From: Chitinophagales bacterium
GTDB lineage: Bacteria; Bacteroidota; Bacteroidia; Chitinophagales; Chitinophagaceae
Direction of reading: 5' to 3'
DNA: 37,901 bases
Assembly: GCA_015655435.1 (NCBI GenBank)
Contig: JAATFC010000262.1
Span: 1 to 37,901, forward strand
In this document: positions 1 through 37,901 of the stretch, in pieces
How the letters are laid out: every line of letters starts with the position of its first letter
Position numbering within the stretch: the first letter of the stretch is position 1
Translations under genes and position numbers: made by a program
The notes under the pieces: model-generated
What the model was told of the DNA's origin: nothing
What the model saw: the letters and a program-made list of their open reading frames with translations, nothing else
Database searches by the model: none

Positions 1-555
1 CAGCTCAATCCGCATTTCATGTTCAACGCATTGGGGTCTATACAATATTTTGTTAATGACAACGATAAAGAAAATGCCAATTTGTACTTAACCGAATTCA
101 GCAGTTTATTGCGTAATTCTTTGTACAACAGTGAACAGGAAATGGTTCCGCTCTCAAAGGAACTGCAAACGATGGACAGATATATCCGCCTGGAACAATT
201 GCGTTTTAAATTTCAATATCGGTTGCATATCGATGAAAATATTCAAACAGAAAATATTTCGATACCAACATTGCTCATCCAACCGATGATTGAAAACGCT
301 ATCAAGCACGGAATATCTTCCCTGCGCAAAAAAGGCATATTATTGATTGATGTTTCGAGGGGAAACCAAAACCTCATTATCAATATCAAAGACAACGGCA
401 AGGGTTTCGATGCGGATCAATCATCCAACGGCTTTGGCATCAAACTCGTGAAAGAAAGAATCAGCGTATTGAACAGGCAAGGTTATAAGATTGATCTTTC
501 AATTTTGTTCGATAAAGGTTCGGAGGTAAGATTTGAGTTTAAGAATTGGATGTAA
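1..555 (+). CDS. LytS/YehU-type sensor histidine kinase, 3' part
   Basis: The frame is open from base 1, so the 5' part (expected sensor or membrane region) lies outside the window. The visible 184 residues begin with QLNPHFMFN, the phospho-acceptor motif of the His_kinase family (PF06580), with His at visible residue 5. They continue with an N-box (LIQPMIENAIKHG), a G1 box (IKDNGKGFD) and a G2 box (GFGIKLVKERI) of a GHKL ATPase. These kinases are normally membrane-bound and phosphorylate a LytTR response regulator, and such a regulator follows at 736. Together they form a two-component system of unknown signal. The stop is TAA at 553-555. The family call is firm; the stimulus cannot be read from this fragment. 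Confidence 0.93.
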   Translation, partial: QLNPHFMFNALGSIQYFVNDNDKENANLYLTEFSSLLRNSLYNSEQEMVPLSKELQTMDRYIRLEQLRFKFQYRLHIDENIQTENISIPTLLIQPMIENAIKHGISSLRKKGILLIDVSRGNQNLIINIKDNGKGFDADQSSNGFGIKLVKERISVLNRQGYKIDLSILFDKGSEVRFEFKNWM

Positions 556-627
556 AACGGAACGCGGATAATGTAAAATTGTAGTGCTCGTTCATAATAG
601 ATCTGCGTTCTGTTCATTATAAAAATA

Positions 628-717
628 CTTTGTGCAACTTTGTGAAAATCCTTTGGGTATCTCTGTGGTACACTTGTTATGCAAAGATCCACAAAGAATG
701 CATAAAGTATTACAAAG
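628..717. repeat. CTTTGTG / CACAAAG short-repeat array
   Basis: Copies of CTTTGTG or close variants start at 628, 638, 651 and 661. After a short centre, inverted copies (CAAAG, CACAAAG, CATAAAG, ACAAAG) occur between 682 and 717. The spacing is about 10-13 bases and the whole forms a loose dyad. It lies between the kinase and the response regulator and ends 18 bases before the regulator start. Similar arrays are common between genes in Bacteroidota; a role here is not established. Confidence 0.6.
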
Positions 718-735
718 AGAATTTATTTTTAGCCC

Positions 736-1485
736 ATGCGTTCCATCATCATCGACGACGAACAAAATAATATCGAAAACCTGCAAATCATGCTACGCGA
801 TCATTGTCCGCAGGTAAAAGTTATTGCAACTGCTATGGGCGTTGATGAAGGAATGGCATTGATACAATTGCACCAACCCGATTTGTTGCTCCTCGATATT
901 CAGATGCCGGATAAAAACGGGTTTGATTTATTGCAGTCGCTGCCCGATTACGATTTTGAAGTGATATTTGTAACTGGATACGACAAATACGGTATTCGGG
1001 CGATTCGTTTTTCGGCGATAGATTATTTGCTCAAACCTATTGTGATTGCGGATTTGAAGGCGGCTATTGAAAGAGCTGAAAAGAAAATCCTAGAAAAACG
1101 AAAGAACGCGCAGCTCGAAAACCTGCTTCAATTCCTGCAACAAAAAAACAATAAGGAAGAGCATAAAATTGCACTTCAATCGTCGAAGGAAACAAGGTTT
1201 ATCAATCCTTCGGAAATTATTTATTGCGAAGCAAAAAACAATTACACTTTGTTTTCTTTAAAAGGAAACGAATCTTTGCTCATAGCAAAACCGCTGTATG
1301 AATATGAAGAATTATTGACCGATTATGGGTTTATCCGTTGCCACAATTCTTACCTGATCAATAAGCAATATGTCAAGAGCATGCTTAAAGAAGATGGCAT
1401 TGTATTGTTGATGGACAACAACGCGCATATTCCCGTTTCCCGGCAAAAGAAGGAAACGGTGAAAGCTGAAATTATAAAAAAATAA
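736..1485 (+). CDS. LytTR family response regulator
   Basis: This 249-residue protein has a receiver domain at about residues 1-120, with acidic pocket D7/D8, phospho-acceptor D54 (in LLLLDIQMPD), T80 and K100. A LytTR DNA-binding domain follows at about 145-245 (RFINPSEIIYCEAKNNYT, then FIRCHNSYLINKQYV). It is the natural partner of the LytS-type kinase just upstream, 180 bases away, and probably activates a small regulon when phosphorylated. The ATG at 736 gives a receiver domain that begins exactly where the family does (MRSIIIDDE). An array of CTTTGTG-type repeats fills the gap to the kinase, so co-transcription is likely but not proven. Confidence 0.95.
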   Translation: MRSIIIDDEQNNIENLQIMLRDHCPQVKVIATAMGVDEGMALIQLHQPDLLLLDIQMPDKNGFDLLQSLPDYDFEVIFVTGYDKYGIRAIRFSAIDYLLKPIVIADLKAAIERAEKKILEKRKNAQLENLLQFLQQKNNKEEHKIALQSSKETRFINPSEIIYCEAKNNYTLFSLKGNESLLIAKPLYEYEELLTDYGFIRCHNSYLINKQYVKSMLKEDGIVLLMDNNAHIPVSRQKKETVKAEIIKK

Positions 1486-1643
1486 GACGGTTTCCCCGTT
1501 TACTAAAAGTATATCAAATAGTCTTGGCTTATGCGCGATTGATTGTCAATGTTCCAGCCATTGTGCACTTAGAAATATTTTGTCTGTCAGTATGTCATCC
1601 TATATTAATTATAAAACATTTAACAAATTAAAACTGATGTATA

Positions 1644-1676
1644 AGTTATATAACTGAAAAGTAAGTTATATATTTG
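1644..1676 (+). promoter_or_regulatory. blaI-like promoter with palindromic operator
   Basis: A perfect palindrome AGTTATATAACT (1644-1655) is followed by a second partial copy, AAGTTATATA (1663-1672). That copy runs into TATATTTG (1669-1676), an exact TAnnTTTG -7 box. The start codon is only four bases beyond the box, so the transcript may be nearly leaderless. BlaI/MecI proteins bind dyads over their own promoters, so autorepression is the natural reading. That is inference from position and symmetry. Confidence 0.55.
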
Positions 1677-1680
1677 CTTC

Positions 1681-2043
1681 ATGGAAGAACTGACAAAATC
1701 TGAAGAAAAAATAATGCATGTCTTGTGGCAACTTGGAAAGGGCTTTGTAAAGGATATTATTGAAGCCTTGGACGAGAATCCGGCGCCCCCGTATAATACG
1801 ATATCTTCTATAGTGAGGTTGCTGGAAAAAAAAGGCTACGTCCAATATAAAGCATACGGCAAGACGTATGAGTACTATCCCGCGATTTCGAAAAGTGAAT
1901 ACACTAAGAAAACATTTGCAAAATTATATTCGGGATATTTTAATAATTCACCAGCAAGTCTAATGTCCTTTTTAGTGAAAGAGGAAAAATTGAACTCGAA
2001 AGATATTGAAGAAATAAAAGCAATCATCAACAAAAACGCTTGA
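1681..2043 (+). CDS. BlaI/MecI/CopY family transcriptional repressor
   Basis: This 120-residue protein matches the penicillinase-repressor family in length and layout. The N-terminal winged helix (LTKSEEKIMHVLWQLGKG, then YNTISSIVRLLEKKGYV) binds DNA, and the C-terminal third should dimerise and carry the site cleaved or released on signalling. It sits three bases before the M56 peptidase gene, the classical repressor-sensor arrangement. The operator-like palindromes just upstream suggest autoregulation. In Bacteroidota most such pairs are not near a beta-lactamase, and none is seen here, so the regulated target is unknown. Confidence 0.93.
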   Translation: MEELTKSEEKIMHVLWQLGKGFVKDIIEALDENPAPPYNTISSIVRLLEKKGYVQYKAYGKTYEYYPAISKSEYTKKTFAKLYSGYFNNSPASLMSFLVKEEKLNSKDIEEIKAIINKNA

Positions 2044-2046
2044 TCC

Positions 2047-3525
2047 ATGCCATTGTTAATCTATTTTTTAAAAATGAGTGTTTGTTCAGGTCTGTTTTAC
2101 TTGTTCTATGTACTTTTTTTGAGGCGATTAACGTTTTTTCGAATAAATAGATTTTACTTGTTGATTACTTTATTGCTAAGTATTGTAATTCCGATTTTTC
2201 ATTTTAATGTGTTAAGAAATATTGAGCGTAGCGAAACTACTCATGAATATTCCAATACATTCCGGCTAAGCGACACGCATATCAAAGAATACAAATCACC
2301 AAGCCAGAAAAATGAAATATTGCCAACCTGCGCACCAGTCAATTATCTTCTTGATAAAGACAAATTAATCATCCTTATATATTTCCTCATTGCTGCAATC
2401 ATTCTGATTTATTATGCAATTTCAATTCGCAGGCTTATCAGCTATATTGAAACAGCCTCCTATGAAAAGAACGGTTTGAAGGTTATCTATAGAAAAGAAG
2501 GATTTACAAACTGTTCTTTCCTGAAATATATATTCCTGGATGATAGGTTGTCAGAAGAAGAAATGAGTATAGTATTAGTTCATGAAAGTGTGCATGCGAT
2601 GCAGTATCATTCTTTGGATAGGCTTCTGTTAATGGTTTTGAAATCCATTTTCTGGATAAACCCATTTATTTACCTGTATAAGAATGCAATAGAACAAGTA
2701 CATGAATATGAGGCAGATTCGAAAGTTTCAAGTGAAATGGGGAATGCGAATTATGCAAAATTACTTTTTAAATTGGCTCTGCCACAATATGAGCAGTATT
2801 TTCAGATAACTAATAGTTTCGTAAAGAGTCCCTTGAAAAATAGAATCAAAATGTTATTTAACCAAAAATCTAAGAATATGAAAAAGTTCAATTATTTATT
2901 GTCTTTACCCATGACATTAATGCTTTTATGGCTATTCGGAATAAGAATTGTATATGCGCAAACTATTTCTACTCCTAAAATAACTAAAGCAACTTCATCT
3001 CAAACCCTTACGCCGCCGGTGATGGTCAATAACGTTCAAGATTCATTAAAACAAGTAAAATCCGTAGCTATTATTGATTCAGTTCCTACAGGACATGTAT
3101 TGATACTGGCAGATTCAGTGTCTTCAAATAATTATACGATTGTCGATACAGTTCACATGGAAGATGTAATTTTGGGAGACAATAATGGATGCAGAATTAC
3201 AAGTATTGGGAACGACCAACATTATACAATCATATCATTTGAATTTACTTCAAAAAATCCTGACGATTGGGCTTTGTTAAATAAAGAAATCTATCTTCAA
3301 GCCAATAACGATATGAAGCATTTTTCTTATGTTAAATCAGAGGGTATACCAATGCCTCCATATAGACATAATTTTTCAAAACAGGGAGAAAAATTAAATT
3401 TCAAGGTCTATTTCGAAAAAGTTCCAGTTACGGCTCGAACAATCGATGTAATAGAAAGGGCTGGTCGTTCCGATTTTTTCAATTTCTATAACGTACAGTT
3501 ACCTAAAACATATTTCGAAAAATAA
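2047..3525 (+). CDS. M56 family (BlaR1-like) membrane metallopeptidase
   Basis: This is a 492-residue membrane protein with hydrophobic segments near residues 8-25, 35-52, 105-125 and 288-305. The zinc-protease motif HESVH is at 179-183, with a downstream HEYEAD around 219-224, as in M56 peptidases. It should sense an extracytoplasmic signal and inactivate the BlaI-type repressor encoded three bases upstream. The C-terminal 185 residues outside the membrane show no penicillin-binding SxxK domain. They contain a region at about 380-492 (ending NFYNVQLPK) that resembles an extracellular beta-rich module, so a beta-lactam signal is not supported. The family call is firm; the ligand is unknown. 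Confidence 0.9.
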   Translation: MPLLIYFLKMSVCSGLFYLFYVLFLRRLTFFRINRFYLLITLLLSIVIPIFHFNVLRNIERSETTHEYSNTFRLSDTHIKEYKSPSQKNEILPTCAPVNYLLDKDKLIILIYFLIAAIILIYYAISIRRLISYIETASYEKNGLKVIYRKEGFTNCSFLKYIFLDDRLSEEEMSIVLVHESVHAMQYHSLDRLLLMVLKSIFWINPFIYLYKNAIEQVHEYEADSKVSSEMGNANYAKLLFKLALPQYEQYFQITNSFVKSPLKNRIKMLFNQKSKNMKKFNYLLSLPMTLMLLWLFGIRIVYAQTISTPKITKATSSQTLTPPVMVNNVQDSLKQVKSVAIIDSVPTGHVLILADSVSSNNYTIVDTVHMEDVILGDNNGCRITSIGNDQHYTIISFEFTSKNPDDWALLNKEIYLQANNDMKHFSYVKSEGIPMPPYRHNFSKQGEKLNFKVYFEKVPVTARTIDVIERAGRSDFFNFYNVQLPKTYFEK

Positions 3526-3554
3526 ATGCTGTAGAATAGAACAAAGAAAAACAG

Positions 3555-3594
3555 ATAAGAAAGGAGCATGACATTTATCATGTTCCTTTCTTAT
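3555..3594. terminator. 17-bp hairpin between convergent genes
   Basis: ATAAGAAAGGAGCATGA (3555-3571) pairs with TCATGTTCCTTTCTTAT (3578-3594), with one G-T pair and a six-base loop. It lies between the M56 peptidase (+) and the thioesterase (-). On the minus strand it is followed by CTGTTTTTC, on the plus strand by a weaker T-rich tract. It is likely a terminator serving one or both genes. Confidence 0.65.
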
Positions 3595-3654
3595 TATTGC
3601 TATTATTGTCTTCGTTGATGGTAATGCCATCGTCGGTCAATAATATTGCATCTT

Positions 3655-4188
3655 CTATCTCTTCCTATAAGAATCAAACAAGGTCATCAACTCCTGCGCG
3701 TCTTCGATATTGAGCTTTCCGGCCTGAACAAGACGCAATTGACGGCGTTGGAGTGCTCCTTCATATTGGAGCAACTCTTCTTCTGTTTGTGGCACAATAC
3801 GCGGAACGGATTTGGGTCGGCGGTTTTCATCCAGAGCCACAAATGTGAAATATGCTTCGTTGGTTTCGTTCTGTTTCTGGTTCAACAAGTCTTCTTCCCA
3901 AACTTTCAAATAGATTTCCATCGAACTGCGGAAGGCGCGCGTCACTTTTGCCTCAATATGTACGTTGTTGCCCAAGCGTATCGGGTTTTTGAAACTCAGG
4001 TTGTCCACGCTAACCGTCATCCCTTTGGAATTGGAATGCTTGGCGGAAGCAATCCCCGAGGCGATGTCCATCCAATACATCAACCGTCCTCCCATAAGAT
4101 TTCCGAAATAGTTGGTATCGTTGGGCAGTACTAACTCGTTAATGATGACCAGGCTTTCACTCGGATATTTGAATGCGGATTCTTCCAT
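3655..4188 (-). CDS. Acyl-CoA thioesterase, hotdog fold (YciA/YkhA-like)
   Basis: This 177-residue cytoplasmic enzyme should hydrolyse acyl-CoA to free acid and CoA. The N-terminal half holds the family signature: LPNDTNYFGNLMGGRLMYWM, with N23 and D24 near the active site, then the hotdog helix IASGIASAKHS. VSVDNLSFKNPIRLGN and later AYFTFVALDE give the beta-sheet strands. The C-terminal tail is helical and charged (EEELLQYEGALQRRQLRL), as in Bacteroidota homologues. The gene is single, convergent with the M56 gene and divergent from ftsK. The substrate chain length cannot be told from sequence. The ATG at 4188 places the family motif at the usual distance. Confidence 0.92.
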   Translation of the reverse strand: MEESAFKYPSESLVIINELVLPNDTNYFGNLMGGRLMYWMDIASGIASAKHSNSKGMTVSVDNLSFKNPIRLGNNVHIEAKVTRAFRSSMEIYLKVWEEDLLNQKQNETNEAYFTFVALDENRRPKSVPRIVPQTEEELLQYEGALQRRQLRLVQAGKLNIEDAQELMTLFDSYRKR

Positions 4189-4253
4189 TTGACTTATTTA
4201 TCTGTTTCGTAAATTTGCGCAAATATCCCGATTATAGATTTTGTAATTTCATA

Positions 4254-4283
4254 TTGGGAATAAAATAATTCATTGTAGGTTTG
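4254..4283 (+). promoter_or_regulatory. ftsK promoter
   Basis: TAGGTTTG (4276-4283) matches the Bacteroidota -7 consensus TAnnTTTG. A TTG (4254-4256) lies 19 bases upstream, in the -33 position. The start codon of ftsK follows 16 bases after the box. Confidence 0.6.
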
Positions 4284-4299
4284 TTCCCTTACTCATATT

Positions 4300-6846
4300 A
4301 TGCCGAATAGTTTAAAAAAGAAAAAGAGCCAAGCTGTTGATAATTCGAAAAAATTAATGGCGGACAAAATACCAGAAGTTACTGTTAATGAAGTAGTTAG
4401 AGACGAAAGAACATCTAAGGTCGTAGGAGCGATTAGCTTACTGATATGTATTTTCCTGTTTGTTTCCTTCACTTCTTACTTGTTTACATGGCAGGAAGAC
4501 CAGGATAAAGTGCAGGAATTTGGTATAAAATTATTCAGCGTTGCTGATGTCAAGGTTTCTAATTTGTTTGGTGTATTGGGCGCATACAATGCCTACGGAC
4601 TGATGTACAACGGATTTGGAATTGCGTCATTTTTGTTATGTACCTTCTTCTTTGTATTGGGAATCAATCTGTTGTTCAATAAAAAAGTTTTCCGTCTTGC
4701 CCGTAATATAAAATACGTATTGGTTGGTCTGCTCGTGTTGAGCGTCGTATTTTCCTACCTGACTTATGGACATACCGAGTTTTCGTTTGGCGGAGCTGTT
4801 GGTAATATTATTGCGCTTTGGTTTGAAAAATGGTTAGGAAAATTTGGAACGGGCGTTTTATTGTTGATACTACTGGGCTGTTATTTAATCTGGCGTTTCA
4901 ATCCGAGTTTCAATTTTTCGCATTTATTCCAAAAGAAATCCAAGGTCAACAATATACCCGAACCTGAATTTTCATCCATCGAAGAGTACAATACAGAAGA
5001 GGACGAAGCCAAGTTATTTGTCGAAACAGAAAAAGGAAACCGTCTGAAAAACAAAGGCGGCAAAATGCAAGACATCGAGGAATCTCCATCTGACAAAGAC
5101 GATTTCGTGATCGATTATTCGGAGGTTGACGACGAAACACCGGAACAAGAAGACAACGATTGGGAAGACCCGATTGCATTGACTCCAATAACTGTTGCTC
5201 CAATAGCTTCAAAACCGAAAAGTTCTGCACCAGATTTGTCTTTGGAAATAACACCGTCTATTGATGACGATATTGACGATATTCCTTCTGAAATAACCGT
5301 TAACCCAGAACCCAAACAAGCGACAGTCGAGGCTTTAGGTGATTATGAGCCGACGCTAGATTTGCGTGATTACCAATATCCGACCGTCGACATGCTGGAA
5401 GCGCACGGTTCGGACAAAACGATACACGACCCGCAGGAACTGGAGGACAACAAAAACCAGATTATCACGACGCTGAAAAACTATGACATTTCGATTCAAC
5501 GTATTTCCGCAACGGTCGGGCCGACGGTCACTTTATACGAAATTGTCCCTTCACCGGGGGTTCGTATCAGTCGTATCAAAAACCTAGAAGATGATATTGC
5601 TTTGAGCTTGGCGGCATTGGGAATCCGTATCATCGCACCGATTCCGGGAAAAGGAACGATTGGTATTGAAGTGCCGAATGTCAATAAATCGGTGGTGAGC
5701 ATGCGCAGTCTGATTAGTTCGGATAAATTCCAAAACAACCAGTTTTCACTGCCTATCGCTTTGGGTAAAAAAATCAACAATGAAAACTTTATCGTTGACT
5801 TAGCAACTATGCCACACTTATTGATGGCGGGTGCAACCGGACAAGGTAAATCCGTCGGAGTCAACGCCATATTGGTTTCTCTTTTGTACAAAAAACATCC
5901 GTCCCAACTCAAATTTGTATTGGTCGACCCGAAGAAAGTCGAGTTGAGTCTTTACCGTATCATCGAAAAACATTTTTTGGCAAAACTTCCTGGCGAGGAC
6001 GAAGCCATTATAACCGATACGAAAAAGGTAATTGCTACGCTCAATGCGCTTTGTATCGAAATGGACAACCGTTATGATTTACTGAAAGAAGCGGGCTGCC
6101 GTAACATAAAGGAATACAACGAAAAATTTGTCCATCGCAAACTCAATCCGCAAAAAGGGCATCAGTTCCTACCGTTCATCGTATTGGTCATTGACGAGTT
6201 TGCCGACTTGATTATGACCGCCGGAAAGGAAATAGAAATGCCGATTGCCCGTTTGGCTCAGTTGGCGCGTGCCGTTGGTATTCACCTTATTATCGCTACG
6301 CAAAGACCTTCGGTTAATATCATTACGGGTACGATTAAAGCGAACTTCCCTGCCCGTATAGCTTTCAAGGTTTCGTCAAAGATTGATAGTCGTACGATTT
6401 TGGATGTGGGAGGAGCGGAGCAGTTGATAGGAAAAGGAGATATGCTGGTCAGCTATAATGGTGAAATAACTCGTTTGCAATGTGCCTTTGTTGATACGCC
6501 GGAAGTGGACAGTGTTTGCGAATTTATTGGCGACCAACGAGGTTATCCAGATGCGTTTTTGCTACCTGAATATATTGATGACAAAGAGCTAGAAAGCAAG
6601 GATGCCAACGATTTAGCGGACCGAGACAGTTTGTTTGAAGATGCTGCGCGGTTGATTGTTGCCAACCAAATGGGTAGCACTTCTCTGATACAACGTCGTC
6701 TCAAACTAGGTTACAACCGTGCTGGTCGCTTGATGGACCAACTTGAATTGGCAGGTGTCGTAGGGCAAAATGCAGGCTCAAAAGCCCGCGAGGTATTGAT
6801 GAAAACCGAAGCTGAATTGCAGGAACTATTGGATAATCTACCATAA
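4300..6846 (+). CDS. ftsK: DNA translocase FtsK/SpoIIIE
   Basis: This 848-residue, septum-located ATP-driven DNA pump clears chromosome ends at division and activates XerCD at dif. The order is four membrane segments (about 43-62, 108-125, 137-155, 183-199) and an acidic, low-complexity linker (about 215-350). The alpha domain (about 360-480) and the RecA-like motor follow, with Walker A GATGQGKS (511-518) and Walker B VLVIDEFADL (628-637). The gamma winged helix (about 775-848) that reads polar DNA signals closes the protein. All core motifs are intact (also SKIDSRTILD near 693-702), and the length is normal for Bacteroidota. It has its own promoter and is followed after 81 bases by panB. 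Confidence 0.97.
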   Translation: MPNSLKKKKSQAVDNSKKLMADKIPEVTVNEVVRDERTSKVVGAISLLICIFLFVSFTSYLFTWQEDQDKVQEFGIKLFSVADVKVSNLFGVLGAYNAYGLMYNGFGIASFLLCTFFFVLGINLLFNKKVFRLARNIKYVLVGLLVLSVVFSYLTYGHTEFSFGGAVGNIIALWFEKWLGKFGTGVLLLILLGCYLIWRFNPSFNFSHLFQKKSKVNNIPEPEFSSIEEYNTEEDEAKLFVETEKGNRLKNKGGKMQDIEESPSDKDDFVIDYSEVDDETPEQEDNDWEDPIALTPITVAPIASKPKSSAPDLSLEITPSIDDDIDDIPSEITVNPEPKQATVEALGDYEPTLDLRDYQYPTVDMLEAHGSDKTIHDPQELEDNKNQIITTLKNYDISIQRISATVGPTVTLYEIVPSPGVRISRIKNLEDDIALSLAALGIRIIAPIPGKGTIGIEVPNVNKSVVSMRSLISSDKFQNNQFSLPIALGKKINNENFIVDLATMPHLLMAGATGQGKSVGVNAILVSLLYKKHPSQLKFVLVDPKKVELSLYRIIEKHFLAKLPGEDEAIITDTKKVIATLNALCIEMDNRYDLLKEAGCRNIKEYNEKFVHRKLNPQKGHQFLPFIVLVIDEFADLIMTAGKEIEMPIARLAQLARAVGIHLIIATQRPSVNIITGTIKANFPARIAFKVSSKIDSRTILDVGGAEQLIGKGDMLVSYNGEITRLQCAFVDTPEVDSVCEFIGDQRGYPDAFLLPEYIDDKELESKDANDLADRDSLFEDAARLIVANQMGSTSLIQRRLKLGYNRAGRLMDQLELAGVVGQNAGSKAREVLMKTEAELQELLDNLP

Positions 6847-6895
6847 ATAGTTGGAAAGACGAGAGAACGGAAAGTCCGGAAAAAGAACTTAATTT

Positions 6896-6923
6896 TCAAT
6901 TGTCCACTATCAATTATCAATTA
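6896..6923. repeat. TCAATTA heptamer array before panB
   Basis: Four copies in exact seven-base phase occur: TCAATTG, TCCACTA, TCAATTA, TCAATTA. The array ends four bases before the panB start codon. Such heptamer arrays recur between genes in Bacteroidota genomes. Confidence 0.65.
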
Positions 6924-6927
6924 AATC

Positions 6928-7749
6928 ATGTCTTACGTTTCAGACAACAATATAAAAAAAATAACTGTTCCCTATTTGCAAAAATGCAAACAGAATGGTC
7001 ATAAGATTTCCATGTTGACTTGCTATGACTATACGATGGCAAGCATATTGGACAATGCAGGAATCGAAGTCATATTGGTTGGCGACAGTGCCGCAAATGT
7101 GATGGCTGGCTACGAAACCACTTTGCCGATTACTTTGGATGAAATGATTTACCATAGTATATCCGTGAAACGGGCGATACATAGAGCTTTGCTGGTCGTT
7201 GATTTACCTTTTGGATCGTACCAGGGGAATAAAGAGGTTGCTTTGCAATCCGCGTTTCGTATGATGAAAGAAGGCAGGGCAGAAGCATTGAAGATAGAAG
7301 GTGGTATTGAAATCGTTGACACAGTACGAACGCTCGTGCACGCAGGTATTCCGATAATGGGGCACTTGGGACTGACTCCACAGTCGGTCAACCAGTTTGG
7401 CGGTTATGGACTCAGGGCAAAAGAAGAAGATGAAGCGGAAAAACTGTTTTCAGATGCATTTGAACTGCAAAGTGCAGGTGCATTTGCCATTGTATTGGAA
7501 AAAATTCCATCAGAACTTGCAGCTACCGTCTCATCCAAACTTTCCATTCCGGTTATCGGTATTGGGGCAGGGAACGGTTGTGACGGCCAGGTACTTGTAT
7601 TGCAGGACATGCTGGGAATGAACACGCACATCGTGCCAAAATTTGTCAGAAAGTACGCAGATATCGCCATTACTATTAACCATGCGGTGAAAACATATAT
7701 GGAAGACGTAAAGACCGGAAATTTCCCCGGTACGGAGGAATCCTACTGA
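6928..7749 (+). CDS. panB: 3-methyl-2-oxobutanoate hydroxymethyltransferase
   Basis: This 273-residue enzyme makes ketopantoate from 2-oxoisovalerate and 5,10-methylene-tetrahydrofolate, the first committed step to pantothenate and CoA. The family signature VGDSAANVMAGYETTLPITL is complete, with metal ligands D53 and D92 (VDLPFGSYQ) and E124. GHLGLTPQS (145-153), E191 (VLEKIP, catalytic base position) and GIGAG (211-215) are also present. The length is typical. The start is the ATG that follows directly on a heptamer repeat array. No other pan gene is adjacent. A strong hairpin downstream ends the transcript. Confidence 0.97.
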   Translation: MSYVSDNNIKKITVPYLQKCKQNGHKISMLTCYDYTMASILDNAGIEVILVGDSAANVMAGYETTLPITLDEMIYHSISVKRAIHRALLVVDLPFGSYQGNKEVALQSAFRMMKEGRAEALKIEGGIEIVDTVRTLVHAGIPIMGHLGLTPQSVNQFGGYGLRAKEEDEAEKLFSDAFELQSAGAFAIVLEKIPSELAATVSSKLSIPVIGIGAGNGCDGQVLVLQDMLGMNTHIVPKFVRKYADIAITINHAVKTYMEDVKTGNFPGTEESY

Positions 7750-7803
7750 TTTTTCAGATAGTCTTTTAAAGACTTTTCATTTCTTACAACTTTTTTTTCG
7801 CTC

Positions 7804-7831
7804 AAAAAATACCCCAAAGTGGGTATTTTTT
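7804..7831. terminator. Rho-independent terminator after panB
   Basis: AAAAAATACCC (7804-7814) and GGGTATTTTTT (7821-7831) form an 11-bp stem with a six-base loop and a T-run on the plus strand. The A-run on the other arm makes it potentially bidirectional. Confidence 0.85.
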
Positions 7832-7924
7832 TTATTCACAAACTATTTAACCTTTGCAGTCTGAATCAAGAAATCGAAACAACGTCTTTTATAAAGCTAT
7901 TTAATAAAAAACAACCCTAAATCA

Positions 7925-8611
7925 ATGAGCAGACTATTTCTAACAAGAACACTTTCGTTAATGCTAGTGTTTTTCACTTTTACATTTTCAAGTATAAAGG
8001 CAGCCGAAAAAGTGACAATCACGACTTCTCCACAATCTGCACGTATCTACGTGGATGGCGTACAGATGGGTACGGGAAAGGTGATTATCAAAGTGGAAAA
8101 AAATTCCTGCGTTACCGTTGAGGTAAAGTATGAAGGTTATGTAGGTGAAACCAAAACGTATTGCAACAAAAAAGGTTCGCCCGACATTCCCAAAACGGAT
8201 TACATACAATTGCTGGAAGACGAATCCTTTACATCCAGTATTGAATGGAATATCGCCAACACGGAAATCCAAATCAATGCAAAACCCGGAAAAACTAAAG
8301 AGGAAGCATGGAAACAAATCGTTACAACTGTATTGGACAGATTTGACGTATTGGAAAACAACGATGAAAAAGTAGGCTATCTGCGTACTTCTTGGGTCGG
8401 AATGTCTTTCAGAGCCAATACAATAAGATTAAGGTTGATCGTAAAACAAGCTTCCGAATCTCCGTTGGTTTACCGTATAAAATTCGTTTCCGAATCCTCC
8501 GGACGTAGCGGAACTCCCTACAATGCGGATGAACAATTTAAACCTTTTAACCGTATTTTGAAAAAATATGATGGATTCTTAGATGAACTTAGTACTCGTT
8601 TGAAAAACTAG
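7925..8611 (+). CDS. Secreted PEGA-domain-like protein of unknown function
   Basis: The 228-residue protein has a clear Sec signal peptide (hydrophobic core about residues 7-23, likely cut near IKA-AEK). Residues about 29-85 (TITTSPQSARIYVDGVQMG, then VEVKYEGY) resemble a PEGA domain, a small beta-module of surface or periplasmic proteins. The C-terminal 140 residues are unfamiliar: mixed alpha/beta with KTKEEAWKQIVTTVLDRFDV and a conserved-looking LRTSWVG. The gene stands alone between two terminators. A near-consensus -7 box (AACCTTTG) lies about 65 bases upstream. It is probably periplasmic or outer-membrane associated; I do not recognise a specific function. Confidence 0.8.
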   Translation: MSRLFLTRTLSLMLVFFTFTFSSIKAAEKVTITTSPQSARIYVDGVQMGTGKVIIKVEKNSCVTVEVKYEGYVGETKTYCNKKGSPDIPKTDYIQLLEDESFTSSIEWNIANTEIQINAKPGKTKEEAWKQIVTTVLDRFDVLENNDEKVGYLRTSWVGMSFRANTIRLRLIVKQASESPLVYRIKFVSESSGRSGTPYNADEQFKPFNRILKKYDGFLDELSTRLKN

Positions 8612-8639
8612 AAAACGCCTAATCTAACTGTATATTATG

Positions 8640-8675
8640 ACCAGCTTTCATTGTTGAAAGCTGGTTTTTCTTTTT
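8640..8675 (+). terminator. Terminator after the PEGA-like gene
   Basis: ACCAGCTTTCA (8640-8650) pairs perfectly with TGAAAGCTGGT (8655-8665) around a four-base loop, followed by TTTTCTTTTT. Confidence 0.88.
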
Positions 8676-8701
8676 AGAATGTTCAGAAATTATTCCCCAT
8701 G

Positions 8702-8734
8702 AAAAAGAGGAATGCTTACTGCATTCCTCTTTTT
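8702..8734. terminator. katG terminator (bidirectional form)
   Basis: AAAAAGAGGAATGC (8702-8715) pairs with GCATTCCTCTTTTT (8721-8734) around five bases. Read on the minus strand it ends in a T-run 23 bases after the katG stop, so it most likely terminates katG. Confidence 0.87.
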
Positions 8735-8756
8735 ACGTACAAAAACTAAAAACCAT

Positions 8757-11342
<2,586 letters not shown>

Positions 11343-12323
11343 ATGTCTTTTACCAAGATAGTTGGCTGCCTCCTTATTGTCCTATTAATGGGAATGGCAG
11401 ATGTGAATAGAGTTGGTGGCTCTGTTTTTACCGAAAAGGACAGTTCGTTTATATATATGGCTGACCCTACTATATTTTACGACAATGGAATGTATTATCT
11501 ATATGGGACATACGACCTCAATAGCAAAGATGGCGTAAAAGTTTATTGGGCAAAAGACTTGTATTCTTTTTCTGAAAGCAATAGTTCCGTTGCATTAAAA
11601 AAAGGCGAAGCTTATGGTACGAAAGATTTCTGGGCTCCGCAGATATGGAAGGAAGGCGGAAAATACTATATGGCTTATGTGGCAGACGAGCATATTGCCA
11701 TGGCTTCATCTACCAACCCCAAAGGTCCGTTTGTTGGTGATGACAAGCCACTTATTGACTACAAAAAAACAATAGACCCTTTTGTTTTCAAGGATGATGA
11801 TGGGAAAAGATATTTGTTGCATGTCGAGTTTTCTGATGGAAACAAAATATATGTTGCCCGATTGAAAGAATACTTATCTGGTATTTATCCTGAAACGGAT
11901 TCCCTCTGCCTCTCCGCTCAAGACACATGGGAGAAAAAGATGGACAATGTTGTAGAAGGCCCGACAGTGCTAAAGCGCAACGGATGGTATTACCTGATAT
12001 ACTCAGCCAATCATTTCAAAAGTAAATATTATGCAGTAGGATATGCAGTCAGCAAATCTATATATGGGCCTTGGACAAAATGCCAAGACAATCCTGTGTT
12101 AAGTATAGAAGGTACGGGTATTTCCGGAACTGGGCACGGGGATATTTTTCAGGACAAAAACGGTCAGTTATTCTATGTTTTTCATACTCATAATTCTGAT
12201 TCCACGATTACTCCCAGAAAGACTGCATTTACCAAGATATATTTTAAATCCGGTGCAAAAAATATTCCTGATAGTCTATACATAGACGAAAAAAATATTC
12301 AATTTTTAAGGGCAATTCCATAA
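11343..12323 (+). CDS. Secreted glycoside hydrolase family 43 protein
   Basis: This 326-residue protein has an N-terminal hydrophobic signal (about 5-20) and a single five-bladed propeller domain. The three GH43 acidic residues are present: D41 (YMADPTIF, base), D145 (TIDPFVF, pKa modulator) and E205 (VVEGPTVL, acid). GH43 enzymes remove arabinose or xylose from plant arabinan, arabinoxylan or pectin side chains; the exact substrate cannot be fixed. A second GH43 gene follows after 37 bases, so the two are probably an operon. I chose the ATG at 11343; a GTG two codons upstream would add only two residues. Confidence 0.9.
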   Translation: MSFTKIVGCLLIVLLMGMADVNRVGGSVFTEKDSSFIYMADPTIFYDNGMYYLYGTYDLNSKDGVKVYWAKDLYSFSESNSSVALKKGEAYGTKDFWAPQIWKEGGKYYMAYVADEHIAMASSTNPKGPFVGDDKPLIDYKKTIDPFVFKDDDGKRYLLHVEFSDGNKIYVARLKEYLSGIYPETDSLCLSAQDTWEKKMDNVVEGPTVLKRNGWYYLIYSANHFKSKYYAVGYAVSKSIYGPWTKCQDNPVLSIEGTGISGTGHGDIFQDKNGQLFYVFHTHNSDSTITPRKTAFTKIYFKSGAKNIPDSLYIDEKNIQFLRAIP

Positions 12324-12360
12324 GCGTTTTTATAGTCTTTTTTTTGAAAAAAATTATATT

Positions 12361-13401
12361 ATGATTACAATATTGAAATATACATTCTTGCTGGCTTGTG
12401 CGTTATCTGTCATATCTACTCAAGGTCAAAACAATACGCACAAAACCTTTTCCAATCCGTTGCTAATGTCGGGTCCAGATCCTTGGGTGATACAACACGA
12501 CAATCTGTATTATTTTACAAGGACTACGGGTCGGAACCTACAGATTATTGCAACGAACAAAATGTCTCAATTAGCCGAGGCAAGACCAGTTACAGTCTGG
12601 ACTCCGCCTGACACGGGCAATTATTCGAAGGAGATATGGGCTCCCGAATTGCATCGACTAGAAAATAAATGGTACATCTATTTTGCGGCTGATGACGGGA
12701 ACAACAGCCATCATAGAATATATGTACTAGAAAACTCCGACCGCAACCCATTGTCCGACAATTGGATATTGAAAGGTAAGATATGTGACATTACAGACAA
12801 ATGGGCGATAGATGCGACGGTTTTCACGTATAAGAATCAGAACTATATCGTCTGGTCTGGATGGGAGGGAGATGACAATGTCAGTCAGAACATCTATATA
12901 GCCAAACTAGCCAACCCTTGGACAATCGATGGTGCTCGCACGATGATTTCGCGTCCTGAATATGAATGGGAGATGCACGGAAGTCATAACGGTTTGCCTA
13001 AGGTCAATGAGGGTCCTGAAGTGTTGAAAAATAAGAAAGGAAATATCTTTCTTACGTATTCTGCAAGCGGATGCTGGACTGACGATTATTCATTAGGAAT
13101 GCTTTCTCTAAAAAATAATGGTGATCCTATGAAAGAATCTGATTGGGTGAAGCGTAAAAATCCCGTTTTCTCAAAAACTATTGAGAACAGCGTATATGGC
13201 CCCGGTCATAACGGATTTTTCAAATCCCTGGATGGGAAAGAGGATTGGATTGTCTACCACGCTAATCCTAAGTCTGGACAGGGATGCGCCAACTATAGGA
13301 GTGTCCGGATGCAAAAAATAACATGGAACAAAGATGGTTCGCCAAATTTCGGAGTGCCTCAGAAAACAGAAGTATTGATGCCAGTTCCCTCTGGCGAATG
13401 A
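12361..13401 (+). CDS. Secreted GH43 enzyme, arabinofuranosidase-like
   Basis: This 346-residue protein has a signal peptide (about 1-22, cut near STQGQ). The GH43 residues are D40 (SGPDPWV), D151 (AIDATVF) and E217 (VNEGPEVL). A conserved GPGHNGFF motif provides the histidine found at the propeller centre. The KEIWAPELHRL motif and overall length are typical of GH43 exo-acting alpha-L-arabinofuranosidases, a tentative subfamily assignment. It follows another GH43 gene by 37 bases and precedes a terminator shared with the convergent tRNA genes. With the GH78 enzyme near 34-36 kb it suggests use of pectic rhamnogalacturonan side chains. Confidence 0.9.
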   Translation: MITILKYTFLLACALSVISTQGQNNTHKTFSNPLLMSGPDPWVIQHDNLYYFTRTTGRNLQIIATNKMSQLAEARPVTVWTPPDTGNYSKEIWAPELHRLENKWYIYFAADDGNNSHHRIYVLENSDRNPLSDNWILKGKICDITDKWAIDATVFTYKNQNYIVWSGWEGDDNVSQNIYIAKLANPWTIDGARTMISRPEYEWEMHGSHNGLPKVNEGPEVLKNKKGNIFLTYSASGCWTDDYSLGMLSLKNNGDPMKESDWVKRKNPVFSKTIENSVYGPGHNGFFKSLDGKEDWIVYHANPKSGQGCANYRSVRMQKITWNKDGSPNFGVPQKTEVLMPVPSGE

Positions 13402-13447
13402 CAAACAAGTGCTATAAAAAATTAGGTTATTCGAATGTAGTCAATAA

Positions 13448-13474
13448 AAAAACCCCGTTTCAAACGGGGTTTTT
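13448..13474. terminator. Bidirectional terminator, GH43 and tRNA-Gln
   Basis: AAAAACCCCG (13448-13457) pairs with CGGGGTTTTT (13465-13474) around TTTCAAA. It serves the GH43 operon on the plus strand and the tRNA genes on the minus strand, where it begins one base after the tRNA 3' end. Confidence 0.9.
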
Positions 13475-13475
13475 G

Positions 13476-13546
13476 TTGTCCAACCTGGATTCGAACCAAG
13501 ACAGTCAGATCCAGAAACTGAAGTACTACCATTATACTATTGGACA
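13476..13546 (-). tRNA. tRNA-Gln (CTG anticodon)
   Basis: This 71-base cloverleaf reads CAG codons. The acceptor TGTCCAA/TTGGACA has discriminator A. The D-arm is GTAT-AATGGTA-GTAC, the anticodon loop TTCTGGA (anticodon CTG), the variable loop CTGT, and the T-arm CTTGG-TTCGAAT-CCAGG. CCA is not encoded. The anticodon stem has a T-T opposition at 31-39. It lies 22 bases downstream of a second tRNA-Gln in the same transcript. Confidence 0.93.
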
Positions 13547-13568
13547 AAAATAATTCTGGAACTTTATG

Positions 13569-13639
13569 TTGCCCGACCAGGATTCGAACCTAGACAAACA
13601 GTACCAAAAACTGTCGTACTACCATTATACTATCGGGCA
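13569..13639 (-). tRNA. tRNA-Gln (TTG anticodon)
   Basis: This 71-base cloverleaf reads CAA (and by wobble CAG). The acceptor is TGCCCGA/TCGGGCA, and the D-arm is identical to that of its neighbour. The anticodon stem ACAGT/ACTGT is fully paired with loop TTTTGGT (anticodon TTG), and the T-arm is CTAGG-TTCGAAT-CCTGG. The discriminator is A with no encoded CCA. It is the promoter-proximal gene of the pair. Confidence 0.95.
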
Positions 13640-13657
13640 ATCCCTTATTAAGGAGTG

Positions 13658-13689
13658 CAAATATAGTCGCGTAATTCATATATTCCAAA
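13658..13689 (-). promoter_or_regulatory. tRNA-Gln operon promoter
   Basis: On the minus strand TTTG (13689 to 13686) is followed after 20 bases by TATATTTG (13665 to 13658). This is a textbook Bacteroidota -33/-7 pair, 18 bases upstream of the first tRNA. Confidence 0.75.
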
Positions 13690-13782
13690 CTTTGGAGGGA
13701 CTTTTTTCAAACTTTTTCAATGAAGAATGATGTCATAACCAATACATTAGCAACGACTTATTTTTTGTCCTAACTTGCCAAT

Positions 13783-16700
13783 ATGTCGTTACATCTGGAA
13801 GTTTCAAATTCACTTGAAAGGCTCGCGGACACTCTAATCGCAAAAATAGGAGAGAGCAGACGGAGTGTGTTTACGCCTATTACAATCGTGACACAGACGG
13901 AAGGTATCAATCTTTGGCTGCGCGAGTACATTGCCAAAAAAGTCGGCATCGCTGCCAATATCAACTTCATCACGCCCAATGATATTGTATTCAAGATTTT
14001 CCAGTTGTTGGGAGGGACTTATACCGAAACGATTTCCCGAGAGAGCTTGATATGGCTGTTGTACAAGATATTGGGAGAAAAGGATTTTGCAGACCATTTC
14101 CCTGACCAGGCATCCTATTTCCAAAACCCCTACCATGAAAAGGATCGCAAGCGTATGGGAATGGCGACAAAAGTTGCAGACTTGTTTGACCAATACCAAA
14201 TCTATCGTCAAAACGTGGTTTTGGATTGGAACAATACGCCTATAAGATCACACTATCAACCACAGGACTGGCAAGAATTTCTTTGGAAAAAAATAAAAGA
14301 AGAAACGCCAAAAGACATACAGGACAAGACTTTGGTAAAAGAGTTTATTGACCAAAATATCAGAAAAAAAGAATTACAGGAAATCCTGCAAAAAGTAGTT
14401 CCGGAAATCTATCTGTTTGGGCTGTCCATATTTACCAACTACCATCTGGATATACTGAAAAAAGCAGCGTCGGCTGTGCAGGTTCATTTTTTCCTTCTCA
14501 ATCCTGCTCCTCAAATATATTGGATGGATGATGCGAGCGATAAGCAGATTGCAAAATGGCGCAGCCACAAAAATAGCAAGGACGATTTTTTTCTAATCGG
14601 AAATCCAATATTGACCAATTGGGGAAAAGTTCTGCAGAATACGTTTCGGTTGATGTTTCGTTCGGAAGACATCATCAACAACTATAATGATTCCAATATA
14701 GTTACCCCAAAAGAGGACACGCTACTACACAAATTGCAGGCAAATATTTTTTACAATAATACAGAAGAGAATATAACCATAACCGAAACTGACTTAAAGG
14801 ATGAAACGCTGAGCATCCATTCCTGCTATACAATTGCAGCAGAAGTGGAAGCATTGTACCAATACCTAGTTCACCTAGTTGACTATAAAAAAGTTCCCTT
14901 GTCGGCTCGTGACATTTCCGTAATGGTCAGCGATATTGACAAGTACGAACCTTATATCAGGGCTATATTTGACAATGCGCCTTATAAGTTCAAATACAAA
15001 ATCGCAGATGTTTCTGTGGCGGATGGAGATACAATTTATAGTGCGTTGAGCTTGTTGTTGGAACTGAACGAGCAGGACTTTACTTCCGAAAAAGTACTGC
15101 AACTATTAGAATCCTCCTATATCCGAAAACGTTTTAAACTTGACGATGTAGAAACAATCCGTGCTTTGGTAAAAGCTGCCAATATACGTTTTGGCGTAGA
15201 GGGCAATATAGAGGACGAAACCTATATTGTAAGTTGGCGTTATGGTATTGAACGCTTGATGTACGGACTTTGCATGTCAGGCGAACTGCTTGTAAATAAG
15301 GACAATCAAGCATTTTATCCATTGGATATAATAGAAGGCAATAACAGCCAGGATGTTGTTTGTTTCAGTCATTTTGTTGAGATACTTGTTGAATCCATGA
15401 AACGCCGTCGTATGGCGAGAACACCAACGGACTGTATTGTTTACATACAATGGCTCATCGAAAACCTCCTATATCAGATTGAAGATGTGGTGGATGAGGA
15501 TTATTATAGTCTGAAAGAACATCTTGGACTATATAGCGACCTGTCCAATATGGAGTTGGAAGAAGTGCCGTTTGATGTTTTTCGGTTAAATTTCCTGGCA
15601 TCGTTGGATTCCGCTAAACGAACATCTTTGTTTATCAACGACGGGATTACTTTTTGTTCATTGATTCCTATGCGTAGCGTGCCTTTCAAGGTTATTGCCT
15701 TATTGGGAATGACCGCCAAAGATTTTCCAAGGAAGGAAAAACCCTTGTCTTTTAGCTTGCTACAGCAGACGCACATGCTGGGCGACCGCAACATCAAAGA
15801 CAGTGACAAACATTTATTTTTGGAAACGCTGGTTTCTGCCAAAGAATATCTTTATATCAGCTATGTCGGACGTTCGGTAAAAGACAATATCGTATTGCCT
15901 CCATCTGTTTTGGTAGAAGAGTTGATGGATTATATGCAAACGTTGACTGAACCTACCAATACAAATGTCGTGGACTATATTTTCACACAGCATCCTTTGC
16001 ATACTTATAGTTCAAAATATAATAGTGACAATCCGAAGCTATATCGCTACACACAAAAAGAAGACAATGAGGAAAATATAGTTGGTGAACAGACTAAAAC
16101 ATTGCCAGAAAATTTTCTCACGGAAATCTCACTTTCTGGTTTGATTTCTTTTTTCAAAAATGCACCAAAAGCCTTTTACAATCGAGTGTTTAGCATTTAT
16201 TACGAAGAAGACAATATCCTGTTACCAGAAACGGAAATCTTCCATTTGAATAGTTTGGAAAATGCTATTTTGAAAAATGAAATGCTGCGTTTGGACGATT
16301 CTGAACTGGAAATCTGGAAGAACAAACTGAAACTGACTGGACAGCTACCGTTAAAAAACGTGGGAACGTCTTCTCTGGATTCTATTCAGGAAATGGTTGC
16401 ACCGGTTAAGGAGTTAATCAAAGAACTATTTCCCAATACAATTCCCGTAAAAATTCCAGTTTCATTGGACATCAGTGAAATCTCGCTGAATGGAGAGATT
16501 ACAAATGTGTACGACAGAAGTATAGTAGCCGTTTGTTTTTCTAAAAGTCTAAGGAAGCATTTGCTAGGTGCTTATATTGACGCCATTGCTGGCATTGCGA
16601 TGAACGCAATAGATGCATTGGTTTTCATATTGGTTGACCCCAAAAATGAAGCGGAAATGGAAATGTATGATATAGACTTGCGGCATATTTCCAAAAACGA

Positions 16701-17019
16701 GGCGATGGGTTTTATTAAGGCTTTAACCGATATATATCGACAAGGAATGCAATCTCCGTATCCATTTTCGGACTTGGCATATTACGATTTGGACATGGGC
16801 AAAGCAAATCAGATGGAAAACAATAATCTAGACGATTTTGTCGCAAAGAAAATCAACAATTCCAATATAGTCGCACCGGATACTTATAGTGTGAAATCCT
16901 ACAATGAAGGCATTTGGGAAGGTTCGGATGCAATAGCCTCATTTCAAAAGGCATTCAACACAATTTTCGAACCATTACAAAAGCTTGTTCCGGATTTATT
17001 TGAAAAGAAGAAAAGTTAG
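13783..17019 (+). CDS. recC: Exodeoxyribonuclease V subunit gamma (RecC)
   Basis: The length of 1078 residues is close to E. coli RecC (about 1120). The N-terminus follows the RecC pattern: ITIVTQTEGINLWLREYIA, then KKVGIAANINFITPNDIVF, as in the inactive helicase-like domain that recognises Chi. Other RecC-like stretches are LLGMTAKDFPRKEKPLSFSL and the region around DLSNMELEEVPFDVFRLNFL. RecC is the non-catalytic scaffold of the RecBCD helicase-nuclease for double-strand-break repair. RecB and RecD are not beside it; the next gene is convergent. The ATG at 13783 lies five bases after a near -7 box (TAACTTGC), so a leaderless transcript is possible. Confidence 0.9.
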   Translation: MSLHLEVSNSLERLADTLIAKIGESRRSVFTPITIVTQTEGINLWLREYIAKKVGIAANINFITPNDIVFKIFQLLGGTYTETISRESLIWLLYKILGEKDFADHFPDQASYFQNPYHEKDRKRMGMATKVADLFDQYQIYRQNVVLDWNNTPIRSHYQPQDWQEFLWKKIKEETPKDIQDKTLVKEFIDQNIRKKELQEILQKVVPEIYLFGLSIFTNYHLDILKKAASAVQVHFFLLNPAPQIYWMDDASDKQIAKWRSHKNSKDDFFLIGNPILTNWGKVLQNTFRLMFRSEDIINNYNDSNIVTPKEDTLLHKLQANIFYNNTEENITITETDLKDETLSIHSCYTIAAEVEALYQYLVHLVDYKKVPLSARDISVMVSDIDKYEPYIRAIFDNAPYKFKYKIADVSVADGDTIYSALSLLLELNEQDFTSEKVLQLLESSYIRKRFKLDDVETIRALVKAANIRFGVEGNIEDETYIVSWRYGIERLMYGLCMSGELLVNKDNQAFYPLDIIEGNNSQDVVCFSHFVEILVESMKRRRMARTPTDCIVYIQWLIENLLYQIEDVVDEDYYSLKEHLGLYSDLSNMELEEVPFDVFRLNFLASLDSAKRTSLFINDGITFCSLIPMRSVPFKVIALLGMTAKDFPRKEKPLSFSLLQQTHMLGDRNIKDSDKHLFLETLVSAKEYLYISYVGRSVKDNIVLPPSVLVEELMDYMQTLTEPTNTNVVDYIFTQHPLHTYSSKYNSDNPKLYRYTQKEDNEENIVGEQTKTLPENFLTEISLSGLISFFKNAPKAFYNRVFSIYYEEDNILLPETEIFHLNSLENAILKNEMLRLDDSELEIWKNKLKLTGQLPLKNVGTSSLDSIQEMVAPVKELIKELFPNTIPVKIPVSLDISEISLNGEITNVYDRSIVAVCFSKSLRKHLLGAYIDAIAGIAMNAIDALVFILVDPKNEAEMEMYDIDLRHISKNEAMGFIKALTDIYRQGMQSPYPFSDLAYYDLDMGKANQMENNNLDDFVAKKINNSNIVAPDTYSVKSYNEGIWEGSDAIASFQKAFNTIFEPLQKLVPDLFEKKKS

Positions 17020-17031
17020 AGCAATAGCAAA

Positions 17032-17745
17032 CTATAATGTCAACTGCCCAACTATAATGCCTGTTGCTACCGCAGCATTCAAAGATTCAGCCTGTCCAAT
17101 ACGCGGAATCGTGATAGGTTTTTGGATAAAGGATTGGATATTGGGACGGATGCCTTTTGACTCATTTCCAATGACCAATATACCTTTCTTTTTTTCTTTT
17201 AGCTGAAAGACATTTTCACCATCGAGCAGCGCGCCGTAAATAGGCATTTTTGTTGTTCCCAAATATTCTTCCAAATCCGTGTAGAGAATTTTTACCCGAA
17301 AAATGCCTCCCATCGTAGACTGTACGACTTTACTGTTGAAACAATCCGCTGTATCCAACGATGCAACAATCTGCGCAATTCCAAACCAGTCCGCAATACG
17401 AATGATCGTTCCCAGATTACCAGGGTCTTGGATGCCGTCCAATACGATTGTCCATTCGTCCTTATTGGTTAAAGAAATATTTTCAGGTTTGTGGACGAGC
17501 GCCAATAGGGTGGAAGGCGTTTTGAGATGACTAATACGCGCCATATCCGCAACGGAAATTTTTTCAAAATGGATATTGGAGTCTGTATTGAAAGTTTCAT
17601 CCGTTCCCCATATTTTTTCTACATGAAAATCGGATTTCAAAAGCTCTTCTACCATTTTTGGACCTTCCACAACGAACTTTTTTTCTGTATCCCTGTTTTT
17701 CTTATCGGAAAGGCTTTGGATGTATTTGATTTCGTTTTTGGTCAT
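17032..17745 (-). CDS. TrmH/SpoU family RNA 2'-O-methyltransferase
   Basis: This 237-residue protein has an N-terminal substrate-binding domain (FVVEGPKMVEELLKS at 24-38, typical of SpoU_sub_bind/L30e-like) and a SPOUT knot domain. Motif 1 is LDGIQDPGNLGTIIRIADWF (about 102-121), motif 2 LVIGNESKGIRP and motif 3 IPRIGQAESLNAAVATGI. It should transfer a methyl group from S-adenosylmethionine to a ribose in rRNA or tRNA; the target is not readable. I prefer the start at 17745 (MTKNEIKYI), where homologues begin; an ATG at 17766 would add seven residues. Its stop is 12 bases from the end of recC on the other strand, and it is divergent from tamL. Confidence 0.92.
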   Translation of the reverse strand: MTKNEIKYIQSLSDKKNRDTEKKFVVEGPKMVEELLKSDFHVEKIWGTDETFNTDSNIHFEKISVADMARISHLKTPSTLLALVHKPENISLTNKDEWTIVLDGIQDPGNLGTIIRIADWFGIAQIVASLDTADCFNSKVVQSTMGGIFRVKILYTDLEEYLGTTKMPIYGALLDGENVFQLKEKKKGILVIGNESKGIRPNIQSFIQKPITIPRIGQAESLNAAVATGIIVGQLTL

Positions 17746-17835
17746 CTTCCGTGATTGTCCGTGCAATATTATGTTTTTAAATCAATTTCCTTTACTTAAA
17801 TACAATCGTTGCCATGCTATGGCACAATTTTTTCA

Positions 17836-17843
17836 TAAGTTTG
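17836..17843 (+). promoter_or_regulatory. -7 box for the TamL-like gene
   Basis: TAAGTTTG matches TAnnTTTG. It lies 23 bases before the chosen start at 17867 and downstream of the earlier in-frame ATG codons, so it helps to decide the start. No good -33 box is seen at the usual distance. Confidence 0.5.
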
Positions 17844-17866
17844 CCCACATACGGCTAAGTATTAAT

Positions 17867-20314
17867 ATGAAGAAAGGAACCGGCCAATATATCTGTTACA
17901 TCTATTGTTTACTAATTATAAGTCTTTCGGCTTGCTCTGTCTACGACCGAACGAGTGTCAAAAATCCACCAAAAGGCAAACCGTTTGTTTTTGACAATCA
18001 GGTCGATGTATTGAAAGATCAGGTATCAACAGAAGACGCGGCAACGATGCAACAAGAACTTGGCGGTTATTGGTCTGATAGTATGAATGCCAATAGGTAT
18101 CGTCGTTACGGTTTCTTTTATAGAATCAACAATCCTCCCGTTTTTGACACGTCCAATATAACAAAAACCAAAAAACTGATGTTGGGCTACATGGGTTCCA
18201 AAGGTTATTTTGGAGCGACAGCGACGGATGCTTTTTACATCGATAGTAGCAGCAAAATCAATCAACAACGCACCTATGTGACAATGATGGTCGATCCCGG
18301 TCGCCCTACGATTATTGATAGTGTCAGCTATTCGCTACCGGACAGTAACATACTTCAGAAACTCGCGGCAATGGGGCAGAAAGATCCTAATATACAGATT
18401 GGGAAAACCAAACTAGCCAATATTCCCATATCATCCGAACTCGACAGAATTACGTCGACCTATCGTAATAACGGTTATTATAAATTGACGAAGGAAGACC
18501 TGGTCGCAGTGGTCGATACCAATGATGTTTCGTTGTTGAAAATGACAATCGATCCGTTCCAACAAGCAATGCTTTTGGCTAAATCGGCATCCAAGAAAGG
18601 AAAAAATCCCACAGCTTCTGTTGATTTTACCAAAAGGGTTTATACGGATTCCACACAACTCGCATTACGTCAAAACAATTTTTACCAATATCATATTGGA
18701 CATATCGTAGTTTATCCCGAAACTAGACCAACAGACATTCCCGATAGTGTAATGACCAATCCACAATGGTTTCCCAATAAATACACTACCAAAAGTGGCA
18801 ACATTACGTTGTATGACGCGGAGAACAAATTTAACTCCAAGCCTATATTGGAGCACCTTTTTCTACGTCCACACGACCTTTATAGCGATGACCAGTTTTA
18901 CAAAACGACTTCCAATATATCCAGTATTGGCGCATGGCAACAGGTAGACACAAAGGCGCGTGTGCTTGGAGACAGCATCGTGGATTTGTATTATTTTCTG
19001 GTACCTGCGCCCAAATACAATATTGCTTACGATTTTGAAGTCAGCCGCAACACGGGAGAATTTTTGAGTCAGGCAAATTTTGGTTCTTCATCCAATAGGT
19101 TGATGGGATTGGATGTAAACGTTTCGCTGCGAAATCGAAATGCGTGGAAACGTGCAATACAATCCATAACAACGGTGGGTACGGGAGTGGAACTGAATCT
19201 AGGTCAGGACAATGCCAATAACAATCTTTTACAAACGTTTAGGTACTCTGTCGGTCAGAGTTTCGTATTTCCAAGGTTTATTACGCCTTTCAGATTGAGA
19301 GATCGTACAACTGAAGGAATCAAGAGCGTATTGAATATCAATGCCAACCTGCAGGACAGACGTGACATTTTTCAGTTGACATCGGTTGTGGGCAACTGGG
19401 GATATGAATGGAAACATAAAAATCTATTGTGGCAATATCGCCCACTGAATGTAGAGCTTTACAGATTGGTTCAACGAAAATATCTTGACTCATTGATTAA
19501 GCTTAATCCCTATATCCAAAACGCGTTCAATACAGGTACGATTATCAGCCAGCAACTGAATCTATCCATGACCTACAAAGACCGAAACCACCTGCGAAAC
19601 ATGAACTATGTGAGTATAGGCGTAGAGGAATCGGGGTCAATATTGGGAAGAATTAAGTCTTTGCAAGACAAATTTTACCAGTACATAAAACTTCAGGCAG
19701 AATATAGAAAACTGATATACATATCGCCAAAACAACAGCTTGCCTTGCGTGCATTTGGAGGTTTCGCATATAACTATTATGGCAGTGGAGAAACTGGCGG
19801 TTCGCTTCCTTTTTACAAACAGTTTTACGGAGGTGGTCCCAACTCAATGCGTGCATGGGGCTTGAGACAGATAGGTTTGGGAAGTTCTAGATTTAGCGAT
19901 ACATCAAGTACTTTTCGTGACAGATACGGCGATATGATGTTGGAAGGAAACATAGAGTACCGTTACCCGATTATTACGATTGGCGGGATGCAGATTAAAG
20001 GTGCAGTATTTACGGACGTGGGTAACGTATGGAACGTACGCAATAGTGAGGAGGATCCACTTATGCAGTTTAAATTGAAAAATCTGGGTAGAGATATCGC
20101 TATTGGAGTCGGTACAGGCATACGTCTGGATTTCAATTATTTTTTGATTCGACTTGACTTGGGGATAAAACTGAAAGACCCAGCACGTCCGGAAAACAAT
20201 GGTTGGTTGGATATCGATAAGTTTACCTGGAGGCGAACAGTCAAAACACCTTCCGATGCTTCTGTCACGCTCAACAACTATGCCCTGCAATTGGGTATTG
20301 GACTTCCATTCTAA
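17867..20314 (+). CDS. tamL: TamL-like Omp85 outer-membrane lipoprotein
   Basis: The 815-residue protein starts with a lipoprotein signal (core about 8-19, lipobox LSAC with C23). POTRA-like repeats follow (segments with GYFGATATDAFYIDS, then ITSTYRNNGYYKLTKEDL). A C-terminal 16-stranded Omp85 barrel carries GGPNSMRAWGLRQIG, equivalent to the conserved loop 6 motif, and ends in LQLGIGLPF with a terminal aromatic. Lipidated Omp85 proteins of this kind are known from Bacteroidota as TamL, thought to act in outer-membrane assembly with TamB; no tamB is adjacent. The gene is divergent from the RNA methyltransferase. Longer in-frame starts back to 17720 would bury the signal peptide. Confidence 0.85.
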   Translation: MKKGTGQYICYIYCLLIISLSACSVYDRTSVKNPPKGKPFVFDNQVDVLKDQVSTEDAATMQQELGGYWSDSMNANRYRRYGFFYRINNPPVFDTSNITKTKKLMLGYMGSKGYFGATATDAFYIDSSSKINQQRTYVTMMVDPGRPTIIDSVSYSLPDSNILQKLAAMGQKDPNIQIGKTKLANIPISSELDRITSTYRNNGYYKLTKEDLVAVVDTNDVSLLKMTIDPFQQAMLLAKSASKKGKNPTASVDFTKRVYTDSTQLALRQNNFYQYHIGHIVVYPETRPTDIPDSVMTNPQWFPNKYTTKSGNITLYDAENKFNSKPILEHLFLRPHDLYSDDQFYKTTSNISSIGAWQQVDTKARVLGDSIVDLYYFLVPAPKYNIAYDFEVSRNTGEFLSQANFGSSSNRLMGLDVNVSLRNRNAWKRAIQSITTVGTGVELNLGQDNANNNLLQTFRYSVGQSFVFPRFITPFRLRDRTTEGIKSVLNINANLQDRRDIFQLTSVVGNWGYEWKHKNLLWQYRPLNVELYRLVQRKYLDSLIKLNPYIQNAFNTGTIISQQLNLSMTYKDRNHLRNMNYVSIGVEESGSILGRIKSLQDKFYQYIKLQAEYRKLIYISPKQQLALRAFGGFAYNYYGSGETGGSLPFYKQFYGGGPNSMRAWGLRQIGLGSSRFSDTSSTFRDRYGDMMLEGNIEYRYPIITIGGMQIKGAVFTDVGNVWNVRNSEEDPLMQFKLKNLGRDIAIGVGTGIRLDFNYFLIRLDLGIKLKDPARPENNGWLDIDKFTWRRTVKTPSDASVTLNNYALQLGIGLPF

Positions 20315-20396
20315 ATCATTGAGTTATTCTCCATAATTCCTCTTTTCCATTTGGTCATGTAAAAGAATTTTTACCTTTCAAATAGACAGAATAATA

Positions 20397-20404
20397 TATA
20401 TTTG
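20397..20404 (+). promoter_or_regulatory. -7 box for the ROK kinase gene
   Basis: TATATTTG matches TAnnTTTG and lies 41 bases before the start codon at 20446. The -33 element is not clear. Confidence 0.45.
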
Positions 20405-20445
20405 GCAACTTATTTAACAATTATTCAACCATAAAAAAAGAATAA

Positions 20446-21420
20446 ATGTCTGTCCGTGTTTCAAAAAAATTAGCCATAGGAATTGATATTGGTGGTACAA
20501 ATAGCGTTTTTGGTTTTGTTGACCATAGAGGCAATATCTCCTACAGAGGCGCAATCAGCACGAAAAGATACAAGGATATAAACGAATATTTGAATGCATT
20601 GGCAGAAGCTATCGAACCGCTTATTGAGCAGGTCGGAGGCAGAGACCACATACAAGGAATAGGCATCGGAGCACCTAATGGTAACTATTATAACGGAGCC
20701 ATCGAATATGCACCCAATCTTCCATGGAAAGGTTTTATCCCTTTGGCAGACTTGGTTCAGAGTAAGTTGGGAATCCCGGCAGCACTTACCAACGATGCAA
20801 ATGCTGCGGCCGTTGGAGAGATGACTTACGGCTCAGCTATCGGTATGAAGCATTTCATCATGATTACACTGGGAACGGGTGTTGGTAGCGGTATCGTCAT
20901 CGATGGAAAAGTTGTTTACGGACATGATGGTTTTGCAGGAGAACTGGGACATACAATTACAATTCCTGGGGGAAGAAAACACTGGTCAACCGGAGCAGAA
21001 GGTTCTCTTGAAACCTACGCTTCCGCAACCGGAGTTCGCCTGACTGCATTGGAGTTTCTTTCCAAATTTCCGGACAAAAACAGTCTGTTGAGAAACTATA
21101 ATCCCGAAGAAATTGACAGCAAGGTAATCTATGACTGTGCCGTGGAAGGAGATGAACTGGCAAACAATGTATTTGACTATACGGGTAAGGTGTTGGGATT
21201 GGCATTGGCAAATTTTGTGATGTTTTCTTCGCCCGAAGCTGTTGTGTTATTCGGCGGTTTGATGAAAGCAGGCGACCTGATTACCAAACCAACCAAAGAG
21301 GCAATGGAAAAACATCTGCTGCCAATTTTTCAAAACAAAGTGAAATTATTGAAAAGCGAATTGAAGGAATCCGATGCTGCTATATTGGGTGCAAGCGCGC
21401 TTGTTTGGGAATTGAAATAA
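20446..21420 (+). CDS. ROK family sugar kinase (glucokinase-like)
   Basis: This 324-residue cytoplasmic kinase probably phosphorylates glucose or a related hexose with ATP. The phosphate motif is IGIDIGGTNSVFGFVD (11-26), and the catalytic base D117 lies in LTNDANAAAVGE. The second glycine-rich motif is TLGTGVGSGIVIDGK, and GELGH (165-169) provides the zinc-site histidine. The usual ROK cysteine motif (CxCGxxGCxE) is replaced by WSTGAEGSLE (180-189), so the structural zinc site appears lost while the fold motifs around it remain. The gene is monocistronic and ends in a terminator. The exact sugar cannot be assigned. Confidence 0.9.
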   Translation: MSVRVSKKLAIGIDIGGTNSVFGFVDHRGNISYRGAISTKRYKDINEYLNALAEAIEPLIEQVGGRDHIQGIGIGAPNGNYYNGAIEYAPNLPWKGFIPLADLVQSKLGIPAALTNDANAAAVGEMTYGSAIGMKHFIMITLGTGVGSGIVIDGKVVYGHDGFAGELGHTITIPGGRKHWSTGAEGSLETYASATGVRLTALEFLSKFPDKNSLLRNYNPEEIDSKVIYDCAVEGDELANNVFDYTGKVLGLALANFVMFSSPEAVVLFGGLMKAGDLITKPTKEAMEKHLLPIFQNKVKLLKSELKESDAAILGASALVWELK

Positions 21421-21451
21421 TGTTATTTTTATATTGAAATATTTTAGAAAG

Positions 21452-21474
21452 GCAGCTTGGTTAAGCTGCTTTTT
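21452..21474 (+). terminator. Terminator after the ROK kinase
   Basis: GCAGCTT (21452-21458) pairs with AAGCTGC (21463-21469) around GGTT, followed by TTTTT. It overlaps the earliest possible in-frame start of the next gene, which argues for the later start at 21499. Confidence 0.75.
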
Positions 21475-21498
21475 GTTTGTCTGCAAAAAACAAAATAT

Positions 21499-22290
21499 AT
21501 GATTCAGAACCACGAAATTGATTATCGTATCGAAGGCGAAGAAATGCAATATGTGGAAGTCGAGCTCGACCCACAGGAAACCGCCGTAGCCGAACCCGGA
21601 GCGTTCATGATGATGGACGACGGTATCCAGATGGAAACGATTTTCGGTGATGGAAGCCAACAAACAGGCGGCATATTTGGAAAATTGATGAGTGCCGGAA
21701 AACGTTTTCTCACAGGGGAAAATCTGTTTATGACAGCGTATACCAATGTCGGCTCAGGTAAAAAACACGTTTCGTTTGCTGCACCTTATCCCGGTAAGAT
21801 AATCCCCATGAACCTTTTGCAGTTGGGAGGGAAAATCATTTGCCAAAAAGATGCTTTTCTATGCGCTGCCAAAGGCGTTAGTATCGGTATTGAATTTCAG
21901 AAAAAACTAGGTGCCGGACTTTTTGGTGGCGAAGGATTTATCATGGAAAAAATCGAGGGTGACGGCATGGCATTCATGCACGCTGGCGGACACGTGACCG
22001 AACGTATATTACAAGCAGGAGAAACACTGAAGGTAGATACAGGTTGCATCGTTGGTTTCACTGGTGGAGTTGCATATGATATTGAATTTATTGGCGGCAT
22101 TAAGAATACTATTTTCGGAGGCGAGGGCGTATTTTTTGCAACGCTGCGAGGACCGGGACTTGTTTGGATACAGACATTGCCCATCAGTCGTCTTGCAGGT
22201 CGTATATTGAAATATGGCACTTACAAGAAACGTGAAGAAGGTGGAATTTTGGGTGGATTGGGAAACTGGATTGATGGCGATAACTCATAA
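21499..22290 (+). CDS. AIM24 / TIGR00266 family protein
   Basis: This 263-residue soluble beta-rich protein of the AIM24 family has glycine-rich repeats of the TRAP-like fold: EPGAFMMMDDGIQMET, then GEGFIMEKIEGDGMAFMHAG and GFTGGVAYDIEFIGG. The family is widespread and its bacterial role is not established; the yeast member affects mitochondrial membrane organisation. I chose ATG 21499 (MIQNHEIDYRIEG), since the earlier ATG at 21457 lies inside the previous terminator. A hairpin follows the stop. The neighbouring ROK gene is separated by a terminator, so the two are probably not one operon. Confidence 0.9.
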   Translation: MIQNHEIDYRIEGEEMQYVEVELDPQETAVAEPGAFMMMDDGIQMETIFGDGSQQTGGIFGKLMSAGKRFLTGENLFMTAYTNVGSGKKHVSFAAPYPGKIIPMNLLQLGGKIICQKDAFLCAAKGVSIGIEFQKKLGAGLFGGEGFIMEKIEGDGMAFMHAGGHVTERILQAGETLKVDTGCIVGFTGGVAYDIEFIGGIKNTIFGGEGVFFATLRGPGLVWIQTLPISRLAGRILKYGTYKKREEGGILGGLGNWIDGDNS

Positions 22291-22326
22291 ATTTACAACA
22301 CTATAATACAAAATTTATTATTAGAG

Positions 22327-22350
22327 AATCGAGACTGGCTAGTCTCGATT
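22327..22350 (+). terminator. Terminator after the AIM24 family gene
   Basis: AATCGAGACT (22327-22336) pairs perfectly with AGTCTCGATT (22341-22350) around GGCT, followed by TTCTAGTTTT. Confidence 0.75.
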
Positions 22351-22468
22351 TTCTAGTTTTAGACGAAAATCATCTGTATTAACCGCTTTAAAATGTTCCA
22401 CTATTGGCTCAATCTTCCCACGTAAAATGTTTTTTATCTGTATCCTATTAAAATGATTGTTTCTTTCC

Positions 22469-22498
22469 TATATTTGTCTACTAAAAAGATAGACAAAT
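22469..22498 (+). promoter_or_regulatory. TauE promoter with overlapping inverted repeat
   Basis: TATATTTG (22469-22476) is a consensus -7 box. ATTTGTCTA (22472-22480) and TAGACAAAT (22490-22498) form a perfect 9-bp inverted repeat nine bases apart, whose left arm overlaps the box. This looks like an operator, or less likely a leader hairpin. No regulator gene is adjacent. Confidence 0.5.
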
Positions 22499-22526
22499 AG
22501 GGTTTCAATCTAAATTAATTTTTTAT

Positions 22527-23414
22527 ATGATAAAGGCTATTTCATTGGAGTCAACACGTAAGATACAACTCAAGCATATTGCATGGGTGATTGTGTTGTT
22601 GAAAGTATTGATTGTAACTTATTTCGTTTTTTTATTGGTGCGTGGCTATCAAAGTAAAACCCTAAATTTTGACAAGACTTTTTTTGAATTTGTTTTGGTT
22701 GGATTTGTTGCAGAAGTGATTGATGGTGCTTTGGGAATGGCCTATGGCGTAAGTTGTACGGCTTTGTTGATGAATTTTGGGATACCACCAAAGCTCGCTA
22801 CTGCTAGTGTACATACCTCTGAGATATTCACTACGGGAGTTTCAGGATTGTCGCACATACGCTTTGACAATATCGACAAGAAGCTCTTTTTTCAGATTGT
22901 CATTACCGGCGTTATTGGTTCTTCCCTAGGAGCTTATCTCATTTCTAATTTTTTGGATGGCAATGTTGTGAAACCTTATGTATCGGCTTATCTACTTATT
23001 TTGGGATTCTATATTTTGTCCAAAGCATTCAAGAAAAAAAAGCCTGAAAACAAAGAGGTAAAACATGCGTCACTTCTGGCTTTTTTTGGTGGTCTATTGG
23101 ACGCAATCGGCGGTGGTGGTTGGGGGCCTATCGTCACAACAAACTTATTGAGTCAAGGCAAAAATCCCCGTCAAGCCATCGGTACCGTCAATACTGCAGA
23201 GTTTTTTATTACCTATTTTGCCACGGCTATTTTCATATTTGTTCTGGGCGTTCAACATTTGCAGATTGTATTGGGGCTAATCGTTGGAGGTGTCATCGCC
23301 GCTCCTCTCGGAGCTTATATCGCATCTCGTATCAATCAAAAACTGTTGTTGATTCTTGTTGGTATTTTGGTAGTATTGACATCTTCGTTGACCTTGATTA
23401 CTTTCTTTAAATAA
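22527..23414 (+). CDS. TauE/SafE (TSUP) family membrane transporter
   Basis: This 295-residue inner-membrane protein has about eight or nine hydrophobic segments: one near 17-38, then a family-like pair of halves starting at about 55 (FVLVGFVAEVIDGALGMAYG) and about 180 (LLAFFGGLLDAIGGGGWGPI). The repeated glycine-rich motif in both halves is typical of TSUP carriers for sulfite, sulfoacetate or related organosulfur anions. No sulfur metabolism gene is adjacent, so the substrate is unknown. An inverted repeat over its promoter suggests specific regulation. The ATG at 22527 follows the -7 box by about 50 bases. Confidence 0.92.
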   Translation: MIKAISLESTRKIQLKHIAWVIVLLKVLIVTYFVFLLVRGYQSKTLNFDKTFFEFVLVGFVAEVIDGALGMAYGVSCTALLMNFGIPPKLATASVHTSEIFTTGVSGLSHIRFDNIDKKLFFQIVITGVIGSSLGAYLISNFLDGNVVKPYVSAYLLILGFYILSKAFKKKKPENKEVKHASLLAFFGGLLDAIGGGGWGPIVTTNLLSQGKNPRQAIGTVNTAEFFITYFATAIFIFVLGVQHLQIVLGLIVGGVIAAPLGAYIASRINQKLLLILVGILVVLTSSLTLITFFK

Positions 23415-23612
23415 AGTATACTTTTAAAAATATCGAAATCGATCAAAACCGTTCCAATATGCTTTTATAAATAAGGCTGAAATTGCCTAATCTTACAGAA
23501 TAGATGATGCTTTTTATATTTAATAGTCCAACATCATTGCATGCGAAAATTGGCAATCTCAATTCCGTAATTAATATTACATACTAGCCATTTTTAAACA
23601 TATTCATCCGTG

Positions 23613-24596
23613 TTATTTTGCCAATATAGTCTCAATCTCGCTCAACTCTAATGGCGAAAAAGTAAGATGGTCAAGGCTTTTTAAAGAATCCAACAACTGC
23701 ATTTCGTTCCTAGCTCCAATCAATACGGAAGTGACACGTTCGTCTTTCAATAGCCATGCAATCGACATTTGCGCCAAAGACTGCCCGCGACTTTCTGCAA
23801 TGCTATTCAGTGCTTGCAGTTTGACGACCAATTCATGCGTGATGCTTTCTTTTTTCAGAAAAGAATCCTTTGCGGCTCTTGAGTTTTCAGGGATTCCATT
23901 TAGATATTTGTTCGTCAAAAGTCCTTGCGCCAAAGGCGAAAAAGCAATACAACCTACGCCATATTGAGCCAATACATCCAAAAGTCCATCTTCCGGAGTG
24001 CGCACCATCATGGAATATTTAGGTTGATGGATGATACAAGGCGCACCCAATGATCGCAATATATCAAAAGCCTCTGCTGCCTTTTCTGGTGGATAGTTGG
24101 AAATGCCCACATACAATGCCTTCCCCTGCCGAACAATCAAGTCTAAAGTTCGCATGGTTTCTTCCAACGGTGTTTCCGGATCGGGGCGATGGTGGTAAAA
24201 TATGTCAACATAGTCGAGCCCCATTCTTTTCAGGCTTTGGTCCAAACTGGAAACAAGGTATTTCTTACTTCCAAAATCTCCATAAGGACCTTCCCACATC
24301 GTATATCCGGCTTTAGTAGAAATGATAAGTTCGTCTCGATGTCCGGCAAAATACTGTTTCAATATTTTACCAAAATTCAGTTCCGCAGTTCCGGGAGGAG
24401 GCCCGTAATTGTTGGCAAGGTCAAAATGTGTTACGCCGAGGTTGAATGCCGCCAATATCGTTCGGCTAAATACGTCATAGCAATCAACATCCCCAAAGTT
24501 TTGCCATAAACCTAATGAAATTGCGGGTAGGAGCAAGCCGCTTTTCCCACAACGGCGGTATTGCATTTCTTTATATCTGTTGGAATTAAAAGTCAT
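23613..24596 (-). CDS. Aldo/keto reductase, YghZ-like
   Basis: This 327-residue NADPH-dependent oxidoreductase has a TIM-barrel fold. The catalytic tetrad is visible: D59 (FDLANNYG), Y64, K95 (ISTKAGYTMW) and H136 (DIFYHHRPD). The GPPPGTAE loop and MWEGPYGDFGS stretch are characteristic of the YghZ/AKR14 group, which reduces L-glyceraldehyde 3-phosphate and methylglyoxal; similar sequences are also annotated as potassium-channel beta-like. A role in aldehyde detoxification is plausible. The gene is divergent from a Crp/Fnr regulator, with about 100 bases between the starts. Confidence 0.92.
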   Translation of the reverse strand: MTFNSNRYKEMQYRRCGKSGLLLPAISLGLWQNFGDVDCYDVFSRTILAAFNLGVTHFDLANNYGPPPGTAELNFGKILKQYFAGHRDELIISTKAGYTMWEGPYGDFGSKKYLVSSLDQSLKRMGLDYVDIFYHHRPDPETPLEETMRTLDLIVRQGKALYVGISNYPPEKAAEAFDILRSLGAPCIIHQPKYSMMVRTPEDGLLDVLAQYGVGCIAFSPLAQGLLTNKYLNGIPENSRAAKDSFLKKESITHELVVKLQALNSIAESRGQSLAQMSIAWLLKDERVTSVLIGARNEMQLLDSLKSLDHLTFSPLELSEIETILAK

Positions 24597-24697
24597 TTTT
24601 GTTTTATTTTAATGGATTGAGAGAAATAGTCGTACAATATAAAACTTATTGGCAGAAATACAAGATATTTATAGTCCAATAGTATAGTTTGCACAAT

Positions 24698-25306
24698 ATG
24701 GAAAAACTACAAAACGAATTGTTTCGCGATTATTTAGTCAAAAAATCAGGTTTGACTGATGTGGAATGGCAGCAGATTTTACCAGAATTAAAATGTCGAG
24801 AGGTTAAAAAAGGTGAAGTACTAGTTGAGCCCGGCGTTTCGTTTCCCTATTTTTTCTTTGTGGAAAAAGGGTTGTTGCGGTTTTATTCATTGGATAAAGA
24901 TGGAAAAGAACATATTGTACAATTCGCTCCCGAAAACTGGTTCGTTGGCGACAGGAATGGAGCTTATTGCGGTACGCCAACTGAATTTTGGATTGATGTT
25001 TTGGAAGACAGCACCGTGATTGTATTGGACAAATATTTTATTGAAAAAATAGAGTCTATAAGTCCTAGTTTCCGGAAGGCAAATGAAGGTCTTTTGCAAA
25101 ACCATATACGGCTATTGCAACAGCGCATCAATATGTTGCTGAGCGCAACGGCGGAGCAGCGTTATCTTTCTTTTATCCAGCTATACCCCAACCTGACACT
25201 GCGTGTACCACAATGGATGATTGCGTCTTATCTTGGCATTACTCCCGAAAGCCTTAGCCGTGTCCGCAGAAAACTGGCAGAACAATACAAGCGCAAAAAA
25301 AATTAG
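24698..25306 (+). CDS. Crp/Fnr family transcriptional regulator
   Basis: This 202-residue protein has an N-terminal cyclic-nucleotide-binding-like jelly roll (about 20-115: KKGEVLVEPGVSFPYFFFVE, then DKDGKEHIVQFAPENWFVGD). A long dimer helix and a C-terminal helix-turn-helix follow (VPQWMIASYLGITPESLSRV). The residues needed for cAMP binding are not all evident, and no cysteine cluster for an Fnr iron-sulfur centre is seen, so the effector is unknown. I chose ATG 24698, since the TTG three codons upstream is part of a -7-like sequence (TATAGTTTG, 24683-24691). It precedes two pirin genes, a pairing that suggests it controls them or the divergent reductase. Confidence 0.92.
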   Translation: MEKLQNELFRDYLVKKSGLTDVEWQQILPELKCREVKKGEVLVEPGVSFPYFFFVEKGLLRFYSLDKDGKEHIVQFAPENWFVGDRNGAYCGTPTEFWIDVLEDSTVIVLDKYFIEKIESISPSFRKANEGLLQNHIRLLQQRINMLLSATAEQRYLSFIQLYPNLTLRVPQWMIASYLGITPESLSRVRRKLAEQYKRKKN

Positions 25307-25365
25307 TAGAATATTTCCTTTTCTGTTTCTTACCATAGGTCAATGGTGACGGGAAATAGTGAAAG

Positions 25366-25373
25366 TAACTTTG
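25366..25373 (+). promoter_or_regulatory. -7 box for the first pirin gene
   Basis: TAACTTTG matches TAnnTTTG. It lies 22 bases before the start codon at 25396 and 60 bases after the regulator stop, so the pirin genes can be transcribed separately. Confidence 0.5.
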
Positions 25374-25395
25374 TGTCAACAAAAAAGGAAAGTAT

Positions 25396-26277
25396 ATGAG
25401 CTACAGAAAAATAGAAAGATTAGTGACTCCTGGCGAATTTCATTTTGTCGGAGACGGTTTTAAAGTGCATAATTTTGTTCCGGGTGATACTGGATTGGAC
25501 CAGAGACGGATGGATCCGTTTGTAATGCTGGACTATAATGCACCAATGGAAGTTAAAGCCAGTGACGGAAAACCAAAAGGCGTTGGCCCTCATCCCCATC
25601 GCGGTTTTGAAACGGTTACGATTGCCTACAAAGGAAACGTTGCGCACCACGACAGTCATGGCGGTGGCGGCGTGATAGGAGAGGGAGATGTTCAGTGGAT
25701 GACAGCGGCGTCTGGCGTTTTGCATAAGGAATATTATTCCGAAGCATTTAATAAGCAAGGTGGTATTTTTCAAATGGTGCAGTTGTGGGTCAATCTACCT
25801 GCAAAGGACAAAATGTCCACACCTAAATACCAAAGTATTGAAAATGCCAATATGCCAAAAGTCACACTCGCAGATGGCAAAAGCTATGTGGAAGTTATAG
25901 CTGGTGAATACGTAGGCAACAAAGGTCCTGCATCGACATTTACGCCGATTCATTTGTTGAATGCAAAGCTGCAAAAAGGTGGTCATGCGGATTTTGATTT
26001 TCCGGAAAACTATACGGTTGCCATCATCGCAATCGACGGAAATGCAACTATAAACGGCGAACAGAAAATCAAAACCAATCAGTTGGCATTATTGGACCGC
26101 AGTGCAACAGACTTTAGCATTTCCGCTGAAGAAAATGCCGTAATTTTAATATTGGCAGGCGAACCAATAGGCGAACCAATCGCAAGCTACGGACCATTTG
26201 TAATGAATACAAAAGACGAAATTATCACGGCCATGAATGATTTCAACGTAGGCAAATTTGGTTTTTTGGAAGACTAA
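25396..26277 (+). CDS. Pirin family protein (first copy)
   Basis: This 293-residue bicupin protein has metal ligands in the N-terminal cupin: H66 and H68 (GPHPHRGFE), then H110 and E112 (GVLHKE). WMTAASG is part of the second cupin motif, and the C-terminal cupin (about 180-290) is degenerate, as in the family. Pirins bind iron; some act as quercetin dioxygenases and others as redox-responsive cofactors, so the activity is open. It is followed after 83 bases by a second, different pirin and preceded by a Crp/Fnr regulator. Confidence 0.93.
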   Translation: MSYRKIERLVTPGEFHFVGDGFKVHNFVPGDTGLDQRRMDPFVMLDYNAPMEVKASDGKPKGVGPHPHRGFETVTIAYKGNVAHHDSHGGGGVIGEGDVQWMTAASGVLHKEYYSEAFNKQGGIFQMVQLWVNLPAKDKMSTPKYQSIENANMPKVTLADGKSYVEVIAGEYVGNKGPASTFTPIHLLNAKLQKGGHADFDFPENYTVAIIAIDGNATINGEQKIKTNQLALLDRSATDFSISAEENAVILILAGEPIGEPIASYGPFVMNTKDEIITAMNDFNVGKFGFLED

Positions 26278-26288
26278 TATATGTGTTG

Positions 26289-26360
26289 AGTTGTAGGTTT
26301 TAAGTTGTGAGTAATCAACCTAAAACCTACAACTTATTACTCAAAACTTACAACTTAAGT
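26289..26360. repeat. Inverted/tandem repeat before the second pirin
   Basis: AGTTGTAGGTTTTA (26289-26302) is inverted at 26321-26334 (TAAAACCTACAACT). Further copies of AAGTTGTGAGTAAT and its near complement (ATTACTCAAAACTTACAACTT) continue to the start codon. It forms a hairpin-capable array of a kind common between genes in Bacteroidota. Confidence 0.65.
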
Positions 26361-27233
26361 ATGTCAAATATTGGATTGATATTGGAAGAAAAAGCAGCAG
26401 ATATTGGAAATTTTCTGGTGGGGAGGCTATTGCCTTTCCGCCAAAAAAGAGCCGTCGGACCATTTGTATTTATTGACCACATGGGGCCGACAGCATTGAA
26501 AGACTATCAGAACATGGATGTGCCGCCACATCCACATATTGGGCTTTCGACATTGACTTATCTGTTTGAAGGTGCAATACGCCACTGCGACAGCATGGGA
26601 AACGACATTGTGATTACACCCGGTGCAGTTAACTGGATGACCGCGGGAAAAGGCGTTGCGCACTCGGAGAGAACGCCCGAATATATGCGTCATACGGAAA
26701 AAGTATTACACGGTTTTCAATTATGGGTGGCATTACCAAAAGACTTGGAAAACGGAGAACCTTCGTTTTCGCATACCAATGCAGAAGATATTCCGAGTTG
26801 GGAAAAGGACGGCGTTTTTTACAAACTGATTGCAGGAAAAGCTGCAGGTCGTGAATCTCCCGTTCCGGTATATAGTAATCTTTTCTTTCTGGAAATACAT
26901 TCCGACTATGCTACTGAAATCAATATCGGAAAAGACTTATACGGAGAAAGTGCGTTGTATGTATTGGACGGAACGGTCAATATTGAAGGCAACGAATATG
27001 GTTCTAAGCAATTAATGATTGCAAAAGAAGCGACGTTGTGTAGTTTCCAAATATCTGCCGGAGCGACTGTTTATCTTTTCGGAGGCGAACCGTTTCCGGA
27101 GGAAAGATTCATCTATTGGAACTTTGTCAATTCTGACAAAACAGTTATCGAAAAAGCAAAAGAAAACTGGAATGAACATCGTTTTCCACTCGTTCCGGGC
27201 GATGACGGATATGTTCCGTTGCCGGGATATTGA
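26361..27233 (+). CDS. Pirin family protein (second copy)
   Basis: This 290-residue bicupin protein has metal ligands H57 and H59 (VPPHPHIGLST), then H101 and E103 (GVAHSE), the same spacing as in human pirin. It differs clearly from the first copy, so this is not a recent duplication. I chose ATG 26361 (MSNIGLILEEKAA); an earlier in-frame ATG at 26307 would translate the repeat array (NQPKTYNLLLKTYNL) and is rejected. The end (DGYVPLPGY) is typical for the group. A terminator follows. Confidence 0.93.
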   Translation: MSNIGLILEEKAADIGNFLVGRLLPFRQKRAVGPFVFIDHMGPTALKDYQNMDVPPHPHIGLSTLTYLFEGAIRHCDSMGNDIVITPGAVNWMTAGKGVAHSERTPEYMRHTEKVLHGFQLWVALPKDLENGEPSFSHTNAEDIPSWEKDGVFYKLIAGKAAGRESPVPVYSNLFFLEIHSDYATEINIGKDLYGESALYVLDGTVNIEGNEYGSKQLMIAKEATLCSFQISAGATVYLFGGEPFPEERFIYWNFVNSDKTVIEKAKENWNEHRFPLVPGDDGYVPLPGY

Positions 27234-27247
27234 TATTTTTCAAATAG

Positions 27248-27275
27248 AACAGGTACGTGCTTGCACGTACCTGTT
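27248..27275 (+). terminator. Terminator after the second pirin
   Basis: AACAGGTACGTGC (27248-27260) pairs with GCACGTACCTGTT (27263-27275), a near-perfect palindrome followed by TGTCTTT. Confidence 0.75.
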
Positions 27276-27299
27276 TGTCTTTAAGAATGTGAACCATTT

Positions 27300-28093
27300 T
27301 CAACGAATACTATATGCAAAGGTTATAGATTGTTTTTGGTAAAAAACTACATTTTGCCCTCCTTGTTGAACCGGAATCCAATTACCTCCTCTCTTAACAA
27401 TCCTCATAACCTCATTGTCAAATGGATAACCTGCAGAACGAAAAATGTAAATATCTTCAATATGTCCGTCTTTCAAAATACTAAAAGATACAATAGACAG
27501 TGCCTTGCTTTCGGATTTTAACAATGGATAGTTGGGAACGAGCTCTGCTATTGAGAAGTTTAAGTTTTTTATGAGGTAATTCTTCCAGCCTTTAGCCCCA
27601 CCTGGATATTCAGCTCCTTTTCTGCCGGTGGTATCTTGGTTACCAAAGTAGGAATCTTTGCTTACAATTTTTCCAGAGAGGTAATAACGGGTCTCTATTA
27701 GACTGTCAATATTGCTGCCATTTTTATCTTTCCACGTGCTGCTGTTGTAAAAAAGCCATGGACCGTTCTTATTGCCATTCAAAGCCTCGCCGGTACTGTC
27801 GTATGTCCATTGGCATTGTACCAGACAAAACGCCCATTTAATATTGTCAGATTTTTGTCTCGATAGGATTCTTGTTTTATCATTGGGCCATTGTTGTTAT
27901 ATGTACGAACGATAAAGGTCGTATCATCATACTGTGTCAAGACATCATAAGTTGCTGCTTTGCTTATATCGTTTACAGCTTTCCCTTCCTTGTCAAAGGC
28001 GTAAATCTGTTCACTGCTTTTTGTCTTTTGAGCCCAAGTGCTAGTGGTCAAAAGCATCGCGGATAGGAAACAAAAAAGCATTTGTTTTTTCAT
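27300..28093 (-). pseudogene. TonB_C/MORN-type periplasmic protein, frameshifted
   Basis: One gene appears split by a single-base shift near 27803-27808. The first part starts at 28093 with a signal peptide (MKKQMLFCFLSAMLL, cut after TWA). It reads through a toxin-MORN-like stretch (NGRFVWYNANG) and then goes out of frame to a stop at 27779. Reading one base back continues TYDSTGEALNGNKNGPWLFY, then YPGGAKGWKNYL and a TonB C-terminal domain (VSFSILKDGHIEDIYIFRSA) to 27300. This domain order is common in Bacteroidota periplasmic proteins. The downstream part has no ATG at its head, only a TTG at 27782. No slippery run is seen, so an indel or sequence error is more likely than programmed shifting. 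Confidence 0.75.
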
Positions 28094-28168
28094 ATTGGTT
28101 GTTTTGAGAGCCAAATTTGTCGCAAAGTTTGTGAATTTGTTCAAGAATATTGGATTTTAGTTTCATCG

Positions 28169-28825
28169 TCATTGTAACTTGAATGGCTTCATCGAATATT
28201 CTAATGTCCATTTGCGTTGAGTATCAATTATTGCTGATGTTCTATTGTAAAATTTGAACTCTTCGATTGTATTATTCGTCTTATAGATGAACTTCTTTGT
28301 TGTTTTAAAAAAATCATTTGGTAAGATTGGAAAATATTTTTCTTTTATATAGTTCATGATTTCCATTCCGCTGGTATCTACAATTTCCGCATCAATATCA
28401 AAAAGTGCTCTTAAGGCAAATACTCGTTCTAATTTGTCAGATGACATGAAAATAACTCCACTGATAGTACCTGTTGTTAATTCTGCAAAATAATATGGAG
28501 AGGTTGAATAATAATCATGAACTCCTTCAGTCGAAAAAGATTGAAACCGTCCATTTGCATCAACATTAAATACAAAATTAGAGTCCAGATTATTTATGTT
28601 TTGTCCTAAGTAAAGTAATGGTTTTCCATTATATATGAGATTACTTGGATGGTATGAAAGCGTTGTGTCGAAATTTTCGATAGTTAAAATAGAGTCGTAA
28701 GTTGATGTTTGTTGATTGTCATTGCTTTTAGTTACATTATTACATGAACAAAGCATAAAAGTCAATATATATAGTATAAAAATGTTAATAGTCTGATTAT
28801 GACAATAGTATTTTGTTAGTTTCAT
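28169..28825 (-). CDS. Predicted lipoprotein, unknown function
   Basis: This 218-residue protein begins MKLTKYYCHNQT, followed by a hydrophobic stretch ending in the lipobox-like LCSC, so it is probably lipidated. The mature part is polar and shows no domain I recognise; it contains NLIYNGKPLLYLGQNINNL and a region (FNVDANGRFQSF) that looks like a ligand-fold beta-sheet. I chose the ATG at 28825, just after the signal region, rather than 28915. A -7 box (TATTTTTG, minus strand 28843 to 28836) lies 10 bases upstream and supports this. Base composition is more AT-rich than the neighbours. It may share a transcript with the frameshifted gene 75 bases downstream. Confidence 0.7.
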   Translation of the reverse strand: MKLTKYYCHNQTINIFILYILTFMLCSCNNVTKSNDNQQTSTYDSILTIENFDTTLSYHPSNLIYNGKPLLYLGQNINNLDSNFVFNVDANGRFQSFSTEGVHDYYSTSPYYFAELTTGTISGVIFMSSDKLERVFALRALFDIDAEIVDTSGMEIMNYIKEKYFPILPNDFFKTTKKFIYKTNNTIEEFKFYNRTSAIIDTQRKWTLEYSMKPFKLQ

Positions 28826-29169
28826 ATTAAGCTCACAAAAATAAACAAGCAATTTAAAGTAAAAATGTTTACGTACTCGCTCCATGATAGATCTTGGAGG
28901 CAAAACTTTGTCCATAGGAATTTTTCATGAGAATTAAAGTGCTTGACAAAACAAGCATACGGATTAGAAAACATTTCATGGCAACTGATTCTGTAGTTTA
29001 TTACAATCAAAACAATTTTATCCAACGTTGTAATAGCTTTAATTGTATAAACATTAGTTAAGAAGGAAATTTTAAACAAAATACACGTTTTATTTTTCAT
29101 TTATCCGAGAAATCGAATCTTAAAAAAGTATTTTTAAATCATCAAATCCCAATTATATCTTTGTCCGAT
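28826..29169. other. Divergent intergenic region before the Hsp70 operon
   Basis: These 344 AT-rich bases hold the -7 box of the lipoprotein gene (28836-28843, minus strand) and that of the GrpE-like gene (29156-29163, plus strand). A 92-codon frame on the minus strand (28822-29100) overlaps the lipoprotein start as ATGA, but it is rich in Phe, Cys and Asn and resembles nothing, so it is not called. No RNA or repeat is seen. Confidence 0.55.
29156..29163 (+). promoter_or_regulatory. -7 box of the GrpE-like/Hsp70 operon
   Basis: TATCTTTG matches TAnnTTTG and lies six bases before ATG 29170, so the mRNA may start at or next to the start codon. No convincing -33 box or heat-shock operator is seen. 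Confidence 0.55.
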
Positions 29170-29481
29170 ATGAATAATGACACCAAACTGCTCAACCAGC
29201 TTTTCGAACTGAAAAGCAAAATCGACCAGGAAAACTTGTCCGACAAGTTTGAACGCAACTTCCAACGGCTGTTTGCCTTGTTGGAAGAAGAAGGTTTGTT
29301 TTTCAAAGACCCTATTGGCGAACTATACAACGATGCCAGAACGGACGTGGAGGTGAGTATTGTGGGAAAAGAATCTTCTCAGATGCGTATCACGAAAGTC
29401 ATCAAACCTATCATTTACAAAAAAGAAGGAGGCAATGCACTGCTTTTGCAAAAAGGCGTTGTCATTATCGAAAAAGCATAA
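29170..29481 (+). CDS. Short GrpE-like nucleotide exchange factor candidate
   Basis: This 103-residue protein has a helical N-terminal half (LFELKSKIDQENLSDKFERN, about 12-31) and a compact beta-rich C-terminal half. The order there, DPIGELYNDARTDVEVSI, then ITKVIKPIIY and LLLQKGVVIIEKA, matches the end of the GrpE beta-wing domain that contacts the Hsp70 ATPase. It is about half the length of normal GrpE and lacks the long coiled coil. The Hsp70 gene starts six bases after its stop, so the two are almost certainly co-expressed. I infer that it releases ADP from that Hsp70. The assignment rests on pattern and context, not a firm family match. Confidence 0.6.
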   Translation: MNNDTKLLNQLFELKSKIDQENLSDKFERNFQRLFALLEEEGLFFKDPIGELYNDARTDVEVSIVGKESSQMRITKVIKPIIYKKEGGNALLLQKGVVIIEKA

Positions 29482-29487
29482 GGAAAC

Positions 29488-32031
29488 ATGGAAACAGTCA
29501 ACTACGGTATAGACCTTGGCACAACCAACTCGTTAATCGCGAAATTTGAAAATGGCCGCGTGACCATTTTCAAAAACCCTATTGGACAAAAAGAGACGCT
29601 GGCTTCGGTGGTGGCGTTTCGCAAAGACCGCATATTGGTGGGCGACAAGGCACGCGAATATATTGCCAAAGACCCAACTAATGTGTTTGGTAGTTTCAAG
29701 CGCAAAATGGGAACAGACAGCCAATACTATGTGGTCAATATGGACGAAAACGTTACGCCGATTACGTTATCGTCTTATGTGCTGAAAGAACTGAAAACTT
29801 TTTTGCGCAACGGAGAAAAGCCTCAGGCAGCGGTAATCACCATTCCTGCTTCGTTTGATACAATGCAGAGTAATGCTACGCAGAAAGCAGGTATTGAGGC
29901 TGGTTTCAAAAATGTTTTTTTGTTGCAGGAGCCTATTGCGGCGAGTTTGGCGTATTTCAACCATGCTGCCCAACAAGACAAGTCAGGATATTGGTTAGTG
30001 TACGATTTGGGTGGTGGCACGTTTGACGTGGCGTTGATTCGTATAGAAGATACGGACATGCAGATTGTCGACCATGAAGGAAACAATTTCTTGGGTGGCG
30101 TTGATTTTGACACGGCTATTGTTGAGGAAATATTGATTCCCGAAATCGTGCAAAAAACAGGGCTAGAAAATCTAAAAGAAGAAATTTCCTCTTCCGGTAC
30201 GCATGAGAAACTATACTATATTCTTTTACATAAAGCAGAAGAGGCCAAGAAGGATTTGTCCTATCAGGAAAGTACGGAAATAGAATTTACTTTGGATTTG
30301 GCCAAGGGAGATTCGGAAGATATAGTGTTGACTATAACACGCGAAAGATTTAACCAGATTATCTCTGAAAAAATTAACCTCACCATCCAGATGGTGCAGC
30401 AGATATTGGAACGCAATAGTCTGAGTTCTTCGCAGATACAGCAAATAATTCTTGTCGGAGGCAGCACTTATATTCCCTATGTGCGTGAGCGGTTGGTGGA
30501 TTCGTTGGCGATAACTGTCAATACGGATGCAGACCCGACATCTGCCATTGCGGAAGGCGCAGCATACTATGCGGGAAACAAATACTATCAACCTGTTGCA
30601 GAAGAAGATACTGAATTGTCCGAACTCACTATTGATTCCTTGTTAGACGATTTTTCGGAAAATACCACCAACATAGATTTGGATATACAGTTGTCGTACA
30701 TGAAGGCGACACAGGAAGAGGAAGAAATGCTTTTGGTAAAAGTGCAAGGCAATACGGACGGATATCAATATCGGTTGATAAGGGACGATGGTGGTTTTGA
30801 CACGGGCTTCATGCCATTAAAAACGAAATTCACGGAGTTTCTCCCGTTGATTGCCCATGTACAAAATCTGTTTACTTTTCGCGTGTACACAGCCACAGGC
30901 GAGGAGCTTGCAGGACTAATGCAAAAACTGGCTATTGCCCAAGGTCAATACGTCATACAAGGACAACCACTGCCAAAAGACATTTGTATAGAAGTCGACG
31001 ACAAGGAAAACAATACGACTAAACTTGAATTGATATTTGAACGAAACAGTTTGCTTCCGCAAAAGAAAACCTTGTATCGCGAGGTTTCTCGGACTATAAA
31101 AGCGGGTTCGGATGAAAGGCTTATTATCAATATATTGGAAGGCGACAGATTTGTCCGTCCGGTTTCCTGTCTAGTAATTGCCTGTATTGAGATTTCAGGA
31201 AAAGATATTTCATCCGACTTGCTGAAAGGTTCGGACATTGAGGTTTCGTTGATGATTGACGAAAGTCGCCAGATTCATTGTTCGGTCTATACGGTAATGA
31301 CAGAACAGGAATTTAAACACGTATTTTCCGTTTCGGAAAAACAGGTAAGTGTTCCGAGATTGAAAGACCAGTTCATGGAACTCGAACAGGAACTTCGTTC
31401 CGCATTGAAGATGATGAGTTTCAGTGATGAAAACCAATGGCAGACTGCATGCGAGCAACTATTGGACGAACTAGAATCCCACAAAAAAGATTTGCTTAAG
31501 CTGAAAGAAAACGACAAGTCCGATAAGAAATTTATCATTGCGGAAGCCGTGCAGCGCATTGCGGGAAGTTTTGACAAACTAGGTGGTGCCGAAAGACTGA
31601 CACAGATGCAAACGGAATATTTCGAAGCACGCGATTTTGTGGAACAGCATTTGCCCTCGGTTTATTTTGAAAAGGAAAACCTGACCAACAAATTCAAGAA
31701 AATAGTCCAGTCGGAAGAGCAGATTTTGCGTACTAGAAATGCATCCATATTGACGAATGCTATTACTCGACTCAATAAACTTGGATGGGAAGTATTATAT
31801 AACGATTTGGGTTATCTGATTGGGCGCTACGGTGAGTTCAAGTCATGGGATCCATCCAGATATACTAACTATACGGCTGTCGAAAAACTGTTCCAACTTG
31901 CAGACAAGGCATTGGAAAACGAACAGTACAATACATTTCGCCAAAACGTCTACAGTATTACGCATTTGACAAAAGGAAGCACAGAATTCAAACCCAAAAA
32001 CGAAGATTTCAAAGGAACAGGAATTGGTTAA
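29488..32031 (+). CDS. Divergent Hsp70 (DnaK-like) chaperone, extended form
   Basis: The 847-residue protein has an intact Hsp70 ATPase domain: phosphate-1 (YGIDLGTTNSLI, 6-17), AVITIPASFDTMQSNATQKA (115-134), phosphate-2 (LVYDLGGGTFD, 170-180) and adenosine motif (ILVGGSTYIP, 321-330). It is not the housekeeping DnaK. Residues about 366-480 form an extra region between ATPase and substrate domains that looks beta-rich and immunoglobulin-like. A substrate-type beta domain (about 490-615) and a long helical C-terminus (about 620-830) follow, with no DnaK-type EEVD or acidic tail. The upstream gene resembles GrpE and the downstream gene encodes a membrane protein, so this is a dedicated chaperone system of unknown client. 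Confidence 0.88.
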   Translation: METVNYGIDLGTTNSLIAKFENGRVTIFKNPIGQKETLASVVAFRKDRILVGDKAREYIAKDPTNVFGSFKRKMGTDSQYYVVNMDENVTPITLSSYVLKELKTFLRNGEKPQAAVITIPASFDTMQSNATQKAGIEAGFKNVFLLQEPIAASLAYFNHAAQQDKSGYWLVYDLGGGTFDVALIRIEDTDMQIVDHEGNNFLGGVDFDTAIVEEILIPEIVQKTGLENLKEEISSSGTHEKLYYILLHKAEEAKKDLSYQESTEIEFTLDLAKGDSEDIVLTITRERFNQIISEKINLTIQMVQQILERNSLSSSQIQQIILVGGSTYIPYVRERLVDSLAITVNTDADPTSAIAEGAAYYAGNKYYQPVAEEDTELSELTIDSLLDDFSENTTNIDLDIQLSYMKATQEEEEMLLVKVQGNTDGYQYRLIRDDGGFDTGFMPLKTKFTEFLPLIAHVQNLFTFRVYTATGEELAGLMQKLAIAQGQYVIQGQPLPKDICIEVDDKENNTTKLELIFERNSLLPQKKTLYREVSRTIKAGSDERLIINILEGDRFVRPVSCLVIACIEISGKDISSDLLKGSDIEVSLMIDESRQIHCSVYTVMTEQEFKHVFSVSEKQVSVPRLKDQFMELEQELRSALKMMSFSDENQWQTACEQLLDELESHKKDLLKLKENDKSDKKFIIAEAVQRIAGSFDKLGGAERLTQMQTEYFEARDFVEQHLPSVYFEKENLTNKFKKIVQSEEQILRTRNASILTNAITRLNKLGWEVLYNDLGYLIGRYGEFKSWDPSRYTNYTAVEKLFQLADKALENEQYNTFRQNVYSITHLTKGSTEFKPKNEDFKGTGIG

Positions 32032-32055
32032 TTCCTTTGTTTTTTATCCATTTTT

Positions 32056-33576
32056 ATGCACTATATATCTCCTGTTCGATTTTTCGAATCTCTACAGATT
32101 TCAGATGATGATATTTCTGATCCCAAAAAGCTAAAGAAAATCGTCAACCTGGAATTTTTGTCTTCCGAAACGGGAATCGTTTCGATTGACGGATTTGACT
32201 ATAATAAGCAAGAGATGCTGGAACTTGTGTCGGATGATGATTTTGCACAGAAATGGCAATACCATAAAAAGATATGGGCAAATCGACCTTTGCTGGATGT
32301 ATTGGAACGCGAATCGGTTGATATAAAACAGTTGCGTGAAGTATTGGCAGAAAAGGAAAATGAAGGTTTTGTTCGTTTTGTTTCTCCCTATTTTGCCACA
32401 CCGTTCAACAATATTATGAAGCTTTTGTTGAGCAACAACTATGTGCGCGACATCTACCTTTGGATGCAATGCAGAGCTTATATTACTGTGGAAAACGAGG
32501 AAGTTGCGTATGATGGTTTGCGACGTTATTTTGACAATGCTCTGTATTTTTTCCGCAATATCAACGATACCAATTTTCACGATAAATTGGACGAAATAAG
32601 AATCTGGGAGCCCATCGACTGGAGTACCGTATTGAACAATCTTCCCGATTATCTGTACCAATATAGGGACGAAATCCCGCGTAGCCTTACCCATGTTTTG
32701 GTAGTCATCCAATATGCTGAACGCGAACTCTGTTACCAGATAAGTCTTTGGTTGGTAAAGCTGCAAATCGCGTCCGACAATCTGGCGAAAACTATCAGTA
32801 GCAATCATTTGGCATTTAAACAAAACAGGAAAAAATCGAGAAGTTTTTCAATAAAAGGTGGCGGTTGGTATTTCCTGATTTTTGTCGTGGTAAAAATCAT
32901 TATTGGCATGTCGACATGCAACAATAGTTCCAACGACTTCAAAGACAATACTTATTACCAGCAGAGTATTCCTTTGGAAGTGCAGAGAAAAATTGATTCT
33001 TTAAAGAATGCACGTCAGGACAGTAGTCTTAGCTATGACGAGGTTACTTATCACCAATTACCTTCTTTTTACTATTTCACACACCAAAAAGACACTATCA
33101 ATACCGAAAAAGGATTGGACAAAAAACAACTCGACCGTGTGCCTATTTATTTTTCGGTTTACGAAGGAAGAGATACAGCTTTAACGCCGTTCTATTTGTA
33201 TAACAATACCGGAGAAATTTTATATCTACTTTATTTCCAAGGAGAAAACGTTTTCTCTGTCAGGTTTTCCGACAAGACATATCTATATTGGAGACCTAAC
33301 GGCAAAAAAGCAATTGACTTTGCATTGAATACGTTTGACAATTTGAAACCGTTCAATTTTTGGATAGATGGCAGTCAGTCGGTTTCACTTTCGCTCCATC
33401 AGCCAATACAATTTAAAGAGATTGATGACCAAAATCCTTACCTTATTCCGGATTCCGTCAAGACCGTAAAAGATGCTGTGCTTACAATTTCCATCAGAAA
33501 GGTTTTGGACAAATACTATGTTGCAACGGAAGGAGAGAAAGTCTATTATTACAAAGAAAAGTTTGTGGTGAAATAG
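32056..33576 (+). CDS. Single-pass membrane partner of the Hsp70 locus
   Basis: This 506-residue protein lies 24 bases after the Hsp70 gene. Residues 1-260 are soluble and helical, beginning ISPVRFFESLQISDDDI. A stretch at about 30-85 (GIVSIDGFDYNKQEMLELVS, then WANRPLLDVLE) looks like a small repeated domain. A basic run (KQNRKKSRS) precedes one membrane segment (WYFLIFVVVKIIIGMST, about 271-287), and by the positive-inside rule the first part is cytosolic. The remaining 215 residues should be periplasmic and beta-rich. There is no HPD J-domain motif. I infer an anchor or receptor that brings the Hsp70 to the membrane. I do not recognise the family. Confidence 0.75.
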   Translation: MHYISPVRFFESLQISDDDISDPKKLKKIVNLEFLSSETGIVSIDGFDYNKQEMLELVSDDDFAQKWQYHKKIWANRPLLDVLERESVDIKQLREVLAEKENEGFVRFVSPYFATPFNNIMKLLLSNNYVRDIYLWMQCRAYITVENEEVAYDGLRRYFDNALYFFRNINDTNFHDKLDEIRIWEPIDWSTVLNNLPDYLYQYRDEIPRSLTHVLVVIQYAERELCYQISLWLVKLQIASDNLAKTISSNHLAFKQNRKKSRSFSIKGGGWYFLIFVVVKIIIGMSTCNNSSNDFKDNTYYQQSIPLEVQRKIDSLKNARQDSSLSYDEVTYHQLPSFYYFTHQKDTINTEKGLDKKQLDRVPIYFSVYEGRDTALTPFYLYNNTGEILYLLYFQGENVFSVRFSDKTYLYWRPNGKKAIDFALNTFDNLKPFNFWIDGSQSVSLSLHQPIQFKEIDDQNPYLIPDSVKTVKDAVLTISIRKVLDKYYVATEGEKVYYYKEKFVVK

Positions 33577-33621
33577 GTTCATATTTATTCAAAACAAATA
33601 AAAACCAACTTAGTAAAACTC

Positions 33622-33723
33622 GTGAGAGATTTCTCCCTAACGGTCGAAATGACGTTGCGTATGATTGTGAAATATTCAAAAGCAAAACGTTATTTCGAGT
33701 AAGGTACGAGCGAGAAATCTCAC
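33622..33723. repeat. REP-like imperfect inverted element
   Basis: The left arm 33622-33656 (GTGAGAGATTTCTC, then GGTCGAAATGACGTT) is matched inversely by the right arm 33686-33723 (AACGTTATTTCGAG, then GCGAGAAATCTCAC). The spacer is about 29 bases. The core ATTTCGA...GAGAAATCTC resembles a dispersed intergenic palindrome familiar from Bacteroidota genomes. It lies between the Hsp70 operon and the GH78 gene. Confidence 0.7.
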
Positions 33724-33800
33724 TTAACTATAAGAAGATTTCCAGAACACTACATAACGCAGCAATTGTATATTTCTCAACACAAATGAGTACAAAAAAA

Positions 33801-33837
33801 TAATCCAAACACCCAATAGACTTAGGTGTTTGGATTA
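33801..33837. terminator. Terminator after the GH78 gene
   Basis: TAATCCAAACACC (33801-33813) pairs perfectly with GGTGTTTGGATTA (33825-33837). On the minus strand it is followed by TTTTTTTG, so it ends the rhamnosidase transcript. It may also stop the plus-strand operon. Confidence 0.85.
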
Positions 33838-33858
33838 CAAAACGCAAACTATATTGGA

Positions 33859-36522
33859 CTACTTTTCTTTTAAAAGGAAAACATGCGTCCCTGCTTCAAT
33901 ACGTTGGCTATTGGCACTAGTTACTTTTTTTCCATTGTCCGTTAAGGCTACGATCGTGTTAGGTAAAAGTACTGTTGCGCTTGAGTTGCCAGGGATATTC
34001 ACAATCCATTCGATACCGCCACTGGTACGTTTCCATGAGGAAATTATCTTGCCGTAAGGACTGGTGTGCTCGGCGGAAAATTCTGTAAGCCCCTCCACAA
34101 AATTTGGACGCAAAAGAATATTTTTAAAACCTGGTTGCTGCTCGTCTGGTTGTATGCCACCAAGTCCTTTGTAAAGCCACGCACCAATCTCTCCGAACAT
34201 GATATGGTTCAGCGAAAGATCGCGTTGCTGGTCGATGTTCCAGTTTTCATATAGTGTGGTCGCTCCATTCACGATCCACCAGCCCCAAGACGGATATTCT
34301 TTTTGCGAAGCCAATCTGTAGGCTGTTTCCGCCTGCCCGTTGTTACTCAGTGCACCGAGGATGGCTTTGGTACCCAACAATCCTACATCCAAGTGAAAAT
34401 GATTGTCCGCCACGGCTTTGGCAAGATTCGCCGCCATTTGCAGTCTCAGATTTTCTGGCACGACGCCCCAATATAACGGTGCAGCCAGTTCGGTTTGAAA
34501 TCCTTCGCCGTAGATGATTTTTTCCTTGTTTAAATATTTATTGTTAATGGCATTTTTGATTTTTTCCTTCAATTGACTATACTTTTCATAGTCAGCCGAA
34601 CGCCCAAAAAGTTTGGCTATTTTAGCAGCTATTTCCGCATCTGCATAGTAGTAGATAGAAGATGTAAACTCCACGGGCGTTTTGGATTTCACGGGAATCC
34701 AGTCGCCCAAACCCCAGCTAGTCAAACCTTCCGGTGCGGTTGTAGTAATACGATCCACATACCGCTTTATATTTTCATAGTTGTCCTTCAGTATTTTGTC
34801 ATCGCCGTAAAACAAATAAATATTCCACGGAATGATGGCTATACCACTTGTCCAGTCTGGGCCGTTGCCCCAATCGTAACCCCAACCATCCGTGGGAATG
34901 ATGGCTGGCAATGTACCGTTCGGCTGCTGTTCGTCACGCATGTCCTGCAACCATTTTTCATAAACGGTAAGCGCATCGAAATTATAAAGACCCGTTTCTA
35001 CCGCTATGTGTGCATCGCCTGTCCAGCCGTTCTTTTCGCGTTGTGGGCAGTCCGTCGGATAGCCAAAAAGATTGGACAAATAAGAAGCATTTGTGGCGGC
35101 GTAAATTTTGTTGATAATATCGTTGGAAGACTGGATTTTCCCAACGGGAGCAACATCGCTGTGCATGAAATATGCCGTGAGACTTTCCTTCGTTAACGAA
35201 ATGGGCCTGTCCGCTTTTACCTCCACGTATTGAAACCCTTTATAATCAAAATGTGGCATAAAAGTCTGCGTTCCTTTCCCGTTCAAAGTATAAATATCCG
35301 TCCCAAAAGGATCTTCTGCCTTTGTTTTTCCCGAAAGGAAATAATCAATATTGGACTGGTCTAGTTTGCCGTTTTTGTCCAGGCGTTCCGCATGGATGAC
35401 ACGCACGACTGTACCCGCATCACCAGCAATCGTCAGGCTTGTCACGCCGGCAATATTGCGACCAATATTGAAAATATAATCGGAATCGCTCACTTTTTGA
35501 ATACTTACGGGTTGCAGTTTTTCTACGTTGCGTATAGGCTGCATCGCTTCGGCTGAAATGTATTGGCCAGGTACTTTGCGATAGCTGGCATTTTTCCATT
35601 TACTGTCATCAAAATTAATCGTGTTCCAGCCGTCTTGCTCCAGCCGTGCATCATAATGTTCTCCAGTGTAAATGCTGTTGTACACGATTGGTCCAGTCGA
35701 GGTTTTCCAATCCCTATCTGAACTAATGGTTATTTCAGAACCATCAGTGTACGTTATTTTCAAATCCATGCAAAACGTTGGGCGGTTGCGCCATGGAGCA
35801 CGTTCGAAATGCCAAACAGCTTGTGACTGAAAATTGTACCAACCGTTACCAAGTATTACGCCAACAGCATTTTTACCTGCCTGTAATGCTTGCGTTACGT
35901 CGTAGGTCACGTACAGATTGCGGCGATCAAAACGGGTGAACATCGGATCCAAACGATAGTCGCCGACCCGAGTGCCATTGATATACAGTTCATACAGTCC
36001 GGCAGCCGCGATATATGCACGAGCTGACTTTATCGTTTTGGAAGCATCAAATACTTTCCGGAAATAAGGTGCAGGTTTGAGGTCTTTATCTTCACCATCG
36101 CTGATCCAGGCACCTTTCCAATTACCCGAATTAAGGAAACCTGTTTCGAATGATGAAATGGATGATTTGTAGACTTTGTTTTGTTTGTCCCATGCCTCTA
36201 CTCTCCAATAGTATTTAGTAAAAGGAGAGAGGCTATTGCCAGAAAAAACGACTAAGGACTTATCCGAATTGACTTTTCCGGAGTTCCATACACTAGCCTT
36301 ATTGCTGACCAATGCGGAGGAATCTTTGTCCACCGTAACCTTATAGGCAACTTGTTTCTCAAAAACATTATCTTCGAACCGCCAATTAAACCTTGGATTA
36401 GATGCGTCTATTCCTATGGGATTGGTCAGGTATTCACAGGTCATGCCTATGACTGAGTTTTGGGCTGTAACGTTTGTGCAAAAAAGCGTAAAAGCGGATA
36501 AAATGGGTAAGTAAACCTTCAT
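33859..36522 (-). CDS. Secreted alpha-L-rhamnosidase, GH78
   Basis: This 887-residue protein has a signal peptide (about 1-20, cut after VTA-Q). The Bac_rhamnosid layout is complete: N-terminal beta-sandwich (MTCEYLTNPIGIDASNPRF), carbohydrate-binding-like domain (YIAAAGLYELYINGTRVGDY), and the (alpha/alpha)6 catalytic barrel (about 460-800). The barrel has the acidic motif DCPQREKNGWTGDAH (491-505) and the late GATTLYENWN with the proposed base Glu. A C-terminal beta domain follows. It hydrolyses terminal alpha-L-rhamnose from rhamnogalacturonan, flavonoid glycosides or gellan-like polymers; the substrate is not readable. The gene is single, with no SusC/SusD pair nearby, and divergent from fusA. 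Confidence 0.96.
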   Translation of the reverse strand: MKVYLPILSAFTLFCTNVTAQNSVIGMTCEYLTNPIGIDASNPRFNWRFEDNVFEKQVAYKVTVDKDSSALVSNKASVWNSGKVNSDKSLVVFSGNSLSPFTKYYWRVEAWDKQNKVYKSSISSFETGFLNSGNWKGAWISDGEDKDLKPAPYFRKVFDASKTIKSARAYIAAAGLYELYINGTRVGDYRLDPMFTRFDRRNLYVTYDVTQALQAGKNAVGVILGNGWYNFQSQAVWHFERAPWRNRPTFCMDLKITYTDGSEITISSDRDWKTSTGPIVYNSIYTGEHYDARLEQDGWNTINFDDSKWKNASYRKVPGQYISAEAMQPIRNVEKLQPVSIQKVSDSDYIFNIGRNIAGVTSLTIAGDAGTVVRVIHAERLDKNGKLDQSNIDYFLSGKTKAEDPFGTDIYTLNGKGTQTFMPHFDYKGFQYVEVKADRPISLTKESLTAYFMHSDVAPVGKIQSSNDIINKIYAATNASYLSNLFGYPTDCPQREKNGWTGDAHIAVETGLYNFDALTVYEKWLQDMRDEQQPNGTLPAIIPTDGWGYDWGNGPDWTSGIAIIPWNIYLFYGDDKILKDNYENIKRYVDRITTTAPEGLTSWGLGDWIPVKSKTPVEFTSSIYYYADAEIAAKIAKLFGRSADYEKYSQLKEKIKNAINNKYLNKEKIIYGEGFQTELAAPLYWGVVPENLRLQMAANLAKAVADNHFHLDVGLLGTKAILGALSNNGQAETAYRLASQKEYPSWGWWIVNGATTLYENWNIDQQRDLSLNHIMFGEIGAWLYKGLGGIQPDEQQPGFKNILLRPNFVEGLTEFSAEHTSPYGKIISSWKRTSGGIEWIVNIPGNSSATVLLPNTIVALTDNGKKVTSANSQRIEAGTHVFLLKEK

Positions 36523-36716
36523 TATGGCGATATAATTTTTTCAAAAAATATGGGAATAAAGATAAACTTCTTTTCGACTCGGTAAAGAAATCCATTGAAA
36601 TATTGCACCCCCTACTGTCTGCCTTAATCCACGAAATGCGTTTTTAGCTTCTTTCTTTAACAAAGAAATAATTCCCGAATGTCCAAATAAAATATTCGAA
36701 AAGTGCAAAAAATGAT

Positions 36717-36740
36717 TACTTTTGCGCCCGAAATTGGGCG
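36717..36740 (+). promoter_or_regulatory. fusA promoter and leader hairpin
   Basis: TACTTTTG (36717-36724) matches TAnnTTTG and is followed directly by CGCCC-GAAATT-GGGCG (36725-36740), a 5-bp hairpin at or near the mRNA 5' end. The fusA ATG lies 43 bases further on. The hairpin may protect or regulate the mRNA; that is inference. Confidence 0.5.
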
Positions 36741-36783
36741 TAATAATCCCTCTTTCATCTAAAAACAAAATATTTTTCGTTTT

Positions 36784-37901
36784 ATGGCGGACTTGAAATT
36801 ACAACGCAACTTTGGTATTGCCGCGCACATCGATGCCGGTAAGACCACGACTACCGAGCGTATCCTGCGCTATACGGGTATGATCCACAAGATTGGTGAA
36901 GTACACGACGGTGGTGCTACTACTGACTGGATGGCACAGGAAAAAGAAAGAGGTATTACCATTACATCTGCAGCGGTTAGCTGTAAATGGCCTTTCCCAA
37001 CTGTACAGGGTCAGAAATTTGAAGGCACTAAAGATTACGCTTTTAACATCATCGATACTCCAGGCCACGTGGACTTTACTATTGAGGTAGAACGTTCTAT
37101 GCGTGTATTGGATGGTTTGATTGCTTTGTTCTCTGCGGTTGATGGTGTAGAACCACAATCTGAGACGGTATGGCGTCAAGCGAACCGTTACCGTGTACCG
37201 CGTATCGGTTTTGTAAATAAAATGGATCGTCAAGGTGCAGACTTCTTGATGGTTGTGAATCAATTGCACGAAATGTTGGGTGCTAATGCAGTGCCTTTAC
37301 AGTTGCCAATCGGTGCCGAAGATGATTTCAAAGGTGTCGTAGATTTAATCAAGAACGTCGGTATCATTTGGGATGATTCCACAGAAGGTATGACATATAC
37401 CGAGATTCCTGTACCGGATGACATGAAAGCGGATGTAGAAGAATGGAGAGCCAAATTGGTTGAAGCCGTAGCTGAATACGATGAAAACCTGATGGAAAAA
37501 TTCTTTGATGACCCTAATTCTATCACAGAAGATGAAATGCACGAAGCTATCCGTAAGGCAGCCATCGATCTAAGCATCATCCCTATGATGTGTGGTTCAT
37601 CCTTCAAAAATAAAGGAGTACAGACTGCTCTTGATGCCGTTTGTCGTTACCTGCCTTCTCCAATAGATGTTGGTGATGTAGTAGGTTTGAACCCAGATAC
37701 AGAAAAAGAAGAACGCCGTGCTCCAGATCCTAAAGCACCATTTTCTGCACTGGCATTCAAAATCATGACCGATCCATTCGTCGGACGTTTGGCATTCTTC
37801 CGTTGTTATTCCGGTCATTTGGATGCGGGTTCTTATGTAAGAAACGTACGTAGCGGTAAGAACGAACGTATCAGCCGTATCATGAAAATGTTCGCCAACA
37901 A
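36784..37901 (+). CDS. fusA: Elongation factor G, 5' part
   Basis: The frame runs off the window, giving 372 of about 700 residues. EF-G moves tRNA and mRNA through the ribosome using GTP. All G-domain motifs are intact: AHIDAGKT (14-21), RGITI (56-60), DTPGH (91-95), NKMD (145-148) and the SSFKNKG region. Domain II begins before the edge. The gene is not preceded by rpsL and rpsG as in the usual str operon; instead it has its own promoter next to a divergent rhamnosidase. Whether rpsJ follows cannot be seen. The motifs look canonical rather than like an accessory EF-G2. Confidence 0.97.

Follow-up and report, generated by a model that had tools for sequence, protein, structure and literature searches.

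Specialised Hsp70 chaperones encoded close to partner genes of their own are known from E. coli, where HscC is accompanied by DjlB and DjlC (PMC8215388; locus L197 in this study). The GrpE signature is missing from HscC, for which an exchange factor is presumed to be unnecessary; the signature loop is deleted in both HscA and HscC (PMC8215388). DjlB and DjlC have a recognisable J-domain, although the motif in the sequences from E. coli reads HPE and not HPD. In Myxococcus xanthus, a second Hsp70, MxDnaK2, is encoded downstream of its own GrpE gene, MXAN_6672, in a bicistronic arrangement (PMC11019930). HSP70 and GrpE neighbourhoods are also found in the GAP1-N2 GTPase conflict systems, in which a partner is fused to DnaJ or TPR (PMC7159879). 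In mitochondria, Pam16 and Pam18 drive an Hsp70 at the inner membrane, and Pam16 is J-like (PMC11349236, PMC5773037). Pam16 is not known to have an HPD motif.

Here we describe a three-gene module of Bacteroidota, encoding a short GrpE-like protein (mini-GrpE), an Hsp70 and a membrane protein (P3), which shares features with each of these systems. As with HscC, a specialised Hsp70 has its own partner genes nearby, and both Hsp70s lack the segment corresponding to DnaK residues 76-101; unlike the module Hsp70, HscC has kept R167, N170, T173, E217 and a plain linker. In comparison with HscC and its partners the situation is reversed, a GrpE-like factor being present in the module and the docking site for J-domains being lost. 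The module shares the pairing of a second Hsp70 with its own GrpE-type gene with MxDnaK2; the latter, however, is a DnaK paralogue, its GrpE homologue is about 34% similar to E. coli GrpE, and no P3-type third gene is described in the relevant sections of that paper (PMC11019930). The GAP1-N2 systems differ in being built around a GTPase and proteins with FNIII repeats, and they come chiefly from Actinobacteria and Firmicutes (PMC7159879); among the neighbours of the module no TRAFAC GTPase was recognised, although no dedicated profile search was done. Like DnaK-DnaJ-GrpE, the module combines an Hsp70 ATPase core with a factor of predicted GrpE fold, but it is distinguished by its separate clade, a linker insertion, a long C-terminal part, the absence of the long GrpE helix and the absence of an HPD protein. 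The likeness to Pam16/Pam18, an Hsp70 driven at the inner membrane, is by analogy only.

The window (the whole stretch of DNA that was analysed, 37,901 bp) is contig C197 of a Bacteroidota genome of 3.23 Mb in 387 contigs (82% complete); Taibaiella and Edaphocola are the closest of its annotated relatives. Elsewhere, this genome has housekeeping grpE and dnaJ genes on contig C91 and a fragment of dnaK on C217. The module occupies 29170-33576 on the + strand, and in the list of open reading frames its genes are separated by exactly 6 and 24 bases. Its features, in window positions, are as follows.

29156-29163, + strand: weak promoter-like sequence TATCTTTG, fitting TAnnTTTG, 14 nt ahead of the start codon
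29170-29481, + strand: mini-GrpE gene, 103 aa, with the ATG start picked from the family alignment
29488-32031, + strand: Hsp70 gene, 847 aa (open reading frame and profile matches)
29500-30576, + strand: Hsp70 nucleotide-binding domain, residues 5-363, catalytic residues all kept
29917-29937, + strand: codons 144-150, the equivalents of DnaK R167/N170/T173, here F/Q/I (alignment, controls)
30289-30321, + strand: GrpE exchange loop, corresponding to DnaK 285-295 and of unchanged length (alignment)
30601-30957, + strand: inserted domain of about 120 residues replacing the interdomain linker (alignment)
30967-31347, + strand: SBD-beta-like region ('QPLPKDICIEVDD...ILEGDR...GSDIEVSL'; alignment and hhalign)
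31348-32028, + strand: helical region at the C-terminus, which exceeds the DnaK lid in length and has FKGTGIG at its end (alignment)
32056-33576, + strand: P3 gene, membrane protein of 506 aa (open reading frame)
32056-32310, + strand: P3 N-terminal domain, residues 1-85, 'Y-x-SP-xx-L ... KKxLxAExEL', without HPD, candidate degenerate J-like domain
32314-32856, + strand: P3 helical-repeat region, residues 87-267, pLDDT mostly >90
32869-32919, + strand: P3 transmembrane (TM) segment, residues 272-288 (TM prediction)
32920-33573, + strand: P3 C-terminal region, probably extracytoplasmic, optional, variable and missing in several relatives

An alternative TTG start at 29161 would give a mini-GrpE of 106 aa; the chosen ATG aligns with the starts of the family. 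The -7 promoter box of Bacteroidota has the consensus TAnnTTTG. A common promoter of this type is not claimed for the module, as the motif lies at most 120 nt away in just 25 of 77 loci. Two neighbouring pirin-like genes (window 25396-27233), called by eye from their PHPHRG and PHPHIG motifs, have no relation to the module.

A search with P3 detected this protein in 9 of 149 relatives, the source genome counted, and mini-GrpE and Hsp70 lay beside it in all eight others. As a genome-wide pattern query P3 gave no match, being too variable. An independent search with the C-terminal half of the Hsp70 alone, against one genome per species (84,980 species), succeeded; it yielded 80 loci, with Bacteroidota organism names throughout except for one uncultured bacterium. 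Once duplicates had been removed, 84 loci were kept. Mini-GrpE precedes Hsp70 in 83 of these, at a median distance of 6 bp; the gap is no more than 50 bp in 74 loci, and the genes overlap in 12. The exception (L068) is a short contig on which the Hsp70 frame is split. A P3 gene is present in 79 of the 83 loci, within 200 bp in 73 of them. Open frames, profile matches and synteny kept in 83 loci show that the module is not a chance pattern. A preliminary description, made from sequence alone, had noted three genes in one direction, 6 and 24 bases apart, and had named rare adjacency in other genomes as a ground for refutation. The arrangement in the window was confirmed, and the genes adjoin one another almost always; across the loci, however, P3 is on the same strand in 31 and on the opposite strand in 48. 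Among 395 sampled Bacteroidota genomes mini-GrpE was found in 7, each time beside the module Hsp70.

In Flavobacteriaceae the position of the module is stable, between folC and murF/gldJ. A conserved fourth gene was considered and rejected: folC, murF, gldJ and exbB/exbD (names called by eye from the sequences) are neighbours only in 14 related Flavobacteriaceae loci. A CbpA-like J-protein gene is divergently adjacent in L024 and L025 (5422-6321) and in L043 (5429-6313), limited to two Edaphocola species and one Taibaiella strain. At least two P3 genes occur in 13 loci, where a single Hsp70 sometimes has two or three P3 copies; tandem P3 duplicates beside a single Hsp70 are seen in L015 (7174-9649) and in the Chitinophaga loci L050, L051, L055, L063 and L089. 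Two loci carry a P3 homologue without mini-GrpE and Hsp70, at 6556-8046 of L184 (genome G364) and 7318-8652 of L183 (genome G150). In L184 it adjoins folC, with gldJ and murF on the far side, where related Flavobacteriaceae have the whole module; this arrangement suggests loss of the mini-GrpE and Hsp70 genes.

The window Hsp70 matched PF00012 over residues 7-363 (E 2.7e-68). Against the DnaK model TIGR02350 it scored 234 bits (cut-off 822), and against the HscA model 226 bits (cut-off 708). In a tree of the ATPase domain, the module family together with its distant relatives was split from DnaK, HscA and HscC by a branch with 100/99 support, and the module family itself was separated at 100/100. 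HscC and L180 have long branches and their exact places are unsure; the split of the module family is unaffected. The protein belongs to the Hsp70 superfamily by its ATPase domain and a moderate SBD-beta match, and it is not of the DnaK type, HscA or HscC. More GrpE genes of non-housekeeping type were seen in the same order near unusual Hsp70s (G089:C238 and G094:C181, one frame being 1278 aa long); in the tree, the Hsp70s of G089 are on the same side as DnaK.

Individual residues were compared by alignment with E. coli DnaK, HscA and HscC, and counted over 55 members of the family. The equivalents of D8, G10, T11, T12, N13, K70, R71, E171, D194, T199 and D201 were invariant (55/55). The E267 equivalent was found in 55/55 members, and 50/55 carry arginine or lysine where DnaK has K55, so the lower cleft salt bridge, which slows ADP release, is kept; the upper one has gone. 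Unlike HscA and HscC, the window Hsp70 has retained the exchange loop around DnaK 284-295.

The positions that receive the J-domain are a different matter. In DnaK, R167 and Q378 are bonded by the aspartate of the HPD motif and L391 by its histidine; E217 is one of several residues that position the J-domain (PMC8215388). The module Hsp70 lineage has lost the docking residues: R167 was found in 0 of 55 members, N170 was replaced by Q in 53, T173 by I or V in all 55 and E217 by K or R in 46. The DnaK linker VLLLD is displaced by the extra domain of about 120 residues, for which a search of PDB sequences gave no convincing relative. After this insertion an SBD-beta match continues in register; the hhalign probability was 50%, against up to 0.7% for shuffled columns, and we regard the match as moderate.

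These losses bear on the simplest alternative, that the protein is an ordinary specialised Hsp70 borrowing the housekeeping J-proteins DnaJ and CbpA. In its favour, housekeeping J-proteins are encoded in the source genome and a CbpA gene is divergently adjacent to the module in three species. Against it, R167, N170, T173, E217, L391 and D393 were unchanged in 23 of 23 controls (20 DnaK- or HscA-type Hsp70s from relatives of the source genome, with E. coli DnaK, HscA and HscC) and are replaced in the module family. We consider this explanation very improbable.

The first protein of the module is predicted to be a shortened GrpE-fold protein. Its AlphaFold2 model (54 sequences; pLDDT 93, pTM 0.82) consists of a two-helix hairpin (residues 6-43 in the 106-aa numbering) and a beta-wing domain of six strands. 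In a Foldseek search of the PDB the 12 best matches were all GrpE or GrpEL1, with weak E-values (0.01-0.5). In VIA-align six GrpE entries reached Z 8.1-9.4, with 95-99 of the 106 residues aligned; no entry of another fold exceeded 4.3. The alignment covers solely GrpE residues about 84-195, which hold the hairpin and the beta-wing; the long N-terminal paired helix of GrpE is absent. Direct sequence tests of homology to GrpE were weak: PF01025 did not match the window protein at E up to 1 and did not appear in the 25 families listed for its 54 relatives, and the NCBIfam GrpE model NF010745 gave 12.6 bits (cut-off 184). This gap is bridged by relatives on plasmids, which link both sides in hhalign; the window family matched the plasmid and distant mini-GrpEs at 93-95%, and those matched GrpE at 69-84%. 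Nucleotide exchange by the protein is inferred.

In the model of P3, residues 1-265 (pLDDT mostly >90) comprise a small N-terminal domain of alpha/beta type, followed by a helical repeat; the part beyond the TM segment is beta-rich and of lower confidence. A TM segment was predicted in 74 of 77 P3 proteins, nearly always at a similar place. Because several P3 proteins end right after it, the conserved part is likely, by inference, to be cytoplasmic and the outer part optional. No fold is claimed for P3: the only matches from Foldseek and VIA were to 14-3-3, ARM, TPR and designed-repeat structures, with scores close to chance, and the structure search barely covered the N-terminal domain. Nor does the sequence support a true J-domain protein. 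No P3 was matched in a J-domain profile search, hhalign of P3 against J-domains gave no significant match, and none of the aligned N-terminal domains has an HPD motif. Here P3 is not classed among the J-domain proteins; it is taken as a possible degenerate J-like protein, on evidence that is only suggestive. The preliminary description had recognised a GrpE-like beta-wing pattern in the 103-residue protein, a divergent Hsp70, a single-pass membrane protein and the lack of a J-domain gene, with structure prediction as a check on the first. All four held; the GrpE-like protein passed its structural check, the single TM segment was placed at residues 272-288, and a J-domain gene adjoins the module only in the three loci noted above. 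The loss of the conserved docking residues and linker had not been noticed. It is this loss that makes the absence of a J gene meaningful. P3 may itself fill the place of the J-protein.

Alternatively, P3 could be a dedicated client, with Hsp70 and mini-GrpE serving the folding or insertion of P3 alone. The tight genetic linkage and the single Hsp70 beside two or three P3 copies in some loci are compatible with this. However, P3 persists without chaperone genes in G364 and G150, its most conserved part is the probably cytoplasmic one, and in distant systems a J-like protein occupies its place. We therefore consider a client role unlikely.

Distant Hsp70s, with frames of 843-860 aa, were found in six genomes of the 395-genome sample. 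Their clusters (L177-L182) encode a protein with an NPFxILG motif. Most of them also have a GrpE-like gene, whose product itself bears a TM segment in L177, L178 and L182, and several add a TerB-like protein and a fusion of protein kinase and AAA. These clusters may represent a separate stress-response system. One further locus, L185, has P3, mini-GrpE, Hsp70, a TerB-like protein and a small membrane protein in a row, and bridges the module type and the distant type. In the NPFxILG proteins helix I is similar to that of J-domains, and HPD is absent; a search of PDB sequences gave no convincing relative. With the N-termini of P3 they matched in hhalign at 54-72% in one direction and 2-8% in reverse.

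Relatives were also found on plasmids of Proteobacteria. In Pseudomonas, Sinorhizobium and Aminobacter the order is a large protein, a protein of about 118 aa and Hsp70; in Shewanella, Polaromonas and Vibrio it is a protein of 114-123 aa, Hsp70, an AAA protein and a J-like protein, with a gene for a peptidoglycan-binding domain between the last two in Shewanella. No TM segment was found in the Pseudomonas plasmid relative. The Shewanella cluster (L194) lies downstream of Tn7-like transposition genes, the Polaromonas cluster (L198) beside zorA, and the Sinorhizobium cluster (L200) near restriction and toxin-antitoxin genes. In the plasmid records examined, the genes are labelled merely 'Hsp70 family protein' and 'hypothetical protein'. 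The viral contigs and phage records searched contained no relative of the module.

Such surroundings favour the main rival explanation, a signalling or defence module, in which the Hsp70-like ATPase and GrpE-like factor would be an NTP-driven switch or assembly that senses perturbation and acts via P3, not in folding. Distant relatives stand beside a kinase-AAA fusion, TerB-like proteins and small membrane proteins, or an AAA ATPase (L194, L198, L199); the plasmid copies have the mobile-element and defence neighbours just listed; pairs of Hsp70 and GrpE have been described in conflict systems (PMC7159879); and the distribution is patchy (7 of 395 genomes). On the other hand, no effector domain was recognised in the window version, PADLOC hits for the three proteins were at chance level only, the stable Flavobacteriaceae locus is unlike a defence island, and an SBD-beta-like region is retained. 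This explanation remains possible.

On balance we favour, with some reserve, a dedicated machine of Hsp70 and exchange factor that acts on the cytoplasmic side of the inner membrane and probably does without canonical J-proteins. In such a machine, mini-GrpE would open the Hsp70 cleft and release ADP as GrpE does. P3 would stand in for the J-protein: it would bring the Hsp70 to the membrane and trigger it there by a contact in which no HPD motif takes part, and one or a few membrane-linked clients would be remodelled. The exchange step, the tethering and the client are all inferred. The machine is supported by the GrpE-like fold, the hhalign chain, the synteny, the retained ATPase and exchange loop, the loss of J-docking and the TM segment of P3. 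It is further supported by the recurrence of a membrane link by other means, the TM segment of the distant GrpE-like proteins. In distant relatives, moreover, the third position is taken by the J-like NPFxILG proteins, which match P3 in one hhalign direction.

Several observations speak against the machine. No interaction or activity has been shown, the P3 N-terminus has no significant J-domain match, and P3 is retained alone in two genomes. P3 is on the opposite strand in the majority of loci (48/79), the reverse match between J-like proteins and P3 is weak, and the helical part of P3 has generic repeat matches only. The Pseudomonas plasmid relative lacks a TM segment, and the SBD-beta match is only moderate. 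The self-contained, membrane-linked Hsp70 system apart from DnaK/DnaJ/GrpE that had been proposed in the preliminary description is supported, while exchange-factor activity, tethering and complex formation are still inferred. A bolder reading would be a fourth prokaryotic Hsp70 lineage, in Bacteroidota and Proteobacteria, which has lost canonical J-docking and is driven by a membrane-bound partner without HPD and a private minimal exchange factor, its cycle needing no canonical J-domain protein; we lean slightly against it at present.

The Hsp70 and the GrpE fold are known kinds. We found no paper on the module family, on this combination of parts or on the loss of J-docking in the literature searched, which left most subscription journals out of scope. 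If the proposed machine is real, an Hsp70 with ATPase and exchange features retained, yet without the residues that meet the HPD motif or the linker that carries the J-domain and substrate signal, would show which parts of the chaperone cycle are indispensable, and the family would provide an exchange factor reduced to about 100 residues.
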